Assembly (NCBI GenBank): GCA_025998675.1
Contig: AP024673.1
Coordinates: 2,736,562-2,800,561, forward strand
Reading direction: 5' to 3'
DNA length: 64,000 nt
DNA from: Fimbriimonadales bacterium
Lineage (GTDB): Bacteria; Armatimonadota; Fimbriimonadia; Fimbriimonadales; GBS-DC
Part shown: one piece after another, positions 1 through 64,000 of the stretch
Position numbering within the stretch: the stretch's first letter is position 1
How the letters are laid out: every line of letters starts with the position of its first letter
The notes under the pieces: model-generated
Told to the model about the DNA's origin: nothing
Databases searched by the model: none
What the model saw: the letters and a program-made list of their open reading frames with translations, nothing else
Program-made: the position numbers and the translations under genes

Positions 1-1
1 A

Positions 2-490
2 GACCTGCGCCTGACGAGCCTGCAGCAGATTACCTCGCTGAACCTGCCCGGCTACGCGATTGGGGGCGTGTCGGTCGGCGAGCCGACGGAGGCGATTCGG
101 CAGGTGGTGGCGTTCACCGCCCCGCGCATGCCCACTGACAAGCCGCGCTACCTGATGGGCGTCGGCACACCCGAAGACATCCTGCACGCGGTGCAGCAGG
201 GCGTGGACATGTTCGACTGCGTGTTGCCAACGCGGCTGGCGCGGCATCATGCGGTCTTCACCAGCGCGGGACGCATCAATCTGCGCAACGCCCAGTATCA
301 GGAGCGGGATGAGCCGATAGACCCCACCTGCGACTGCTGGGTGTGCCAGCGCTACAGCCTCGCCTACCTCCATCACCTGTTCCGCGTGGGCGAGCTGCTC
401 GCCTTTCGGCTGGCGACCTATCACAACCTCGCCTTTTATGCGCGGCTGATGGCGCGCATTCGCGCGCAGATAGAGTCGGGCGCGTTGTAA
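2..490 (+). CDS. tgt: queuine tRNA-ribosyltransferase, C-terminal part
   Basis: Exchanges guanine 34 of GUN-anticodon tRNAs for a queuosine precursor. The reading frame is open at the left edge, so only about the last 162 residues are present. Visible are GGVSVGEP, the GVGTPEDILHAVQQGVDMFDCVLPTR segment that is highly conserved in Tgt, and the zinc site CDCWVCQRYSLAYLHHL with three cysteines and the following histidine. The C-terminus has normal length and stops at TAA, whose last bases abut a MITE. The N-terminal half with the first catalytic aspartate lies outside the window. Confidence 0.95.
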   Translation, partial: DLRLTSLQQITSLNLPGYAIGGVSVGEPTEAIRQVVAFTAPRMPTDKPRYLMGVGTPEDILHAVQQGVDMFDCVLPTRLARHHAVFTSAGRINLRNAQYQERDEPIDPTCDCWVCQRYSLAYLHHLFRVGELLAFRLATYHNLAFYARLMARIRAQIESGAL

Positions 491-713
491 TACCAATCCG
501 CGCGTCAAACTTCGTAATTGCCGTGCGTCTACAGCCGGAGCCACGCGCGTTTTGCCCTCACCCCCAGCCCCTCTCCCGCACGGCGGGAGAGGGGAGCCGT
601 GCGTGCGGCGCGCGACGCGCTCTCCCCCTCTCCCAACCCTTTGGGAGAGGGGGACAAAGGGGGTGAGGGCTACAGGCGTCGACGCTTTACGAACTCTGAC
701 CCGCAGATTGGTA
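491..713. mobile_element. MITE-like element with about 27 bp terminal inverted repeats
   Basis: The 230 bases between tgt and the prepilin gene are a non-coding palindromic unit. The left end (491-517) starts TACCAATCCGCGCGTCAAAC. The reverse complement of the right end (687-713) starts TACCAATCTGCGGGTCAGAG, and most of the 27 positions agree. TA is present at both outer ends, as expected of IS630/Tc1-type TA target duplication. The interior holds two G/C-rich hairpins built on CCCCCTCTCCC and GGGAGAGGGG blocks. There is no transposase, so a non-autonomous element is likely. It may also terminate transcripts from either flank. Confidence 0.7.
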
Positions 714-720
714 TAAGCGC

Positions 721-1479
721 TTAGCGAAACCGCCAGATGAGGTTCGCGCCCTGATCCTGCGCCAGAATCGACGCGGCGGAGTAGGCTTTCGCGTGCCCGT
801 CGCCAAAAATCAACACCGCCAGTCCTCGATTATCGCCCGTGGCGAAGTGGCGCGCATAGAGCGGCTTCAGGCGCGAGGGCGGCAGGTGGTTCAGCTCGCG
901 CACCAGGTCGCGGTCAGCCACCAGCGGCGGGCTGAGGCGCGGGTCGCGCGGGTTCGTCTCGCCCACATACGGGTCGAACACATAGCCGCGATATTTCTCG
1001 GCGGTCGGTCCGCTGGCGGTGTCGCCGAACATCGGCGTGCGGGCAGGCTCCTCCATCTGCGCCAGATACACAGGCGTTGCAAACCCCTCCAGCTCCAGCG
1101 GGTCATACGCCGTCGCCGCCGTGTAGCCGATAGACCCCACGCCCCGCTGCGACCAGTCGGTCGGGAAGCCCGCCCGCTGCGCGCTGGGACAGGTGAAAAT
1201 CCCCGTGTCCCGCACATAGGGCTGCACCATCCGCGTCCAGATGCGCTCCGGGATGTTCGTAGGCACGGCGTAGTTAGTAGAAGGCATAAACGCCTCGTCG
1301 TGGTCTTGCAGGTAGCTCTGCACTGCCAGCGCGAGCTGGCGCGCATTCGACAGACACTGCGTTTGCCGCGCCCGTTCACGCGCCTGCGCAAATACTGGAA
1401 ACAGAATCGCCGCCAGAATCGCGATAATCGCGATTACCACCAGCAGCTCGATCAGAGTAAAACCTTTAGAATATCGCAT
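721..1479 (-). CDS. type IV pilin-like / DUF1559-type prepilin protein
   Basis: A 252-residue protein starting MRYSKG, then [18 protein letters not shown]: a class III prepilin leader with the G|F cleavage site, Glu at +5 and a long hydrophobic helix. The following [30 protein letters not shown] stretch is typical of the large paralogous pseudopilin-like families in Armatimonadota and Planctomycetes. The C-terminal part has [26 protein letters not shown], like the DUF1559 family. It is probably processed by a prepilin peptidase and displayed or secreted through a type II or IV pilus-like apparatus. Its exact substrate or role is unknown. Confidence 0.85.
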
Positions 1480-1527
1480 CGGGATCTCTCCATTCGGTTA
1501 GAGGGGACACGCGCGGCGGCGTTCCGT

Positions 1528-1860
1528 TCAATCGAAAATGTCGAACAGGTCTTCGAACCAGTCGCGCTTTTTGCGTCGCTTGCGCTTGTGGTGCGGGTCG
1601 TAGTAGTAGTCGTCATCGTCGTCGTAGCGCGGTTGGGGGCGCGCGTGAGGGCGGGGCGTCGGCGCAGGCGCAGGCGGTTCAGGCGCGTAGGCGGGCGGCG
1701 CGCCCCGCTGCAGGCTCTGCGTCTCCTGCGCATGACGCTCGATAATCTTGTCCAGCTCCCCCCGATCGAGCCATACCCCCCGACAGGTCGGGCAATAGTC
1801 GATTTCGATGCCCGCCCGCGTCGCTATCTGCAGGTCGGTACTGCACACAGGGCACTTCAT
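1528..1860 (-). CDS. zinc-finger (TFIIB-type) protein, acidic low-complexity tail
   Basis: About 110 residues starting MKCPVCSTD. It has the CxxC...CxxC arrangement MKCPVC / DYCPTCRGVWLDRGELDKII that defines the small zf-TFIIB family of bacterial zinc-ribbon proteins. A proline-rich linker follows, then a YDDDDDYYYD run and the basic patch KRKRRKKRDW, ending WFEDLFDIFD. I chose the start at MKCPVC. An upstream in-frame ATG would add seven residues, and neither has a clear Shine-Dalgarno sequence. The function is unknown; members are predicted to bind zinc and perhaps nucleic acid. Confidence 0.7.
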   Translation of the reverse strand: MKCPVCSTDLQIATRAGIEIDYCPTCRGVWLDRGELDKIIERHAQETQSLQRGAPPAYAPEPPAPAPTPRPHARPQPRYDDDDDYYYDPHHKRKRRKKRDWFEDLFDIFD

Positions 1861-1925
1861 AACGCCATGAGTGTACCCCAAGACGGCGGGCAGGACTCGC
1901 GCGCGGTTGCCCGAATCGGTCGCCT

Positions 1926-3230
1926 ATGCGCAAGTGGCTGATTGGTTGTGGCGTGCTGTTTGGGATTGCGCTGGTGCTGTGTGTGGGCGCGCTGGTGTGG
2001 GCGTTCATCCCGCCAAAGATAGAGATTCCCCCGCGCCAGTTGCCGCCCAACAACGCGCATCCCGAATATGTCGCGCTGGCGGAGGCGATGCGCGTGCGCC
2101 TCGACAACGATGCACGCTTCAAGCAGATTGAGAACGCCGCTCTGGGTGGGCAGCCGCTTTCCCCCACCGACCGCGCGTATTATCTGCAAACCATCACGCC
2201 TTTCCTGAAACGCTACGAGCAGCTGGTGAACCGCCCATGCGTGGTTTCCACCGAGCGCAGCTACAACGCGATGTTCCCTGAACTGGTGCAGATGCGCCGT
2301 ATCGCCCGCACGGAGGCGTATCTGATGCGTGAGGAATTGCGCCAGCGGCGCTACCGCGACGCGATTCGGCGCGCCGATCGGCTGAGCCGTCTGGCAGACC
2401 AGGTACGCAACGGCGGGCCGCTGATTCACTACCTCGTCGGCGTCTCCATCCACGCCATCGCTCTGGACCCGCTCCGAACCGAGCTGCCCCGCATTCAGGA
2501 GCGCGCCGCGCTCGAAGCCCTGCTGCAGTTCGCGCGCGACCACGAACAACGGCGCACACCGCTCTGGAAATGCATGCAGGAGGAATACTACTTCGGGCTG
2601 AGCAATTACAGGGATATGGCAGAAGGGCGCATCGACTACAGCGAGGTGGTTCCTGACGATTCGGAATCGGGCGGAGAATCTCAGAGGCGCAATCCACTTT
2701 TTACACGCTTTATGGTCAAGACCGCGCTTCCAGAGTACCATCGGTTCATGCAGCGCACGGTCGATGAGCTGAAACTGCCGTTTGCCGAGCGTCCCCGTCG
2801 AACGGCAGAGTCCCTCGAGCGCGAGGTGCGCCACCCGCTGAACGCGATTCTGCTGCCTGTCTTCGCCAGAGCCAGCGATAGGGAGGCGGGCGAGATTGCC
2901 ATGATGCGCTTGATGGGCTGCGTAGCGGCGATACGGTTGCACAAACTGCGCACGGGCAAATACCCCGCGTCGCTGGAGGCGTTGCAACTGGGCGAGATGA
3001 TAAATGACCCGTTCTCAGGCAAGCCGTTCGTGTATAAGACCGACCCGCGCTTCGGGTTCCTGATTTACTCGGTGAGTCGGAACCGAGTCGATGACGGCGG
3101 TGCAACGACCTACATTGACGTAGCCGAAGAGCGCGGCGACATGTCGCCCGTGAAAGTGCCCCTGCCCGATCATCTGAAGGGTACACCCCCTCAAGAGCAA
3201 CCGCTGGTCGCCCCCATCTGGCTGCGATAA
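1926..3230 (+). CDS. membrane-anchored hypothetical protein
   Basis: A 434-residue protein with an N-terminal signal anchor (residues 3-27, WLIGCGVLFGIALVLCVGAL) and a mostly helical extracytoplasmic part. The C-terminal region reads RTGKYPASLEAL, DPFSGKPFVYK and GFLIYSVSRNRVDDGG. That is the motif order seen at the ends of many planctomycete and armatimonad surface proteins that resemble the GspG pseudopilin C-terminus. It starts 65 bp after, and divergently from, the zinc-finger gene. No enzyme motif is recognised. Confidence 0.75.
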   Translation: MRKWLIGCGVLFGIALVLCVGALVWAFIPPKIEIPPRQLPPNNAHPEYVALAEAMRVRLDNDARFKQIENAALGGQPLSPTDRAYYLQTITPFLKRYEQLVNRPCVVSTERSYNAMFPELVQMRRIARTEAYLMREELRQRRYRDAIRRADRLSRLADQVRNGGPLIHYLVGVSIHAIALDPLRTELPRIQERAALEALLQFARDHEQRRTPLWKCMQEEYYFGLSNYRDMAEGRIDYSEVVPDDSESGGESQRRNPLFTRFMVKTALPEYHRFMQRTVDELKLPFAERPRRTAESLEREVRHPLNAILLPVFARASDREAGEIAMMRLMGCVAAIRLHKLRTGKYPASLEALQLGEMINDPFSGKPFVYKTDPRFGFLIYSVSRNRVDDGGATTYIDVAEERGDMSPVKVPLPDHLKGTPPQEQPLVAPIWLR

Positions 3231-3315
3231 CAGAGAACATCAACACACGAATCGCGTCAATTGGTGTGGTATACTGAATCGCCAGTTAGTCAATCTGGCG
3301 CACGGGGATGACAAA

Positions 3316-5208
3316 ATGAGAGCGGTATGGATGCTGGGGTTGCTCAGTGGGCTGGGCGTTCTGAGCTGGAACGCCGCGCCAGTTGTGAACGACCAGAATA
3401 CGGGACGCGCCGTTTCGCTGAAACATCGGGTGCTGACCGAAGCGCCCAAATCGGGCGTGATTAATCGCCGCGTATCCGACATCGAGTTCACTGACCTGCA
3501 GGGACGCGCCTATACGCTCAGTGAGCTGGTGCAGCGCGCCCCCGTCGTGTTCATCTTCACGGCGACGAAGTGCCCCGCCGCGCAGCGGTACACCGTGCGC
3601 ATCAACCAGCTGCACGAAACCTACCGCAAGAAGGGTGTGCAAGTATTCCTGGTCTACCCGAACTACGACGACACGCGCGAGGCGGTGCTGGCGCATAAGC
3701 GCGAGTACGGGCTGAAGCCGCCTGCGGTGCATGACCCCGACGGCGCGCTGGCGCAGGCGCTGGGCGCGACGATGACCCCGCAAGCCGTGCTGGTCGACCG
3801 AAAGATGCTACTGCGCTATCGAGGCGCGATTGACGACAACCGCTACGAGACCCGCGTGCGCGCGCACTACCTGAAAGACGCGCTCGATGCGGTGCTGGCG
3901 AACAAGGTGGTGAAGGTCGCCTCCGCCGAGACCTTCGGCTGCACGATACGGTTCCGCGACGAAGCCGCCGAGAGCGCGCCCATCACCTACGCGAAGCACA
4001 TCGCGCCGATTATGCAGGAGTATTGCCAGCCGTGCCATCGCCCCGGACAGGTCGCGCCCTTCTCGCTGTTGACCTACCGCGACGCCTACACCTGGCGCAA
4101 AGAGATAGCGGCGGTGGTCAAGGCGCGCCAGATGCCCCCGTGGAAGCCCGTGCATGGCTACGGCGAGTTTCAGGGCGAGCGACGCCTGACCGACGAACAG
4201 ATTGCGATGATTCTGCAGTGGGTGGAGACGGGCGCGCCGATGGGCAACCCCAGCGATATGCCCCCGCCCCGACAGTTCAGCAGTGGCTGGGCGCTGGGCG
4301 AGCCGGACATCGTGTTCGAGATGCCCGTTGAGTACGAAATCGCCCCCACCGGCGAAGATGAGTACCGCCATTTTGTGATCCCGACCAACTTCGGCGAAGA
4401 TGTGTTCGTGCGCGCGATTGACATCGAGCCGGGCAACCGCAACACGGTTCACCATGTGATTGTGTATCTGGACACGACGGGCACGGCGCGTCAGCTGGAC
4501 GCCGCCGATCCCAAACCGGGCTACGAGGCGTTCGGCTGGCCCGGGTTTGTGCCGGCGGGGATGCTGGGCGGCTGGGCGCCGGGCATGACCCCCAGCGTGC
4601 TGCCTGAAGGCACAGGCTACCGCCTGCCCAAGGGCGCGGATGTCGTGCTGCAGATTCACTATTACCGCACGGGCAAGCCCGAAAAAGACCGCACGCGCGT
4701 GGGCATCTACCTCGAGAAAAAGCCGAACCCACAGCCCGTAGGCATCGCGTGGATTATCAACCCGATTTTCCGCATCCCCGCAGGCGCGGAGCGGCACGAG
4801 GTGCGCGCGATGTGGATTGCCCCGCGCGATATCGAGGTGGTCGCCATTACGCCCCACATGCACCTGCTGGGACGCGAGATGCGCATCGAGGCGGAGCTGC
4901 CCGACGGCACGAAGCAGACCCTCATCTGGATTAACGACTGGGACTTCAAGTGGCAGGATAACTACCACTACAAGACGCCTGTGAAGCTGCCGCGGGGTAC
5001 GCGCGTCACCGTCTACGCCTACTACGACAACTCCGAGAAGAACCCGAACAACCCGAACAAGCCGCCCAGAGATGTAACCTGGGGCGAGCGCACGCAGGAC
5101 GAGATGTGTCTGGCGTTCCTGCATGTGATTGGCGAGGAGGGCACGGGCTTTCGCGGTGGGCGGCGCGGCGGCGGGGGCGGTTTCTTCCGCCGTAGCGCGA
5201 ATCCGTAA
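3316..5208 (+). CDS. secreted redoxin - cytochrome c-like - copper monooxygenase-like fusion protein
   Basis: A 630-residue exported protein with a hydrophobic N-terminus (about residues 3-20). Residues ~55-190 form an AhpC/TSA-like thioredoxin domain (DIEFTDLQGRAYTLSEL, TPQAVLVDR); its usual CxxC is reduced to TATKCPAA. At ~residues 234-245, EYCQPCHRPG is a CxxCH haem c or P460-type site, followed by MPPWKP. The C-terminal ~300 residues carry NTVHHVIVYLD and ITPHMHLLGREMRI, the paired histidine motifs of the ascorbate-dependent Cu-monooxygenase fold. The tail is a glycine/arginine-rich stretch. A likely function is periplasmic redox chemistry with copper and haem; the substrate is not evident. 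Confidence 0.8.
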   Translation: MRAVWMLGLLSGLGVLSWNAAPVVNDQNTGRAVSLKHRVLTEAPKSGVINRRVSDIEFTDLQGRAYTLSELVQRAPVVFIFTATKCPAAQRYTVRINQLHETYRKKGVQVFLVYPNYDDTREAVLAHKREYGLKPPAVHDPDGALAQALGATMTPQAVLVDRKMLLRYRGAIDDNRYETRVRAHYLKDALDAVLANKVVKVASAETFGCTIRFRDEAAESAPITYAKHIAPIMQEYCQPCHRPGQVAPFSLLTYRDAYTWRKEIAAVVKARQMPPWKPVHGYGEFQGERRLTDEQIAMILQWVETGAPMGNPSDMPPPRQFSSGWALGEPDIVFEMPVEYEIAPTGEDEYRHFVIPTNFGEDVFVRAIDIEPGNRNTVHHVIVYLDTTGTARQLDAADPKPGYEAFGWPGFVPAGMLGGWAPGMTPSVLPEGTGYRLPKGADVVLQIHYYRTGKPEKDRTRVGIYLEKKPNPQPVGIAWIINPIFRIPAGAERHEVRAMWIAPRDIEVVAITPHMHLLGREMRIEAELPDGTKQTLIWINDWDFKWQDNYHYKTPVKLPRGTRVTVYAYYDNSEKNPNNPNKPPRDVTWGERTQDEMCLAFLHVIGEEGTGFRGGRRGGGGGFFRRSANP

Positions 5209-5220
5209 GCGCGTATCGAG

Positions 5221-6237
5221 TTATCCCATCGCCTTGCGGAACAGGATAATCGCGACGACCGCCATCGCCGCCGCGATGCCGTACAGTATCAGCACCGTCT
5301 GGCGCTGGCTCAAGCCGCGCTGCAACAGCTGATGGTGGATGTGCTGCTTGTCGGGTTTGTGAATCGGCTGTCCCTTGAGCAGGCGACGCGCGACTGTCAG
5401 CGCGGCGTCCAGAAACGGCAGCCCGAACACCAGCACGGGGATAACAATCGCGAAGGCGGTCGCCGTCTTGAACGCGCCAATCACGGACAGCCCGCCAAGC
5501 ATAAAGCCCAGAAACTGCGCGCCGCCCGTGCCCATGAAAATCCGCGCGGGGTTGAAGTTGTAGCGCAGGAATCCGCCCGCCGCGCCTGCGATTGCCGCCG
5601 CCGTAATCGCAATCAGCCAGTTCGGGTAGGGCTGGTCGAGCAAATCAGCCGCCTGCAGCGCCATCAGCGCGAGCGCGAACGCCGCGATTGCGCTCACTCC
5701 CGCCGCCAGCCCGTCCAGCCCGTCGATGGTGTCCATCGTCTTGCTGACCACGAATATCCATAGCGCGGTGATGGGAATCGCCCACGCGCCCAGCGGAATC
5801 CAGCGCGCCTCGCTGAACTTACCGCCAATCGGCGCGGCGAAGCCCTCAATCTGCACGCCGAACAGCTGCACCACCAGCCCCGCCAGCAGCAGCGCGCCCA
5901 TCTGCACCAGCGCGGAGAACTGCTTACGGTCGTCCAGCATGCCGACAATCAGCACGCCCGTGCCCACCAGCAGCAAGCCGAGAAACTGGAACGCGCGCCC
6001 CAGAAACACGCTATCGGACGGCGCAAGCAGGTACAACCGCGTCAGCCCCGCCAGCATCCCCACAGCGACGCCAAAGTAGATGGCTAACCCGCCCCAGCGC
6101 GGTATCGGCTCGGTATGCACGCGCCGCGCGTCGGGGATGTCCATCGCGCCCGCCCGAATCGCCAGCCGCCGCACCCACGGGGTCAGCAGGTAGGTCGTCG
6201 CCAGCGCCAGCAGGAACACCGCTGTAATCGTCTTCAT
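5221..6237 (-). CDS. undecaprenyl-phosphate sugar-1-phosphate transferase (MraY/WecA/TagO family)
   Basis: A 338-residue polytopic membrane enzyme of glycosyltransferase family 4. It would transfer a HexNAc-1-phosphate from UDP-sugar to undecaprenyl phosphate, the first membrane step of a cell-surface polymer. Seen: IPRWGGLAIYFG, the catalytic DTIDGLDGLAAG loop, ARIFMGTGGAQFLGF, and the HIHHQLLQRG motif that marks the WecA/TagO subgroup rather than MraY. About ten hydrophobic segments are visible. The ATG overlaps the stop of the upstream dCMP deaminase gene by 4 bp (ATGA), so the two are probably co-translated. Confidence 0.88.
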   Translation of the reverse strand: MKTITAVFLLALATTYLLTPWVRRLAIRAGAMDIPDARRVHTEPIPRWGGLAIYFGVAVGMLAGLTRLYLLAPSDSVFLGRAFQFLGLLLVGTGVLIVGMLDDRKQFSALVQMGALLLAGLVVQLFGVQIEGFAAPIGGKFSEARWIPLGAWAIPITALWIFVVSKTMDTIDGLDGLAAGVSAIAAFALALMALQAADLLDQPYPNWLIAITAAAIAGAAGGFLRYNFNPARIFMGTGGAQFLGFMLGGLSVIGAFKTATAFAIVIPVLVFGLPFLDAALTVARRLLKGQPIHKPDKQHIHHQLLQRGLSQRQTVLILYGIAAAMAVVAIILFRKAMG

Positions 6238-6707
6238 CGCTCTGGCTGGAAGGGGGTCAGGTCAATGGGTAGGACCGCGCCTTTCTCGAAGCGTCCCAGC
6301 GCCACGCCCGCCTCCGCGAACAGCTCCAGCGCGAACGGGTCGGGATAGTCGCCCTCGAACACCACGCGCTGGATGCCCGCGTTGATAATCATCTTTGCGC
6401 AGTGATTGCACGGCTGGCAGGTCACATAAATCGTTGCGCCGCGCGTGGAGACCCCGTTCAGCGCAGCTTGCAGGATCGCGTTCTGCTCTGCGTGCAGGGC
6501 GCGGATGCAGTGCCCCGCCACGATGTGGCAGCCCACCTCCGTGCAGTGCGCCAGTCCGCTGGGCGCGCCGTTGTAGCCCGTCGCCAGTATCCGCCGCTCC
6601 AGCACAATCACCGCGCCGACGCTCCGCCGCGGACAGGTCGCCCGCGTCGCCACCATGTGCGCAATCTGCATAAAATATTCGTCCCAGCTGGGTCGCTCCA
6701 CAGTCAA
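6234..6707 (-). CDS. comEB: dCMP deaminase (ComEB-type)
   Basis: A 157-residue zinc deaminase that converts dCMP to dUMP for dTTP synthesis. Signature motifs are the zinc/catalytic LHAEQNAI and CQPCNHCAKMI, plus the substrate segment ATGYNGAPSGLAHC typical of dCMP deaminases. An extra pair of cysteines and histidines (HCTEVGCHIVAGHC) forms the second zinc-binding loop known in this family. It is the upstream partner of the sugar-phosphate transferase gene. tdk at about 54.6 kb would serve the same dTTP pool. Confidence 0.92.
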   Translation of the reverse strand: MTVERPSWDEYFMQIAHMVATRATCPRRSVGAVIVLERRILATGYNGAPSGLAHCTEVGCHIVAGHCIRALHAEQNAILQAALNGVSTRGATIYVTCQPCNHCAKMIINAGIQRVVFEGDYPDPFALELFAEAGVALGRFEKGAVLPIDLTPFQPER

Positions 6708-6753
6708 GAGGATACCCCACCCCCGCGCTTCGCGGTATAATCCTGCTTATCTG

Positions 6754-6920
6754 AGTGCCTTTGCGAGAGGGTTGCGCCATGTGAGCAACGCGACGCCTGT
6801 GTGGAGTGCGGAAGCGGAGCTTCCGCATGCTGAAACTGGCGCTTCAGCACTCCATAGTGCCTGTATACCCTGAACACTTCCTGGCGCCAGAGAGCGGCTG
6901 ACCTATGATGCAATGGCACT
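6754..6920 (-). repeat. dispersed palindromic element, copy 1 (MITE/REP-like)
   Basis: A non-coding unit of 167 bp bounded by inverted ends AGTGCCTTTGC (6754-6764) and GCAATGGCACT (6910-6920). The core (about 6801-6855) is a double hairpin: TGGAGTGCGGAAGCGGAGC, a second stem built on CTGAA/TTCAG, and then CACTCCA. A second copy lies inverted at 18598-18765. It sits directly upstream of the 6943 gene and therefore supplies its 5' flank. Confidence 0.7.
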
Positions 6921-6942
6921 TAAGCAGCAAGGAGGCAACGGC

Positions 6943-7284
6943 ATGCGAGTGTACCAGACGCTGATACTGATTGCGATTGTCGCGCTGTTCGGGTTTCTGA
7001 GCGGGGTGGCGCTGATGGAGGCGCGCGAGGCGCAGCGTCGCCCGCGCATCGCCGAGAGCGTCGACGCCCGCCGATTCCGCCTGTTCGATCAGGAGGGCAA
7101 CCTGCGCGCCGAGCTGGGGATGCCCTTCGGCGAGCCGGCGCTGTTTTTGTACGACGCGAAGGGCAAGCCTCGCGCGTGGATTCTGCTGGATCGCGAGGGC
7201 AACGCGCGGATGATGTTCGTCGACGGGAACGACCAGACCCAGTGGACTGCGCCGCCTATCAACGCGCCCCAACCCCAGCCGTGA
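6943..7284 (+). CDS. small membrane-anchored hypothetical protein
   Basis: A 113-residue protein. The start at MRVYQT is chosen because AAGGAGG lies nine bases upstream. It has one N-terminal membrane helix (LILIAIVALFGFLSGVALM). The rest has three short repeats of the form RLFDQEGNLRAELGM, FLYDAKGKPRAWILL and LDREGNARMMFVD, which look like beta-hairpin blade repeats. Its stop overlaps the acpS start (GTGA), so it heads the acpS-purN operon. The function is not recognised. Confidence 0.7.
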   Translation: MRVYQTLILIAIVALFGFLSGVALMEAREAQRRPRIAESVDARRFRLFDQEGNLRAELGMPFGEPALFLYDAKGKPRAWILLDREGNARMMFVDGNDQTQWTAPPINAPQPQP

Positions 7285-7643
7285 TTCGAGGCGTCGGTGT
7301 GGATATGGTGGAGATTGCGCGGATTGCGCAGGTGTGCGCCCGTCAGCCGCGTTTTGTGGAGCGCATCCTCACGCCCGCCGAGCGCGCCTACTGCCAGAGC
7401 CACCGCTCGAACCCCGCCCAGCACATTGCAGGCAGGTGGTGTGCAAAGGAAGCCATCGCTAAAGCCGTCGGGCGACCCCTGCGCTGGCAGGAGGTGGAGA
7501 TTCTGCCCGACGCGCACGGCAAGCCCGTCGTTCACCTGCACGGCGCAAGCGCACAGGCGGTTGGCGAGGGGCAACTGCTGGTGAGCATCACGCACACGCG
7601 CACGCTCGCGCATGCCGTCGCACTCTGGGTGGTGAACCCATGA
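7281..7643 (+). CDS. acpS: holo-[acyl-carrier-protein] synthase
   Basis: Transfers 4'-phosphopantetheine from CoA to acyl carrier protein. The 120-residue length matches the family. The start is GTG at 7281, overlapping the preceding TGA. Motifs: MIRGVGVDMVEIARI with the magnesium-binding Asp, RILTPAE, AGRWCAKEAIAKAVG with the second metal ligand Glu, and SITHTRTLAHAVAL. It overlaps purN by 4 bp (ATGA), so translational coupling is likely. Confidence 0.93.
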   Translation: MIRGVGVDMVEIARIAQVCARQPRFVERILTPAERAYCQSHRSNPAQHIAGRWCAKEAIAKAVGRPLRWQEVEILPDAHGKPVVHLHGASAQAVGEGQLLVSITHTRTLAHAVALWVVNP

Positions 7644-8269
7644 GCCGAATCGCGATTCTGGTGTCGGGTCCCTCGCGCGGAAGCAACATGCAGGCGATTA
7701 TTGAAGCGTGCCGCGACGAGCGCATTCCCGACAGCGCGGTGGTCGCCGTGATTGCCTCGCGCGACGACGCGCCCGCCCTGCAGACAGCGCACGCGCTGGG
7801 CGTCTCAACCGCCGTCGTGAACCCGCGCGAATTCCCCGAAGCCGACATGTACGGCGACGCGCTGCTGTGGGTCTTGCAGAAGGCGCAACCCGACCTGATT
7901 TGCCTGGCGGGCTATATGCGCCTGTTGCCTGCGCAGGTGGTGGAGGCGTTCCCCATGCGCATTATGAACATCCATCCCGCGCTGCTACCCCTGTTCGGCG
8001 GCAGGGGGATGTACGGGCTGAAGGTACATCAGGCGGTGCTGGAAAGCGGGATGAAGGTGACGGGCTGCACGGTGCATTTCGTGGACGAGCAGTACGACAC
8101 GGGTCCGATTATCCTGCAGCGGTGCGTTCCCGTTGAGGACGCTGACACGCCTGAAACGCTGGCGGCGCGCCTGTTGCCCATAGAGCATGCGACCTACATC
8201 GAAGCGATACGGCTGTTCGTGCAGGGCAGGCTGCGCGTGGAGGGCAGGCGCGTCAGAGTGAGCGAATGA
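7640..8269 (+). CDS. purN: phosphoribosylglycinamide formyltransferase
   Basis: Purine synthesis step 3: transfers formyl from 10-formyl-THF to GAR. It has 209 residues, the normal length. Visible are the N-terminal SGPSRGSNMQAII (usual SGxGSNLQAI), LAGYMRLLPAQVV, the catalytic MNIHPALLPLF with Asn and His, VTGCTVHFVDEQYDTGPII with the catalytic Asp, and VPVEDADTPETLAARLLPIEH. The SGPS variant and the three residues between MNIHPALLPLFGGRGMYGL differ slightly from the textbook form but keep the active site. The 3' end overlaps the convergent DUF1080 gene by 17 bp. Confidence 0.93.
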   Translation: MSRIAILVSGPSRGSNMQAIIEACRDERIPDSAVVAVIASRDDAPALQTAHALGVSTAVVNPREFPEADMYGDALLWVLQKAQPDLICLAGYMRLLPAQVVEAFPMRIMNIHPALLPLFGGRGMYGLKVHQAVLESGMKVTGCTVHFVDEQYDTGPIILQRCVPVEDADTPETLAARLLPIEHATYIEAIRLFVQGRLRVEGRRVRVSE

Positions 8270-9473
8270 ACAGGTTGCGAAAGCGCAGGGGCGCGCCGTG
8301 CGCCTGCAGCCAGATGCGCCCCTCCTTCGGCAAGGGCGCGCTTCGGTCCCAGTGGTTTTCCAGCGGCGCATCGTGAACCACCAGCGTCTCGTTCAGCCAC
8401 ACCGTGACGCGCTCGCCCACCATCAGAATTCGGAAGCGGTTCCACTGCCCGGGCGGGTTGTCCGCCTTGACGAGGGGGCGATTGGGGTTGCGCTCGTTGT
8501 TGTAGAGTCCGCCCGACCCGCTGGCGTTTTCCCAGATTTGCACCTGCGGCGTGTCGCGCAGGTAAATCCCGCTGTCGCCGCCCGGCTCAATCTGCCAGTC
8601 CACCCACAGCTCGAAGTCGCCGTAGGTTCGTTCGGTCAGCAGATGCACGCCCTGCCCGTCGAAGCGCAGTTCGCCGTTCTCCACGCGCCAGTGCTTGAGG
8701 TACTGCTCGTTAGCGCGCGTTTGCGCCTGCTGGCGTTCCGCGTCGGACATGCGGGCGATTTCAGGCGGGTCGGCGTACCAGCTCTGCCAGCCCGACAGGT
8801 CGCGCCCGTTGAACAGCGCGGTGAAGCCTGCGGGAGGCTGGTTCGCGGGGCGCGCCGTCGGCAGCACGCGCACGCGCAGGTTGCGGAACTCCACGCGCCC
8901 ATTGTGCTGAATGAAGCCGATATGCCCCGCCTCGCGCAGAAAGCCCGGACGCTCGCGCAACTGCTCGCGGTCGCGAATCGTGTTCAGGTCAGCGTCCACA
9001 ATCCGCTCGCCGTTGAGGACGACCTGCACGCGCCTGCCCTCGCAGCGGATGTGCATCTGGTTCCACTCGCCTGTGGGGCGCGTCGCGCTCTTGAGGGCGG
9101 GGTACAGCCCGTAAATCGCCCCGCAGATGCGCCGCTTGTCGGGCTGCTCGTGGGTGTGGTCGTCCAGAATCTGAATCTCCATCCCGTAGCGCGAAGATTG
9201 GAAGCCGATTGGGGCGCGGATGGCGATCCCGTTGTTCGCGCCTGCGCTGGTGCGGAACTCCACCTGCAGTTCGAAGTCGCTGTAGACCTGTCGGCTCATC
9301 AGGCGTCCGCGCCCGTCGCCGTCGAAAATCAGCGCGCCGTCCTCGATGCGGTAGGTTGGCGCGCCGTCGCGCTGCCAGTCGGTCTCGTTGAAGGGGATGG
9401 CTTGCCACTCGTCGGGCGCGGCAATGCCAATCGCCGTCAGACACACCAGCACGCAAATCATGAATCGGCGCAT
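8253..9473 (-). CDS. secreted tandem DUF1080 (3-keto-disaccharide hydrolase-like) protein
   Basis: A 406-residue protein with a signal peptide (FMICVLVCLTAIGIAAPD). It contains two concanavalin-like DUF1080 domains: ~20-200 (SDFELQVEFRTSAGANNGIAIR, GEWNQMHIRCEG) and ~215-406 (GFTALFNGRDLSGWQSW, GDFELWVDWQIEPGGDSGIYLR, GQWNRFRILMVGERVTVWLN). Family members act on 3-keto-glycosides or bind carbohydrate. The duplication suggests two binding or catalytic surfaces. Export to the periplasm or surface is inferred from the leader. Confidence 0.85.
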   Translation of the reverse strand: MRRFMICVLVCLTAIGIAAPDEWQAIPFNETDWQRDGAPTYRIEDGALIFDGDGRGRLMSRQVYSDFELQVEFRTSAGANNGIAIRAPIGFQSSRYGMEIQILDDHTHEQPDKRRICGAIYGLYPALKSATRPTGEWNQMHIRCEGRRVQVVLNGERIVDADLNTIRDREQLRERPGFLREAGHIGFIQHNGRVEFRNLRVRVLPTARPANQPPAGFTALFNGRDLSGWQSWYADPPEIARMSDAERQQAQTRANEQYLKHWRVENGELRFDGQGVHLLTERTYGDFELWVDWQIEPGGDSGIYLRDTPQVQIWENASGSGGLYNNERNPNRPLVKADNPPGQWNRFRILMVGERVTVWLNETLVVHDAPLENHWDRSAPLPKEGRIWLQAHGAPLRFRNLFIRSL

Positions 9474-9532
9474 GCAGGCGCAGTTCGCCCTCTGAAAGGC
9501 GTTTCCTGCCCGCTACGGGTATCCTTCAGGCG

Positions 9533-11290
9533 ATGGCGGCTTATGTGCTGCTTCGGTATGGCGCGCCCGACGGGCAACCCTGCTGGTTGGAAGGGCGCAA
9601 CCCTGTTGGCGTCGTCGCGGCGCACACGCACGCAGAGGTACTGCCCGCGCTGTCGCAGGTCGATCGGGCGACGGCGCAGGGGCTGACCGCCGTCGGCTTC
9701 GTGAGCTACGAGGCGGCGCACGGGCTCGACCCTGCCTTCCCCCGCGCCGACGCGCCCTTGCCGCTGGTCTGGTTCGCGCTGTTTCGCCAACTCACGCCCG
9801 TAAACCCTCCCAACGCGGAGAACTCCCCCGCGACTTGGGAGAACTCTCCCGCGTTGCGGTGGCAGGGGTCGGTGTCGCCGTGCGCCTACGAGGACGCCGT
9901 CGACGCCATTCGCGCGGCGATTGCGGCGGGCGAGGTGTATCAGGTGAACTACAGCTTTCGGCTGCGTGCGCCGTTTGAGGGCGACCTGCTGCCCCTGTTC
10001 TGGCAGTTGTACGCCCGCCAGCCTGTGCCCTACGCCGCCTATCTGGACATCGGCGCACACGCGATTGCGTCGCTGTCGCCCGAGCTGTTTTTCGCGCGGG
10101 CGGGCGAACGCCTCTGGACGCGCCCGATGAAAGGCACCGCGCCGCGCGGGCGAACCCTTGCCGACGACCTGCGCCGCGCCGACCAGCTGACCCGATGCCC
10201 CAAAAATCGCGCCGAGAACCTGATGATTGTCGACATGGCGCGCAACGATTTGGGGCGCGTCGCCCGCGTCGGCACGGTGCGCGTCCCACGCCTGTTCGAG
10301 GCGGAGCGGTACGCGACCCTCTGGCAGATGACCTCGACCGTCGTCGCCTGCACCGACGCGCCCCTGCGCGAGGTGTTCCGTGCGCTGTTCCCCGCCGCGT
10401 CGATAACGGGCGCGCCCAAGATTCAGGCGACGCGCGTGATTCATCAGCTGGAGCCCGACCCGCGCGGGGTCTACACAGGCGCGATTGGCGTCGTCATGCC
10501 CGACGGACACGCGCAGTTCAGCGTCGCCATCCGCACCCTACATCACGACCGACAGGCAGAGCGGCTGGAGTACGGCGTCGGCAGCGGGGTCGTGTGGGAC
10601 TCCGAGCGCGTCGCGGAGTACGAGGAGTGCCTGACCAAAGCGCAGGTGCTGTTCGAGGCGCGCCCTGCGTTCGAGTTGCTGGAGACGCTGCTGTGGCGTC
10701 GGGAGCGGGGGTACTTTCTGCTGGAGGCGCACCTGCGGCGGCTGTGCGACTCGGCGTGCTATTTCGACTTCGCGGTGGACGCCGACGCCCTGCGCCGCGC
10801 GCTGCTACAGGTCGCCGAATCGTTCACCGAGCCGCGCTATCGCGTGCGCTTGCTGGTCAATCGGCGCGGGCAGTTTCGGATGGAGTACGCGCCGTTCACC
10901 CCTGAGCGCAGGGTGTGGCGCGTTGCGCTGGCGCGTGCGCCTGTGAACCCGCGCGAGGCGTTCCTGTATCACAAGACGACCCATCGGCAGGTGTACGAGC
11001 GGGCGCGGGCGGAGCATCCCGACTGCGACGATGTGATTTTATGGAACACGCGCGGCGAGATTACCGAGTCGACGCTGGCGAATGTGGTCGTGCGTCTGGA
11101 GGGGCGGTACTGGACGCCGCCGGTGTCGTGCGGGTTGCTGGCGGGGGTCTATCGCGAGCGGTTGCTGCAGCGCGGGCTGGTGCAGGAGCGCGTGCTGACC
11201 CTCGACGACCTGCGCCGCGCGGAGGCAATCTATCTGGTTAACTCCGTGCGCGGCTGGGTGCGGGTGGAACTTCAGGGGACTGCAGGCTAA
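9533..11290 (+). CDS. pabB: aminodeoxychorismate synthase component I - aminodeoxychorismate lyase fusion
   Basis: A 585-residue bifunctional enzyme for p-aminobenzoate, the folate precursor. Residues ~1-385 are PabB: VYQVNYSFRLRAPF, the MKGTAPRGR loop, RAENLMIVDMARNDLGRV, TSTVVA, FPAASITGAPKIQA, GVYTGAIG and YGVGSGVVWDS. Residues ~395-585 are a PLP fold-type IV PabC-like lyase: LLETLLWRRERGYFLLEAHLRRL, LYHKTTHR-like FLYHKTTHRQVYE with the lysine, NTRGEITESTLANVV, and PVSCGLLAGVYRERLL. A short in-frame duplication (ENSPATW / ENSPALRW) lies at ~100-116. This fusion order is common in bacteria. Confidence 0.92.
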   Translation: MAAYVLLRYGAPDGQPCWLEGRNPVGVVAAHTHAEVLPALSQVDRATAQGLTAVGFVSYEAAHGLDPAFPRADAPLPLVWFALFRQLTPVNPPNAENSPATWENSPALRWQGSVSPCAYEDAVDAIRAAIAAGEVYQVNYSFRLRAPFEGDLLPLFWQLYARQPVPYAAYLDIGAHAIASLSPELFFARAGERLWTRPMKGTAPRGRTLADDLRRADQLTRCPKNRAENLMIVDMARNDLGRVARVGTVRVPRLFEAERYATLWQMTSTVVACTDAPLREVFRALFPAASITGAPKIQATRVIHQLEPDPRGVYTGAIGVVMPDGHAQFSVAIRTLHHDRQAERLEYGVGSGVVWDSERVAEYEECLTKAQVLFEARPAFELLETLLWRRERGYFLLEAHLRRLCDSACYFDFAVDADALRRALLQVAESFTEPRYRVRLLVNRRGQFRMEYAPFTPERRVWRVALARAPVNPREAFLYHKTTHRQVYERARAEHPDCDDVILWNTRGEITESTLANVVVRLEGRYWTPPVSCGLLAGVYRERLLQRGLVQERVLTLDDLRRAEAIYLVNSVRGWVRVELQGTAG

Positions 11291-11329
11291 TAAAGGGACT
11301 AATTACGAGCGATGCGTGCCCAGCGGATA

Positions 11330-13609
11330 TCATTCCGACCGACGCAGGAGGCTCCATCCCCACACGAGCAACGCCACAGCCGCAAATAGCATGCAGAGGG
11401 ACATGCCTGTCTGCACACTGCGCGGTTGGAAGCGCATCTCCACGATTGCCTCGCCCGACGGGATGGGCACGGTGCGGAACGCCCCGTTCGCCTGCAGCAC
11501 GGGCGCGGGCTTCCCGTTCACTGTCGCCTGCCAGCCCGGATACCATGTGTCGGTAATCAGCAGCCAAGCCGTCTTCGAGGCGGGGTTGACCACGCGCAGG
11601 CGCAGGGAATCGGCGCGGTACGCCTCCCAGACGACCGTTGCGTTGGGCACGAGCGCGCCCGCGCCATACTCCTGCACGGCTTGTTGCGCCGCCGCGCCCC
11701 ACACGGGAATCGCGTCAGGGAACGGGTTCGCCTGCAGGCGCGTCCAGACCGCCTCCTCATCGGGCAGCACTTCGAGAGGCTGCAGGCGCACGGGCGCAGG
11801 CGGCAGCGAGATCCATCCTTCGGGGGTAAGCACTGCCCGCACGCGCAGGTACGCCAGCTCAGGGCGCAGTTGCTTCACAAACTGCATGTTGCCGTTTTCG
11901 GGCGGCGCGCTGTCCTGCCCGTTCAGCAGGTCCAGAAAGCGTTTCGCATGGCGGGGCAGCAGCGAGTCGTAGCCGCCGACATCGGGCAAGCGGTACATCG
12001 CGGCGGTGTTGGGCGGCATCCGCGCGGAGGGCGGCTCGTAGAGGCTCCAGCGCGTGTTCAGCGCGGCGACGCGCTCGCCCACACCTAGCGCGGGCAGGTC
12101 GGGTAGGGGCGGGAACGCCGCCGCGCGCGGCGCCGTCCACGGATAGCCCAGCGCGTACACCACCATCGGCGCGACCGCCAGAATCGCGAACAGGGCAGGG
12201 CGCACTTGATCCCCCCGCGTGCGTTGCAGCCCGACCCATGCCAGACCCACTGCCAGCCCGATTGCCGCCAGCAAGAATGCGCTTGCGCCGATACCCGCCC
12301 ACAGCGGCGCGCGCGACACGCCTGCGGGCAGCGTCGTGAGCGTCAGCAGCAGGCACGCCGCCAGAATCGCCAGCCACGCCCCCAGCCCCATCCGCCAGCC
12401 GCGGGGGTCGGCGACGCCGTGCGCCGCCAGCGCCGCGACGCTGAACGCCCACAGGCACAGAATCCGCGCGGGCGAACCCGTCGCGCTGAAGCCCGGCACA
12501 TAAAAATAAAGCAGGCGCGTGAGCGGCGCGCCCAGCGCAATCAGCAGCGCTATCAGCCCGACGCCCAGCCAGAACGCGCCCTGCCCGCGCCGCCGAACGC
12601 CCATCAGCGCGAACAGCCAGCCGAACGCCCCCACCGACAGCGCCAGCTCCGCGTAATGCACTGCGCCCCAGTAGTCGCCCGTGCGCGGGTCGCCAAACGC
12701 CGTCGGGAAGTACGCCGTTATCAGATGGAACAGGGGCAACGCCGTGCGCACATACGCCGCGTAGCCCGCCTCGCTCGCGACTGCCTGCCGATGGCTGTAG
12801 CCCGCCAGATCCAGCGCGGGCAGCACCTGCGCCGCCGCCAGCATCCCGCCCAGCAGGTAGCCCGCGCCGACCGTCAGCCCGTAGCGCAGCAGTCCCCCAT
12901 CCGCCCGCGTCTCATAGCCCAGCCAGAGCGCGTACAGCAGGCTCAGCAGCGCGCCGTAGAACGCGAACTGCAGATGCCCCGCCAGCAGCATCAGCCCCCA
13001 GATGAGCGCAAAGCCCGGAAGCATCCGCACGCCCCGCGTACGCACTTGCTCCAGACCCCACAGCAGCCAGCCAAACCAGCTCAGCGTCGCGGGCACGGAA
13101 CTCAGCGGCAGCCACGACACGAAAAACAGGCTCAGCATCCACAGCCCCATCCCCACAAACGCGCCGATTCCCAGCCCGCGCTGGCGCAGCCACAAGCCCA
13201 TCCCCAGTCCCGCCCAGAACAGATGGAAATACGCCAGCGCGCTCACCCCCAGCCATGTCGGCAGCAGCATCGCCAGAATGTGCGGCAGGTAGTACGGCGC
13301 CGATTGACTGTTCGCCAGCAGGGGCGTCCCGCACAGCGCGTAGGGATTCCACCACCCGCCATCGGCTCCCAGCCAGCCCCTGTGTACGAGGTCGCGCCAC
13401 ACATAGAACTGCGCCACGCCGTCCCACACCAGCACATCCCACGGGGGCGGCTGCGGCGCGTTCGGCAGGCTCCGCCACGGCTCGAAGTGATACAGCAGCT
13501 TCAGCGGAGCGAAAACAGGCTCTCCTTGTAATAGCCCGCGCATAAACGGCGCGCACGCCAGCGCCGCCGCGACCAGCGCGAGGCTCCACACACTGGGGGC
13601 GCGTTGCAC
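11330..13609 (-). CDS. YfhO-family polytopic membrane protein
   Basis: A 759-residue integral membrane protein of the YfhO / GT-C-like superfamily. The N-terminal two thirds hold about eleven hydrophobic helices separated by short loops, with FEPWRSLPNAPQPPPWDVLVWDGVAQFYVWRD near the start, which is typical of YfhO. The C-terminal extracytoplasmic domain contains WEAYRADSLRLRVVNPASKT and LLITDTWYPGWQATVNGKPAPV, the conserved YfhO signature. One more helix ends the protein. In Firmicutes, YfhO acts in lipid-linked glycosylation of teichoic acids. Here a role in glycosylation of a surface polymer is inferred only. Confidence 0.85.
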   Translation of the reverse strand: MQRAPSVWSLALVAAALACAPFMRGLLQGEPVFAPLKLLYHFEPWRSLPNAPQPPPWDVLVWDGVAQFYVWRDLVHRGWLGADGGWWNPYALCGTPLLANSQSAPYYLPHILAMLLPTWLGVSALAYFHLFWAGLGMGLWLRQRGLGIGAFVGMGLWMLSLFFVSWLPLSSVPATLSWFGWLLWGLEQVRTRGVRMLPGFALIWGLMLLAGHLQFAFYGALLSLLYALWLGYETRADGGLLRYGLTVGAGYLLGGMLAAAQVLPALDLAGYSHRQAVASEAGYAAYVRTALPLFHLITAYFPTAFGDPRTGDYWGAVHYAELALSVGAFGWLFALMGVRRRGQGAFWLGVGLIALLIALGAPLTRLLYFYVPGFSATGSPARILCLWAFSVAALAAHGVADPRGWRMGLGAWLAILAACLLLTLTTLPAGVSRAPLWAGIGASAFLLAAIGLAVGLAWVGLQRTRGDQVRPALFAILAVAPMVVYALGYPWTAPRAAAFPPLPDLPALGVGERVAALNTRWSLYEPPSARMPPNTAAMYRLPDVGGYDSLLPRHAKRFLDLLNGQDSAPPENGNMQFVKQLRPELAYLRVRAVLTPEGWISLPPAPVRLQPLEVLPDEEAVWTRLQANPFPDAIPVWGAAAQQAVQEYGAGALVPNATVVWEAYRADSLRLRVVNPASKTAWLLITDTWYPGWQATVNGKPAPVLQANGAFRTVPIPSGEAIVEMRFQPRSVQTGMSLCMLFAAVALLVWGWSLLRRSE

Positions 13610-13646
13610 AGAAGATATTGTAGCATGCGCCGATAATTATGCGGGG

Positions 13647-14681
13647 ATGGCAGACGAGGAACGCACGGAACAGGCGACGCCGCGCAAGCGGCAGCAGGCG
13701 CGTCAAAAGGGGCAGGTCGCGCGCTCGACGGAAATCAACGGCGCAGCGCTCTTTCTGGCGCTGGTGCTGACGCTACCGCTGACCATGCGCTGGGGCGGCG
13801 AACGGTTCCTGAGCGCGTTCCAGCAGCAGATTCTGCAAGCGGGGGCGGGGCGTCTCTCCGACGCGATTGGGCTGAGCGCGCTTGCGCTGCTCGCCCCACT
13901 GATGGCGGCGGCGTTCCTCACCGCGCTGATTGCCAACGCCATGCAGGTCGGAATCTACTTCACCGCGCAGCCGCTCCAGCCCGACCTGAACCGCATCAAC
14001 CCCGTCAAGGGGTTCCAGCGGCTGTTTTCGCAGCGGTCGGCGGTGGAGTTGCTGAAAGCCGTCCTCAAATTCGGGCTGATTGCGTGGGTGGCGTGGCGCA
14101 CGCTACAGGCGGAGACCGAGTCGCTGGTCGCCGCGTCGCAGCTGCCAATGCCGCACGCGCTCGCGCCGATGACCGACGCGCTCTATCAGGTCGGGCTGCG
14201 TGTGGGCGCGCTGTGGCTCGTGCTGGCGATTCTGGACTACCTGTACCAGCGGTGGGACTTCGAGAAGACCATCCGCATGTCGCGCTACGAACTCAAAGAG
14301 GAGTTCAAACAGATGGAGGGCGACCCGTATCTGCGCGCGCGTATTCGGCAGCGGATGCAGGAGGCGGCGCGCCAGCGCTCGATTCGGAATGTGCGCCGCG
14401 CCGATGTGGTGGTCACCAACCCCGTGACCTACGCGGTGGCGCTCCGCTATGACCGTGCGACGATGAACGCCCCGCGCGTGGTCGCCAAGGGCAAGGGCTG
14501 GCTCGCGCAGCGCATCCGCGAAGAGGCGCTCAAGTGGCATGTGCCCATTGTGCCGAACCCGCCGCTGGCGCGCAGCCTCTACGCGCAGGTCGAAGTCGAT
14601 CAGGAAATCCCCAGCGCGCTCTATCAGGCGGTTGCGGAAGTGCTGGCGTATGTATACCGCCTGCGTCGCGGCAGGCGGTAG
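13647..14681 (+). CDS. flhB: FlhB/SctU-family export switch protein with altered cleavage motif
   Basis: A 344-residue inner-membrane component of a flagellar or type III export gate. It opens with ERTEQATPRKRQQARQKGQVARS, the standard FlhB N-terminus, and has four membrane helices and LNRINPVKGFQRLFS. The cytoplasmic domain has the conserved MSRYELKEEFKQMEGDP and PIVPNPPLARSLYAQVEVDQEIP. The auto-cleavage site is N258-P259-V260-T261-Y rather than NPTHY: Asn-Pro is kept, but Thr and His are replaced. No other flagellar or secretion gene lies nearby. Confidence 0.9.
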   Translation: MADEERTEQATPRKRQQARQKGQVARSTEINGAALFLALVLTLPLTMRWGGERFLSAFQQQILQAGAGRLSDAIGLSALALLAPLMAAAFLTALIANAMQVGIYFTAQPLQPDLNRINPVKGFQRLFSQRSAVELLKAVLKFGLIAWVAWRTLQAETESLVAASQLPMPHALAPMTDALYQVGLRVGALWLVLAILDYLYQRWDFEKTIRMSRYELKEEFKQMEGDPYLRARIRQRMQEAARQRSIRNVRRADVVVTNPVTYAVALRYDRATMNAPRVVAKGKGWLAQRIREEALKWHVPIVPNPPLARSLYAQVEVDQEIPSALYQAVAEVLAYVYRLRRGRR

Positions 14682-14687
14682 CGGAGG

Positions 14688-15476
14688 TCACACGCTCTGC
14701 CCAAAGTTGAACAGCACGGTCAACAGGTCGGCGTCGTCGACTGTACCGTCGCCGTTGGTATCGCTGGCGGCGTCCGCAGTACCGAAGTTGAACAGCACCT
14801 GCAGCAGGTCGGCGTCGTCAATGGTGCAGTCGCCGTTCACATTGCCAATCGCGCGCGACAGACCGCCGCCCGAACCCGCCCAGCGGATGTTGAACACATC
14901 GACGGTGATGACCGTGAACGGGTTCTCGACGCAGAACAGGTACGCGCGCACGCGCAGGTTGTTAATCGTGTCGTCGCCCTCTTTGAGAATCTCCAGATGC
15001 GTGTTGCGCCCCAGCGTGTTGTACGGGTCCGCGCCACAGGCGACGCGCTGCACACGCCCCGTCAGCACGCCCGACACCTCGAAGATCTTGATGTTTGCGC
15101 TGAAGCCGTCGTCGCTCACCTCGACGCAGATGTTTGGGTTGTCCGTACCGCTCCAGCGCACAATCGCCGTGTTGCCGTCGTCGGAGATGACCTGCGCGTA
15201 CAGCGGAACCTGTCGGTCGATGTTGGCGAAGGGGCGCAGGTCGAGCAGGATGTCCAGTGCCACGCCGTCGTTGTTGAGATCGCTGAAGGCAAGGAGTATC
15301 GCGGGGCGCTGGTTGAAGCTCTCCTGAAAGTTCGCCGCCCCGCTGATGATGTAGTCCGCGCCGTTGAACTTGAACGCGAAGTCGCCGCCATTTTGCAACT
15401 GCTGCGCTATCTGCGCGGTCGCGATGGCAACCGTCGCCGCGCTCACGAACCCCAGACTCAATAGCCGTGTACGCAT
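14688..15476 (-). CDS. secreted protein with C-terminal dockerin type I domain
   Basis: A 262-residue protein with a signal peptide (LLSLGFVSAATVAIATAQ) and AAGGAG before the ATG. The body is an unclassified beta-rich region with four cysteines. The C-terminus has two F-hand calcium loops about 34 residues apart: NVNGDCTIDDADLLQVLFNF and DTNGDGTVDDADLLTVLFNF. These are the paired 22-residue repeats of dockerin I domains. In non-cellulolytic bacteria such domains often act as general surface-attachment or protein-interaction modules; no cohesin is visible in the window. Confidence 0.85.
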   Translation of the reverse strand: MRTRLLSLGFVSAATVAIATAQIAQQLQNGGDFAFKFNGADYIISGAANFQESFNQRPAILLAFSDLNNDGVALDILLDLRPFANIDRQVPLYAQVISDDGNTAIVRWSGTDNPNICVEVSDDGFSANIKIFEVSGVLTGRVQRVACGADPYNTLGRNTHLEILKEGDDTINNLRVRAYLFCVENPFTVITVDVFNIRWAGSGGGLSRAIGNVNGDCTIDDADLLQVLFNFGTADAASDTNGDGTVDDADLLTVLFNFGQSV

Positions 15477-15541
15477 CGCTACGCTCCTTTCGTCCCGTTG
15501 CGGGACATCGGGAGTCTATCCCGTGCGAGTTTAACGATGGG

Positions 15542-16207
15542 TTATGGGTGGGGGGCAGTCGCGAGCGCAATCGCCGTCTCCACACGCGCCAGCGCCACCT
15601 GCCCGTCCTCAGGCATGCGATTGCCCTCGGTCTGCACCACGACGCCTGTGCGTCGCGCGTGCGCTTCGGGGAGCAGCGTCTGCAGCCATTCGGACTCGTT
15701 GGGCAACAGGGCGACCTCGAACGCGTCGTGCGTGCGCCAGAGCGCAAGAATCGAGAGCGGTTTGCCATACGCCGCCAACCCAATCGCGCCGATTTGACCC
15801 TCCTGACGCGCCAATTCCAGCGCCTCCAGCGCGCCGCTGAGTTGCGTCTCGTTCGGAATCTCGTGCAGGCTGAGGAAATAGTAGTCAATCTGCGTGCGTC
15901 CGACGGCGCAGAGCGTCTCGATGAGGTGCGACTGGACGAGGTTCGCCGCGATTCGGGCGTCGGGCGCCTGTAGCAGCAGGTTCATCGGCGAGGCGACGGC
16001 GACCTGCAGGCGGGTCGCCCGCTCGCGCAGGAACCGTCCCCAGAGCGCGGGCGCAGGCGAGATGTCCAGCGTCTCAATCGGCGACTGTAGCAGCGCCTCC
16101 ACCAGCCGCTCGGCGCGCTCTTCCGCCGAACCGTCGCCGCTCAGGTGTCCCCGCGCCCAGATGGGGAACACATACCGATTCGTGCGTCCCAGAAGTATCC
16201 TGTTCAT
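15542..16207 (-). CDS. short aldo/keto reductase-like protein
   Basis: A 221-residue protein starting MNRILLGRTN, its ATG overlapping the upstream stop by 4 bp. Motifs are those of AKR TIM barrels: IETLDISPAPALWG at the place of the DTAxxYG motif, a QIDYYFLSLHE strand, and ALELARQEGQIGAIGLAAYG. The usual catalytic YG tyrosine is not evident (ALWG), and it is about 80 residues shorter than typical AKRs. It may be a non-catalytic or highly divergent reductase. It is the last gene of a three-gene minus-strand cluster with the DUF255 and metalloprotease genes. Confidence 0.6.
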   Translation of the reverse strand: MNRILLGRTNRYVFPIWARGHLSGDGSAEERAERLVEALLQSPIETLDISPAPALWGRFLRERATRLQVAVASPMNLLLQAPDARIAANLVQSHLIETLCAVGRTQIDYYFLSLHEIPNETQLSGALEALELARQEGQIGAIGLAAYGKPLSILALWRTHDAFEVALLPNESEWLQTLLPEAHARRTGVVVQTEGNRMPEDGQVALARVETAIALATAPHP

Positions 16208-17898
16208 GGTTGCAGTTGTATGCGTGCGAGCGCCTGCGTGTACCCTGCAAAGGCAAGCAGGTTGGCAGGGTCGTAGTCGCCGCCGACGATAGGCAGCAGT
16301 TGCTGGGCGCGCGTGCGCCAGCGCGAGTCGCCCGACGCCTGCGCGTACTCTGCCATCGCCAGCGCGAGCAGCGCGTTGTCGGCGGGCAGGTCGCCGTCGT
16401 CGATACTCGTGCGCACAGGCACGGTTTTGAAGTCGCCCCACTGCTTGCTCTGGGAGGAGTCGTAGAAACCGCCTGTCGGGTCGGCATACTCGCGCCAGAT
16501 GCGTTGCAGGAGTTGCTCGGCAAACTGCAGGGCGCGCGGGTTCGGCTGGAGCCGATGCACGCGCACGGCGGCGCGTACCACCAGCGCCATGTCGGGCATC
16601 CAGTCGCGAGTCGTGCGCAGGGAGCTGTGAAACAGGTCGCCCTGCAGGGTGCGCAACGCGCGGAGCGTCTCCAGCACGCGTGGGGCGGTCTCGCGCGCCC
16701 ACTGCGCCTGCGGGTCCAGCGTCCCGAAAGTCGCCGCATAGTCCGCCAGCGCGAGAATCGCGCACGCATTCGCATCGACGGGGAGCGTGCGGTCTGCCTG
16801 GGGGAGTCCTTTTGACTGCGCGATGGGGATCCGCAGTTTGGGCGGCGCAAGCGCGGCGATAAACCCCGCAGGTCGCTCACGATAGAATTGCGTGCGCAGT
16901 CCGTCCGCCAGTTCGTGCGCGACGCCGCCCAGTTCGGGATCCAGGCGCGCGGCGCGGCTGTAGAGACTTAGCAGGCGCGCATGCTCCATCAACCGTGCGC
17001 CGCCCGTGGGCTTGCCTTCGGCGTCGATGCCGTCGCGCAGGGCGTGAACCGTCTTTCGCTCGGCGTCCCAGTAGGGGCTGTTGCGCAGGGCGCGCAGCTG
17101 GGCAAGCAGTCCCTCCTGCGCTCTGGGGTTGCCCCGTTCCGCCAGCGCCAGCAACGCCTCCAGATGGTTGAGGTCGAAGACGGGCGGCGCGCTGTCTGGC
17201 TCGGCAGGCATGGCGGGCAGCGCGTTCAGGAACGCTTCGGGCGCATCCGCGACAGTCGCCGCGCGTGCGGGGCGCGCCCAGCGTTCGTTCCACGCGCGCG
17301 TTAGCTGCTCCGCCATCTGCTGAATCTGTTCAGGGCGCGTGCGGTACATCTGACTGAGTTCCTCCAGCGGGCGCATCAGCGCGGCGCGCGTGTCGGGCGC
17401 GACGACTCGAATCGGTTTGCCGTCGGGCGTGAACCACGCGATGATAGGATAACGGTCTGGCGCGCCCATCAGCTGCGCCAGCTGCCGCAAATAGCGCGCG
17501 CGCTTGGGCATCGCGTCCGCGTCCAGCTTGACGGCGACAAACTCGCGGTTAATCAGATCCGCCACGCCCGAATCGGAGAACGCCTCACTGCCGAGCCGTT
17601 GGCAGCGCCCCGACCAGTACGCGCCCAGCTCAATCAGCACCAGTCGGTCGCGCTGTTTTGCACGCGCAAACGCCTCCTCGCTGCACGGGAGCCAGTTCAC
17701 CAGCTGATACTGCCCGCTGCGCAGGTAGGCTTCGGGGGCGTCTTTGAGCGCGTTCGGGTGCTGCTCGCGTTCCAGTCCCCGCAGCGCAATTCCCAGCCAA
17801 GCCAGCAGCACCATCAGCAGGCAGACGCCGCTCAGCACCACAAAGCGCGGCGCATAGCGCTCCGCCGTTAAGCGATACTCCGGGGTCAGCCCGCTCAC
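16204..17898 (-). CDS. membrane-anchored thioredoxin-fold (DUF255/YyaL-like) protein
   Basis: A 564-residue protein with GTG start and one N-terminal membrane helix (FVVLSGVCLLMVLLAWLGIAL). Residues ~70-160 match the DUF255 thioredoxin-like domain (EEAFARAKQRDRLVLIELGAYWSGRCQRL, VADLINREFVAVKLDADAMP). The usual WCHVM active site is replaced by YWSGRCQRL, with a single cysteine. The rest is an alpha/alpha-barrel-like helical repeat region as in YyaL (ILALADYAATFG, DPTGGFYDSS, DNALLALAMAEYAQASGD). The redox activity is doubtful. The gene sits 15 bp after the metalloprotease gene. Confidence 0.75.
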   Translation of the reverse strand: MSGLTPEYRLTAERYAPRFVVLSGVCLLMVLLAWLGIALRGLEREQHPNALKDAPEAYLRSGQYQLVNWLPCSEEAFARAKQRDRLVLIELGAYWSGRCQRLGSEAFSDSGVADLINREFVAVKLDADAMPKRARYLRQLAQLMGAPDRYPIIAWFTPDGKPIRVVAPDTRAALMRPLEELSQMYRTRPEQIQQMAEQLTRAWNERWARPARAATVADAPEAFLNALPAMPAEPDSAPPVFDLNHLEALLALAERGNPRAQEGLLAQLRALRNSPYWDAERKTVHALRDGIDAEGKPTGGARLMEHARLLSLYSRAARLDPELGGVAHELADGLRTQFYRERPAGFIAALAPPKLRIPIAQSKGLPQADRTLPVDANACAILALADYAATFGTLDPQAQWARETAPRVLETLRALRTLQGDLFHSSLRTTRDWMPDMALVVRAAVRVHRLQPNPRALQFAEQLLQRIWREYADPTGGFYDSSQSKQWGDFKTVPVRTSIDDGDLPADNALLALAMAEYAQASGDSRWRTRAQQLLPIVGGDYDPANLLAFAGYTQALARIQLQP

Positions 17899-17913
17899 AT
17901 GCGTAGTATACCG

Positions 17914-18582
17914 TCAGTGGTCGTGCCCACAGATAATTGTGGCTTCCACAGGCGTCTCGTCGTTGGGCGGCGGCGCAACCCGCGTGCGTCCAATAAAGTA
18001 GTTGCAGTACGCCGTCTTCACGGTATTCAGGTCGTTCGGGGTAATCTGCAGGGGCACATTCGTCACGAAGTTCGGGTACATCATATCGTCAGGGTTCTGG
18101 CTGTGCCCCCCGATGCCGATGGCGTGCCCGAACTCGTGCGCGGCGACGCTGCGGATGTCAATCGGGTTGTTCCCCCGCACGCCGATTTCGACCTTCGCGC
18201 TCACCAGCCGCCCACTGCTGGGATAGTAGGTGTAGGTGGTCAGTCCGTTGCGCGTGTCGGGCTTGAACACGACCCGTATCTGCGCCGCGTCGGGCGAGTC
18301 GACCTGCCGATAGCGCACTACATAACCTGTCGCCTCCACCCACTGGTCAAACCCCTGTAGCGCGAGCGTGCGGTAGTAGTCCGAGTAGTTGGCGTCGCGC
18401 TCGAAGTAGACCGTCACGGGGAACCGCTCCCAGTAGAGTAGCCGTTCGAGCAGCGGCACATAGTTGGGTGTGAAGGTCTCGGCGGAGCAGACGCGCTGCT
18501 CGCCCGATTGCGCGCCGCCTCCGCAGCCTGTTAGCGCCCCAACCAGCGCAATAACCACCCCAATCGTCAGCCACACACGCAT
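17914..18582 (-). CDS. matrixin-like zinc metalloprotease lipoprotein
   Basis: A 222-residue secreted lipoprotein: signal peptide ending in the lipobox LTGC, so it is probably anchored outside the inner membrane. The metzincin zinc site AAHEFGHAIGIGGH contains HExxHxxGxxH, and DDMMYPNF supplies the Met-turn, both diagnostic for M10-type metzincins. Upstream, VTVYFERDANYSDYYRTLALQGFDQWVEATGYVVRY matches the start of the catalytic domain. There is no obvious propeptide cysteine switch. The substrate is unknown. It is first in the cluster with the DUF255 and AKR-like genes. Confidence 0.85.
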   Translation of the reverse strand: MRVWLTIGVVIALVGALTGCGGGAQSGEQRVCSAETFTPNYVPLLERLLYWERFPVTVYFERDANYSDYYRTLALQGFDQWVEATGYVVRYRQVDSPDAAQIRVVFKPDTRNGLTTYTYYPSSGRLVSAKVEIGVRGNNPIDIRSVAAHEFGHAIGIGGHSQNPDDMMYPNFVTNVPLQITPNDLNTVKTAYCNYFIGRTRVAPPPNDETPVEATIICGHDH

Positions 18583-18597
18583 ACCGATACTCCATTA

Positions 18598-18765
18598 AGT
18601 GCCTTTGCGTTATATTTTCAACCGTACCATCATCGGCTGGATGCACTTCGCATGCAGCGCGTTTTGGAGTGCTGAAGCGTCAGCTTCAGCATGCGGAAGC
18701 TTCGCTTCCACACTCCATATAGACGGCGCTTTGCACACACGCCGTTATGGTGGAGCAAAGGCGCT
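18598..18765 (+). repeat. dispersed palindromic element, copy 2 (MITE/REP-like)
   Basis: A 168 bp non-coding unit bounded by AGTGCCTTTGC (18598-18608) and GCAAAGGCGCT (18755-18765). It is inverted relative to the copy at 6754-6920: reading that copy on its minus strand gives the same outer bases (TTA before, CAG after) and the same double-hairpin core. The core here (about 18669-18717) runs from TGGAGTGCTGAAGCG to CGCTTCCACACTCCA. It fills most of the gap between the metalloprotease and rpmE. Confidence 0.7.
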
Positions 18766-18825
18766 CAGAACACCTCATTTGCGCCCACATGGTATAATTT
18801 ACCTCGAATCTGGAGGCGACAACTG

Positions 18826-19044
18826 ATGAAGACAGGCATCCATCCGAAGTATATGGTCGCGACGGTGCGCTGCGCGTGCGGCAATAGTTTTGAGACGCTC
18901 TCCACCAAAGAGGAGATTCGCGTCGAGGTGTGCGCCGCGTGTCATCCCGTGTTCACGGGCGAGGGCAGCCGCCGCGTGGTCGACACCGAAGGGCGCGTGG
19001 AGCGCTTCAAGCGCAAGTATCAGAACTACGGCAATCGCGGATGA
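18826..19044 (+). CDS. rpmE: 50S ribosomal protein L31
   Basis: A 72-residue zinc-binding L31 (C+ type): [27 protein letters not shown], with CxC at the front and [11 protein letters not shown] supplying the CxxC. A TATAAT -10 box lies at 18793-18798, and GGAGG ends eight to nine bases before the ATG. The gene overlaps the next by 4 bp (ATGA). The rpmE-DUF1385 order is a common bacterial neighbourhood. Confidence 0.95.
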
Positions 19045-20000
19045 ACACGCAAAAACCCGCGTACTGGCGCTACGGGGGGCAGGCGGTCATCGAAGGCGTG
19101 ATGATGCGCAGCCCCCGACATTTTGCCATCGCCTGCCGTAAGCCCGACGGCGGGATGATTGTGCATGCGGAACCCATCGAGAAGACCATCCTCGGCAAGT
19201 TGCAGTTCCTGAACCGCCCGCTGCTGCGCGGGATTTTTATGCTCATCGACTCGCTCGCGCTGGGCGTCAAGTCGCTCCACTTCTCCAGTCAGGTGCAGAT
19301 GGAGCATGACCCGCAAATCAAGCCCGTGTCCAAGCCTGTGCAGGATATCGCGATTGGCGCGTCTGCGCTGGGCGGGTTCGCGATAGGGATGTTCCTCTTT
19401 TTCGTGCTGCCGACGCTGCTCACGGACTGGCTCGCGCGGGAAGGCTGGGGCGCGGCGGCGCGCAACATGATAGACGGCGCGCTGCGCATCACGATTTTCC
19501 TGCTCTATGTGGGGCTGATTGGGCTGATGCCCGACATTCGGCGCGTGTTTCAGTACCACGGCGCGGAACACAAAGCCATCAACGCGCTGGAGGAGGAGGG
19601 CGTCGTGTCGGTGGACGCCGCGCGCCGCCAGACGCGCCTGCACCCGCGCTGCGGCACCAGCTTCGTGCTGTTGGTGCTGATTCTGAGCATTTTCGTGTTC
19701 GCCTTTCTGGGGCGACCGCCCGCGTACATCCGTATCCCGATGCATATCGCGCTGCTGCCCGTGATTGCCAGCGTCACCTACGAGATTATCCGTCTGGCGG
19801 GGATGTTCAAAAGCGGTTTTCTGGCGCGGGTGTTGCTGGCGCCGGGGCTGTGGACGCAGTATTTGACCACGCGCGAGCCGACCGACGACCAGATCGAGGT
19901 CGCCGTCGCCGCGCTGCAGAAGGTGCGCGAACTGGAGGAAGGCTCTGTAGCGGAGGCGACCAACGCGCCCACAGAGCCGCCCATCGCAAGCGCAGGGTAG
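19041..20000 (+). CDS. yqhQ: DUF1385 membrane protein YqhQ
   Basis: A 319-residue membrane protein of the DUF1385 family: [18 protein letters not shown] at the N-terminus, [17 protein letters not shown], four or more hydrophobic segments, and the conserved core [16 protein letters not shown] followed by [15 protein letters not shown]. It starts inside the rpmE stop (ATGA) and is likely co-translated. The biochemical function is unknown. The AEHKA and HPRCGTSF motifs suggest a metal- or redox-active membrane protein. Confidence 0.9.
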
Positions 20001-20057
20001 TGCGGGCGATTCCGCTATGAATCGTCAACCCTGAACCCCCAATTTTCCCCATCCCCC

Positions 20058-20089
20058 TTGCAACTTTTGCAGGGCGCATGGAGTATAAT
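20058..20089 (+). promoter_or_regulatory. probable promoter of the ubiquitin-like operon
   Basis: A perfect TATAAT (20084-20089) lies 28 bp before the first ATG. The best -35 candidate, TTGCAA (20058-20063), is 20 bp away, longer than ideal. The region is unusually pyrimidine-rich. No promoter-like sequence is seen inside the operon. Confidence 0.5.
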
Positions 20090-20117
20090 AGAGTATCTCA
20101 CATTCAGGGGGTATAGT

Positions 20118-20309
20118 ATGACCAATACCGCTGTCAAAGAGAAGGTTCGGGTGAACGACACGGAGTTCGAGATTACCCTCAAGCCCGTGCTGCCGCAGAC
20201 GGAGAACGACCCGATGGTTCTCGACCAGCCGCTGCCGACGCCCGACGAGGTGCTGGAGCGCGTGCCCTCCATCGAGCGGCTGCCGCGCTGGGAAGACGGC
20301 GCTTGCTAA
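20118..20309 (+). CDS. small protein, candidate ubiquitin-like/modifier substrate of the adjacent E1-E2 system
   Basis: 63 residues from MTNTAVKEKV (AGGGGGTATAGT in front of the ATG) to the C-terminus RWEDGAC. A single beta-hairpin is predictable (KVRVNDTEFEITLKPV); the rest is proline/glutamate-rich and looks disordered. It is too short for a complete beta-grasp fold. Its place as the first gene before an E2-like and a JAB-E1 gene is where a ubiquitin-like protein is encoded in known prokaryotic conjugation operons. The Gly-Ala-Cys end could be trimmed by the JAB domain to expose Gly-Ala. The role as modifier is inference; it might instead be an accessory peptide. Confidence 0.6.
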   Translation: MTNTAVKEKVRVNDTEFEITLKPVLPQTENDPMVLDQPLPTPDEVLERVPSIERLPRWEDGAC

Positions 20310-20312
20310 GCG

Positions 20313-20756
20313 ATGAACCAGCGGGTGCGGCGCATCATGACGGAGGTCGCGCTGGCTGCCGTCCGCTACTCCGCGACGCGCAGCGCACACTACGACGACG
20401 AGGACGGCAGCTGGGTCATCATCAAGGATTTCCCGCTGCCTGCAGGCTACAACTATGACCATACCGATGTGCTGATCCTGCTGCCGCCCAACTATCCGCA
20501 GACGCCGCCCGACTGGTTTTATGTGGACACGGACCTGCTGCTGGAAAACGGCGACGAACCGGACCATGTGTTTTACGACGACCTGTCGTTTGACCCGAAT
20601 GAGGAGCTGTTCGCGGAGGCGCCGCCCCAGCTGCGCGGCTGGACGGGCTGCTGCCTGCACATCTACGAATGGAAGCCCGCCGCCGACCCGCTGGAGGGGC
20701 ACTCCCTGCTGAGCGTGTGTGAACTGATCAAGGGGGCGTTCGAACGCTGGAAGTGA
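20313..20756 (+). CDS. E2-like ubiquitin-conjugating-family protein (Prok-E2 type E)
   Basis: 147 residues with the E2 (UBC) fold signature: strand-hairpin core WVIIKDFPLPAGY, then VLILLPPNYPQTPPDWFYVD, the bacterial form of the E2 motif hPxxYPxxPP. The C-terminal GWTGCCLHIYEWKPAADPLEGHSLLSVCELI has Cys113/Cys114 at the expected catalytic position, and the HSLLSVCELIKGAF helix. This pattern matches the prokaryotic E2-like family E found with JAB-ThiF proteins. It starts 3 bp after the small modifier gene and ends 4 bp inside the E1 gene. It would accept an activated modifier from the E1 as a thioester and pass it to a target. Confidence 0.8.
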   Translation: MNQRVRRIMTEVALAAVRYSATRSAHYDDEDGSWVIIKDFPLPAGYNYDHTDVLILLPPNYPQTPPDWFYVDTDLLLENGDEPDHVFYDDLSFDPNEELFAEAPPQLRGWTGCCLHIYEWKPAADPLEGHSLLSVCELIKGAFERWK

Positions 20757-22213
20757 GATACGAAGTGTCGCCCATGATGGGAGAGGTGCGCGTCCCGCAA
20801 GCCGTTTGGGAGCAGCTACGCGCGACGCTGCTTGCCGACCTCAGCTGCGAGACGAAGTGTTTCCTGCTGTGTCGGACGCTGGAGAGCGACGCGCGGGTGG
20901 TGTTCCTCGCGCGCGAGGTGGTTCCCGTGCCCGACGAGGGCTACGCCCAGCGCACGGCGAGCCTGGTGGAGACGCGCCCGGAGTTCGTGCATGCGCTGCT
21001 GGTGCGTTGCGCCCGTGAGGGCTACGCGCTGCTGGACGCGCACACGCACCCGTGGACGACGCAGCCGCGCTTCTCCGCCATCGACGACCGCAGCGACCTG
21101 CAGAAGTTCCAGACGACGCAGCCCATGTCGCCGCCGTTTCGACACGGGAGCCTCGTGTTCGGCAACGACATGAGCTTTGAGGGGCGCTTCTGGGACTACG
21201 CGCGGGAGGCGTTCGCGCCCATCACCCGCCTGCAGGTGCTGGATATGCCCCCGCAGACGCGCTATGGCGTGGGGTGTGCGCCGCAGGAGTGGGCGACGGC
21301 GGCGCAGGCGGTGTACGACCGTCAGGTGCGCGCGTTCGGCGCGGAGGGGCAGGCGATGCTCAGTCGCCTGCGCGTGGCGGTGGTTGGCGCAGGCGGGCTG
21401 GGGTCGCAAATCGCGAATGCGCTCGCGCTGCTGGGCGTTGGACGCCTGCTGCTGATTGACCCCGATCGGCTGGAGCTGAGCAACCTGAACCGTGTGGTGG
21501 GCGCGAGCTACGCGCAGGCGGCGCGCGGCTGGCGCAAGGCGCGCGCGCTCGCGCAGCGGCTCAACCGCGTCCGCCCGCCCGAATCACGCACGATTACGCC
21601 CCTGCCCGTCGATGTGCGCACGCCCGGCGCGCTCGCGCACCTGCTCGGCTGCGACCTCATCGTCGGCGCGGTGGACAGCGCGGTCGTGCGGCAGTACCTG
21701 AACACCGTCGCCATGTGCGCCCTGATCCCCTACCTCGACGCCGGGGTCGGCGTGCGTAGCGCGGACGGACGCCTCGAACAGGGCGGCGGACAGGTGCAGG
21801 TAATCGTTCCCGGCGCAACCGCCTGCCTCGCCTGCACGGAACGCGGCATCCGCCAGAGCGTCGAGGAGCAGCTCACGCCCCACCAGCGCGAACTCTCCAT
21901 CCGTGGGGGCTACATTCAGGGCGAGGCAATTCCCAACCCGCAGGTGGTGTTCCTCAACGGCGTGGTGGGCAACCTGCTGGCGTGGGAGCTGGTGAAGCTG
22001 ATTACGGGCTGCGCGCCCGTGCAGCCGTATGTGTATTACGACCTGCTGGGACAGCATGCGTTTCCCGCACGCGCCGAGCGCAATCCGAACTGCCTGCTCT
22101 GCTCGGCGCATCCCGATAGCCTGCTGGGGCAGGGGCTATACGGGCTGATGGGCTACCTTGCGCCGCCGCGCGCGCCCAAACGCAAACCCATTCCCGCGCC
22201 GCGAGGACAATAA
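20753..22213 (+). CDS. JAB deubiquitinase-like - ThiF/E1-like adenylation fusion protein
   Basis: 486 residues, GTG start coupled to the E2 stop (GTGA). An ATG seven codons in is an alternative start. Residues ~10-150 form a JAB/MPN metalloprotease domain: H97-T-H99 with S108 and D111 (HxH-x8-SxxD, the JAMM zinc site), and a possible catalytic Glu33. Residues ~195-450 form the E1 domain: GAGGLGS at 212-218, LIDPDRLELSNLNR with the adenylation Asp and Arg, VGAVDSAVVR, and a zinc knuckle from C358xxC361 and C447xxC450. It would both process the modifier C-terminus and adenylate it. Such fusions accompany prokaryotic E2 and ubiquitin-like genes. Confidence 0.88.
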   Translation: MRYEVSPMMGEVRVPQAVWEQLRATLLADLSCETKCFLLCRTLESDARVVFLAREVVPVPDEGYAQRTASLVETRPEFVHALLVRCAREGYALLDAHTHPWTTQPRFSAIDDRSDLQKFQTTQPMSPPFRHGSLVFGNDMSFEGRFWDYAREAFAPITRLQVLDMPPQTRYGVGCAPQEWATAAQAVYDRQVRAFGAEGQAMLSRLRVAVVGAGGLGSQIANALALLGVGRLLLIDPDRLELSNLNRVVGASYAQAARGWRKARALAQRLNRVRPPESRTITPLPVDVRTPGALAHLLGCDLIVGAVDSAVVRQYLNTVAMCALIPYLDAGVGVRSADGRLEQGGGQVQVIVPGATACLACTERGIRQSVEEQLTPHQRELSIRGGYIQGEAIPNPQVVFLNGVVGNLLAWELVKLITGCAPVQPYVYYDLLGQHAFPARAERNPNCLLCSAHPDSLLGQGLYGLMGYLAPPRAPKRKPIPAPRGQ

Positions 22214-22216
22214 GCG

Positions 22217-22708
22217 ATGGCGAAACCGATCCCCCCAAACCGTCGCTGGCTGCAGAATCAGGGGGCGCGCGCCGAATCCCAGGCGCCGACGCCTGCGCCC
22301 GAACCTGTGCCTCGGGTCAACCTGAATGTCCAGAATCTGATACGCGAGCTGCTGGGGGATCCCGTCGATGAGGACTTCGATTTGCACGCGCTGGTGGAGG
22401 CGTACCTCGACGACGAGCCGCAGGGGCGGGTGGAGGTGCTTCACGCACGCTATCCCGGACAGTGTCAGGGCTGTGGGCGTTCGATTCGCGTGGGCGAGCG
22501 AATCACGCGCCATGCGAACTGGGGCGTGTGGGTGCATGAGGGGTGTCGCAACAGTCAGCGGCGCGCGCTGCGCACCATCACGGCGCGCTACAGCGGCGTC
22601 TGTCGATACTGCCGCCGCGCGATTGCCGTGGGCGAGCGCATCAGCCAGCACAACCGCTACGGCTGGATCCACGAAGCCTGCGCCCAGCAACTGCAAGACC
22701 AGTCCTGA
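22217..22708 (+). CDS. tandem CCHC zinc-finger protein, fourth gene of the E1-E2 operon
   Basis: 163 residues. A disordered, proline-rich N-terminus is followed by a helix (NVQNLIRELLGDPV) and two near-identical modules of about 34 residues: ARYPGQCQGCGRSIRVGERI...WVHEGC and ARYSGVCRYCRRAIAVGERI...WIHEAC. Each has CxxC plus HxxC, enough for one zinc in a treble-clef-like fold. It begins 3 bp after the JAB-E1 stop, so it is part of the same operon. By position it could be a substrate adaptor or E3-like factor; binuclear RING spacing is not seen. No function is proven for this family. Confidence 0.7.
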   Translation: MAKPIPPNRRWLQNQGARAESQAPTPAPEPVPRVNLNVQNLIRELLGDPVDEDFDLHALVEAYLDDEPQGRVEVLHARYPGQCQGCGRSIRVGERITRHANWGVWVHEGCRNSQRRALRTITARYSGVCRYCRRAIAVGERISQHNRYGWIHEACAQQLQDQS

Positions 22709-22744
22709 GGCAGGAACCCGCCCCGCCGACGCGAATCGCGTCCC

Positions 22745-23908
22745 GTGTTCGAAACGCAACTGATTTTCCCGCTCAATGGCTGGCACAATCACGCGTCCAG
22801 CCTCGTGGAGTGCCCCAACGGGGACTTGCTCGCGTGCTGGTTCAGCGGTTCTGGGGAGCGCACGGCGGACGATGTGCAGATTCTGGGCGCACGGCGGCGC
22901 AGGGGCGCATCCCGCTGGAGCCAGCCGTTCGTGATGGCGAACACGCCCGACTATCCCGACTGCAATCCCGTGCTGTTCATCGACGCGCGGCGGCGGCTGT
23001 GGCTGGTGTGGATTACGATTCTGAACCACCGCTGGGAAGGCTCGCTGCTGAAGTACCGCATCAGCACGGACTATCAGCGTGCGCTTGCGCCACGCTGGAC
23101 GATGGGCGATGTGCTGCACATTTCCCCCGACGCGCGCTTTGTGGAGCAGGTGGAAGGCTGGCTGAAGCGGCTGGAGTCGCAGGGCGCGTTGCTGCCTGCT
23201 GCGCTTCGCCCGCGACTGGAGGTCTACCTGCAGACGGTGCGCCAGCACGCGCACGACGAACTCTCCCGACGACTGGGCTGGATGACGCGCATCCCGCCGT
23301 TGATAGAAGGCGAGCGTATCTACCTGCCCCTCTACTCGGATGGGTTCAGCTTCTCGCTGGTCGCTTGCAGCGACGATTCGGGCGAGCGCTGGCGCGTGAG
23401 CAGCCCCATTCTGGGACCGGGCGCGGTGCAGCCCAGCCTGTTGCGCCGCCGCGACGGGACGCTCGTGGCGTACATGCGCGACAACGGACCGCCGCCCAAC
23501 CGCGTGTTCGTCGCCTATTCACGGGACAACGGCGCGACATGGACGGAAGCGGAGAAGACCGACCTGCCCAATCCCGGTTCCAGTGTCGCCGCGCTCGCGT
23601 TGCGCACGGGCGAGTGGCTGCTGGTGGGCAACGACACCGAGCAGGGACGCCATCAGCTCGCCCTCTGGCTCTCGGAAGATGAGGGACGCACATGGCGAAT
23701 CGCCCGCTATCTGGAGCGCGACGAACCCGGACGGGGACGCTACGCCTACCCGTGCGCGATTCAGGCGCGCGATGGGACAATCCATGTGAGCTACAGCTAC
23801 GCGCTGGAACGCGACGACCTGCCCCGCGACGAGCAGGGCAGACCCAGACGGAGCGCGATTAAGTGGGCGCGCTTCGACCGCGAGTGGCTCCTGGGGGGCG
23901 AGCGGTAG
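22745..23908 (+). CDS. sialidase/BNR-repeat-like protein
   Basis: 387 residues, GTG start, no signal peptide. The sequence follows the six-bladed beta-propeller pattern of exo-alpha-sialidase-like proteins: NGWHNHASSLVECPNGDLLACWFSGSGER, DNPVLF-like DCNPVLFIDARRRLWLVWIT, ACSDDSGERWRVSSPI, VQPSLLRRRDGTLVAYMRDN, YSRDNGATWTEAEKTDLPNPGSS, and LSEDEGRTWRIARYL; the SxDxGxTW Asp-boxes are visible. In other bacteria this family often lacks true sialidase activity and acts on other glycans. It follows the ubiquitin-like operon by 36 bp and may be transcribed with it. Confidence 0.8.
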   Translation: MFETQLIFPLNGWHNHASSLVECPNGDLLACWFSGSGERTADDVQILGARRRRGASRWSQPFVMANTPDYPDCNPVLFIDARRRLWLVWITILNHRWEGSLLKYRISTDYQRALAPRWTMGDVLHISPDARFVEQVEGWLKRLESQGALLPAALRPRLEVYLQTVRQHAHDELSRRLGWMTRIPPLIEGERIYLPLYSDGFSFSLVACSDDSGERWRVSSPILGPGAVQPSLLRRRDGTLVAYMRDNGPPPNRVFVAYSRDNGATWTEAEKTDLPNPGSSVAALALRTGEWLLVGNDTEQGRHQLALWLSEDEGRTWRIARYLERDEPGRGRYAYPCAIQARDGTIHVSYSYALERDDLPRDEQGRPRRSAIKWARFDREWLLGGER

Positions 23909-23970
23909 CGGAACTTTTCTGGGCAGGTATACTCTAAGTAATTTGGAGTGGTCGTTGACGGAGGCGCACG

Positions 23971-24864
23971 ATGAAATGCACTTATTGCGGGGCAGCGATT
24001 CCGGAGCAGGCGCGGTTTTGTGCGGGGTGCGGGCGTCCATTGAGCGGCGCGACGGTCGCCCCCGTCAGCGCGCCCCCGACGGGCGGCGCGTCTAAAGCGA
24101 AGTGGTGGGCAATCGGGATTGGACTGCTGTTGCTGATGGCGCTGGCGTTTGTGGTCGGCGCGGGCGGACTGATTACGCAGGCAAATATTAAAAAACCCGA
24201 AGGTCCCAGCGTGCTGGAGGCGCAGGCGCCCAAAGTGGAGGGTCCCAGCGTGCTGGAGGCGCAACCGCCCAAGGTGGAAGGTCCCAGCGTGCTGGAGACC
24301 GAATCGCCCAAGCCGCCGCCCAAACATGTGGTGGACTGGCTGGAACACCTGCGCAGGACCGAAGAGCAGCGCCGCCGCATGGAGCGCAACATCGCCCCCG
24401 TGATGAGTATGCTGGTGCAGGCGATGGTCGCGCGCGCGGCTGCCATGAGCGGGATTGCGCAGGGCGACTTCGACAAGGCGGAAGCGGACTACGAGCGTGA
24501 GCGCGAGAAGCTGCGTCAGGGCTACCAGCAACGCCAGCGCGAATGGGCGCAACTGGTACAGTATTTCCGCAGTGTGCCGCCGCCCCCCGAATGCCAGACT
24601 CTCGCCGACGCCTACTTTGCAGGCTTGAGCGAATATATCACGAGCATCTCGCAGATTGAGAAGAGCCTCATCGAGAACGACCTGAGCGGACTGACGGGCA
24701 TGCTGGGTTCGGCGCAGAGCGAGCTGGACGCGCATTTTGCCCGCGCCGACGAGGAGCTGACCCGCGTGTGCGAGCAGTACGGCATCCGCAAATATTTCGC
24801 GATTGGCGCACAGGGCACGGAGCTGATCCGCAGTCTCGGCGGCGGGCTGCCGCTGGGGTTGTAG
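23971..24864 (+). CDS. zinc-ribbon membrane protein with short tandem repeats
   Basis: 297 residues. The N-terminal zinc ribbon MKCTYCGAAIPEQARFCAGC (CxxC...CxxC) is followed by a membrane helix (WWAIGIGLLLLMALAFVVGAG). At ~75-110 three copies of a 13-residue repeat follow (EGPSVLEAQAPKV and variants; 39 bp each), ending in a proline run. The remainder is a charged coiled-coil-like helical domain (RRTEEQRRRMERN, KAEADYEREREKLRQGYQQRQREW). The layout suggests a cytoplasmic zinc domain and an extracytoplasmic helical stalk. The function is unknown. A TATACT box about 45 bp upstream may be its -10. Confidence 0.7.
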   Translation: MKCTYCGAAIPEQARFCAGCGRPLSGATVAPVSAPPTGGASKAKWWAIGIGLLLLMALAFVVGAGGLITQANIKKPEGPSVLEAQAPKVEGPSVLEAQPPKVEGPSVLETESPKPPPKHVVDWLEHLRRTEEQRRRMERNIAPVMSMLVQAMVARAAAMSGIAQGDFDKAEADYEREREKLRQGYQQRQREWAQLVQYFRSVPPPPECQTLADAYFAGLSEYITSISQIEKSLIENDLSGLTGMLGSAQSELDAHFARADEELTRVCEQYGIRKYFAIGAQGTELIRSLGGGLPLGL

Positions 24865-24876
24865 TGGCGTGGTTGT

Positions 24877-25002
24877 CTACATCTCGAACGGCAGCGCATC
24901 TGTGAACAAGTTCACGGCATTGGCGTCGCTGCAATCGCCCTCGATGCGCGCTTTCGCCATCGTATAGTAGTCGGAGTCGATCTCAATTCCGATGAAGTTA
25001 TA
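24877..25002 (-). pseudogene. remnant of a DNA methyltransferase gene (C-terminal end)
   Basis: In the 175 bp gap between the zinc-ribbon gene and ltaE, the minus strand encodes about 41 residues with NFIGIEIDSDYYTMAKARIEG and then TDALPFEM before a TAG stop. This is the conserved end of N4/N6 (DNA methylase N-4/N-6 family) methyltransferases (FxGxExxxxYxxxAxxRI). A TAA stop lies directly upstream in the frame and no start or catalytic motif exists. It is therefore the tail of a deleted or displaced gene. Confidence 0.6.
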
Positions 25003-25039
25003 TTATGCCGTACACGCATGCAACGCCCCTGAAGGGATT

Positions 25040-26098
25040 CTACCCGCAGCCGCCCTCCACCACCTGCCGAATAATCTCCAGCGCGCGGTCGATGGCGGCG
25101 TGTGTGATGGCGTAGTGCGTGACGGCGCGCAGGCGCGCGCCCGACAGCGAGAGCAACACGCCGCGTTCGGCAAGCGCATGCTGCAATCGCGCGCTGTCCC
25201 AGCCGGTGCGGGGGTCTACCTCGAAAATCACGATGTTCGTCTGCACGCGGGCGGGGTCTATCTGCACGCCGCGAATGTTCGCCAGCCCCTCCGCGAGCAG
25301 GCGCGCGTGGGCGTGGTCTTCCGCGAGGCGATCGACCATCTCGTCGAGGGCGACCAGCGCGGCGGCAGCCAGCACGCCCGCCTGACGCATCCCGCCGCCC
25401 AGCATCCGCCGTGTGCGCCGCGCCTCTTGAATGAACGTCTCCGAGCCGCACACAATCGACCCCACAGGCGCGCCCAGCCCCTTCGAAAAGCAGAAGTTGA
25501 CCACCTCGAACGGCTCGGCAATCTGCGCGGCGGACACGCCCAGCGCAATCGCCGCGTTGAAGATGCGCGCCCCGTCCAGATGGAGCGCGACGCCCCGCGC
25601 CCGCGCCAGCGCGGCGACCTGCTGCAGGTACTCCAGCGGCAGCGCCGCGCCCCCACAGCGGTTGTGCGTGCTTTCGAGGCTGATGACGCGCGTTTTCGGG
25701 GTGTAGACGGCGCTCCGTATCGCGCCCTGCAGCCGCTCCAGCGGGATTGTACCGTCGGGCTGATTGGGCAGCACATGCAGAAACACGCCCCCAAAGATGC
25801 CCAGCCCGCCCACTTCGGCAGTGTAGATGTGCGACTGGTCGCCCAGAATCACCTCTTCGTTGCGTCCCGTGAGGGTCATCAGGCTCACGAGGTTCGCCAT
25901 CACGCCGCTGGGCACAAACAGCGCGGCTTGCTTGCCCACGCGCTGGGCGGCGACCTCCTGCAGGCGCTGCACCGTCGGGTCGTCGCCCAGCACATCGTCG
26001 CCGACCTCCGCCTCCGCCATCGCGCGGCGCATCGCGGGCGTCGGCTTCGTGACAGTATCCGAACGCAGGTCAATCAGCCCGTCCGCTTCGCGCACCAC
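25040..26098 (-). CDS. ltaE: low-specificity L-threonine aldolase
   Basis: 352 residues, PLP fold-type I. It cleaves L-threonine or allo-threonine to glycine and acetaldehyde. Motifs: [17 protein letters not shown] and [16 protein letters not shown] at the start (classic threonine aldolase), [53 protein letters not shown], and the PLP lysine in [13 protein letters not shown]. It lies downstream of the ThuA-like gene, whose end it overlaps by 25 bp in the same orientation. Confidence 0.93.
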
Positions 26099-26823
26099 AG
26101 CACCCCGTTGTAGATGATGCGCTGCACCACTGGGTGATGGTAAGTGGGCACGCTCTCGTGTCCGGGGCGGAAGTAGAACACGCGCCCGACCCCATAGCCC
26201 TGGTTGACGCCGTTGCCCGGTCCAGAGGCGAAGTTCGGGTCAATCCCGTCGCCGACCGTCCAGCACAGCCCGGTCGGGAAATACTCGCCGCCGTCGGGGA
26301 AGTAGGACTGGAACACGACCACCAGCGGCGGGGGTACATCGAAGGGCGCGCCGTACATCTCTTCGTGTTCGATTACGAAGTCCTCGACGCCCTGCGCAAT
26401 CGGGTGCTGCGGGGCGCACACACGCACATGCTCTGGTTCGGCGGGGTGTTTCTCGCGCCAGCCGCCCTTGAGGTGTCCCGTGCAGCCCAGCACGCGCTGG
26501 AAGGGCTTGGAATAGTGCCCCGAATGCAGCACCAGCAGCCCCATGCCCTCGTGATGCACGCGCTGGCGGATGCGCTCGGCGGTCTCCTCGGACACCTCGC
26601 CATGCCGAATGTGCCCCCACCAGAGCAGCACATCGGTCGCCCGCAGGCGTTCCATGCTGCAGCCCTGTTCAGGCTCGTCGAGGTGCGCGGTGCGGACTTC
26701 GAGCGCGCCGTCGTTCAGCCGCGCCAGCCCGTCCGCCACCGCGCCGCGAATGCTGTTCGGATAAATCCCCTTATCGACATGGGGCGGATTCTCGTCCCAG
26801 ACGGTGACTCGGATGGTTGCCAT
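26074..26823 (-). CDS. ThuA-like (trehalose utilization family) protein
   Basis: 249 residues with a class I glutamine amidotransferase-like fold of the ThuA family: [86 protein letters not shown], and [25 protein letters not shown] near the end. This is the subfamily found in planctomycetes and firmicutes near sugar-metabolism genes. The true substrate is unknown; related proteins are linked to keto-sugar metabolism. It is transcribed away from the groESL operator. Confidence 0.85.
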
Positions 26824-26900
26824 TGGTTGTCTCTCCTGTTGCGCGAGAAGTATACCTGCGGCGTGCTATTGTCGGGGTGTGGCGCTTGCGTCATACCCCC

Positions 26901-26931
26901 TTGACAACACCCCCGCCCGATGGGGTATCTT
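26901..26931 (+). promoter_or_regulatory. groESL promoter
   Basis: TTGACA (26901-26906) and TATCTT (26926-26931), 19 bp apart, followed at once by the CIRCE operator. No other promoter-like sequence lies between here and groES. Confidence 0.65.
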
Positions 26932-26935
26932 ATTT

Positions 26936-26962
26936 TTAGCACTCGGACGCCTCGAGTGCTAA
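26936..26962 (+). promoter_or_regulatory. CIRCE operator (HrcA site)
   Basis: A perfect TTAGCACTC-N9-GAGTGCTAA inverted repeat, the canonical CIRCE element, just downstream of the -10 box. HrcA binding here represses groESL until heat stress. No hrcA lies in the window. Confidence 0.95.
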
Positions 26963-27001
26963 ATTCAGGTTCAAATTCAGACCGTAAGGAGGTAGATGGG
27001 T

Positions 27002-27292
27002 ATGACCTTCAAACCGATTAACGACAAGGTTGTGATTGAGTTGCTGGAGGAGGACGAGAAGACCGAAACGGGCATTATCCTGCCCGACACCGCGAAGAAG
27101 CGCCCGCAGGAGGGCACGGTGATTGCCGTTGGACCCGGGCGACTGCTCAACAACGGCGAGCGCGCGCCGATGACCGTGCAGGTCGGACAGCGCGTGGTGT
27201 TCTCCAAGTACGCGGGCAGCGAGTTCGAATACGACGGCAAGAAGTACCTGATCCTGGACGAAGACCAGATCTTCGCCATTCGTGAACGCTAA
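27002..27292 (+). CDS. groES: co-chaperonin GroES
   Basis: 96 residues: [38 protein letters not shown], with the mobile loop, then [10 protein letters not shown] and [29 protein letters not shown]. Caps GroEL rings during protein folding. AAGGAGG lies nine bases before this ATG; an in-frame ATG two codons earlier is only three bases from it, so 27002 is preferred. groL follows after 23 bp. Confidence 0.95.
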
Positions 27293-27309
27293 CTATAAAC
27301 AGGAGGTGA

Positions 27310-28938
<1,629 letters not shown>

Positions 28939-28961
28939 ACTTATCCCACTCCCACCCCCAG

Positions 28962-28992
28962 GGACCGGGCGCTGTCCCCCTCCGCCCGGTCC
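28962..28992 (+). terminator. hairpin after groL
   Basis: GGACCGGGCG and CGCCCGGTCC form a perfect 10-bp stem around an 11-nt pyrimidine loop. Only TTCAAA follows, so the T-tract is poor. It is still the best candidate for ending the groESL transcript before the tRNA-Gln promoter. Confidence 0.6.
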
Positions 28993-29001
28993 TTCAAAGG
29001 C

Positions 29002-29030
29002 TTGATTTTGACGGCTAAAGCGGGTATAAT
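29002..29030 (+). promoter_or_regulatory. chromosomal tRNA-Gln promoter (left junction)
   Basis: TTGATT (29002-29007), 17-bp spacer, TATAAT (29025-29030). The -10 is inside the 87-bp direct repeat and the -35 is outside it, in host DNA. It now drives the damaged left tRNA copy. Confidence 0.75.
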
Positions 29031-29107
29031 ACACGCGCGTTGCCGGGTCGTCTAACGGCAGGACGCCAGACTCTGGATCTGGTAGTGGTGGTTCGAATCC
29101 ACCCCCG
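29021..29107 (+). repeat. attL-type direct repeat (87 bp, -10 box plus most of tRNA-Gln)
   Basis: Identical over 87 bp to 40141-40227, in the same orientation. It begins with CGGGTATAATACACGCGCG and ends at ACCCCCG in the acceptor stem. The sequences on either side differ completely. The repeat pair brackets the integrase-bearing element, with the integrase gene next to the right copy. Confidence 0.9.
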
Positions 29108-29111
29108 TTGA
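29041..29111 (+). pseudogene. tRNA-Gln(CUG) left copy with altered 3' acceptor strand
   Basis: The same tRNA body as the right copy (anticodon CTG in the CTCTGGA loop) up to base 29107. The 3' acceptor strand then reads CCCGTTG in place of CCCGGCA. Against TGCCGGG this gives four normal pairs, one mismatch and two G-U pairs. There is no encoded CCA (the next bases are AATT). It is probably non-functional or poorly aminoacylated. Confidence 0.7.
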
Positions 29112-29410
29112 ATTTCACAACCCGTCGCGTTCCTGAACCCATGACTACCCCATATGTTGCGACTTCGCCCGTTTCCAGAATCACGAAAAACTCGCGAATC
29201 TGGTAGCCTTAACCGTTGCCTGTTGTAGGGTCAGGCTCCCGATTTTGAGGGCGAAACACAGAAGCCATCAGCAGGAGACAGGAAGCAAACGCAGAATCGG
29301 CACGCTGCTTCAGTAGTCGCTACCTGCTGAAGCCACGCCTGCCCGTTGCCCGAAACGGGGCAGGCACTCCCTCTTTTCGTGAAACCCAAGCCGATTCCTG
29401 CTCGTTTGGG
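29112..29410. other. non-coding left end of the element
   Basis: About 300 bp between the left tRNA copy and the methyltransferase stop. It holds the 23-bp repeat at 29199-29221, a nested hairpin built on CTTCAG/CTGAAG and GTAG/CTAC (about 29308-29333), and an 11-bp stem GCCTGCCCGTT/AACGGGGCAGGC with one bulge (about 29338-29367). The hairpins may end the methyltransferase transcript. No gene is seen. Confidence 0.6.
29199..29221 (+). repeat. 23-bp subterminal repeat, left copy (possible integrase arm site)
   Basis: TCTGGTAGCCTTAACCGTTG plus CCT. It matches 40058-40080 at 21 of 23 positions in the same orientation. It lies 92 bp inside the left core repeat. Confidence 0.5.
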
Positions 29411-31183
29411 TCAGTCTCCTCTCCTCTGGAGCAGCAGGATGGTCTCGTAGTAAGCGTCTAATGAACGGGGACGGGCGACGGTGTTCTGCTTTTGCAGTTC
29501 TACATGAATCTGCTCCAGCACGCGCAAGCCTGCCTGCTCTGCCAGCTGCGCTGTGAGGCCAGCACTTTCCACCACACGCACCACCTCGCGTGATTGATAG
29601 CGATAGAACACATGGCGACGCGCCACAACATACGCACATTTACTCCCTAGCGTCAACACGCGATGCACTTCACGCAGCGACTCGCGCAAATCAACAAAAT
29701 AACTGGCAGTGGCTGACGCCTTGACACAGCGCGTCGGGTCGCTTTGCATCCATGCAACCACAGCGCGCGCGTCTTCTGGCAGGTCTTCCGTATCGCCCAC
29801 GCGCTGCACAGAGCCAATCTGCTCGGCTTCAAGCGCGTCTACGGCGTCGGGCGCAATCAGTCCCAACGCTGTCATCGCGTAGGCTTTGCTTTTGAGGTAA
29901 TTTTCACGCCCCGATGAGGCTGGCATATATGGAGGACTTGTCACGATACTGTCTACGCTGGCATCTTCCAACGGGAGCCGACGCGCGTCGCCATGCATAA
30001 CCCGTATGGGCGCAGGGCGCAAGCCTGTCTGCGCCTGTAGCCACTGCCAGACGCTGAGCGAGCGCGCCAGATAGTTCAGATTGTCAGTGAACATCGCGCG
30101 TACACGCCGTGGCTGGATGGAAAGTGAGAATCGCCCGTAGCCAAGCCCCAAGAATCGGAACTTGAACTTACGCGAGAGTGCATCGCTGAGCGCAATGTGC
30201 AGAGGGCTGCAGGCTGGAAGATGGCGCAGCGCGTGCAGTATCTGGGCAACATCAGCCTCGACTTCGCGCAGTTCAGGCTCAGGAATACGATGACGCAGAA
30301 AATGGGGCGTGATACTGTACGCAGCAGGCGTCTCGGCAATATCGAACAGGCTCACCTGCCCTTTTGCTGAAGCATCCAGTCGTGTCAACACATCGAGAAT
30401 CGCGTCTTGAATTGTCCCGTCGTCGCACAGCAGTTCCGCCTTCGCCTGAGCAATCGCCACGGAGAGAGGGTCAATATCCACTCCAATCGCAGGCACGCCC
30501 ATCACGGCAGCCTCTATGAGCGCTGTTCCACTGCCTGCGAACGGGTCGAGTAAATTCGCGCCGCTTGTCAGGTTAATGAACGCTCGCGCCATTCGTGGGA
30601 AAAACTTCGCTTTATACACATGCAACCCGTGAAACAGGTGACCTGTCGTCTGTTTCGCACAGAGGATGGCGCGTACACTCTGGCTCAGTTCAGGTGGGTT
30701 GGGCGCGACAAGAGTATCCATCAGAAAATCGAGAAGGGTGATAGCGTCCTGTGGCGATTTCGCGCGTCGTGCAACAACATCTGACCATTCAGCGACGGCG
30801 TTGAACGGGAGAAACACGGCGCAGGCGCGCCCATGAACCTGTCGAACCCGTGTCAAGCGTGCTGGCAAGCCCTGAAATGCCGAAGTATCCTCGCTGGGCG
30901 CGATTGCCAGCACCTGCTCACAGAAAGAGAGACGCCAGAAAAGACGCTTCAGGTCAGGCGCATCCACAGTGCAACGAAACCCCACAACACCTGCTCGATG
31001 AATCGATGCGTCTTTGGGGAGCAACCAACCCTGCGTGCAGAGTGCATGGAGCGCTTCTTCGTCTATGGGCAGTGTGTCTGTCCCTGTCAAAACGCTTATC
31101 TCGCGCCTCGCTAAGGCAACATCGTCGTCCAAAGCGATGTTATTTCTCAGCTTAAAAACAAGTGTCCAACGCAAGTTGGTCAT
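29411..31183 (-). CDS. DNA methyltransferase (N4-cytosine/N6-adenine type) of an R-M system
   Basis: 590 residues. The SAM-binding motif I LLDPFAGSGTALIEAA is at 211-226, followed by GVDIDPLSVAIAQAKAELL. The catalytic motif IV TSPPYMPASSGRENY is at 415-429. This motif I before motif IV order fits the N4/N6 amino-methyltransferases. The first ~200 residues (VFKLRNNIALDDDVALARREISVL) resemble a THUMP/Trm11-like or target-recognition region. The ATG overlaps the upstream nuclease stop by 4 bp. A Trm11-like tRNA methylase is an alternative, but the pairing with a PD-(D/E)XK gene favours DNA modification. Confidence 0.8.
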   Translation of the reverse strand: MTNLRWTLVFKLRNNIALDDDVALARREISVLTGTDTLPIDEEALHALCTQGWLLPKDASIHRAGVVGFRCTVDAPDLKRLFWRLSFCEQVLAIAPSEDTSAFQGLPARLTRVRQVHGRACAVFLPFNAVAEWSDVVARRAKSPQDAITLLDFLMDTLVAPNPPELSQSVRAILCAKQTTGHLFHGLHVYKAKFFPRMARAFINLTSGANLLDPFAGSGTALIEAAVMGVPAIGVDIDPLSVAIAQAKAELLCDDGTIQDAILDVLTRLDASAKGQVSLFDIAETPAAYSITPHFLRHRIPEPELREVEADVAQILHALRHLPACSPLHIALSDALSRKFKFRFLGLGYGRFSLSIQPRRVRAMFTDNLNYLARSLSVWQWLQAQTGLRPAPIRVMHGDARRLPLEDASVDSIVTSPPYMPASSGRENYLKSKAYAMTALGLIAPDAVDALEAEQIGSVQRVGDTEDLPEDARAVVAWMQSDPTRCVKASATASYFVDLRESLREVHRVLTLGSKCAYVVARRHVFYRYQSREVVRVVESAGLTAQLAEQAGLRVLEQIHVELQKQNTVARPRSLDAYYETILLLQRRGD

Positions 31184-32454
31184 CGGCTTCCTCCAAGCGC
31201 ATGGTAGAGCGTCTGCAAAGAGAATGCTTGCTCCAATCGTTCTTCACGGAACCAAGACCGTGTAAGTGTGAACAACATATCGTAAAACGGAAATAGGTCG
31301 TCGCTGTCAACGGATACCATCTTCCCCATACGCTGTTGAATACTGTCTTCATGCGTCCATAGAGCGTCTTCGAAGCCTTTCAGATACTCCTCGTAATGCA
31401 CTACAGGATGCATATTGGACAGCAAAGCGACACGCACGCGCTTTTCCTTGCAGCCCCTTCGGTACTTCTCAGCGATTTTGAGCATTTGGTAGACTCCCTT
31501 CTTTATGTCGTCTGTCCTGTCAAGCCCTGGCGCATTTTTCGAGTCGTCAACGCTACCCCCACAGCCACAGGTGAACCAGCGTAGCTGCGTATGCTCTTTC
31601 CAGCGACTGGTGTATCCTGCGTACATCTTCGCCCAAGCGTTGCTCACAGCTCTCAGAATTTCACAAGTCCCTTCGGTTCCCCTGCCACTTTCCAGCATCA
31701 AATATGGTTTCTCGCCATCACTAACCCAACGCAGTGGAAAAGAGCGTTCCTCGACAAGATACAGATACAACGGTATGTTTTCCAAATCGGCAATTGACAC
31801 CCCTTGGTGAGATTCCACAGGAACCTTTTCATTTCCATCCTCTCTTTCGAGAGGCTTGGAGTGCCGAACACAAACAGGGAGCAAGTGTAAAGGCGATGCT
31901 TTGACTTCGCAGAGGATAAGTGTCTGTGCATCGAAAATCAGCAAGTCCACATCCCCTCGTGAGGCGTCGAGGACGCGCACCTCGAAGCCGTTGCGAGACA
32001 CACGGCACATCTCGCAGAGGATGGCTGCCAAACACGCCGTTGTATATCTGCCTATCGTATCTGAGGATGGTTTGTGTGCCTTAATCGTGGCTTGACTGTC
32101 AAGACTGCCACATCGTGGACACCCTTTGAGGTAGGGGTAAAAACTCATCGGGGGAGCATTCTGACAATATAGCCAGTCGAGATTCGCAACCCGTTCCGTG
32201 TAGAGCAGGCTAATACACAAATCGAAGGATGCGCCAAGAGCAATCCCAAGTGATTCTGCATCTTGAATATCGCCGTTTTGCACCATCTGCCCAAGGCACT
32301 CGAATAACTCTCCCACGAAGTTACGCAGATGGCTTCTGCTGTCAAGGGCAGCCTTCGCTTTGCTATAGAAGCCCTCTATCTCGCTCTTGACAGAGCAGCT
32401 ATGTGAACAATTGAGGCACGCTGCACGGTTGTCGGAATCTCGGTTCATCGACAC
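31180..32454 (-). CDS. PD-(D/E)XK restriction endonuclease-like protein
   Basis: 424 residues. GDVDLLIFDAQTLILCEVKA (167-186) has the spacing of a PD-(D/E)XK nuclease core: Asp168/Asp170, then Glu183-x-Lys185. Cysteine pairs CLNCSHSC (13-20) and CPRCGS (112-117) suggest zinc binding. It is directly upstream of and overlapping the methyltransferase, so it is the probable restriction enzyme. GTG (32454) or ATG (32448) could start it. A TACAAT -10 at 32458-32463 puts the transcript start within a few bases of these codons, so translation may be leaderless. The target sequence is unknown. Confidence 0.72.
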   Translation of the reverse strand: MSMNRDSDNRAACLNCSHSCSVKSEIEGFYSKAKAALDSRSHLRNFVGELFECLGQMVQNGDIQDAESLGIALGASFDLCISLLYTERVANLDWLYCQNAPPMSFYPYLKGCPRCGSLDSQATIKAHKPSSDTIGRYTTACLAAILCEMCRVSRNGFEVRVLDASRGDVDLLIFDAQTLILCEVKASPLHLLPVCVRHSKPLEREDGNEKVPVESHQGVSIADLENIPLYLYLVEERSFPLRWVSDGEKPYLMLESGRGTEGTCEILRAVSNAWAKMYAGYTSRWKEHTQLRWFTCGCGGSVDDSKNAPGLDRTDDIKKGVYQMLKIAEKYRRGCKEKRVRVALLSNMHPVVHYEEYLKGFEDALWTHEDSIQQRMGKMVSVDSDDLFPFYDMLFTLTRSWFREERLEQAFSLQTLYHALGGSR

Positions 32455-32502
32455 AAGATTGTACCTGAGATGAGGATGGTGAGGACACTGGCTGTTTCGT
32501 GA

Positions 32503-32532
32503 TTGCGTAAAGATTCGATTTTGAGCTATAAT
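32503..32532 (+). promoter_or_regulatory. promoter of the R-M controller-like gene
   Basis: TTGCGT (32503-32508), 18-bp spacer, TATAAT (32527-32532). ATG codons lie at 32533 and 32542, so the predicted transcript start (about 32539) almost coincides with the start codon. Confidence 0.6.
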
Positions 32533-32541
32533 ATGAGCGAA

Positions 32542-32817
32542 ATGTCGCCAGCTGGCGAAAGAATTCGGAGTGCATACACGGAGATACTTGTGTTTCAGTC
32601 TGGGTTAGTCCAAAAAGTGAGCCTATCTCGGCGCATGATTAGTATTGTCAAGGTTGGTATTTCTAAGCCCAACCTTGATAATCTCCGACGCATAGCCGAG
32701 CCCACTGATACAACACCCTCTTGGTTCTTGACAATCGTGATTACAGCGACCTGCCACTTGGGGAGGTGGAGATGGTTGGAGTTGCAAAACCAGCAATCAG
32801 GAGGTTCTGATGAGTGA
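32542..32817 (+). CDS. XRE-family controller-like regulator of the R-M module
   Basis: 91 residues from MSPAGERIRSAY. A full-length but divergent XRE helix-turn-helix is present: GERIRS, LVQKVSLSRRMISIVKVGISKPNLDNLRRIAE, then PSWFLTIV. The alignment to a standard XRE domain is ungapped. It is divergent from the nuclease gene, which is the arrangement of C-proteins in type II R-M systems. An ATG at 32533 is in frame but touches the -10 box. Leaderless expression, as known for several C genes, is inferred. It overlaps the next gene by 8 bp. Confidence 0.65.
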   Translation: MSPAGERIRSAYTEILVFQSGLVQKVSLSRRMISIVKVGISKPNLDNLRRIAEPTDTTPSWFLTIVITATCHLGRWRWLELQNQQSGGSDE

Positions 32818-33061
32818 TATCCAGCGTGATGAATGGGAACGAGAGGGTGCAAGGCGTCAGTACGAAGCGTCTTCATGTGCAGCTACAACTATCGGTTGTA
32901 TTCCTGCATTCGTGGCAGCTATTCTGGTCGCCTACTTACTTACGCTATTAGGTATGCCACAAGACTCGTGTTTCCTCTGGGTGGTCATGTTCGTTGTCTT
33001 CTTACTCACGCTTGGTTTTATTCATGACAGGCTTATGCGTGCCTCTAAGCCCCGTGATTAG
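32810..33061 (+). CDS. small two-helix membrane protein
   Basis: 83 residues with GGAGG ending six bases before the ATG. A charged N-terminus (SDIQRDEWEREGARRQYEAS) is followed by two membrane helices (CIPAFVAAILVAYLLTLLGM and FLWVVMFVVFLLTLGFI) and a basic tail. It is coupled to the controller-like gene. No family is recognised. A small membrane effector or accessory protein of the R-M locus is possible. Confidence 0.6.
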   Translation: MSDIQRDEWEREGARRQYEASSCAATTIGCIPAFVAAILVAYLLTLLGMPQDSCFLWVVMFVVFLLTLGFIHDRLMRASKPRD

Positions 33062-33469
33062 CATACAACGGGCAGCGCAAAGTGTGCCTCCGTCTATGCA
33101 ACAAAATGTCATGGTATCGTGTCACTGGATCAGTCGAGAATAAGCTGATTTTCCCTTGTCCACACTGACATTTAGACTCACTTCACATCTCGAACAAATC
33201 AGAAAATGTTCCCTTTCAGGCATGTTCTCTCAGACTTAGTTCCTCGCGTCTATCACGGCGTCGCGACAACTTGTCGCAGTCGGGGGCTACGCAGGGCTGT
33301 GGAAGCCACCATCCGTGCCCCGCGACATTTTGTCGCGATGGGGGATGGACAAACCTCCCCATTTATAGCTACCCGTCTTGGAACGACATGCCTGCGCCCT
33401 GCTACAGGCGTTCCCTGCAACGCTTGCGATAGGGCGAGTGCGGATAGCCTGTTGCGTAAGCGTTCTGGA
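33062..33469. other. palindrome-rich non-coding region, candidate origin or control region
   Basis: About 410 bp without a supportable gene, between the convergent membrane-protein and VRR-NUC genes. It contains two related palindromes: GCGACAACTTGTCGC (33263-33277) and CGCGACATTTTGTCGCG (33321-33337). The second is the tip of a larger imperfect hairpin (33310-33349) with CCATCC/GGATGG at its base. Their centres are about 59 bp apart. Origin, primase-binding or packaging signals are possible; none is proven. Confidence 0.5.
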
Positions 33470-33775
33470 TTAACGCAATATATCCACAATCGCCTCCCAA
33501 TCCGATGGCGTCCACAGATACACCTCAACGCCTGCACAACTGGCAAGGGTGTCCAGCCACCTGCGCTGTGCAGCCGTTGGGCGTTTGCCGTCGCGTTTCA
33601 GCTCGGCGAAAACGATTCGCCCCTTTCGCGCCAGCACAAGGTCGGGGAAGCCAGCGTCGCCCTGAATGGGTGTGAGCCAGCGTCCGCGCCTGTCGAGGGC
33701 TGGGCGTGCGTGAAACACGCGCCAGCCCGTCAACTGTGCCAGATGGACTACCCGCCGCTGGAGTTGTTTTTCCAT
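33470..33775 (-). CDS. VRR-NUC domain nuclease
   Basis: 101 residues from MEKQLQRRVVHLAQLTGW. It contains the VRR-NUC (PD-(D/E)XK) core: GDAGFPDLVLARKGRIVFAELK, with Asp and the ELK Glu/Lys, followed by RPTAAQRRWLDTLASC and VYLWTPSDWEAI. Stand-alone VRR-NUC proteins of this size are typical of phages and satellites, where they cut branched or replicating DNA. The start overlaps the stop of the 58-residue gene by one base (TGATG). Confidence 0.85.
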   Translation of the reverse strand: MEKQLQRRVVHLAQLTGWRVFHARPALDRRGRWLTPIQGDAGFPDLVLARKGRIVFAELKRDGKRPTAAQRRWLDTLASCAGVEVYLWTPSDWEAIVDILR

Positions 33776-33951
33776 CAACGATCCAGTTCCTCTGACACGC
33801 GCTCGAGTGCTTTTTCGGCTTGATGAGCGTCCCATGTGTCGCCTTCGTCTTCAGCGAGCTGATACAGCAGCTCTATTGCGCGTTTTATCCGCTTGAGGTC
33901 TTCCTCAATAGGAACGCGCCCTCCGTCCGGATTTGGTATCATTTTCTCCAT
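33775..33951 (-). CDS. 58-residue hypothetical protein
   Basis: MEKMIPNPDGGRVPIEEDLKRIKR..., charged and probably helical, ending RVSEELDR. It joins the VRR-NUC gene through the TGATG overlap. An internal ATG at the fourth codon is another possible start. A good ribosome-binding site is not seen. It is supported mainly by its tight spacing and coding character between two operon genes. Confidence 0.5.
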   Translation of the reverse strand: MEKMIPNPDGGRVPIEEDLKRIKRAIELLYQLAEDEGDTWDAHQAEKALERVSEELDR

Positions 33952-34012
33952 TGTCGTGCGTTAGTTTAGGAGCAGTGGCGTGTGGCAGCACGCCACTGCT
34001 CTTTTTTTTGTG

Positions 34013-34366
34013 CTACTCGTTGTCAGGCAGCAAGTCCTCGATGGCGTTGAATTCGGAGCCATCTTCCTTGCGCTTGCGCACAACGGTAGCCGTCGCCGTC
34101 TGCCCGACGAGCGCGTCGAAGTTGACTGACTCGCCTGCCTTGATGGAGCGTCCGAGCAACGCAGATGCCCAACGCATACATTTGGCGTTGAGGCTGGACG
34201 AAACGGTGGAGTAGGCAGACAGAGTCTTGCCCATCTCCAGCACGCTGAAAGTCCAGCGCAACTGTCGCCCAAACTGCCCATCGACAAGCTCGATACCCGT
34301 CAGCTCAACGCGATATTCGCCTGTCGGAATCGGGCTGCTTTCGCTGGCAGTGATGGTTATCGCCAC
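34013..34366 (-). CDS. OB-fold ssDNA-binding-like protein (DUF669-like)
   Basis: 117 residues, GTG start with AGGAGGTG in front. The pattern TGEYRVELTGIELVDGQFGRQLRWTFSVLEMGK, then FDALVGQTATATVVRKRKEDGSEFNAIEDLLP, fits the small OB-fold proteins that phages and plasmids encode next to primases (DUF669-like). The acidic C-terminal tail LLPDNE is also typical of ssDNA-binding proteins. It overlaps the preceding gene by 10 bp. The role in coating the element's ssDNA during replication is inferred. Confidence 0.6.
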   Translation of the reverse strand: MAITITASESSPIPTGEYRVELTGIELVDGQFGRQLRWTFSVLEMGKTLSAYSTVSSSLNAKCMRWASALLGRSIKAGESVNFDALVGQTATATVVRKRKEDGSEFNAIEDLLPDNE

Positions 34367-34737
34367 GGTTTCACCTCCTTTTCGTGGAGTGCAACGGTCG
34401 TACCGTCGCCTAACGGAGTGCTTTCATCTGCCAAAGCAGGTGAACCTGCCTTGCGCAATCCTTGCAACAGGCGCGTCGTCAGCCGAACGGCTGGTGTGCC
34501 TGCTAACTGTTGGGCTGCCCTCAGCCAGCCGTCCAAATCACCCTGTATCGTGTAGCCATACTCAGGCAGGGTGAGCGACGGGAAATTCGCTGCTTCAGCG
34601 AAGGCGAGCATCACCCGTATCGCCTCCACCTCTACAGGCTCCAGTCGGAATGGGTCTGTGGAACTGCTGGCGTGAGTGAGCCATTCGTCAATCAAGTCCC
34701 ACACCAACGGGCGACGGATTTGGAGCCGATTAGACAT
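34357..34737 (-). CDS. hypothetical protein in the replication operon
   Basis: 126 residues from MSNRLQIRRPLVWDLIDEWL, with GGGAGG about eight bases before the ATG. It overlaps the primase stop by 8 bp and the next gene by 10 bp, so it is translated with them. It is helical with a few motifs (EVEAIRVMLAFAEAANFPSL) and has no recognisable domain. Confidence 0.6.
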   Translation of the reverse strand: MSNRLQIRRPLVWDLIDEWLTHASSSTDPFRLEPVEVEAIRVMLAFAEAANFPSLTLPEYGYTIQGDLDGWLRAAQQLAGTPAVRLTTRLLQGLRKAGSPALADESTPLGDGTTVALHEKEVKPWR

Positions 34738-36928
34738 ACAACCCACCTCCCGTGATAGTAAAGGTCTGTCCCTGCGCTGCAGCACGCGCCGATACAACCC
34801 CTTCCTGTGTGAGTGCAGCCAGCGTGCGCTCTACCTGCTCGCGCGAGACATCGAACATGCGCAGGTAGTCCGTGATTTCCTCCTGCGTCGGGTTGTCTAA
34901 GCCCATCAAGGCTTGTAGCACTAACTTGCGTATGCTACTGAGGGGCGTGGTGGCAGACGATTCAGAAGGCGCGTCGCGTTTTTCCATTTTTCCATCCTTA
35001 AGGGGTGGAAATTTGGAAAAATCGTCTCGCAGCCTGTATTGCTTGGGGCGCGTGTTCGGAATCGCCTCTATGAGATTGTCCCTCTCCAGCACTCCGAGCA
35101 ACCGATACAGGGTGGTGGTGGGGATCCCTGTCTCATCCCCTATCTCCTTCATGCTCGCCTCGCCGTGTTCGCGCAGGTAGCGTACAATCTCGCCCCGACG
35201 CCCAAACAACTCGGCGTTTTCAGCGACGGTTGTACCCCCCGACTTGAAGCGCACCTCCAGCAGCAGGTCTGCTTCGGAGTCTATCTCTATCGTGAGGGGA
35301 ATCTCAGGCGCGACAGCCCCGAAGTTGCTCTTTTGCTGGCGCAGGATTATCGCGACGCGCCCCACCTCGCGCCCCTGCAAGTCCACCTGTAGCGCACTGC
35401 GAGCATAGTGGCGTTTATACACGGTTCCATACTCGCGCATCGACTCAGTGGGCGTGTCTGCGCTCGGTTTCGCGATATGGTCAATCACCAGCACGGGCAC
35501 AGGGAGCGTGTCTATCAGGTCGTACACCTGAATTGACCGTTGTGGGTCTAACGGGTCGCCCACTGCTTTCCCGAAACTGTCCAGTATCACCAGCGCAGGC
35601 TGCTCCTGCTCTATCAGCGTATACAGCGTGGGCAGGTCGCCCAGTAGTTCGCGCAGGCGCACATAACGCAGTCCTTTCGGGGGTTCGGCGTACCCAGCCC
35701 CGTGCGCCACAGCCCACCAGCGCGCCGTGTGTATCTCGGCGTCCAGCTCAAGGTCGAGGTACAGCACCTTCCCTCGCCTGTGAACGGGATAGCCCAGAAA
35801 CGGGATGCCCTCTATCACACACAGCGCGAGATGGAGCGCGAGCAGGCTCTTGCAGGTTCCACTGTCGCCGTAGAGGTTCGTCGCGTGTCGGGCAGGTATC
35901 AGATTTTTCACGAGCCACTGCGTCGGTTGGGGCTGCCGTTCAGCGAGGTCGATAGGCTCTGGCGTTTTTTCCATTTTTCCAGGGGTATTAAGGGTGGAAA
36001 AATGGAAAAATGGTTGGCGCGTGCCGTTCTCCAGCGCACGGCGAAATCGCTCGGCGTCGGCGTCCACCTGTAGCCAGAGCGCGTTCGCGTCCTTGACGCC
36101 TTCAGGCAGTTGAAGCACCTGCACGCGCTCCAACAGGGTCAGGGGGCAGGTGTTGGCGAGTTTCTGCAGGAGTTGTTGTCCTGCGTTGTCGGCGTCGGGG
36201 ATGATACAGATTTGCGCGAAGCGTTGCAGTGGCTCCCACCACGCCTCACGCCATGTGGTTGCCCCTGGTATCCCCACTGCGTTCAGGTCAGCGTGCCAGA
36301 GGGTGAGCGTGTCGGTTTCCCCTTCGCACAGGTAGAGGGTTTCCGAATCGTTCCACTCAGGCAATCGCCACAATCCGTACAGCCAGGGTCGATTTCCCCG
36401 TTCCCAAGTGAAGCGATTCTCGCCTTCCAGTGTGTGTCGGTAGCGCGTGGCGACATGATTGCCGTCTGCGTCGAGGTAGGGGATAGCGATTCTGCGCTCG
36501 TCTTCAATCAATCCCCACTCACGCAGTCGGTCGGCGTCCAGTCGCTTCGCGCGAGCGTAGGTATCCAGCGTGAGGGGTTCACGAGCAGACGCTGCAGGCG
36601 CGTCTGCCGACTGAGCCATAGAGTCGTTGCAAGTGAGTTGCTCGTGTGTATGCTGATTGGGCAGGCTTGAGTGTGAGCGCACAGATTGATTTGCCACTAG
36701 CCTACAAATCTCATTCCACACAGTATCTTGGTTGCAACCAGCCCAGCACTTCACTAACAATTTCCCCTCTGGGGTTTCTTTCAGGTTGAGGTTTGGACGG
36801 TTGCAGTCCCCGTGAACAGGGCAAAAGGCGACGGTGTATCTGCATCCCTTGGAATCCTTCTTAATAGGGCCAACGCGCAGTACGCGCACGGCGTCTTCAA
36901 AAGTCGGCTTGTTAGGATAGCGACTCAT
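34730..36928 (-). CDS. primase-helicase (zinc finger, TOPRIM, RepA/RecA-like ATPase, winged helix)
   Basis: 732 residues. Zinc-finger ligands Cys36, His39, Cys61 and Cys65. TOPRIM domain: LYLCEGETDTLTLW (catalytic Glu202) and IIPDADNAG (Asp245, Asp247). RecA-like ATPase: Walker A GDSGTCKS at 354-361, LYLDLELD, Walker B LVILDSFGKAVGDP, and VLVIDHIAKP. Two winged-helix modules end it (RREIVRYLREHGEASMKEIG..., and about 670-730). This architecture is that of element-encoded primase-helicases that start autonomous replication. AGGGGAGGG precedes the ATG. It is the core replication protein of the island. Confidence 0.88.
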   Translation of the reverse strand: MSRYPNKPTFEDAVRVLRVGPIKKDSKGCRYTVAFCPVHGDCNRPNLNLKETPEGKLLVKCWAGCNQDTVWNEICRLVANQSVRSHSSLPNQHTHEQLTCNDSMAQSADAPAASAREPLTLDTYARAKRLDADRLREWGLIEDERRIAIPYLDADGNHVATRYRHTLEGENRFTWERGNRPWLYGLWRLPEWNDSETLYLCEGETDTLTLWHADLNAVGIPGATTWREAWWEPLQRFAQICIIPDADNAGQQLLQKLANTCPLTLLERVQVLQLPEGVKDANALWLQVDADAERFRRALENGTRQPFFHFSTLNTPGKMEKTPEPIDLAERQPQPTQWLVKNLIPARHATNLYGDSGTCKSLLALHLALCVIEGIPFLGYPVHRRGKVLYLDLELDAEIHTARWWAVAHGAGYAEPPKGLRYVRLRELLGDLPTLYTLIEQEQPALVILDSFGKAVGDPLDPQRSIQVYDLIDTLPVPVLVIDHIAKPSADTPTESMREYGTVYKRHYARSALQVDLQGREVGRVAIILRQQKSNFGAVAPEIPLTIEIDSEADLLLEVRFKSGGTTVAENAELFGRRGEIVRYLREHGEASMKEIGDETGIPTTTLYRLLGVLERDNLIEAIPNTRPKQYRLRDDFSKFPPLKDGKMEKRDAPSESSATTPLSSIRKLVLQALMGLDNPTQEEITDYLRMFDVSREQVERTLAALTQEGVVSARAAAQGQTFTITGGGLYV

Positions 36929-37037
36929 GTGTTTCGCCCTCCCCTGAATTCACAGTCTGGCAGATGTACGCCGTTCGCATATGGCTGCCGATAGCGTGTG
37001 TTAGGTACAATACAGCTAACTTCAACCCACTCACCAT
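36912..37037 (-). CDS. candidate 41-residue protein upstream of the primase
   Basis: Starts MVSGLKLAVLYLTHAIGSHM after AGGGGGAAAGTC, a good ribosome-binding site at six bases. It ends 17 bp inside the primase gene, which suggests coupling. There is one hydrophobic stretch and no known family. Its support is limited to spacing and the start signal. Confidence 0.35.
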   Translation of the reverse strand: MVSGLKLAVLYLTHAIGSHMRTAYICQTVNSGEGETHESLS

Positions 37038-37078
37038 GACTTTCCCCCTGCCTGCGAGGTGGGGGGATTGTGCTACTC

Positions 37079-37297
37079 TCACAGTTGCACCTCACCTCCT
37101 TGTGTGTCTGCGTCGTTCAACAGGAAGTCGGGCTCAACACCCAGAGCGCGAGCGATACGCTCAACAGTGTCGCGTCGCTTGGGCGCGAGCCCGAAACGCT
37201 CCCAAAGAACTACCGTTCGTGGAGAGACGCCAGCGATATGTGCGAAGGCGTCCACAGGAAGCCCCCGACTCGTCCTGAGTTGTTTCAGTCTGTTCAT
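37079..37297 (-). CDS. XRE-family repressor-like protein
   Basis: 72 residues, GGAGG six bases before the ATG. A single helix-turn-helix: MNRLKQLRTSRGLPVDAFAHIAGVSPRTVVLWERFG, then RRDTVERIARALGVEPDFLL. It has no multimerisation domain, like small Cro/CI-type regulators. It is the first gene of the leftward replication operon, and its probable operators are in the region just upstream (37332-37418). Confidence 0.8.
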   Translation of the reverse strand: MNRLKQLRTSRGLPVDAFAHIAGVSPRTVVLWERFGLAPKRRDTVERIARALGVEPDFLLNDADTQGGEVQL

Positions 37298-37331
37298 ACA
37301 TAACCTCCGTACTTGGAGTAGTTAGGGGAGA

Positions 37332-37349
37332 ATGGGGGGTATTGCCCAT
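37332..37349. promoter_or_regulatory. operator-like inverted repeat O1
   Basis: ATGGG-N8-CCCAT. It includes GGGGTATTGCCCA, which recurs on the opposite strand in O2 as GGGGTATCGCCCA. It lies upstream of the -35 of the antisense RNA promoter. Confidence 0.5.
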
Positions 37350-37362
37350 TACCCACTGTCGC

Positions 37363-37392
37363 TTGACACAACAGCGCGACTCGTGGTATAAT
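37363..37392 (+). promoter_or_regulatory. antisense RNA promoter
   Basis: Consensus TTGACA (37363-37368), 18-bp spacer, consensus TATAAT (37387-37392). It fires rightwards, opposite to the replication operon, and is flanked by the two operator-like repeats. Confidence 0.75.
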
Positions 37393-37398
37393 AAGGCT

Positions 37399-37418
37399 AT
37401 GTGGGCGATACCCCACAT
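37399..37418. promoter_or_regulatory. operator-like inverted repeat O2
   Basis: Perfect ATGTGGG-N6-CCCACAT at the predicted +1 of the rightward transcript. It contains the minus-strand word GGGGTATCGCCCA shared with O1. In RNA it would form the first stem-loop. Confidence 0.55.
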
Positions 37419-37477
37419 TCTCTAGTGAGAGAGCGTGTCAGAGGCCAATCCAACAAGCGCTCTCTCTGTCCGATCTA

Positions 37478-37506
37478 GCGACGGGGATTATACCCCGTCG
37501 CTTTTT
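37478..37506 (+). terminator. intrinsic terminator of the antisense RNA
   Basis: GCGACGGGG/CCCCGTCGC perfect 9-bp stem, 6-nt loop ATTATA, followed by TTTTT. On the other strand the stem has no T-run, so the leftward transcript should read through. Confidence 0.85.
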
Positions 37507-37517
37507 ATTATGCCCCT

Positions 37518-37546
37518 ATTATACCCGATGTTATTGTCCTTGTCAA
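37518..37546 (-). promoter_or_regulatory. leftward promoter of the XRE-primase operon
   Basis: On the minus strand, TTGACA (37546-37541), 17-bp spacer, TATAAT (37523-37518): a perfect consensus promoter. The predicted start is near 37511, giving a leader of about 210 nt before the XRE gene, across the terminator hairpin and the antisense RNA gene. Confidence 0.75.
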
Positions 37547-37767
37547 CCCTTTTATGCTTTAAACCGATAGAAAGCCATAGAGGACTTCTTTTCTTCCGAA
37601 AGTTGACTTTTGCGACACAAATGGGGTATAAGCGCGCATTTTTGCTTCTTCCACTCATCGTTTCGGTTCCGATTCGCGTCAACGCGCAGGTCTTTGATCG
37701 ATTTATGTTGGTCTTGCACTCATCTTAGACTCGCTTTTATTTGTCTGCGTCCGAATTGCCATACAGG
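37547..37767. other. AT-rich gap between the control locus and the TerS-like gene
   Basis: No supportable gene. A rightward promoter-like TTGACT-N18-TATAAG occurs at 37603-37632 without a gene behind it. Short frames exist on both strands but have no ribosome-binding site or recognisable motif. Confidence 0.4.
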
Positions 37768-38337
37768 TTAGCAGCGTGTCGTGCAGGAGTCGGGTCTTTT
37801 ACCAGCAACTCGGCTTTTGGGTCTGTGGTCGGGAATGTTGACAGCGAACGGAAGCTTCTTATTCTTCATGGGTACTAAGGGTAAGAAAGCCTGCGCGTGA
37901 AGCAACGGCGTGTCTGAAACGCAAAAATGTAAGTAGCCGACCATTCTCAAAATGAGTTCAGCCGATTTGCGCCGTTCTGCAGGGGGGAGCGTTTCATTTT
38001 TCACGGCATGGTGAAGATACTCCAACGCCGATAGCGCGCTTGCCGTTTGCACACGGGCTGCTATCGCTCTGCTCCTGCGCGACGATTCAGCCAGATGTAC
38101 CTTTACACGCTCATCCCACTGATATTGTCTGCGCCACTCAGCCACCTGATGGGGCGAAACGCCCAGCGCACGGGCTGCAGCATCTAGGGAGAGCGTATCG
38201 CGATACACCAGATACGCCTCAAAAGCGCGCTTCGGCTCGCCTGCTGATTGACTGCAGGCGTGCCAATCAAGATGCTCAGAATAGAAGTCGTATGACCCGT
38301 TGCACTTCTTGAACACCAGTGGGTGTATTATACCCAT
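37768..38337 (-). CDS. phage terminase small subunit-like HTH protein
   Basis: 189 residues if started at MGIIHP (38337); the start is uncertain. Near residue 40, AFEAYLVYRDTLSLDAAARALGVSPHQVAEWRRQYQWDERV reads as the N-terminal helix-turn-helix that small terminase subunits use to bind packaging sites. A helical region follows (SALEYLHHAVKNETLPPAERRKSAELILRMVGY), then a basic tail. A minus-strand TTGACA-N19-TATAAT (38357-38327) overlaps the proposed start, so a downstream GTG start is possible. No large terminase gene is near. If it is a TerS, it could redirect a helper phage's packaging. Confidence 0.5.
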   Translation of the reverse strand: MGIIHPLVFKKCNGSYDFYSEHLDWHACSQSAGEPKRAFEAYLVYRDTLSLDAAARALGVSPHQVAEWRRQYQWDERVKVHLAESSRRSRAIAARVQTASALSALEYLHHAVKNETLPPAERRKSAELILRMVGYLHFCVSDTPLLHAQAFLPLVPMKNKKLPFAVNIPDHRPKSRVAGKRPDSCTTRC

Positions 38338-39089
38338 TTCTCTATGATACATGTCAAGTCGTACTGGGCTTTCTGTGCATAGTGCAGAAGTTCCCTGTTG
38401 TCTGTTTGAGAGCCTATTGCGCATATCTTTTCAAGGGCTTCGCTAAGCGCGCTCAGATGTCGCGCCAGTTCATATACTTCCTGCGCCTGTGATGGGCGTC
38501 TCCGTCCGACGCCCTTGCACAAACGCATACGCTCCTCTGCCGTGAGTTGACTGCGTAGCGTCTCATCGTGCAGAAGCTCACGCACAATGCGCGTCAGGGA
38601 GGTCTCGCCTGCTGCCACGCGCTTGGCGACAAACGGTATCAGGCGCATGGGGATTAGGGGCAGCAGGTTCACAACGCCTCGCAGTTGCTCCCGATGAGTA
38701 TGTATCACGGTGCAGGCGTCGGGGTAGTGCGCTTGTATCTGCAACATCGTTTTGCTGAAACGGAACGCACGATACATCGTTCGTACCGACACACCCCACT
38801 TACGCGCGACACGCATAGCGAGGGAATTGGAACTTTTTTGTGCCAGCATGTCAGGTCTATTTGCGCGTTTTTCTGGCAACGCGAGATAGGCTGTCGGGGG
38901 CGCGCCACGCCGTTCAATCCCTATCCAGCCTTTGCGTTCCCATCGCTTGGCTTTGCACTGCAGGGCGCGATAGGAGAGGCGTACCCCGTGCGTTTTCAAC
39001 CAATCCAGCAGTTCCGTGTAGGTGGCTTCTGGATTCTGCGTCAGGTAGTCGCGCACACAATCCCATATCTGATGATTCCTTGCCATCAT
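38328..39089 (-). CDS. winged-helix DNA-binding-like protein
   Basis: 253 residues. N-terminal winged helix (WDCVRDYLTQNPEATYTELLDWLKTHGVRLSYRALQCKAKRWERKGWIGI). A second possible HTH, AMRVARKWGVSVRTMYRAFRFSKTM, and the FVAKRVAAGETSLTRIVRELL segment recall ParB-like or phage regulatory proteins. Charged helices end it. It lies 62 bp after the integrase gene and overlaps the TerS-like start by about 10 bp. The role is unknown; excision, partition or regulation are all possible. Confidence 0.55.
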   Translation of the reverse strand: MMARNHQIWDCVRDYLTQNPEATYTELLDWLKTHGVRLSYRALQCKAKRWERKGWIGIERRGAPPTAYLALPEKRANRPDMLAQKSSNSLAMRVARKWGVSVRTMYRAFRFSKTMLQIQAHYPDACTVIHTHREQLRGVVNLLPLIPMRLIPFVAKRVAAGETSLTRIVRELLHDETLRSQLTAEERMRLCKGVGRRRPSQAQEVYELARHLSALSEALEKICAIGSQTDNRELLHYAQKAQYDLTCIIEKWV

Positions 39090-39151
39090 AAAGGAATACG
39101 GCGCAGGGGAGTCTCCCCCACGCCGTCTGATGACGGGAGCGCAATCAGCGA

Positions 39152-40072
39152 TTATCGCTTCTGCAGATTGGTCAACGGGCTATGTTGCTGATGGGCGTGC
39201 TGGAGGTCGGCTTCCACCAGCGCAAGATACTGGCGCAATACCGTATAGTCGCTATGCCCCATCAGCAGGCGCAACTGTTCAAGGTCAATCCCGTTGCGCA
39301 GGCTCCAGGTGGCGAAGGTACGCCTGAAAGCGTGGGGTCCAAGGCGTTTTTTCAAGCCTGCGCGTTCGCCTATATCGCGTACCACGCTCTTGAGACCCAT
39401 CAGCGTCAGTGCGCCGTGTCTGCCCCACCACAGGGGCGATTCGTCAGTCAAAGGGTACGGGCAGGCGTTCAGGTAGCGTCTGAGCGCAAGGCGCACCTGA
39501 TAGGATAGGAACACCACGCGCTGCTTGCCCCCTTTGCCCCTGATGAGAAGGGATTCGCGCGAAGCGTCAGCGACTGTGAGGCTGTGCGCCTCGTGGATTC
39601 GTAAACCCGTGTCCAGCAGTATCAGCACCAGTGCTTTATCGCGCAGGTGGAGCCAGTGTTTTCCGTCGCACGCTTTCAGGATAGCCTCTACCTCTTCGGG
39701 GGACAGAGCAGGCTTAACCGTTGCTGGCACTCTGGGTTTCTCTACCTTCAGAAACGGGTCGTTGGTAGTGAGTTCCTCGCGCAAGCACCAACGCCAGAAC
39801 ATCCGAGGGAGCCGATAGGCGTTGCGCAGGGTGTGGGGGGACACGCCAGCCTGTTGCCTGTGTATCAGCCACTTGCGAATGTGGTGGGGTTGTACGGCGT
39901 CCAGTGTCGGGGCGTGTTGTTCCAGGAAGTCTACGAATCCAGAGACGCTCTCGCGATAGTTTTCCAGCGTGCGTGGCGCGATGGCGCGCGCCTGAAGCGA
40001 TTCGAGCCAGAGTGTGAACGCTTCTCTAATCTCACTACTCGAAACAAAAAGGCTGAGTCTGGTAGCCTTCAC
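39152..40072 (-). CDS. tyrosine recombinase / integrase
   Basis: 306 residues with GTG start: GGAGG lies five bases upstream, unlike the ATG at 40126. N-terminal SAM-like core-binding domain (TLENYRESVSGFVDFLEQHAPTL). The catalytic domain is complete: Arg158 in LLDTGLRIHEAHSL, Lys183 in GKGGKQR, His247-xx-Arg250 in GPHAFRRTFAT, His273 in LMGHSDYTVLRQYL, and the nucleophile Tyr282. It lies about 70 bp from the right tRNA-Gln repeat and reads inward. It would catalyse integration into and excision from tRNA-Gln. Confidence 0.93.
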   Translation of the reverse strand: MKATRLSLFVSSSEIREAFTLWLESLQARAIAPRTLENYRESVSGFVDFLEQHAPTLDAVQPHHIRKWLIHRQQAGVSPHTLRNAYRLPRMFWRWCLREELTTNDPFLKVEKPRVPATVKPALSPEEVEAILKACDGKHWLHLRDKALVLILLDTGLRIHEAHSLTVADASRESLLIRGKGGKQRVVFLSYQVRLALRRYLNACPYPLTDESPLWWGRHGALTLMGLKSVVRDIGERAGLKKRLGPHAFRRTFATWSLRNGIDLEQLRLLMGHSDYTVLRQYLALVEADLQHAHQQHSPLTNLQKR

Positions 40073-40080
40073 GGTTGCCT
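40058..40080 (+). repeat. 23-bp subterminal repeat, right copy (possible integrase arm site)
   Basis: TCTGGTAGCCTTCACGGTTG plus CCT, 21/23 identical to 29199-29221. It overlaps the integrase start codon and lies about 60 bp inside the right core repeat. Confidence 0.5.
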
Positions 40081-40120
40081 CCGTGTCGGTTGTATCGGGC
40101 GCGCCACAACGGGTAGGGGC

Positions 40121-40150
40121 TTGCATACACCCACAGAGAACGGGTATAAT
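40121..40150 (+). promoter_or_regulatory. element-supplied tRNA-Gln promoter (right junction)
   Basis: TTGCAT (40121-40126), 18-bp spacer, TATAAT (40145-40150). The -35 is in element DNA and the -10 is in the shared repeat. It should drive the intact tRNA-Gln. Confidence 0.65.
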
Positions 40151-40227
40151 ACACGCGCGTTGCCGGGTCGTCTAACGGCAGGACGCCAGACTCTGGATCT
40201 GGTAGTGGTGGTTCGAATCCACCCCCG
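40141..40227 (+). repeat. attR-type direct repeat (87 bp)
   Basis: Identical to 29021-29107. To its right the host sequence completes the acceptor stem (GCA, G, then CCA). Confidence 0.9.
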
Positions 40228-40234
40228 GCAGCCA
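40161..40234 (+). tRNA. tRNA-Gln(CUG), intact right copy
   Basis: TGCCGGG pairs perfectly with CCCGGCA; discriminator G; CCA encoded at 40232-40234. Anticodon stem CCAGA/TCTGG around CTCTGGA gives anticodon CTG. The T-arm GGTTCGAATCC is normal. The transaldolase gene follows 20 bp later. Confidence 0.95.
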
Positions 40235-40254
40235 AAACCACACAGGAGCCTCCC

Positions 40255-40914
40255 ATGAAACTCTTCGTAGACACAGGCAAAGTCGAGGAAGTCCGCAAAG
40301 CCGCTGAATGGGGCGTGCTGGACGGCGTGACGACCAACCCCTCGCTGATTGCGCAATCCGGGCGCGGCTTCAAAGAGACGGTGCTGGAAATCTGTTCCAT
40401 CCTGCCGCACGGCTCCATCAGCGCGGAGGTTGTTGGAACCACCACTGCTGATATCCTGCGTGAGGCGCACGAGATTGCCTCGTGGGCGCCCAATATCGTG
40501 GTCAAAGTGCCGATGACGCCCGCGGGGATTGCCGCCACGCGCCAGCTGGCGCGCGAGGGCATCCGCGTGAATATGACGCTGGTCTTCTCGCCAGCGCAGG
40601 CGCTGCTGGCAGCGAAAGCGGGCGCCGCCTACATCAGCGTGTTCGTCGGGCGTGTGGACGATGTCTCCAGCGAGGGCATGCGCACGATTGAAGACGCCGT
40701 GCAAATCGTGGAGAACTATGGCTTCGACAGCGAGGTGCTGGTCGCCAGCATCCGCCATCCGATGCATGTGGTCGAGGCGGCGCGACTGGGCGCGCACATC
40801 GCCACCATGCCCTTCAAGGTGTTCGAGCAGCTGTTCCAGCACCCGCTGACCGACATCGGCTTGAAACGCTTCCTGGACGACTGGAACAGCGCCGGGCTGC
40901 GGATTTTTGATTAA
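40255..40914 (+). CDS. tal: transaldolase / fructose-6-phosphate aldolase (small TalC type)
   Basis: 219 residues: MKLFVDTGKVEEVRKAAEWGVLDGVTTNPSLIA, the catalytic Lys84 in NIVVKVPMTPAG, VNMTLVFSPAQALLAAKAGAAYISVFVGR, and ATMPFKVFEQLFQHPLTDIGLKRFL. The length and motifs match the TalC/MipB group, which includes both transaldolases of the pentose phosphate pathway and F6P aldolases; these cannot be separated here. With rpiB at 48.4 kb it supports a non-oxidative pentose phosphate route. GGAGCC precedes the ATG. Confidence 0.92.
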   Translation: MKLFVDTGKVEEVRKAAEWGVLDGVTTNPSLIAQSGRGFKETVLEICSILPHGSISAEVVGTTTADILREAHEIASWAPNIVVKVPMTPAGIAATRQLAREGIRVNMTLVFSPAQALLAAKAGAAYISVFVGRVDDVSSEGMRTIEDAVQIVENYGFDSEVLVASIRHPMHVVEAARLGAHIATMPFKVFEQLFQHPLTDIGLKRFLDDWNSAGLRIFD

Positions 40915-43859
40915 TCGCCGCCGCGTCGCTTGGCTTTGAGCAGGCGTCCCAGCGTATCGGCGGGCGCGTTGTCTGTGCGTACTGGGCTGGGCGTGGGCGT
41001 GGCAGGTGGGGGCTTTCCCTCAGGCGGCGGGGTTGCGGCGCGCACGGTTGGGGCAGCCGTCTGCGCGCGCGGCGCGGTCGGGGTAGGCGTGCGCTGAGTG
41101 GCGCGTTGCTTGGCAGCCTGCAACCGCTCGGCGACAGGCGCCGTGATGACGCGCCGCTGCCGACGCATGCGCAACCGCCCTACAAGCGCGGCGAGCGCTT
41201 CGGGAATCGTAATCACCACGCGCCGAACCGTGATGTCCACCATTAGCAGCAGCAGTGCGAGCATCAGCGCCAGCGTCCACAAATCGCGCGTGAACCGCTG
41301 GGGCGCGGGCGGCAGGTCGTAGGCGCGTGCAGGCTCTGGCGCGACGCGCCCGCCCGTCAGCGACGCTATCCGCTCCAGCAGCGGGCGGTTCGGGCGGTAG
41401 AAACGGTATTCCAGCGGATAGGGGATTGCCAGAGCGGTGGTGAGTGTGCTGGCGCGTCCCCCACCGAAGTCGCCCTGCGTACTCAGCACATAGAGCCCCT
41501 GCCCGCGCAGCGGGAACTGCGCCGTGTAGCGTCCCGCGCCCTCCATGCTCAGCGTCAGCTCGGTCGTCTCGCCCGACGGCGCGCCCACCGTGAGCTTCGG
41601 AGTCAGCCCGCTGATGGGTTCGCCCTGCGGGGTGAACGCCTGCAGCTCCACTATCGCCTGCCCGTTGCGCACGGTCGCGGTCAGCCCCAGATTGGGCTGC
41701 GCGCTGGGGCGCATCGCGCTGCGGATGACCTGCGTCCAGAAGACCGGATAGCCCTCCCAGCCCAGCCAGCGTTGCGCCCAGCGCGGCTGCGCGTCCGAGG
41801 TGAAGGCAATCGCCGTGCCCAGCCCGTAGCGCCAAACCGCCAGCAGCGGGTCATTTTTCTCCGTGCGCATCAGCGTCTGCGCCAGCGGTCGCTCGGAGGT
41901 CAGGTTATACGCCAGCAGCGCGGGCGTGCGGCGCCAGTCCACCTCGCGCAGGCGTTCGTCCGCTGTGTTCACTTTGGGCAGGAACGCGCCCTGTTCGATT
42001 GCGGTGCGGGTCATTGCGCTCACATCGGCGGTGAACAGGCGGGGCAGCGAGCTGGCGTCGCGCGTCTGGTAGAACTGCCCGCCGCCCACCCGCGCCAGCT
42101 GCTTCAGGAAGTTGGTCGCGTCGCCCTTGCCGAACGCCACCACGCTCAGCGTCACGCCCATCGCCCGCAACTGTTGCGCCCGCTGCAGGCTGCCCTCCTG
42201 CTCGTCGCAGTCGGTCGCGTCCGCCAGCATGATGATGTGCCGCGCACGGTCAGGCGGCTCGCGCATCATCCCGCGCATCGCCATTTCGAGGCTCCCGCGC
42301 ACGAAAATGCCGCCGCCCGTGCCGTACACCTTCTGCAGCACGGCGATAATCGGCTCGCGCTCGCTGGCGGGGAAAATCGCGCTCGGCGGCTGACCCGCCC
42401 GCTGCCCATGACAGCCCTGAAACTGACGCCCGTCGCAGCTGAACGGGTCAAACCCCGTGCGCGCCATATCGGGCAGCAGCCAGTCCGACCCATGACTGCT
42501 GATAATCACCCCGAAGCGGTCTATCGGGCGCAGCATCTGCAGGGTGCGAATCGAGGCTTCCGCCGCCAGATGCGCCACTTTGTGCCCGCCTAAATGCTCG
42601 TTCATGCTGCCCGAAGCGTCCACAATCAGCACAACCGTCGCCGCGTGATGCACCTGCCGATGCTTGATGTCCAGATCAATGGGCAGCAGTTCGGCGATGG
42701 GCGTGCCGTAGTAGCCGCCCACCTGATACGACTGTTCGCCGCCAATCATTACGAAGCCGACGCCCCCGTCGCGCACGGCGGTCTTCACGGCGTCCATCTG
42801 CTGGGGGCTGAGCGCGGTCGCGGGGAAGTCGTTGAACACGATGGCGTCGTAGTCCAGCAGCTTTTCAGGGCGTTCGGGGAAGCTGCCCTCGCGCACGCGC
42901 GTGACGGCAATTGCGTTCGCACGCAGGGCGCGTTCGAGCGCGTCGCTCGCGCCGCGCGCGCCTTCGGCAATCAGCACATGCGGCTTGCCCTGTACGCGGG
43001 TCAGCGCCAGCCCCAGATTGTTGCGCGGGTCGCTGTCGGGCAGGGCTTCCAGCACGGCGCGGACGCGCTGCACGCCCGGCTTGTCGGCGCGCAAGGTAGT
43101 CGTAATCAGGTTCGTGCCCGGCGAAAGTTTGACGGGGATACGCTTCAGGGGCGCGCCCTCCCGATCCAGCACAATCGCGCCCTCCGCATGGCGCTGGGAC
43201 TGTACCACGATGCGCACCGTGTACGGCTCGCCAACTTTGGCGACGCTGGGCGCTTCCAGCGCTTCAATCAGCGCGTCGTTGCCCGCCTTGCCCGTCGGCA
43301 GGGGCACGACATCGATCGGGATGCCCTCCACCGCAGCGACCTGCGCGGCGGCGTAGGCGTCGCCCGCCGTCTCGTTGCCGTCGGTCAGCAGCACGATGCG
43401 CCGCGCGTAGCCGTCGGGGAACAGCGCGCTCGCCAGACGCAGCGCGGCGGCGATATCCGTGCCGTCGGGGTTCGGCTTGGCGTACAGCTTGTCGGCAGCC
43501 TGGCGCGGCGCGGGCAGCCACTCCACAATCGGCTCCGCGCCGAACGCCACCAGCCCCGTGCGCGAATCGTCGGGCGCGCGGGCAAGCGCGTTTGTGAGGT
43601 ATTCCTGTGCGGCGGCGCGCCCCGAATCGGAGACGCTCGCCGACTGATCCAGCACGAACACCGTACAGACGCTCCGCAGCGAACTAATCCCCTGCCAGCC
43701 CGCCAGCGCCAGCACGATTAGCAACGCCAGCGCCATGCGAAGCGCGAGAATCAGCCGTCGCCGCGCCCGACTCACGCCCAGCAGACGCCGACCCGTCCAC
43801 CAGACCCAGCCCCACACAATCGGCAGCAACAGCAAATACAGCGGCTCCGTGAAGCGCAT
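40911..43859 (-). CDS. large double-VWA membrane protein with glutamine-amidotransferase-like domain
   Basis: 982 residues from MRFTEPLYLLLLP, chosen for the AGGGGG just before. Two N-terminal membrane helices as in BatA-type proteins; VWA domain 1 (CTVFVLDQSASVSDSGRAA, RIVLLTDGNETAGD); a GATase-like segment (YDAIVFNDFPATALSPQQM, GVGFVMIGGEQSYQVGGYYG); VWA domain 2 with a MIDAS (VVLIVDASGSMNEHLGG, HIIMLADATDCDE); a beta-rich region; and a further membrane helix (LWTLALMLALLLLMVDI) before a proline/threonine-rich cytoplasmic tail. Its 3' end overlaps the transaldolase stop by 4 bp. Predicted to sense or assemble ligands outside the membrane; the function is unknown. Confidence 0.85.
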   Translation of the reverse strand: MRFTEPLYLLLLPIVWGWVWWTGRRLLGVSRARRRLILALRMALALLIVLALAGWQGISSLRSVCTVFVLDQSASVSDSGRAAAQEYLTNALARAPDDSRTGLVAFGAEPIVEWLPAPRQAADKLYAKPNPDGTDIAAALRLASALFPDGYARRIVLLTDGNETAGDAYAAAQVAAVEGIPIDVVPLPTGKAGNDALIEALEAPSVAKVGEPYTVRIVVQSQRHAEGAIVLDREGAPLKRIPVKLSPGTNLITTTLRADKPGVQRVRAVLEALPDSDPRNNLGLALTRVQGKPHVLIAEGARGASDALERALRANAIAVTRVREGSFPERPEKLLDYDAIVFNDFPATALSPQQMDAVKTAVRDGGVGFVMIGGEQSYQVGGYYGTPIAELLPIDLDIKHRQVHHAATVVLIVDASGSMNEHLGGHKVAHLAAEASIRTLQMLRPIDRFGVIISSHGSDWLLPDMARTGFDPFSCDGRQFQGCHGQRAGQPPSAIFPASEREPIIAVLQKVYGTGGGIFVRGSLEMAMRGMMREPPDRARHIIMLADATDCDEQEGSLQRAQQLRAMGVTLSVVAFGKGDATNFLKQLARVGGGQFYQTRDASSLPRLFTADVSAMTRTAIEQGAFLPKVNTADERLREVDWRRTPALLAYNLTSERPLAQTLMRTEKNDPLLAVWRYGLGTAIAFTSDAQPRWAQRWLGWEGYPVFWTQVIRSAMRPSAQPNLGLTATVRNGQAIVELQAFTPQGEPISGLTPKLTVGAPSGETTELTLSMEGAGRYTAQFPLRGQGLYVLSTQGDFGGGRASTLTTALAIPYPLEYRFYRPNRPLLERIASLTGGRVAPEPARAYDLPPAPQRFTRDLWTLALMLALLLLMVDITVRRVVITIPEALAALVGRLRMRRQRRVITAPVAERLQAAKQRATQRTPTPTAPRAQTAAPTVRAATPPPEGKPPPATPTPSPVRTDNAPADTLGRLLKAKRRGGD

Positions 43860-43916
43860 CGTCGCCCCCTGTGAATAGATACGATTCTGATGGGGGGATT
43901 CCTGCTCATGTTCCCC

Positions 43917-43947
43917 TTGAATTCGCGCCCCTGCGCACGGGTATAAT
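43917..43947 (+). promoter_or_regulatory. promoter of the tRNA-His/tRNA-Lys pair
   Basis: TTGAAT (43917-43922) and TATAAT (43942-43947) with a 19-bp spacer, ending 11 bp before tRNA-His. Confidence 0.65.
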
Positions 43948-43958
43948 TGCACCCGCGC

Positions 43959-44036
43959 GGGGATCGTAGCTCAGTCGGTTAGAGCGCCTGACTGTGGCTC
44001 AGGAGGTCGTGGGTTCGAGTCCCATCGGTCCCCCCA
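43959..44036 (+). tRNA. tRNA-His(GUG)
   Basis: Anticodon loop CTGTGGC gives GTG. The extra G-1 is encoded (43959) and faces C73, the tRNA-His hallmark. The CCA end is encoded. T-arm GGTTCGAGTCC. Confidence 0.95.
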
Positions 44037-44039
44037 GAT

Positions 44040-44115
<76 letters not shown>

Positions 44116-44154
44116 TGTCCCGTTTCAAACCGTTGCGCGGGGTACACTTGTGCT

Positions 44155-45600
44155 GTGAGAATTGAGACCATCATCCCGATTGAGTCGCTCACGCCGCGCC
44201 AGATAGTGGCGGAGCTGGACAAATATATCGTTGGACAAAATAAAGCCAAACGCGCCGTCGCGATTGCCCTGCGCAACCGCTACCGCCGCCAGCAACTCTC
44301 GCCCGAACTGCGCGACGAGATTTTGCCCAAAAACATCCTGATGATTGGTCCCACGGGCGTCGGCAAGACGGAGATTGCGCGGCGGCTGGCGATGCTGGTG
44401 CGCGCGCCGTTCGTGAAGGTGGAGGCGACCAAGTTCACCGAAGTCGGCTATGTCGGGCGCGATGTCGACTCGATGGTGCGCGACCTGACCAATATCGCCG
44501 TGCGCATGGTGGAGCAGGAGAAGATTCAGGAAGCGCGCCCGAAAGCGCAGCGACGCGCCTACGAACGGCTCGCGACTTTGCTTCTGGATCGAAGCGAACG
44601 CCCCAAACGCTCCCGCCGACGCGAGAGTTCGCCCCTCGAAATGCTGTTCCAGATGCTCAACCAGTTCGAAGAGGACGAGGAAGAGGCGCCTGTGGAGGAG
44701 CCGTCCACCGAAAAAACTGACCGCCGCACGCGCCGACGCCAGATTATGGAGCAACTCAAATCGGGCGCACGCGACAAAGAGACCATCGAAATCGAAGTCG
44801 AGGAGAACCTCACGCCCTTCGTTCAGGTCTTTTCGCCGCAGGGCATCGAGGAGATGGGGCTGGACACCGACCTGCTGCCGCCTTTTGGTCCCCGCAGCCG
44901 CAGCAAGCGCGTGGTCACCATCGCCGAAGCGCTCGATATCTTCACGCAGCAGGAAGCCCGCAAGATGATTGACCGCTCCGCCGTCGTCAGCGAAGCCATC
45001 CAGCGCGTGGAGCAGACCGGGATAATCTTCCTGGACGAGATCGACAAAATCGCGGGTTCGGGACGCGCGGTGGGTCCCGATGTGAGTCGCGAGGGCGTGC
45101 AACGCGACCTGCTGCCCATCATCGAAGGCTCGACTGTCACGACCAAGTTCGGTCCCGTGCGCACGGACCATATCCTGTTTATCGCGGCGGGCGCGTTCCA
45201 TACCGCCAAGCCGTCCGACCTGATTCCTGAGCTGCAGGGGCGACTGCCGATTCGGGTGGAGCTGGAGCCGCTGGGTTCGGAAGACTTCCGACGCATCCTC
45301 ACGGAACCCCAGAACGCGCTCACCAAGCAGTACCAGCAGCTCATGGCGACCGAAGGGGTGCAGCTGGAGTTCACGCCCGACGCCATCGACGAGATTGCGC
45401 GAATCGCCGGCGAGGTGAACGCCCGAACCGAGAACATCGGCGCACGACGCCTGCATACCGTGATGGAGCGGCTGATGGAAGACCTTTCCTTCGACGCGCC
45501 TGACCATGCAGGCGAGCGCGTGGTCATCGACCGCGCCTATGTGCAGAGCAAGCTCGCCGATGTGGTGAAAGACACCGACCTGAGCCGATATATCCTGTAG
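44155..45600 (+). CDS. hslU: ATP-dependent protease ATPase subunit HslU
   Basis: 481 residues, GTG start. AAA+ unfoldase of the HslUV protease: [34 protein letters not shown], Walker [18 protein letters not shown], the pore loop GYVGRDV, intermediate domain 110-240, Walker [26 protein letters not shown]-like [14 protein letters not shown], sensor 2 [15 protein letters not shown], and C-terminal LSRYIL, the peptide end that docks into HslV. No hslV lies beside it, so the protease partner must be elsewhere. Confidence 0.95.
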
Positions 45601-45658
45601 GCGGGGAACTTTCTACGCTGACATGGGATACAATTCGGATAGTGGAGGACAATATCGC

Positions 45659-47083
45659 GTGAGAACGAAATGGCTTCGCGGGGGAGTTAGCGTGCTGGCG
45701 CTGGGACTGGTGTTTGCCAGCGGCTGGCTGACCCGCAACTTGCTGGTGAGCCGTTCAACGCAGAACGGGACGGCAGTGGTGGTGCAGCGCGACTTCGCGC
45801 CGGCGCTGGCGGACGCCCGCACACCCGCGACCAACGCAAAGGTCTCTGAACCATCGATGGTCGCGCTCTATGACCGTGTGTTCCGCCTCGTGCGTGACGA
45901 ATATGTGGAGCCTGTCGAGAGCGACAAGCTTGCGCACGGCTCGCTGGAGGCGTTGCTGGCGTCGCTGAATGACCCGCGCTCGCAGTTCCTGCGCCCGGAG
46001 CAGCACGAGCAGTTCACCCGTGCGCTCAGCGGCGAGGTGCAGGGCATCGGCGCGGTGCTGACCGTCGTGAAGCGCACGACAACCCTGCGCATAGGCGAGG
46101 AGACCGCCCCGTTGGAGCAGAACCTGTTGCAGGTGGTCGCCGTCGCGCCCAACTCGCCTGCGGAGAAAGCGGGGCTGAAGCAGGGCGACTTTATCGACGC
46201 CATCGATGGGCAGTGGGTCATCTCCGAAGACCCGTTCGCGGAGATTGCCCAGCTGCAGCGGATGCACAGTTCGCGTGAGCAGATTCGCCAGGCAAGCGAG
46301 CGCGCCCGCCAGCGGCTGCAAAAGAGCCTCTCCATCAGCGAAGCCATCCGCCAGCTAAGCCAGACGCCTGCCGACGCGAAAGACGCTAAACCGCTCAAAC
46401 TCACGGTCAAGCGCGCTGGACAGACGCTGGAGGTGGAGGTTCGCCGCGCCGCCACGCGCGTGCGCCCGCTGGACTATCAACTGATTCAGGGACGCTGGGG
46501 CTACCTGCGCCCGAATATGCTGAACGCCGCCGCCAGCCGCGAATTTGCCAATGCGCTGCGCACGCTCAAACAGGGCGGCGCGAAGGGGCTGGTGATCGAC
46601 CTGCGCGGAGTCGCGATCGGGCAACAGGAGCCCGCGCTCCAGATGCTGCGCCTGATAGCGACCAAACAGCAGGTCGCGCAGGTCGAATACCGCGAGGGCA
46701 ATCGGTACCGCACGCGCCCGCTCAGCCTGCCCAACGCGCCGCAACCTGCCCGCTTGCCCATCGCCGTGCTGGTGGATCGGGGCACTTACAATGTGGCGGA
46801 GCTGACCGCGCTGGCGATCCGACAGACCGCGAACGCCCGAATCTTCGGCATGCCGACCTTCGGCGACGCCTCGCAAACGAACCTGTACCAGCTCAAGGAC
46901 GGGTCGGGCTTCACCCTCACCGTCGGGCGCTACATGGGGCTGGACGGCGCGAAGTTCCATCAGAAGGGCATTACGCCCGATGTGCGCGTCGCGGCGGAGC
47001 CGCGCATGCGCGGACAACCGGGCGGCGACCCCGCGCTGGAGCGCGCCCTACGCTGGCTACAATCGCAGGAGAAACAGTCATGA
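45659..47083 (+). CDS. S41-type (CtpA-like) protein with lost catalytic residues
   Basis: 474 residues. The start is GTG at 45659, because the upstream ATG overlaps a promoter-like GATACAAT and GGAGG lies ten bases before this GTG. One membrane helix (VSVLALGLVFASGWLTRNLL) precedes a PDZ-containing S41 fold (GEVQGIGAVLTVV, NSPAEKAGLKQGDFIDAIDG), with a PDZ insertion of about 50 residues. Where active homologues have GSASASEI it has GTYNVAEL, and where they have FGKG it has FGDA. Both the serine and lysine are missing, so it is probably a pseudo-protease. It ends 4 bp inside the intact S41 gene, suggesting a partner role. Confidence 0.85.
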   Translation: MRTKWLRGGVSVLALGLVFASGWLTRNLLVSRSTQNGTAVVVQRDFAPALADARTPATNAKVSEPSMVALYDRVFRLVRDEYVEPVESDKLAHGSLEALLASLNDPRSQFLRPEQHEQFTRALSGEVQGIGAVLTVVKRTTTLRIGEETAPLEQNLLQVVAVAPNSPAEKAGLKQGDFIDAIDGQWVISEDPFAEIAQLQRMHSSREQIRQASERARQRLQKSLSISEAIRQLSQTPADAKDAKPLKLTVKRAGQTLEVEVRRAATRVRPLDYQLIQGRWGYLRPNMLNAAASREFANALRTLKQGGAKGLVIDLRGVAIGQQEPALQMLRLIATKQQVAQVEYREGNRYRTRPLSLPNAPQPARLPIAVLVDRGTYNVAELTALAIRQTANARIFGMPTFGDASQTNLYQLKDGSGFTLTVGRYMGLDGAKFHQKGITPDVRVAAEPRMRGQPGGDPALERALRWLQSQEKQS

Positions 47084-48396
47084 GAGAACGCGGACGCGCC
47101 TGGGTCTACACGCTGTTGCTGATGCCCGTGCTGTTTGTGGGCGGGTTTGTGGGGTCGGAGGCGTATGCCGTGCTGACCCACGCCTCGCCGTCGCTGCTGC
47201 GCACCCCCCTGACGAACCTGACACACCGCCCCGCGCTGGAGCCGACGGACGCCTTCCGCAGTGCGCTTGCGGAGGTGGAGGCGCACTACTACGGCAAGCC
47301 GCCCGCGGTCGACAAGCTGACCTACACCAGCATCGACGGGATGCTAAGCGCGCTGGAAGACCCCTACACGCGCTTTATGGACCCCGACGCCTTCCGCCGC
47401 ATGCAGGAGGACACTTCGGGCAGCTTCACGGGCATCGGCGCGCTGCTGGAAGACGCGCCGGGCGGCGCGCGCATCGTGCGCCCGTTGCCCGATAGCCCCG
47501 CCAAAAAGGCAGGACTGCTGCCCGGCGACATCATCATCGCGGTGGACGGCAAGAGCCTGGAGCGAATCGCCCTCGACGAAGCCGTGCGCCTCATCCGCGG
47601 ACCGCGCTTCACCGAGGTCAAACTCACCATCCGCCGCGGCGACGAGGAGCCGTTCACGGTGACCCTCAAGCGCGACCTCGTCGAAAGCCCGACCGTCGAT
47701 GTCTACCTCGAAGACGACGAGAACAAAATCTATCGCATCTGGCTGCAGAACTTCAGCGAGAAGGCGCCCGCGCTGCTCGATCGCGCCCTGAACCAGATTC
47801 GGCAGGAAGGCGGACGCGCGATTATTCTCGACCTGCGCGCGAACCCCGGCGGGCTGCTCGACTCGTCCATCGAGGTCGCGAGCCGATTCATCGCGGGCGA
47901 GCAGGTGGTGGTGAGCGTCGTCGGCAGGCAGGGACTGCTGGAGCGGCGCTACACCCTGCGCGGGCGATACGCCAACTTGCAGACGCCGATGGTCGTGTTG
48001 ATTAACGGCGGCAGCGCGAGCGCGTCGGAGATTGTCGCAGGCGCGCTGCGCGACCACAAAGTCGCGCCCCTCATCGGCGAAGACTCGTTCGGCAAGGGGC
48101 TGGTGCAGACGGTCATCCCCACCTCGCAGAACACCGCCGTCGCCATCACCACCGCCAAGTACCTCACGCCGAACGGCACCGACCTGAACGCGAAGGTGGT
48201 CGACGGCAAGCGCGTCGGCGGTCTTAAACCCGATATCGAGGTCAAAAATCCCGACGACTGGCGCATGACCGAGGACGACAAGGCGCGCGACATGCAACTG
48301 AAAAAGGCGCTGGAGATTCTGCGCGACCAACTGCACGCCACAAAAGAGGGCAACGGCGTGCTGCGCGCGCAGTCTGATGCGGAGGTGAATCGATGA
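47080..48396 (+). CDS. C-terminal processing peptidase (S41 family)
   Basis: 438 residues with an N-terminal membrane helix (WVYTLLLMPVLFVGGFVGSEAY). PDZ domain: GSFTGIGALLEDAPGG, DSPAKKAGLLPGDIIIAVDG. Catalytic S41 domain: ILDLRANPGGLLDSSIEVASRFI, INGGSASASEIVAGALRD with the serine nucleophile, and EDSFGKGLVQT with the general-base lysine; GLKPDIEV closes the fold. It cleaves C-terminal tails of extracytoplasmic proteins. It overlaps both neighbours by 4 bp (ATGA). Confidence 0.92.
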   Translation: MRERGRAWVYTLLLMPVLFVGGFVGSEAYAVLTHASPSLLRTPLTNLTHRPALEPTDAFRSALAEVEAHYYGKPPAVDKLTYTSIDGMLSALEDPYTRFMDPDAFRRMQEDTSGSFTGIGALLEDAPGGARIVRPLPDSPAKKAGLLPGDIIIAVDGKSLERIALDEAVRLIRGPRFTEVKLTIRRGDEEPFTVTLKRDLVESPTVDVYLEDDENKIYRIWLQNFSEKAPALLDRALNQIRQEGGRAIILDLRANPGGLLDSSIEVASRFIAGEQVVVSVVGRQGLLERRYTLRGRYANLQTPMVVLINGGSASASEIVAGALRDHKVAPLIGEDSFGKGLVQTVIPTSQNTAVAITTAKYLTPNGTDLNAKVVDGKRVGGLKPDIEVKNPDDWRMTEDDKARDMQLKKALEILRDQLHATKEGNGVLRAQSDAEVNR

Positions 48397-48857
48397 TTCT
48401 GTTTATGGGCGCCGACCACGCAGGGTTTTCGCTCAAGGAGTACCTGAAAAATCACCTGACGCAGCAGGGCTACGAGATTGTCGATGTCGGCGTGCATTCC
48501 GAAGAGCCTGCCGACTATCCCGACATCGCCCATATGCTGACCGAGCGACTGGTGAACGCGCCGCGCCCGGCGCTGGGGATTCTCATCTGCGGCACGGGGA
48601 TTGGCATGAGCATCGCCGCGAACAAGCGTCCGGGCATTCGCGCGGCGAACGCCAGCGAACCCGTCTCCGCCGCGCTTGCTCGCGAACACAACAACGCGAA
48701 CATCATCTGTCTGGGCGCGCGCGTGGTCGGACCCGAACTCGCCCGCGCGACGGTGGAGGCGTTCCTGCGCACGGGGTTCAGCCCCGAAGACCGCCACCAT
48801 CGCCGCGTGCAGAAACTCGAACTCACAGGGGGTGACGCGCAATCCCGCACCGACTAA
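48393..48857 (+). CDS. rpiB: ribose-5-phosphate isomerase B
   Basis: 154 residues: [34 protein letters not shown], then [30 protein letters not shown], and [27 protein letters not shown]. The catalytic Cys sits in ICGTGIG. Interconverts ribose-5-P and ribulose-5-P; it complements the transaldolase at 40.3 kb. It overlaps the S41 gene by 4 bp, and its 3' end runs past the ribosome-binding site of hflX. Confidence 0.95.
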
Positions 48858-50104
48858 CCGAAATCGGGCAGGCTGAGCGAGCAATCCTGGTCTTCTGCCA
48901 TCCCGACGGGCACGAGGAAGCCTACTGGAGCGACGAGATACGCGCCCTTGCCCACTCTGCAGGCGTCCGTATCGTTGCGGAAGCGCGTCAGAAACGCCCC
49001 ATCCCCGATGTCGCCACCTACATCGGCAAAGGCAAAGCCGAAGCGCTGTTCCAGCTCGCCCGCGAACACGAAGCGGATGTGATTCTGTTCGATGTGGAGC
49101 TGAACCCCGTGCAGCAGCGCAATCTGGAGCAGATTACCCAGACGCGCGTGATTGACCGCACGCAGCTGATCCTGGACATTTTCGCGCAGCGGGCGCGCTC
49201 GCGCGAGGGCGCGTTGCAGGTGGAGCTGGCGCAGCTGCTGTACCTGACGCCGCGCCTGTCGGGCAAGGGCGTTGCGCTCTCCCGGTTGGGCGGCGGCATC
49301 GGCACGCGCGGCCCCGGCGAGACGAAACTGGAGATCGACAAGCGGCGCATCCGCGAGCGCGTCGCCCACCTGCGCCACGAAATCGAAGAGATGCGCCGCC
49401 AGCGGCTCCACCAGCGCAGCGCACGGCGCAAGCTGCCCTTCCCCAGCGGCGCGATTGTCGGCTACACCAACGCGGGCAAATCCACCCTGCTGAATGTGCT
49501 GTCGGGCGCACAGACCTATGTGGACAATCGCGTGTTCGCCACGCTGGACCCCACCACCCGCCGCGTCGTGCTGCCCGACGGCTGGTCGGTGCTGCTGACC
49601 GATACCGTCGGCTTCGTGGAGAACCTGCCGCCGATGCTGCTGGAAGCCTTCTACGCCACGCTCGAAGAGGTGCGCGAGGCGGATTTCCTGATTCATGTAA
49701 TAGACATCTCCAGCCCGCACTGGGAGCTACAACGCGACGCCGTCGAGACCACGCTGGTCGAACTGCAGGCAGACCAGAAGCCGACGATTACCGTGTTCAA
49801 CAAGGCGGACTGCGTGCGCGACACGGCGTTGCTGCGCCAGCTGGTCGCCGACACGCCCAACGCGGTCTATATCTCCGCGCGATTCGCGCAGGGCATCCCG
49901 CACCTGATGGATCGCATCGTGGCGACTGTGCAGGGGATGCTGGTGAGCGTCGATGTGTGGCTGCCCTACGAGGCGACAGCGCTGCTTGCCGAGTGCTACG
50001 AGTACGGGCGCGTGCTGTCGGTGGACTACCACGAGGACGCGATTCACCTGCGCGCGCAGGTCATTCCGTCGGTCGCCGCGCGCCTGCGCGAGAGCCAGAA
50101 GTAG
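48842..50104 (+). CDS. hflX: GTPase HflX (possible AUC start)
   Basis: About 420 residues if started at ATC 48842. HflX domain: [58 protein letters not shown]. GTPase: [14 protein letters not shown] (P-loop), [21 protein letters not shown]. It rescues or splits stalled ribosomes. The frame is open from 48836, but has no ATG, GTG or TTG before 49079, which would cut off the N-terminal domain. AGGGGGTGA at 48827-48835 lies nine bases before ATC 48842. Alternatives are an indel near 48870 joining a GTG start at 48832, or a sequencing error. Confidence 0.85.
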
Positions 50105-50149
50105 GTACAATACCGCTATGCTGTGTATCGTTGCAGGAGGCTTGGCTTG

Positions 50150-51613
50150 ATGGTTCGGGTACGCTACGCGCCCAGCCCAACGGGCATGCCCCATGTGGGC
50201 AACATTCGCACCGCGCTGTTCAACTGGGTCTTCGCCCGCCATCACGGGGGCAAGTTCATCGTGCGCATCGAAGACACCGACCGCGCGCGCTTCGTGGAAG
50301 GCTCCGAGCAGGCGATTCTGAGTTCACTGCGCTGGCTGGGGCTGGACTGGGACGAGGGTCCCGAAGTGGGCGGTCCGCACGCGCCGTACCACCAGTCGCA
50401 ACGGCTGGAGATTTACCACCAGATTGCCCACCAGCTGGTGGCGGAGGGCAAGGCGTACAAGTGCTTCTGCACGCCTGAGGAGCTGGAGCAGATGCGCGCC
50501 CAGCAACGCGCGCAGGGCGCCGCCGCCACCATGTACGACCGCCGCTGCCGCAAGCTCACTCCCGCCGAAGTCAAAGCGCGCGAAGAATCGGGGCTGCCCT
50601 ATGTGATTCGCTTCAAAATGCCGCTGGAGGGCACGGTGGAGTACGAAGACCTCATTCACGGGCGCACCGTGTTCCAGAACAAGCTCACCGACGACTTCGT
50701 GATGCTCAAGTCGGACGGCTTCCCGACCTATCACCTGGCGAATGTGGTGGACGACCACCTGATGGAGATTACCCATGTGATGCGCGGCGACGAGTGGATT
50801 TCGAGCATGCCGCGCCATTTGAACCTCTACGCCGCGCTGGGCTGGGCGCCGCCCCAGTTCGCCCACCTGCCCCTGCTGTTGGGACCCGACCGACAGAAGC
50901 TCTCCAAACGGCACGGCGCAACCGATATGCCCGAATTCATCCGTCAGGGCTACCTGTCCGACGCCATGTTCAACTTTCTGGCGCTCTGCGGCTGGAACCC
51001 CGGCGACGACCGCGAGATTCTCAGCCGCGCGGAGATTATCGAGCTGTTCTCCATCGAGCGCATTTCGGATAACCCGTTCATCTTCCATCACGACAAGCTG
51101 CTGTGGATGAACGGGCACTACATCCGCGAGCTGCCGAAAGAGCGGCTGGTCGAGCTGTGTCTGCCGTATCTGCAGCAGGCGGGGCTGGTTCCCCAGACGC
51201 TGGACGAGGCGACGCGGGCGTATGTGGCGCAGGTCGTGCCGCTGGAGCAGGAGAAGATGAAACTGCTCAGCGACGCGCCGCGCCTGCTGGACTTCTTCTT
51301 CACCGACGAGTACCCTGTCGACGAGGCGGCGGTGCGCAAGTGGTACGGCGAGCCGCACATCCCGCAGATGCTGGAGGAGCTGATTCGCCGCTACGAAGCG
51401 CTGGAGCCGTTCACCGCGCCTGAGATTGAGCGCGTCACGCGCGAGGTGATTGCGTGGCTGGGCGTCAAAGGCGGCGAGGTCATCCACCCCACGCGCATCG
51501 CGCTCAGCGGACGCACCACGGGACCCAGCCTGTTCGAGATGATTGAAGCGCTGGGCAAGCCGCGCGTGCTGCAACGCCTGCGCAACGCCCAGAAATGGGT
51601 CTTTCGGCGGTAA
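50150..51613 (+). CDS. gltX: glutamyl-tRNA synthetase
   Basis: 487 residues, AGGAGG nine bases before ATG. Class I synthetase: MVRVRYAPSPTGMPHVGNIRTALFNWVFAR with the HVGN form of the HIGH motif, FIVRIEDTD, GLDWDEGPEVGG, and KLSKRHGA as the KMSKS loop. C-terminal anticodon-binding domain: GVKGGEVIHPTRIALSGRTTGPSLFEMIEALG. Charges tRNA-Glu; it may also mischarge tRNA-Gln if the organism uses the amidotransferase route, which the window does not show. The stop overlaps the mscS start by one base (TAATG). Confidence 0.95.
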   Translation: MVRVRYAPSPTGMPHVGNIRTALFNWVFARHHGGKFIVRIEDTDRARFVEGSEQAILSSLRWLGLDWDEGPEVGGPHAPYHQSQRLEIYHQIAHQLVAEGKAYKCFCTPEELEQMRAQQRAQGAAATMYDRRCRKLTPAEVKAREESGLPYVIRFKMPLEGTVEYEDLIHGRTVFQNKLTDDFVMLKSDGFPTYHLANVVDDHLMEITHVMRGDEWISSMPRHLNLYAALGWAPPQFAHLPLLLGPDRQKLSKRHGATDMPEFIRQGYLSDAMFNFLALCGWNPGDDREILSRAEIIELFSIERISDNPFIFHHDKLLWMNGHYIRELPKERLVELCLPYLQQAGLVPQTLDEATRAYVAQVVPLEQEKMKLLSDAPRLLDFFFTDEYPVDEAAVRKWYGEPHIPQMLEELIRRYEALEPFTAPEIERVTREVIAWLGVKGGEVIHPTRIALSGRTTGPSLFEMIEALGKPRVLQRLRNAQKWVFRR

Positions 51614-52473
51614 TGGAGTTCCTGCGCCAGCTGTGGGACTACCCGCTGTTTCGGGTGGGCGCGGGCGCGCTGACCGTCGGCGCCGTGGCGACCGTTGTTC
51701 TCAGCTTCGCCGCGCTCTACCTGATTTCGCTGTGGGTCAAGCGTCTGATTGCGCGTCGGCTGCTGGCGCGCACCAGCCTCGATATCGGCGCACGCGAAGC
51801 TATCGGCGCACTCCTGCGCTACTTCGTGCTGTTTCTGGGCAGTATCGTGATTATTCAGAGCGCGGGGATTGACCTGACCGCGCTGAATGTGCTGGCGGGC
51901 GCAATCGGCGTCGGAATCGGCTTCGGACTGCAGAACATCGCGAACAACTTCATCAGCGGGATTATCATCCTGCTGGAGCGCCCCATCAAGGTCGGCGACC
52001 GTGTGGAGGTGGGCGGCATCGACGGGCAGGTGGTCGCCATCGGCGCGCGCGCCACCACCGTGATTACCAACGACAACATCGCCGTGATTGTGCCCAACTC
52101 CTACTTCATTTCGGAGCCTGTGACCAACTGGACGCAGAACGACCCGCGCGTGCGCTTCAAAATCCCCGTCGGCGTCGCCTACGGCAGCGACCTGCGCCTG
52201 GTGGAGCGACTGCTGCTGCAGGTCGCCCGCGAGAACCCCGATGTGCTGGACGACCCCGCGCCTGTGGTGCGCCTGATGGCGTTCGGCGACAGCGCGGTGG
52301 AGTTCGAGCTGCGCGTGTGGAGTACGACCCTGGTACACAAGCGCGGCAAACTGATCAGCGACCTGAACTTCGCCATCTACGAGGCGTTCCAGCAGCATGG
52401 GATTGAAATCCCGTACCCCCAGCGCGATATTCACATTCGAAGCGCCCCCAGCGGCTACGGGACGGACTCGTGA
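51613..52473 (+). CDS. MscS-family mechanosensitive channel
   Basis: 286 residues: three membrane helices, the pore helix VLAGAIGVGIGFGLQNIANNFISGIIILLERPIKVGDRVEVGG, the beta domain (NDNIAVIVPNSYFISEPVTNWTQNDPRVRF), and a C-terminal alpha/beta domain ending IEIPYPQRDIHIRS. Releases osmolytes on sudden osmotic downshift. It is translated directly behind gltX through the TAATG overlap. Confidence 0.92.
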   Translation: MEFLRQLWDYPLFRVGAGALTVGAVATVVLSFAALYLISLWVKRLIARRLLARTSLDIGAREAIGALLRYFVLFLGSIVIIQSAGIDLTALNVLAGAIGVGIGFGLQNIANNFISGIIILLERPIKVGDRVEVGGIDGQVVAIGARATTVITNDNIAVIVPNSYFISEPVTNWTQNDPRVRFKIPVGVAYGSDLRLVERLLLQVARENPDVLDDPAPVVRLMAFGDSAVEFELRVWSTTLVHKRGKLISDLNFAIYEAFQQHGIEIPYPQRDIHIRSAPSGYGTDS

Positions 52474-52514
52474 GCCCCATCACTGCTTTACGCAATGCGC
52501 CCTGCCGCTGGGGC

Positions 52515-53735
52515 TTATCCACTGCTTGAGCGGCGGAGGGCAAGCGCGCCCAGCAACAGGCTCACCAGCCACGCGCCGACGGCGACGCTGAGAATGCCCG
52601 CCTGAAAATCGCCCGTGAGCGCGACGAGCGCGCCCGGAATCACGGAGCCGCCCACGCCGCCCATCAGCACGGTCAAGCCGTTGTAAAGCCCTGTGCCCGC
52701 GCCCACGCGATGGGACGGCAACATCTCCTGCAGAGTCGCGAACTCCTGCGCGTTGAAACTGCTCTGCAAAAACACGCCCAGCGCAAGCAGGGCGATCACG
52801 AGCGCGTTTGCGGGCGTGTACGCCGTCAACAACACGCACACTCCCGCCAGCAGCAGCCCCACGCTGGCGAACGACACGCGCCTGCCCGTCCGATCGCCCC
52901 AGTACGCCCAGAAAAAGACGCCCACAATCCCCGCAAGGAACACGCTGAACAGGGGCAGGCTGAGGTCGCCAAACGGGATGCCGCGCGTGCGATTCAGATA
53001 GCTGGGCAGCCAGTTGAGGATACCGAACACGCAGAAGGCGTTGCACACGCCCGCCGCAAGGTAGAGCCAGAACGCCAGCGGGTCGCGCGCGCCGTAGGCG
53101 CGGAGCGCGTTGCGCAGCGTCCCGCGCGTCGCCTGTGCTGACGATGGCTGCCCGTCAGGCGGCTGGTCGCTCACATACCGCGCGACCAGCGGCAGGCTCA
53201 CCGCCAGCCCTGCCGCGCCCAGCAAGAGAAAGGTCGCCCGCCAGCCGAATCGCTCCGCCAGCGGCACGACCAGCAGCGGCGCGAGCGCCAGCGCGACCAG
53301 AATGCCCGCCACATAGATCGAGTTCGCCCGCCCGCGCTCGTGCGGGGGGAACCAGCGCCCCACCAGCGCGCTGTTCATCGGCATATGCACGCTCTCCGCC
53401 GCGCCCAGCAACAGCCGCATGGCAATCAGCGCGCCCAGCGATCCGCCCAGCGGATAAAACAGCATCGTGCAGACCGAAAAGCCCACGATGGACGCCATCA
53501 GGCTCCGCTTGACGCCCCAGCGCTCCGCCAGCGGGCTGAGCAGCACCTGTGCGACGCCAAAAGTCAGATAAAACGCGCCCAGCAACAGGTTGCCGTACTG
53601 CCCCATCTGGCGGTCGTCCCAGCCGAACTCCCGCGCGACTTGCGGCAGCACAATCGCGAGGTTGTTCCGATCCAGATAATGCACGAAGACCGTGACCGCC
53701 AGCGTCAGCGGGATGACCCATCGGCTCCGCCTCAT
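52515..53735 (-). CDS. MFS transporter (anion:cation symporter-like)
   Basis: 406 residues with 12 predicted helices. FVHYLDRNNLAIVLPQVAREFGWDDRQMGQ is the ACS-family signature after helix 1; AERWGVKRSLMASI and GDRTGRRVSFASVG are the loop 2-3 and 8-9 MFS motifs. Likely substrates for this family are organic acids such as hexuronates or phthalate-like anions; none is fixed by the sequence. It is convergent with mscS across a 41-bp gap containing AGCCCC/GGGGCT complementary blocks. Confidence 0.85.
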   Translation of the reverse strand: MRRSRWVIPLTLAVTVFVHYLDRNNLAIVLPQVAREFGWDDRQMGQYGNLLLGAFYLTFGVAQVLLSPLAERWGVKRSLMASIVGFSVCTMLFYPLGGSLGALIAMRLLLGAAESVHMPMNSALVGRWFPPHERGRANSIYVAGILVALALAPLLVVPLAERFGWRATFLLLGAAGLAVSLPLVARYVSDQPPDGQPSSAQATRGTLRNALRAYGARDPLAFWLYLAAGVCNAFCVFGILNWLPSYLNRTRGIPFGDLSLPLFSVFLAGIVGVFFWAYWGDRTGRRVSFASVGLLLAGVCVLLTAYTPANALVIALLALGVFLQSSFNAQEFATLQEMLPSHRVGAGTGLYNGLTVLMGGVGGSVIPGALVALTGDFQAGILSVAVGAWLVSLLLGALALRRSSSG

Positions 53736-53751
53736 CGGGAGGGGATTGTAC

Positions 53752-54294
53752 CTACCGTCTCCGCATAAATCGCCAGAACAGGTAGCTCGCCAGCAAGCCG
53801 CCCACCAGCCCGCCGAGCGTCGACGCCAGCATCGGGGGCAGCCGCAGTTGCCCGAAGAGCCCCGCCAGCGGCAGCGAAATCAACACAATCAGCCCCAGCG
53901 TATTCAGCAACGCCGCGCGCGCCCGACGCTGTGCGGCGCGTTCCAGTCGCAGCATCGCCTCGAAGTCCGCCGCGCCGTGCTGGAGGTACTCGTTCAAGCC
54001 GCGCAGCTCCGCCACAATCAGGTCGGCGTCCTGCTCGCTGAGCGCGCGCACCGTGCGCGGGAATTCGTAGGTCACATCCACCAGCGTCTGCGTCCCCCAC
54101 GGATTCACCTTCGCTTCGACCACCATCGGCAGCTGGCGCGGCGACATGGTCGTGAGGGCTTTCCACAGGCTTCCACGCGCCCAGCGCAGCTCCGACGGCA
54201 ACGCGCGGTAGCCCACCCGCCGAAAGTAGTCGTTCAGACGGGCGGCGGCGGTCTCCACATCGCACGCCGTTGCGCCCGACCAGCGGAACCTCAT
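53752..54294 (-). CDS. hypothetical membrane protein downstream of tdk
   Basis: 180 residues from MRFRWSGATACDVETAAARL; the ATG overlaps the tdk stop by 4 bp. An N-terminal soluble part (LPMVVEAKVNPWGTQTLVDVTYEFP) is followed by two C-terminal membrane helices (LLNTLGLIVLISLPLAGLFG, MLASTLGGLVGGLLASYLFW) and a basic end. No family is recognised. The soluble domain may fold as a small alpha/beta module. Confidence 0.65.
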   Translation of the reverse strand: MRFRWSGATACDVETAAARLNDYFRRVGYRALPSELRWARGSLWKALTTMSPRQLPMVVEAKVNPWGTQTLVDVTYEFPRTVRALSEQDADLIVAELRGLNEYLQHGAADFEAMLRLERAAQRRARAALLNTLGLIVLISLPLAGLFGQLRLPPMLASTLGGLVGGLLASYLFWRFMRRR

Positions 54295-54917
54295 GGCGTC
54301 TCCCCAGCACGGCGCAGCCCTTTCAGCAGCCGTTTCCGATACGCGGGCGGGATGCGCCGCACCTGATGGCAGTTTCGACAGCGCGCCTCGTAATGGTCTT
54401 CCGCGCCGACCAGAATCGTCGGCTCGTCCCACGCGGCGGGGCGACCGTCGACCAGCCGCTGCGTATGGCTCGCGGGGCGACCGCACTGCACGCAAATCGC
54501 GCGGAGTTTAATCACCTCGTCCGCATGCGCCAGCAGGAGCGGCATAATCCCAAACGGCTGACGCCGAAAGTCCTGATCCAACCCCGCCGCGATCACCGCC
54601 TTGCCCATGTCTGCCAGCTCGACGCAGAGATGCACCAGCGCCTCGTCGAAAAACTGCGCCTCCTCGATGGCGATTACCTCCGTGTCGGCGTCCAGATGGC
54701 ACAGCAGCTCGCGCGTGTTGCGCACGGGGATAGCTTCCAGCTGCACGCCGTTGTGCGTGGCGACGGCGGTGTGCGCGAAGCGGTCGTCCAGCGCATGTTT
54801 GAACACCTGTACCTTCTTGCGGGCGTACATCGCGCGGCGCACGAGGCGTATCAGCTCCTCCGACTTGCCCGCAAACATGCTCCCGCAAATCACGGTTAGC
54901 TGACCCAGCGGTTTCAT
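54291..54917 (-). CDS. tdk: thymidine kinase
   Basis: 208 residues from MKPLGQLTVICGSMFAGKSEELIRLVRR (P-loop, type II TK). The catalytic region EVIAIEEAQFFDEALV matches the DEAQF motif with Asp changed to Glu, and the lasso/zinc domain has KLRAICVQCGRPASHTQRL and RCRNCHQV (two CxxC). Phosphorylates thymidine in the salvage branch of dTTP synthesis. It is coupled to the downstream membrane protein. Confidence 0.93.
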   Translation of the reverse strand: MKPLGQLTVICGSMFAGKSEELIRLVRRAMYARKKVQVFKHALDDRFAHTAVATHNGVQLEAIPVRNTRELLCHLDADTEVIAIEEAQFFDEALVHLCVELADMGKAVIAAGLDQDFRRQPFGIMPLLLAHADEVIKLRAICVQCGRPASHTQRLVDGRPAAWDEPTILVGAEDHYEARCRNCHQVRRIPPAYRKRLLKGLRRAGETP

Positions 54918-54991
54918 CAATCCATGCTCTCTGTTCCCGCGCACGCGCCCAATTCCTGCCGCGCAGAGGTACAATAGTGCGGGAGGTGTCT

Positions 54992-55444
54992 ATGATACGG
55001 TTGCCGTTCAGGAAAATACTTGCGCCGACGGACTTCAGCGAGCCGTCTTACTACGCGCTCGACATGGCGGTCGAGCTGGCGGAGCATTTCAACGCCGAGT
55101 TGCACCTGTTGCATGTCGTGCCGCCGCTGCATGTGGTGCCCGTACCCGTGAATGTGGAGATTCCGCTTTACGAGAGCGAAATGCGCGAGGCGGCGGAACG
55201 CTCGATGCAGGAGTTGATGGAGCAGCGCATCCCCAAAACGCTGACCGTGTTCGCCAGCGTCATCTGGGGCGACCCCGCTGATGAGATTATCGCCTACCAG
55301 AAGGAGAAGGGCATCGACCTGATTGTGATTGCCACGCACGGTCGAAGCGGCTGGAAACGCTGGGTGTTCGGCTCCGTGACCGAGAAGGTGGTGCGCATCC
55401 CGACCTGTCCCGTGCTGACCATCAACGCGCCTGAGGAGGGATAG
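54992..55444 (+). CDS. universal stress protein (UspA family)
   Basis: 150 residues; GGGAGG before ATG, TACAAT as probable -10 at 54971-54976. FRKILAPTDFSEPSYYALDMAVELAEHF and LIVIATHGRSGWKRWVFGSVTEKVVRIPTCPVLTI contain the G-2x-G-9x-G(S/T) ATP-binding pattern of ATP-binding Usp proteins. Helps survival under stress; its precise partner is unknown. Three bases separate it from the next gene. Confidence 0.9.
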   Translation: MIRLPFRKILAPTDFSEPSYYALDMAVELAEHFNAELHLLHVVPPLHVVPVPVNVEIPLYESEMREAAERSMQELMEQRIPKTLTVFASVIWGDPADEIIAYQKEKGIDLIVIATHGRSGWKRWVFGSVTEKVVRIPTCPVLTINAPEEG

Positions 55445-55447
55445 CCC

Positions 55448-56176
55448 ATGCGGTTCTGGGGAGCGAAGCGTCCGCTGATTTTCGCACATCGCGGCGCGAG
55501 CATGCATGCCCCTGAAAATACGCTGTCCGCGTTCCGACTCGCGCTGGAGATGGGCGCGGACGGCATCGAACTCGACATTACCCCCAGCGCGGACGGGGTT
55601 CCCATCGTGATTCACGACCCCAATCTGGAGCGCACGACCGACGGCAAGGGCGATGTGCGCCAGCTCAGCGCGGCGGAGATTCAGCGCTACGACGCAGGCG
55701 CGCGTTTCGGAAGCCAGTTCGCTGGCGAGCGCGTGCCCACCCTGCAGCAGGTGTTCGAGGCGTTCGGCGACCGCACGCGCTACAACCTCGACATGAAGAC
55801 CTTCTATCCTGACGATCGCCCGATTGTGCGCACGGTGCTGGCGCTGATTGAGCAGTATCGCCTGATGCCGTATGTGCTGATTTCGTCCTTCAGTCTGGAC
55901 ACGCTGCGCTGGTTCACGGAAGAGAGTCGGCGGATACGGTTGGGCGTGCTGATTAGCCAGCACACGCCGCATATGATGCTCGAGGACGGGCGGCGCTGGC
56001 GCGTGCGCTACGAGGCGTTGCACCCGAATCACACACTGGTGGACGAAGCGGCGATGCGCCGCGCGCGCCAGCAGCGCAAAAAGATGGTCGTCTGGACGGT
56101 GAACGACGCCGCCCGCAAGCGCGAACTCACGCAGCTGGGCGTGGACGCAATTATCACGGACGACCCTGTGCGTTGA
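55448..56176 (+). CDS. ugpQ: glycerophosphodiester phosphodiesterase
   Basis: 242 residues, cytoplasmic. LIFAHRGASMHAPENTLSAFRLALEMGADGIELDITPSADGVPIVIHDPNLERTTDG is the full GDPD catalytic motif (HRG, ExD, HD); later LDMKTFYPDD, and KKMVVWTVNDAARKRELTQLGVDAIITDDP. Releases glycerol-3-phosphate from deacylated phospholipids. It probably shares a transcript with the stress protein. Its stop is two bases from the convergent TOPRIM-like gene. Confidence 0.93.
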   Translation: MRFWGAKRPLIFAHRGASMHAPENTLSAFRLALEMGADGIELDITPSADGVPIVIHDPNLERTTDGKGDVRQLSAAEIQRYDAGARFGSQFAGERVPTLQQVFEAFGDRTRYNLDMKTFYPDDRPIVRTVLALIEQYRLMPYVLISSFSLDTLRWFTEESRRIRLGVLISQHTPHMMLEDGRRWRVRYEALHPNHTLVDEAAMRRARQQRKKMVVWTVNDAARKRELTQLGVDAIITDDPVR

Positions 56177-56178
56177 GG

Positions 56179-56808
56179 CTACGCATCGTCAGGTACGCTG
56201 CAAATTTCGCGCAGAACCTTGTAGAAGTAGCGGAAACTTGGCGAACGACACCGACTAGGGTCAAAGTGTTCCGCGACCCTCCGCGCCGCATCCGCTTTTG
56301 CCAACCCCGCTTTGTAGTAGCCCGCGCGCTGAAGTATTCGCTCGAGTGCTTCAGCAGTGCCACCCTGAATGGCGTCAGAATTGCGGTATTTAGACTTCGC
56401 AGGAATATTTTTTGGCACTCTTGGATACGCCGCGCAAACTGCGCTCCAGTCGCCGAAGTACCACGCTTCCAGTTCCTCAATGACTATACAAATCGCCAGT
56501 TGCCATCCCGCAGGGTTCGCTTGTCGTGTGGGAAGCCCAGCCGATTGGGCAGCGGACTCTACCAGCATTTTCAGTTGTGCACAATCGTCATCGTCCCTGT
56601 CCAGAAGCACAATCACTCGGTCGCTTGCTGGAAGACCCTTCGCATATCCTTGAAACAAACTCGGTATTTTGCCGAGTAAATCTTGTTTTCCCTGAAACTT
56701 TCGGATACGGCACTCGAGAGCTTCGCCGCAGATGCGCGGGAAGACAATCTGCAAAAACGCCTCCATAGACTCTTCCTCCACCAGAAAGATAACCTTTGCC
56801 TGCGCCAT
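56179..56808 (-). CDS. TOPRIM-like protein (DUF4276 type), partner of an ATPase
   Basis: 209 residues. KVIFLVEEESMEAFLQIVFPRI supplies the TOPRIM glutamate strand, and DRVIVLLDRDDDDC the DxD strand. EELEAWYFGDWSAVCAAYP and YKAGLAKADAARRVAEHFDPSRCRSPSF are the conserved second half of DUF4276 proteins. It is 14 bp downstream of an SMC/OLD-like ATPase gene; such ATPase plus TOPRIM pairs behave as split OLD nucleases and appear in anti-phage defence loci. Function by context only. Confidence 0.72.
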   Translation of the reverse strand: MAQAKVIFLVEEESMEAFLQIVFPRICGEALECRIRKFQGKQDLLGKIPSLFQGYAKGLPASDRVIVLLDRDDDDCAQLKMLVESAAQSAGLPTRQANPAGWQLAICIVIEELEAWYFGDWSAVCAAYPRVPKNIPAKSKYRNSDAIQGGTAEALERILQRAGYYKAGLAKADAARRVAEHFDPSRCRSPSFRYFYKVLREICSVPDDA

Positions 56809-56822
56809 CTCAGGAGGAGAGG

Positions 56823-58043
56823 TTAACGATCCCAGGCTGGGATATCGAGAAAGTTTCTCGCCCAGAGGTAGCCCAGCTGGGCATCTTTCCCGTAGTGGAT
56901 GCGTACTTCCTCATCTTCAGAGGCGCGTAGAACAGTGGTGTAGCCGTCCGTGCCGCGCGAGAGAATCCAGACCTCCTTGGGACGCATGGCATTCAGAAAG
57001 TCAGGTGAATGAGTCGTGACGAGTATCTGTGTGCGCTCGGAGGCAATTCGGCACTCCTCGCCCAGTTCATACAGCAGGCGCGGGTACAGAAAGTTTTCTG
57101 GCTCCTCGATACCGATAAACGGGGGCGGCGTGGGGTCGTAAAACAAAATCAAGTAGGCAAGCAGCTTGATAGTACCGTCGGAAGCAAACCGCGCAAGGAT
57201 GGGCTGGGAAAACGGTTTGTCCTTGAACATGAGTAGCAAACGACCATCGGGCATAATCTCAGGAATTACTTTCTCGATACGCGGGACGCGCCGACGCAGT
57301 GCGTTGAATATCTGCTCCAATCGATCAGGATGCTGTTCGGAAAGGTACTGCAACACATTCGGCAGGTTGTCGCCTGTGCGTGAAAGGCGCTCCTGCGGAC
57401 CTGCTTCGGGCTGCCCGCGGGCGTTGTCGGCGGAGAAATAGGAGACATACCAGCCCGTGATGAAGTCGCGCAAGGCGGCGACTCGCGGGTGTTCCTCAAA
57501 CTGTCCCAGCGCGTTCACTGCCAGCAAGTCAGCGCTTTTCAGCGGGATTTCTATCCGCTGGTCATGTTCATCGGGCGCCTCGCCGCTGATGGCGCGCCCC
57601 TTACCCTCCCGATATTCCAGAAAGCGGAAGGGCTTGCCCCGTTTGCTACGCCGCCACTGAAGCCATTCCTCCGCAACAATCGGCGCGCCGTCGCGCTCAT
57701 CAATCGCGAGATGGTAGGTAATCGTGGGTGTGCGAGGCGTTTCTTTGTACTTAATCTCTATCACGATGGGACCGTGCGAGTCGCGCGAGCGCAACTCACG
57801 GAGTCGCCCGCGCCTGTCCAAGGCCCGGCGTAGACCGCTCTCAAAACACTCGGAAAGAAACGCAAACACATCGAATACTGTTGACTTGCCGCTGCCGTTG
57901 GGACCTATCAGAACCGTCAGGGGGGTCAAGTCGCGAAATTCCACATCCCGCAGCACCCGATAGTTCCGAATCTTCAACGCTGTCAGGCGCGGCGGCGCTT
58001 TGTGAACCCCACGCTCAGCCGCCACTGGTTTCGTGTGTTTCAT
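56823..58043 (-). CDS. OLD/RecF-like AAA ATPase
   Basis: 406 residues. [44 protein letters not shown] holds the Walker A (GPNGSGKS) of AAA_15/21 ATPases; near the end, [17 protein letters not shown] is the Walker B, and [14 protein letters not shown] the D-loop/switch histidine. The middle is a charged insert. It sits between an SDR gene (8 bp upstream) and the TOPRIM-like gene. By analogy to split OLD and PARIS-type systems the ATPase would sense a trigger and release or activate the nuclease partner. Confidence 0.82.
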
Positions 58044-58051
58044 CGTTCACC

Positions 58052-58912
58052 TCAAGGGGTATGCGGGCTATCCTCACGCTTGCCTGCCTGCACGCCCTGC
58101 CAGATAATCTCCATCGGTTCGCCGTCGGGCGTGCAGTTGTAAACCGAGAAGTCGCTCACGCCCGCCTCGCGCAGCAGGTCTTCGTCGATCCACGCCTTGC
58201 CTGTGCTGGTGTGCGGCTCGCGGCGCACCAGCTCGTACACGGCGTCCGCCATGATGTCCGCCTTGCGCCACTGCTGGGGCGCGCCCAGTCCCCATGCAAT
58301 CGTCGCCTGACTTTCTATCAGCGTGCGAGGCCAGAGCGCATTCACCGCCACATTATGCGCGCGTACCTCCTCCGCCAGCCCCAGCGCCAGCATCGTCATG
58401 CCGAACTTGGAAATCATGTAGGCGACCTTGCCCGGCAGCACGCTCAGGTCAATCGGCGGCGACATGGTGATAATGTGTCCCCACCGCTGCTGAATCATCG
58501 TCGGCAGCACGAGTTGCGAGGCGACGAAACTCGCGCGCAGGTTCACCTGCATCACCAGATCGAACCGCTTCACGGGAGTCTCCAGCACGGGATACCACCA
58601 GAGCGCGCCCGCGTTGTTGACCAGAATATCGATGCGCCCGAAGCTCTCCAGCGTCGCGTCCACCATGCGTTGCAGGGCGTTCTCGTCGCGCACATCGACC
58701 TGAATGGGCAGCGCGCGCCCGCCCAGCGCGGCGACCTCTTCGGCGACGGTGTGAATCGTGCCTGGCAGGCGCGGGTCAGGCTCGGCGGTCTTGGCGGCAA
58801 TCACCACCGCGACGCCCTCTTTCGCCAGACGCAGCGCAACCGCGCGCCCAATCCCGCGACTCGCGCCCGTGATAATCGCCACGCGCCCATGCAAATCGGT
58901 GTAGGTCGGCAT
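58052..58912 (-). CDS. short-chain dehydrogenase (HSDL2-like)
   Basis: 286 residues from MPTYTDLHGRVAIITGASRGIGRAVAL: NAD(P) site TGASRGIG, DILVNNAGALWW, catalytic Ser in ITMSPP and Tyr-x3-Lys in VAYMISKFGMTML. The motifs KADIMADAVYELVRREP and the WPRTLIESQA stretch match the hydroxysteroid dehydrogenase-like 2 group, here without the sterol-carrier tail. Substrate unknown; probably an acyl or sterol-like alcohol. It is divergent from pdhA across 52 bp. Confidence 0.88.
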   Translation of the reverse strand: MPTYTDLHGRVAIITGASRGIGRAVALRLAKEGVAVVIAAKTAEPDPRLPGTIHTVAEEVAALGGRALPIQVDVRDENALQRMVDATLESFGRIDILVNNAGALWWYPVLETPVKRFDLVMQVNLRASFVASQLVLPTMIQQRWGHIITMSPPIDLSVLPGKVAYMISKFGMTMLALGLAEEVRAHNVAVNALWPRTLIESQATIAWGLGAPQQWRKADIMADAVYELVRREPHTSTGKAWIDEDLLREAGVSDFSVYNCTPDGEPMEIIWQGVQAGKREDSPHTP

Positions 58913-58964
58913 AGCAATAGCATACCCCGTTCGGGTACACTCCATGCCGATTCTGGAGGCTGGC

Positions 58965-59993
58965 ATGAAGACAGGCAAACGCGCGAAGACCACCACGAAC
59001 TCGAAACCGACGCAGCGGGCGTACACACCCACCCCGCAGGAGATTGTTGACCTCTATAAGCAGATGCTTTTCATCCGCCGTTTTGAAGAGCATTGCGACA
59101 AGGCGTACCGCCAGGACAAAATCGGCGGCTATTTGCATTTGTATATCGGGCAGGAGGCGCTCGCGCTGGGCTTTATTCACCACCTGCGCCCCGAAGACCG
59201 CGTGCTGGGGCACTACCGCGACCACGCCTATGTGCTGGCGCTCGGCAGCGACCCCCGCGCGGTGATGGCGGAACTGTACGGCAAGGTCACGGGGCTGTGT
59301 CGCGGCAAGGGCGGCTCGATGCACCTGTACGACAAGGCGAACCGCTTTCTGGGCGGCTACGGCATCGTGGGCGATGTGACGGGCATCGGCACGGGCGTCG
59401 CCTTCGCGCAAAAGTATGAAGAAACAGGCGGGGTCACGCTCTGCTTTTTCGGCGACGGCGCGATGAACGCGGGACTGCTCCACGAATCGCTCAACATGGC
59501 GGGGCTGTGGAAACTGCCCGTCATCTACATCGTGGAGAACAACAAATACGCGATGGGCACGCCCGTTGAGCTGCACTCCGCCGTGCCCAACCTCGCGCAA
59601 CGCGCCAGCGTGTACGGCTTCCCCTCCAAACAGCTCGATGGCATGGACCTGTTCAATGTGCTGGACGAGGCGAAAGCCATCATCGACCATGTGCGCACGC
59701 ATCAGGAGCCGTACTTTGTGGAGGCGATTGTGTACCGATTCGTGGGGCACGGCGCGGCGGATATCACCGACCCAGGCTCCTACCGCACACGCGAGGAGGT
59801 GGAGGACTGGCGCAAACGCGACCCGCTGACCAATCTGCAGCACTACCTGCTGACGCACGGGCTGGCGACGGAGGCGGACCTGAAGCACTGGGACGAGCAG
59901 GCGCGGGAGCAGGTCGCCGAAGCCGCCCGCTTCGCCGACGAAAGCCCCGACCCCGACCCCAGCGAACTCTACAAACATGTGCTGGTGGAGTAG
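58965..59993 (+). CDS. pdhA: pyruvate dehydrogenase E1 component, alpha subunit
   Basis: 342 residues; the start MKTGKRAK is taken because GGAGG lies five bases upstream. E1-alpha pattern: LYKQMLFIRRFEEHCDKAYRQDKIGGYLHLYIGQEA, GLCRGKGGSMHLYD, the TPP motif GDGAMNAGLLHESLNMAGLWKLPVIYIVENN, and RFVGHGAADITDPGSYRTREE with the phosphorylation-loop serine/tyrosine region. Decarboxylates pyruvate (or a related 2-oxoacid) with TPP. The beta, E2 and E3 genes are absent from the window, so the subunit partner lies elsewhere. Confidence 0.92.
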   Translation: MKTGKRAKTTTNSKPTQRAYTPTPQEIVDLYKQMLFIRRFEEHCDKAYRQDKIGGYLHLYIGQEALALGFIHHLRPEDRVLGHYRDHAYVLALGSDPRAVMAELYGKVTGLCRGKGGSMHLYDKANRFLGGYGIVGDVTGIGTGVAFAQKYEETGGVTLCFFGDGAMNAGLLHESLNMAGLWKLPVIYIVENNKYAMGTPVELHSAVPNLAQRASVYGFPSKQLDGMDLFNVLDEAKAIIDHVRTHQEPYFVEAIVYRFVGHGAADITDPGSYRTREEVEDWRKRDPLTNLQHYLLTHGLATEADLKHWDEQAREQVAEAARFADESPDPDPSELYKHVLVE

Positions 59994-60101
59994 GGCATAA
60001 TCCGCCGCCCAATCGGCAGGAATCGCCGTCGGGGGAAGGAACCCTAATACTTCCCCCGAAATGAAACACAATCTGGGGCGCAGAACAGGGAGGTTATTTC
60101 A

Positions 60102-60917
60102 ATGCGCGATCAGTTGAAAGACATGCCGTTGTCCACCGCGCTGCTGGTGGTCGTCACGCTGTTTGTGCTGGCGGGCAGTGTCCACCATGTGGCGTATACC
60201 TTCAGCACCCTGGAGGGGGGCAACCTGCTCTGGGGCTATGTGCAGGCGTTAGGGATTGATCTGGGCATTCTGGGACTGGCTTACGGAATCCAGCTGCGCA
60301 AGCGGCAGGGGCGTCCGACGATGCCGCTCTGGGGCGTGCTGATTCTGGTGACCTTTATCAGCGCGTATGCGAACTATCTGTACGGGATTATGCACCAGCA
60401 GCCGCTGGAGACCGCGAGCGCGTTCGACCAGATGGTCGTGTTCCTGCGCCCGTTCCTGCTGTCGGTGACGCTGCCGATTATCATGTTCGCGCTGATCGAG
60501 ATTATCGGCGAAGACCGCAACTACGCGCTGAAGATGCAATCGCAGTCGGAGCCTGCCCAACCCTCCGTTGCGCCAGCGGCTGAGGAACCCGCCCCCAGTG
60601 CGCATGCGCCAGAGCCTGTCTATGCCGTGGCGTCGCCGATGGAGCGCAACGGCAACGGGCATCCCAGAGAAGCCACGATGGAGCAGCTGCTCTGGCTGTT
60701 GTACGAGCAGCCCGCTCTGTCGCGCACCAAGCTGGCGGAAAAACTCGGCTGCTCGCGCCAGACGCTCTACAACTACCTGCAGGAGCTGGAATCGCGCGGC
60801 TACATTCGGCGCACCAGCAACGGCTATGAAACCATCGTGACCCCGCTGCCCCGCAACGGCGCACGCAACGGAACCCGCAGTTCTGCCAGTTTTCGCGACT
60901 TGCGCGATTCGACTTGA
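60102..60917 (+). CDS. membrane-anchored winged-helix regulator
   Basis: 271 residues; GGGAGG upstream. Four membrane helices (ALLVVVTLFVLAGSVHHVAYTF, GYVQALGIDLGILGLAYGIQL, LWGVLILVTFISAYANYLYGI, PFLLSVTLPIIMFALIEIIG), then a disordered Pro/Ala/Glu linker, then a winged helix at ~190-240: MEQLLWLLYEQPALSRTKLAEKLGCSRQTLYNYLQELESRGYIRRT. The topology suggests that a membrane signal acts directly on DNA. No family name is certain; the layout recalls DUF2637-type proteins. Confidence 0.72.
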   Translation: MRDQLKDMPLSTALLVVVTLFVLAGSVHHVAYTFSTLEGGNLLWGYVQALGIDLGILGLAYGIQLRKRQGRPTMPLWGVLILVTFISAYANYLYGIMHQQPLETASAFDQMVVFLRPFLLSVTLPIIMFALIEIIGEDRNYALKMQSQSEPAQPSVAPAAEEPAPSAHAPEPVYAVASPMERNGNGHPREATMEQLLWLLYEQPALSRTKLAEKLGCSRQTLYNYLQELESRGYIRRTSNGYETIVTPLPRNGARNGTRSSASFRDLRDST

Positions 60918-60944
60918 CACACGCGCCTGTCCAGCAGGTATAAT
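60914..60944 (+). promoter_or_regulatory. promoter of the LuxR-like small gene
   Basis: TTGACA (60914-60919), 19-bp spacer, TATAAT (60939-60944). The -35 overlaps the stop of the upstream gene. AAAGGAGG then precedes the ATG. Confidence 0.7.
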
Positions 60945-60967
60945 CCCCCCAGCACCAAAGGAGGTCT

Positions 60968-61189
60968 ATGCCGATGGACACGAGACTGACGGAGCGTGAG
61001 CGGAACATTCTGCATCTGTTTGCGCAGGGGCACGACGCCGAAGCTATTGCTGACCAGTTGGGGATTACCACGGAACAGGTTGAACAAGCCTCGCTGAATG
61101 TGCTGTATAAACTCTTTGGCAGTTCGCTCAACCACACTCTGGAGCCTGAAAGCGTTGCCGAAGAGCGCGAACTCGTCGGAGTATCCTAA
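60968..61189 (+). CDS. stand-alone LuxR/GerE-type HTH protein
   Basis: 73 residues, with AAAGGAGG before ATG; MDTRLTERERNILHLFAQGHDAEAIADQLGITTEQVEQASLNVLYKLFGSS is a complete LuxR-type HTH (LTxRE start, dimer helix). There is no receiver or ligand domain. It is followed by a bidirectional-looking terminator. It may be a transcription regulator or a partner of the upstream membrane regulator. Confidence 0.75.
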   Translation: MPMDTRLTERERNILHLFAQGHDAEAIADQLGITTEQVEQASLNVLYKLFGSSLNHTLEPESVAEERELVGVS

Positions 61190-61220
61190 CAAGGAAAATA
61201 CCGGTACCCTTTCGCCAGTG

Positions 61221-61246
61221 AACGCCCCTGAGTTCTCAGGGGCGTT
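61221..61246. terminator. bidirectional intrinsic terminator
   Basis: AACGCCCCTGAG and CTCAGGGGCGTT form a 12-bp stem with TT between them (the real loop is four bases). T-rich sequence follows on the plus strand, and on the minus strand the stem lies just after the TPR gene stop, so it serves both convergent genes. Confidence 0.8.
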
Positions 61247-61250
61247 TGGC

Positions 61251-61601
61251 TTATTTGAAGTAGACGATCTGGCGTTGCGCCATCTCGTTGGAGGGGTCGC
61301 GTCGGAGTACCTCTTCCAGCTCGCGTTTGGCTTCGGGTTCGTAGCCCAGCATGGAGTAGGTAAGCGCCAGATCCAGACGCGGCTGAATGGCTTCAGGGTT
61401 CAAGCGCACGGAGGTCTCCAGCTCCTGAATCGACTCGTCAAACATCCCCGTGAAGCAATAAACCAAACCGAGCAGATGATGCGCCTCTGCCGAGTTCGGA
61501 TTGCGCTGCAGCGCCTGCTTCAGCAGTTGCTCTGCTTCCTCGTAGCGCCCTTCGTTTTTGAGCGCGAACGCCTGTTCTATCAATTGTTTCGGGTCGCCCA
61601 T
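61251..61601 (-). CDS. tetratricopeptide repeat protein
   Basis: 116 residues, TAGGAGG about ten bases before ATG. Three TPR units: AFALKNEGRYEEAEQLLKQALQRNPNSAEAHHLLGLVY, FTGMFDESIQELETSVRLNPEAIQPRLDLALTYS, MLGYEPEAKRELEEVLRRDPSN. It has no signal peptide, so it is a cytoplasmic protein-protein interaction scaffold. The partner is unknown. Confidence 0.88.
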   Translation of the reverse strand: MGDPKQLIEQAFALKNEGRYEEAEQLLKQALQRNPNSAEAHHLLGLVYCFTGMFDESIQELETSVRLNPEAIQPRLDLALTYSMLGYEPEAKRELEEVLRRDPSNEMAQRQIVYFK

Positions 61602-61802
61602 GTCTCGTGCCTACCTCCTACAGGATGCAATAATCACCGATAATAGCTCCTTTGTCGCACGAGCGGCGTATCCACCGTCGCCGTATTATACCCCAATTTG
61701 CGTATGGGCAGTCCCATGATACGCCCCCACGCGCCCGACTCCTGCTGCTTTTTGGGCAACTCCGCAGTAAAACCGTATTCCAGCGGGTACACTTGGAGCC
61801 CC

Positions 61803-62435
61803 ATGCTTCGAATTTATCTGATACGCCACGGGCAAACTGCATGGAATCAGGTCGGACGCATCCAGGGACATTCCGACACGCCGTTAGATGAAGTCGGACG
61901 CAGACAGGCGCAGCAGGCGGCGCACTGGCTGGCGACGCGCCTGCAGAAACCGACCGTCATCTACAGTAGCGACCTCCAGCGCGCCCTGCACACGGCGCAG
62001 ACCATCGCCGATGCGCTGGGCGCGCCGCTACGCACGGAACCCGCCCTGCGCGAGCGGCACTGGGGACTGTGGGAAGGCTTGACCAGCGAGGAGGTACAGC
62101 AGCGCTTCCCCGAACACCATTTCACCTACCTGTACGACCCGATGATGGGCACGCCGCCCGAAGCCGAGCCGATGCACGCCTTCTGGGAGCGGGTGCGCGC
62201 CTTCGGACATCGCCTGATGGAACAGCACGCCAGCGGCGAGATTATCGTCGTGGGACACGGCGGCAGCCTGCGAATCCTGCTCTGCGAGGCGCTGGCAGGC
62301 GATATCCAGACCTATCGACGCATCCGACTGGACAATACAAGCATCTCCATCGCCGAACGCACAGGGGAACGATTCTATGTCAGCCTGCTGAACTATACCG
62401 ACCATCTGAACGACCCGTCGGTCGATGGCTTCTGA
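61803..62435 (+). CDS. histidine phosphatase superfamily protein
   Basis: 210 residues from MLRIYLIRHGQTAWNQVGRIQG (RHG catalytic His, then N). YSSDLQRALHTAQTIADALG, RERHWGLWEG and VVGHGGSLRILLCEAL complete the branch-1 phosphatase pattern (second catalytic His in VGHGG). It may be a phosphoserine phosphatase, alpha-ribazole phosphatase or broad sugar-phosphate phosphatase; the sequence does not decide. TACACT lies 17 bp upstream. Confidence 0.88.
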   Translation: MLRIYLIRHGQTAWNQVGRIQGHSDTPLDEVGRRQAQQAAHWLATRLQKPTVIYSSDLQRALHTAQTIADALGAPLRTEPALRERHWGLWEGLTSEEVQQRFPEHHFTYLYDPMMGTPPEAEPMHAFWERVRAFGHRLMEQHASGEIIVVGHGGSLRILLCEALAGDIQTYRRIRLDNTSISIAERTGERFYVSLLNYTDHLNDPSVDGF

Positions 62436-62514
62436 CCTGCATAAGGTATACTACCCTGCGGTTATAGGATTAGGCGACGCATGTTGCCAGAGCGACTAAG
62501 GAGGAGCGACGAAC

Positions 62515-63588
62515 TTGAGTAAGATAGGCGTTGGCTTTATCGGAGCAGGCGGAATCGCGCAAGGGCAGCACATGCCCAGTTATGCGAAACTCTCAGACCG
62601 TGTGGAACTGGTGGCTGTCGCCGATGTAAACGAATCGGGCGCGCGCGCCGCCGCTGAGCGGTTCCATATCCCCCATGTCTACACCGATTACCGCGAGATG
62701 GTGCAACGCGACGACATCCAGATTGTGGTCGTGGCGACGCCCAACTTCCTGCACAAAGACGCGACCATCGCCGCGCTGGAGGCGGGCAAGCATGTGCATT
62801 GCGAGAAGCCGCTGGCGCGCAACGCGCACGAGGCGCGCGAAATGGTGCAGACCGCGCGGCGCGTGGGCAAACTGCTCCATGTGTCGCTGCAGTGGCGATT
62901 TTCAGGCGTGGCGCAGTTCCTGCACAAGTATATCGTGCAGGAGGGCAACCTGGGCGAGGTCTACTATGCGCGCGCGCATGCCCTCCGCCGACGCGGGATT
63001 CCGGGCTGGGGCGTGTTCATCGACAAGGAGAAGCAGGGCGGCGGACCGCTCATCGATATCGGCGTGCATATTCTGGACACCACCCTCTGGCTGATGGGCT
63101 ATCCCAAGCCTGTGGCGGCGTTCGGCGCAACCTATGTGAAGTTCGGCAACCGCCCCGATGTCGTCGGGCTGATGGGGCAGTGGGACCACACGCGGTTCAC
63201 CGTCGAGGATTTCGCTGTGGGGCTGATTCGCCTCGAAAACGGCGCGACCGTGACGCTGGAGTCGAGCTTCTGCGCGAACATCGAGCGCGACGAGTTCAAC
63301 ACGCTGCTGCTGGGCGATAAGGGCGGCGTGTTTGCCGACCCGATGAGCGAGCGTCCCGTGCGCATTGCAACTGAGCAGAACCGCACGCTGTATAATGTGG
63401 AGCCTGCGAACCTGCCGAATGTCAACTCGTATCAGGCGAATGTGGAGGCGTTCGTGGACGCGGTCGCCAATAACAAGCCCGCGCCCATCCCGGGCGAACA
63501 CGGCTACTACCTGAACGCGATTATGGACGCCATCTACGAGTCGTCCGAGACGGGGCGCGAAGTGCGAATCGATGTCGGGTTAGACTGA
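62515..63588 (+). CDS. Gfo/Idh/MocA-family oxidoreductase
   Basis: 357 residues, TTG start supported by AAGGAGG. N-terminal Rossmann fold (IGVGFIGAGGIAQGQHMPSYAKLSDRVELVAVADV), VVATPNFLHKDATIAALEAGKHVHCEKPLARNAHEA with the active EKP lysine, and a C-terminal alpha/beta dimer domain (GGPLIDIGVHILDTTLWLMGYPKP). NAD(P)-dependent oxidation or reduction of a sugar or inositol derivative. An MFS transporter gene follows in the same direction. Confidence 0.92.
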   Translation: MSKIGVGFIGAGGIAQGQHMPSYAKLSDRVELVAVADVNESGARAAAERFHIPHVYTDYREMVQRDDIQIVVVATPNFLHKDATIAALEAGKHVHCEKPLARNAHEAREMVQTARRVGKLLHVSLQWRFSGVAQFLHKYIVQEGNLGEVYYARAHALRRRGIPGWGVFIDKEKQGGGPLIDIGVHILDTTLWLMGYPKPVAAFGATYVKFGNRPDVVGLMGQWDHTRFTVEDFAVGLIRLENGATVTLESSFCANIERDEFNTLLLGDKGGVFADPMSERPVRIATEQNRTLYNVEPANLPNVNSYQANVEAFVDAVANNKPAPIPGEHGYYLNAIMDAIYESSETGREVRIDVGLD

Positions 63589-63596
63589 GGCGGCGT

Positions 63597-64000
63597 GTGC
63601 GCCCTGTGAGCATTGTGAAATCGCTCTCGGCGTTCTGGGCGCTGGTGGTGATGGCGGGCTTCGCCGAGCTGGGCTATGTGACGCTCAACATCTCGGCGAT
63701 GCCCGTCTATTTGCGGGAAGTGGTCGGGCTGGGCGAGTCGACCATCACAGCGGTCGGCTCGGTGTTCCTGCTCACAGAGGCGATTTTCCGCGCGCCGATG
63801 GGCATGCTGAGCGACCATTTCGGCAGGCGTCGCCTGATTGTGCTGGGACCGCTGCTGACCGTGTTCACCTCGCTGGCGACGCTTGCCGCCACTCATCCGC
63901 TGCACTTTATCGCGCTGCGTGCGCTGGACGGGCTGGGCGCGGCGATGCTCTGGCCGTCGGTCTACGCCGCAATCGGCGACTCGGTACCCGCGCACAAGCG
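63597..64000 (+). CDS. MFS transporter, N-terminal part
   Basis: Runs off the right edge. GTG at 63597 (GAGG seven bases upstream) or 63606 could start it. About 134 residues are seen: ALVVMAGFAELGYVTLNISAMPVYLREVVGLGESTITAVGSVFLLTEAIFRAPMGMLSDHFGRRRLIVLG, with the MFS loop 2-3 motif (GxLSDHFGRRRLI). Four helices are visible. Substrate unknown; with the adjoining oxidoreductase it may import a sugar. Confidence 0.8.
   Translation, partial: MRPVSIVKSLSAFWALVVMAGFAELGYVTLNISAMPVYLREVVGLGESTITAVGSVFLLTEAIFRAPMGMLSDHFGRRRLIVLGPLLTVFTSLATLAATHPLHFIALRALDGLGAAMLWPSVYAAIGDSVPAHK

Follow-up and report, generated by a model that had tools for sequence, protein, structure and literature searches.

A putative Bub-like protein-conjugation operon with a minimal candidate modifier in Fimbriimonadales

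The stretch of DNA analysed here (the window) comprises 64,000 nucleotides from a Fimbriimonadales bacterium (assembly GCA_025998675.1, contig AP024673.1) whose genome consists of one contig of 2.99 Mb. Four genes are packed on the plus strand at positions 20118-22708; they code for a small protein, an E2-like protein, a fusion of a JAB and an E1 (ThiF) domain, and a zinc-finger protein (Table 1). All four open reading frames were found where the initial annotation had placed them, on the same strand and, as called, with gaps of 3, -4 and 3 bp. The value of -4 hinges, however, on the GTG start of the JAB-E1 gene, which is doubtful because most homologues match only from residues 6-10 of the GTG-started protein. 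M8 or M9 is an alternative start that would turn the overlap into a small positive gap. Scans for promoters and terminators did not yield a site at the operon.

The relatives present in the genome collection were Fimbriimonadales/Armatimonadota MAGs and HRbin15. As the same four-gene order recurred in eight other contigs spanning it and selection on the small gene is strongly purifying (a median pN/pS of 0.165 in 105 pairs, vs 0.243 for the E2 gene), the operon is not a product of chance. Conservation and pN/pS likewise ruled out a chance open reading frame for the small gene.

Table 1. Position and support of genes and sequence features in the operon (window coordinates).
Feature	Position	Strand	Characteristics or support
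Candidate modifier gene (small protein, 63 aa)	20118..20309	+	Hairpin, linker, C-terminal LPxWxDG, 2-residue tail
Gly61 codon, predicted mature C-terminus	20298..20300	+	Invariant in 19-homologue alignment; G059 homologue stops at WEDG
E2-like gene, Prok-E2_E family, BubB-like, 147 aa	20313..20756	+	Profile and structure matches
E2 Cys113-Cys114	20649..20654	+	Catalytic C/S-x-H falls on column 114
JAB-E1 (ThiF) fusion gene, BubCD-like, 486 aa	20753..22213	+	Profile and structure-relative matches
JAB metal site HxH-x8-S-x2-D (H97, H99, S108, D111)	21041..21085	+	Alignment, 26 E1 rows
E1 nucleotide-binding loop GxGGxGS	21386..21406	+	E1 alignment
E1 zinc-knuckle cysteines C358/C361 and C447/C450	21824..22102	+	Crossover loop C361-C420 Cys-free
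Tandem CCHC zinc-finger gene, 163 aa	22217..22708	+	N-terminus PIPxNRRW conserved
Two C-x2-C-x(n)-H-x2-C fingers, C83-C110 and C129-C155	22463..22681	+	Finger-protein alignment

The E2-like protein matched Prok-E2_E (PF14462) with 50.2 bits (cut-off 25), and its closest solved structure was BubB of Citrobacter (1.3e-5). Its structural model was confident (pLDDT 88, pTM 0.86). BubB was the best match of the model (Z 12.7, 2.7 A, 121 residues aligned); many eukaryotic E2s (UBC proteins) came next with Z <= 9.7. Conservation of the cysteines had been set beforehand as a check on the conjugation reading: Cys113 was present in 18 of 18 clade sequences and Cys114 in 17, the exception being the Cys-Ser of the distant phylum member G059. 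This check was passed, and profile match and BubB fold bear out the initial annotation of an E2-like protein. The Cys-Cys-Leu-His of the clade contrasts with Ser-x-His in canonical Bub E2s, and column 114 was Ser, mostly within S-x-H, in all canonical Bub-type sequences aligned (Halorarius, Mycolicibacterium, Mesorhizobium, Synechocystis, Deinococcus, Pseudanabaena, Roseomonas, Methylomagnum, G106 and G093). Natrinema and two further Armatimonadota (G007, G275) also have Cys in this column. The window motif CCLHI...W.P...SLLSVCELI resembles CLDI...WSP...SICSLL of classical E2s. Prok-E2_B was not matched in the host genome, where the control was silent as well. A survey from 2006 described E2s of the 6e type as being without the cysteine (PMC1779556).

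The JAB-E1 protein matched ThiF with 143 bits and Prok-JAB with 23.5 bits, the latter slightly below the cut-off of 25; the closest solved structure was BubCD of Citrobacter (2e-22 over residues 28-423). JAB residues E33, H97, H99, S108 and D111 were invariant in 26 aligned E1 rows, distant Bub members included, as were the adenylation residues G212, G215, G217, D236, D238, N244, N246, R247, K262, D308 and R313. A JAB fused to a ThiF/E1 domain with intact motifs, as first described, is thereby confirmed, and homology to BubCD and the conserved catalytic residues support, at the level of sequence, that activation and removal reside in one polypeptide. Since none of the 23 E1s examined contained a cysteine from the first zinc pair to about residue 412, the enzyme appears to be without a catalytic cysteine in its crossover loop. 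In the maximum-likelihood tree of E1 proteins the Armatimonadota clade, including G059, received a support of 100/100 and stood apart from canonical Bub E1s; the tree did not resolve the deeper branches.

The small protein had been described as a short modifier candidate with a C-terminal GAC. The reading of the C-terminus is corrected here, and a ubiquitin-like fold could not be shown. LPxWxDG was C-terminal in all 19 aligned homologues (54-70 aa), among whose invariant residues are E8, V10, N13, P23, L55, P56, W58, D60 and G61. Behind the invariant Gly lies a variable tail of 0-4 residues starting with A, G or T (AC, AR, AF, AY, TC, GY, GC, ATE, ATKR, APA, GLR, GANA or GGDA), so that the window protein consists of a conserved part ending in LPRWEDG and a variable AC. 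As the 54-aa homologue of G059 stops exactly at WEDG, and as several canonical-type modifiers similarly have an FG end followed by nothing, LR, RS, GGV or HGTY, GAC is read as conserved Gly plus variable tail; the functional terminus is likely Gly61. With respect to fold, a model of low overall confidence (pTM 0.24) showed a hairpin (residues 6-12 and 15-21) and, beyond a linker, a short helix. Searches of Pfam, Multi_ubiq included, did not give a significant match, and in a profile comparison with nearby multiubiquitin-type domains nothing but the hairpin, 13 residues long, could be aligned, with a probability of 13%. Homology to multiubiquitin thus could not be demonstrated, nor could beta-grasp similarity be detected by sequence. 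The G059 protein seems too short, and its regular pattern too poor, for a full beta-grasp. Given the hairpin-only match and the low pTM, the small protein may not dock on the E1 like a normal modifier. A search of the 18 family genomes for a multiubiquitin gene, in which the control was silent too, gave no hit. The position of this gene in canonical operons is occupied here by the small gene.

The fourth gene stands where canonical operons have a DUF6527 gene, and it adjoins the E1 gene or the E2 cassette in most copies. Its product, which did not match DUF6527, has a conserved PIPxNRRW N-terminus; a linker that varies separates this from two CCHC fingers, each spaced C-x2-C-x(about 20)-H-x2-C. 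The duplication initially noted thus exists in the window protein but is not obligatory, as the G159 homologue has a single finger. Comparison with PDB and Pfam gave weak matches of the treble-clef type (ZNRF1, E 0.19; Prok-RING_1 in six members, best E 0.026), which are insufficient for an assignment as E3. PHROG 1581, a PHROG without assigned function, matched all members. Our guess is that the finger protein might be a target-binding or E3-like factor.

Among the 18 family genomes, E1 was detected in 15, and modifier, finger protein and E2 in 14 each; one extra weak modifier match in G174 is probably due to chance. In 291 genomes of the phylum, modifier and clade E2 occurred in the same 15 genomes, the exception being one weak modifier match in G110 (Fisher 2e-25; the genomes are related and do not represent 15 independent events). 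The initial annotation had called for a survey of whether the small gene stands beside the other genes: in each of the 18 family copies found it was the direct neighbour of the E2 gene, also where E1 was lacking. Six copies were without an adjacent E1 (G000 at 113756-114423, G160, G161, G164, G159 and G168), and in all six genomes an E1 was located elsewhere. G000 is the host genome itself, and the modifier and E2 of its satellite pair (C1:113756-114423; L042:5757-6424) share 82% and 70% identity with their window counterparts; the pair has neither E1 nor finger gene and lies beside 3-hydroxyacyl-CoA dehydrogenase-like and sigma-factor genes. The genes flanking satellite cassettes are conserved between pairs of species. 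E1 and finger protein but not modifier and E2 were found in G163, a genome that is 65% complete. In G061 (L047:6347-6965) the copy has decayed to a broken E2 and what is left of the small gene, with E1 not seen nearby.

The four-gene set is kept in most genomes of its genus. The flanks of the window copy are shared by the nearest species (L008) only, while L001-L004 have another site in common and L006, L007, L009 and L010 differ. Since E1 identity to the window falls with GroEL identity (Spearman 0.84, n=7), the data are consistent with mostly vertical inheritance of the set. Genes for DUF1385, BNR-repeat, zinc-ribbon and matrixin-like proteins surround the window operon, and helix-turn-helix/ImmA or DNA-damage regulators were not seen beside it. 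Canonical relatives, in contrast, are carried by plasmids and are often accompanied by DUF6527 and helix-turn-helix/ImmA regulators. The G059 copy, located beside TraG-like and replication-relaxation genes, is the sole copy by transfer-type genes. A recent plasmid origin of the family copy was rejected, as plasmid relatives are merely about 30% identical, and so was a viral or phage origin, as relatives were found neither in IMG/VR (E2, small protein) nor in phage records (E1).

The four-gene form had initially been considered to match no known operon, although the element family with Prok-E2 and JAB-E1 was correctly recognised as known (BubB and BubCD are the closest solved relatives). By its gene order (modifier, E2, JAB-E1 with N-terminal JAB, zinc protein) and homology, the operon is a homologue of known Bub / Iyer type 6e operons. 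Canonical Bub proceeds via a serine oxyester, and known Bub modifiers consist of one to three beta-grasp domains. Bub has reportedly been characterised by Ye et al. 2026 and Gong et al. 2025. Further shared features are the Prok-E2_E protein encoded between modifier and E1, the Cys-free E1 crossover loop and, in several Bub modifiers, the conserved Gly followed by a short variable tail. The clade differs from Bub/6e operons as follows: (i) a modifier of 54-70 aa without Multi_ubiq match instead of one to three multiubiquitin domains of ~70-75 aa; (ii) Cys114-Leu-His in the E2, with Ser in G059 alone, instead of Ser, mostly Ser-x-His; (iii) a CCHC finger protein instead of the optional DUF6527 (C-x3-C-x35-38-H-x2-C); (iv) no adjoining regulators seen, E1-less satellites and broad retention in the genus. 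Because neither a beta-grasp modifier nor a Cys-less E2 is found in its sequences, the Armatimonadota clade is filed as a distinct variant, Bub-like in its presumed working, and not as a plain 6e member.

The operon was also compared with other systems. Like Pup, the small protein has about 60 residues, is apparently poorly ordered and ends in a short conserved C-terminus, but it did not match the Pup family (PF05639), and Pup is attached by the ligase PafA while the window operon encodes E1, E2 and JAB. Eukaryotic ubiquitin and ISG15 systems share the E1 adenylation residues, the UBC fold of the E2 (Z 9.7, C. elegans UBC) and a JAB-type removal enzyme, whereas the Cys-free crossover loop of the window E1, the lack of a demonstrable ubiquitin fold in the modifier and of an assigned E3 set the operon apart. 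With respect to the Bil defence operons (ISG15-like, BilA-BilD), matches to the E1-E2 models of PADLOC were confined to E1 domains. MccB, an E1-family enzyme that adenylates the heptapeptide MccA, is a precedent for a peptide substrate without ubiquitin fold. It was a distant match of the window E1 but, unlike the latter, makes an antibiotic and acts without E2 or JAB.

Additional loci with candidate modifiers were observed. The host genome contains a Pup-type 20S proteasome cluster (L141:5850-9741; G000:C1 about 1821849-1825740) coding for a Pup_ligase-family protein (515 bits), a 62-aa open reading frame ending in YRQRSGQ and two proteasome subunits. This open reading frame did not match the Pup model, and its end resembles the UBact type. 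The host cell may hold two unrelated small-modifier systems. In the distant relative G007 (L048:4672-10126) the modifier is fused to the E2; directly upstream on the same strand lies a pair of AAA+ genes that look like the halves of a Clp unfoldase, which hints at a connection with unfolding or degradation. G275 (L049, reverse complement 1480-5594) encodes a 70-aa beta-grasp-like modifier ending in GGC, a Cys-type E2 and a JAB-E1 within a 1061-aa open reading frame. A haloarchaeal operon on a Natrinema plasmid (L137:1822-3961), which encodes a modifier-like protein of 80 aa and an E2 with Cys-x-His, represents a second Cys-type lineage.

The window operon probably encodes a Bub-like system for reversible protein conjugation with a minimal modifier. 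In the proposed cycle, the JAB domain of the 486-aa protein would trim the 63-aa protein after Gly61, and the E1 domain would adenylate the newly exposed Gly. Because the E1 crossover loop is Cys-free, the modifier would then leave the adenylate for the E2 directly, with Cys114 as the most likely acceptor and Cys113 assisting. Probably under the guidance of the zinc-finger protein, the E2 would transfer it to target proteins, from which the JAB domain could remove it again. The sequence supports each catalytic centre of this cycle, whereas the reactions themselves (trimming, adenylation, thioester formation and conjugation), the targets and the part played by the finger protein are inferred. 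Conjugation is favoured by the homology of E2 and JAB-E1, the catalytic residues, the terminus of the modifier, its pairing with E2 and the co-occurrence of E1; an invariant Gly with a variable tail, together with the G059 protein ending at Gly, is as expected of a C-terminally trimmed modifier. Against a thioester speak the Ser of canonical Bub E2s at this position and the Cys-Ser of G059. Against conjugation speak the small protein, with its lack of a Pfam match and its low pTM, and the incomplete genome G163, in which modifier and E2 were not found. The more specific reading that a modifier without ubiquitin fold (beta-hairpin, disordered linker, LPxWxDG tail) is conjugated by a true E1, E2 and JAB via an E2 cysteine is offered tentatively.

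An unlikely alternative is that the small protein is an E2-bound adaptor or regulator while the true modifier, a beta-grasp protein of the ThiS/MoaD type, is encoded elsewhere in the genome. A small protein for which a hairpin alone is predicted, without beta-grasp signal, and which stays with the E2 as a cofactor would, is compatible with this. The invariant C-terminal Gly with its short variable tail, the location of the gene at the multiubiquitin position and the G059 homologue that stops exactly at that Gly are hard to explain for an adaptor. We consider it more improbable still that the zinc-finger protein is the main substrate or the effector and the system a self-contained switch that responds to stress or phage, as has been suggested for other Bub operons. 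The proximity of the finger gene to E1 or E2 cassettes would fit, and other Bub operons are often placed under DNA-damage regulators, with phage protection not demonstrated (PMC13373217). No such regulator gene was seen beside the window operon, the set is kept in most genomes of the genus, unlike patchy defence genes, and in the satellites and one main copy the N-terminal motif has Arg in place of the Lys that might serve as acceptor. Very improbable is a sulfur-carrier function, in which E1 and JAB would serve thiocarboxylate formation on the small protein: although JAB, E1 and a small Gly-ended protein also occur together in sulfur-transfer clusters such as those for siderophore or cysteine synthesis (PMC1779556), the small protein is always paired with a dedicated E2, the E1 protein (JAB and ThiF only) contains no rhodanese domain, no sulfur-metabolism gene lies directly beside the operon, and among solved structures BubCD is nearest to the E1.

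For the conjugation system preferred here, retention across most of the genus suggests a physiological role, in contrast to patchy defence operons. The Cys/Ser contrast at the E2 site within one family makes the choice between thioester and oxyester directly testable, and two modifier-E2 pairs sharing one E1 in one cell offer a simple test of specificity. If the tentative reading of an E2 cysteine acting on a modifier without ubiquitin fold were true, a ubiquitin-type cascade would need no beta-grasp modifier. If the small protein is the modifier, conjugation chemistry would be separable from the ubiquitin fold, and a hairpin-with-tail tag would suffice.
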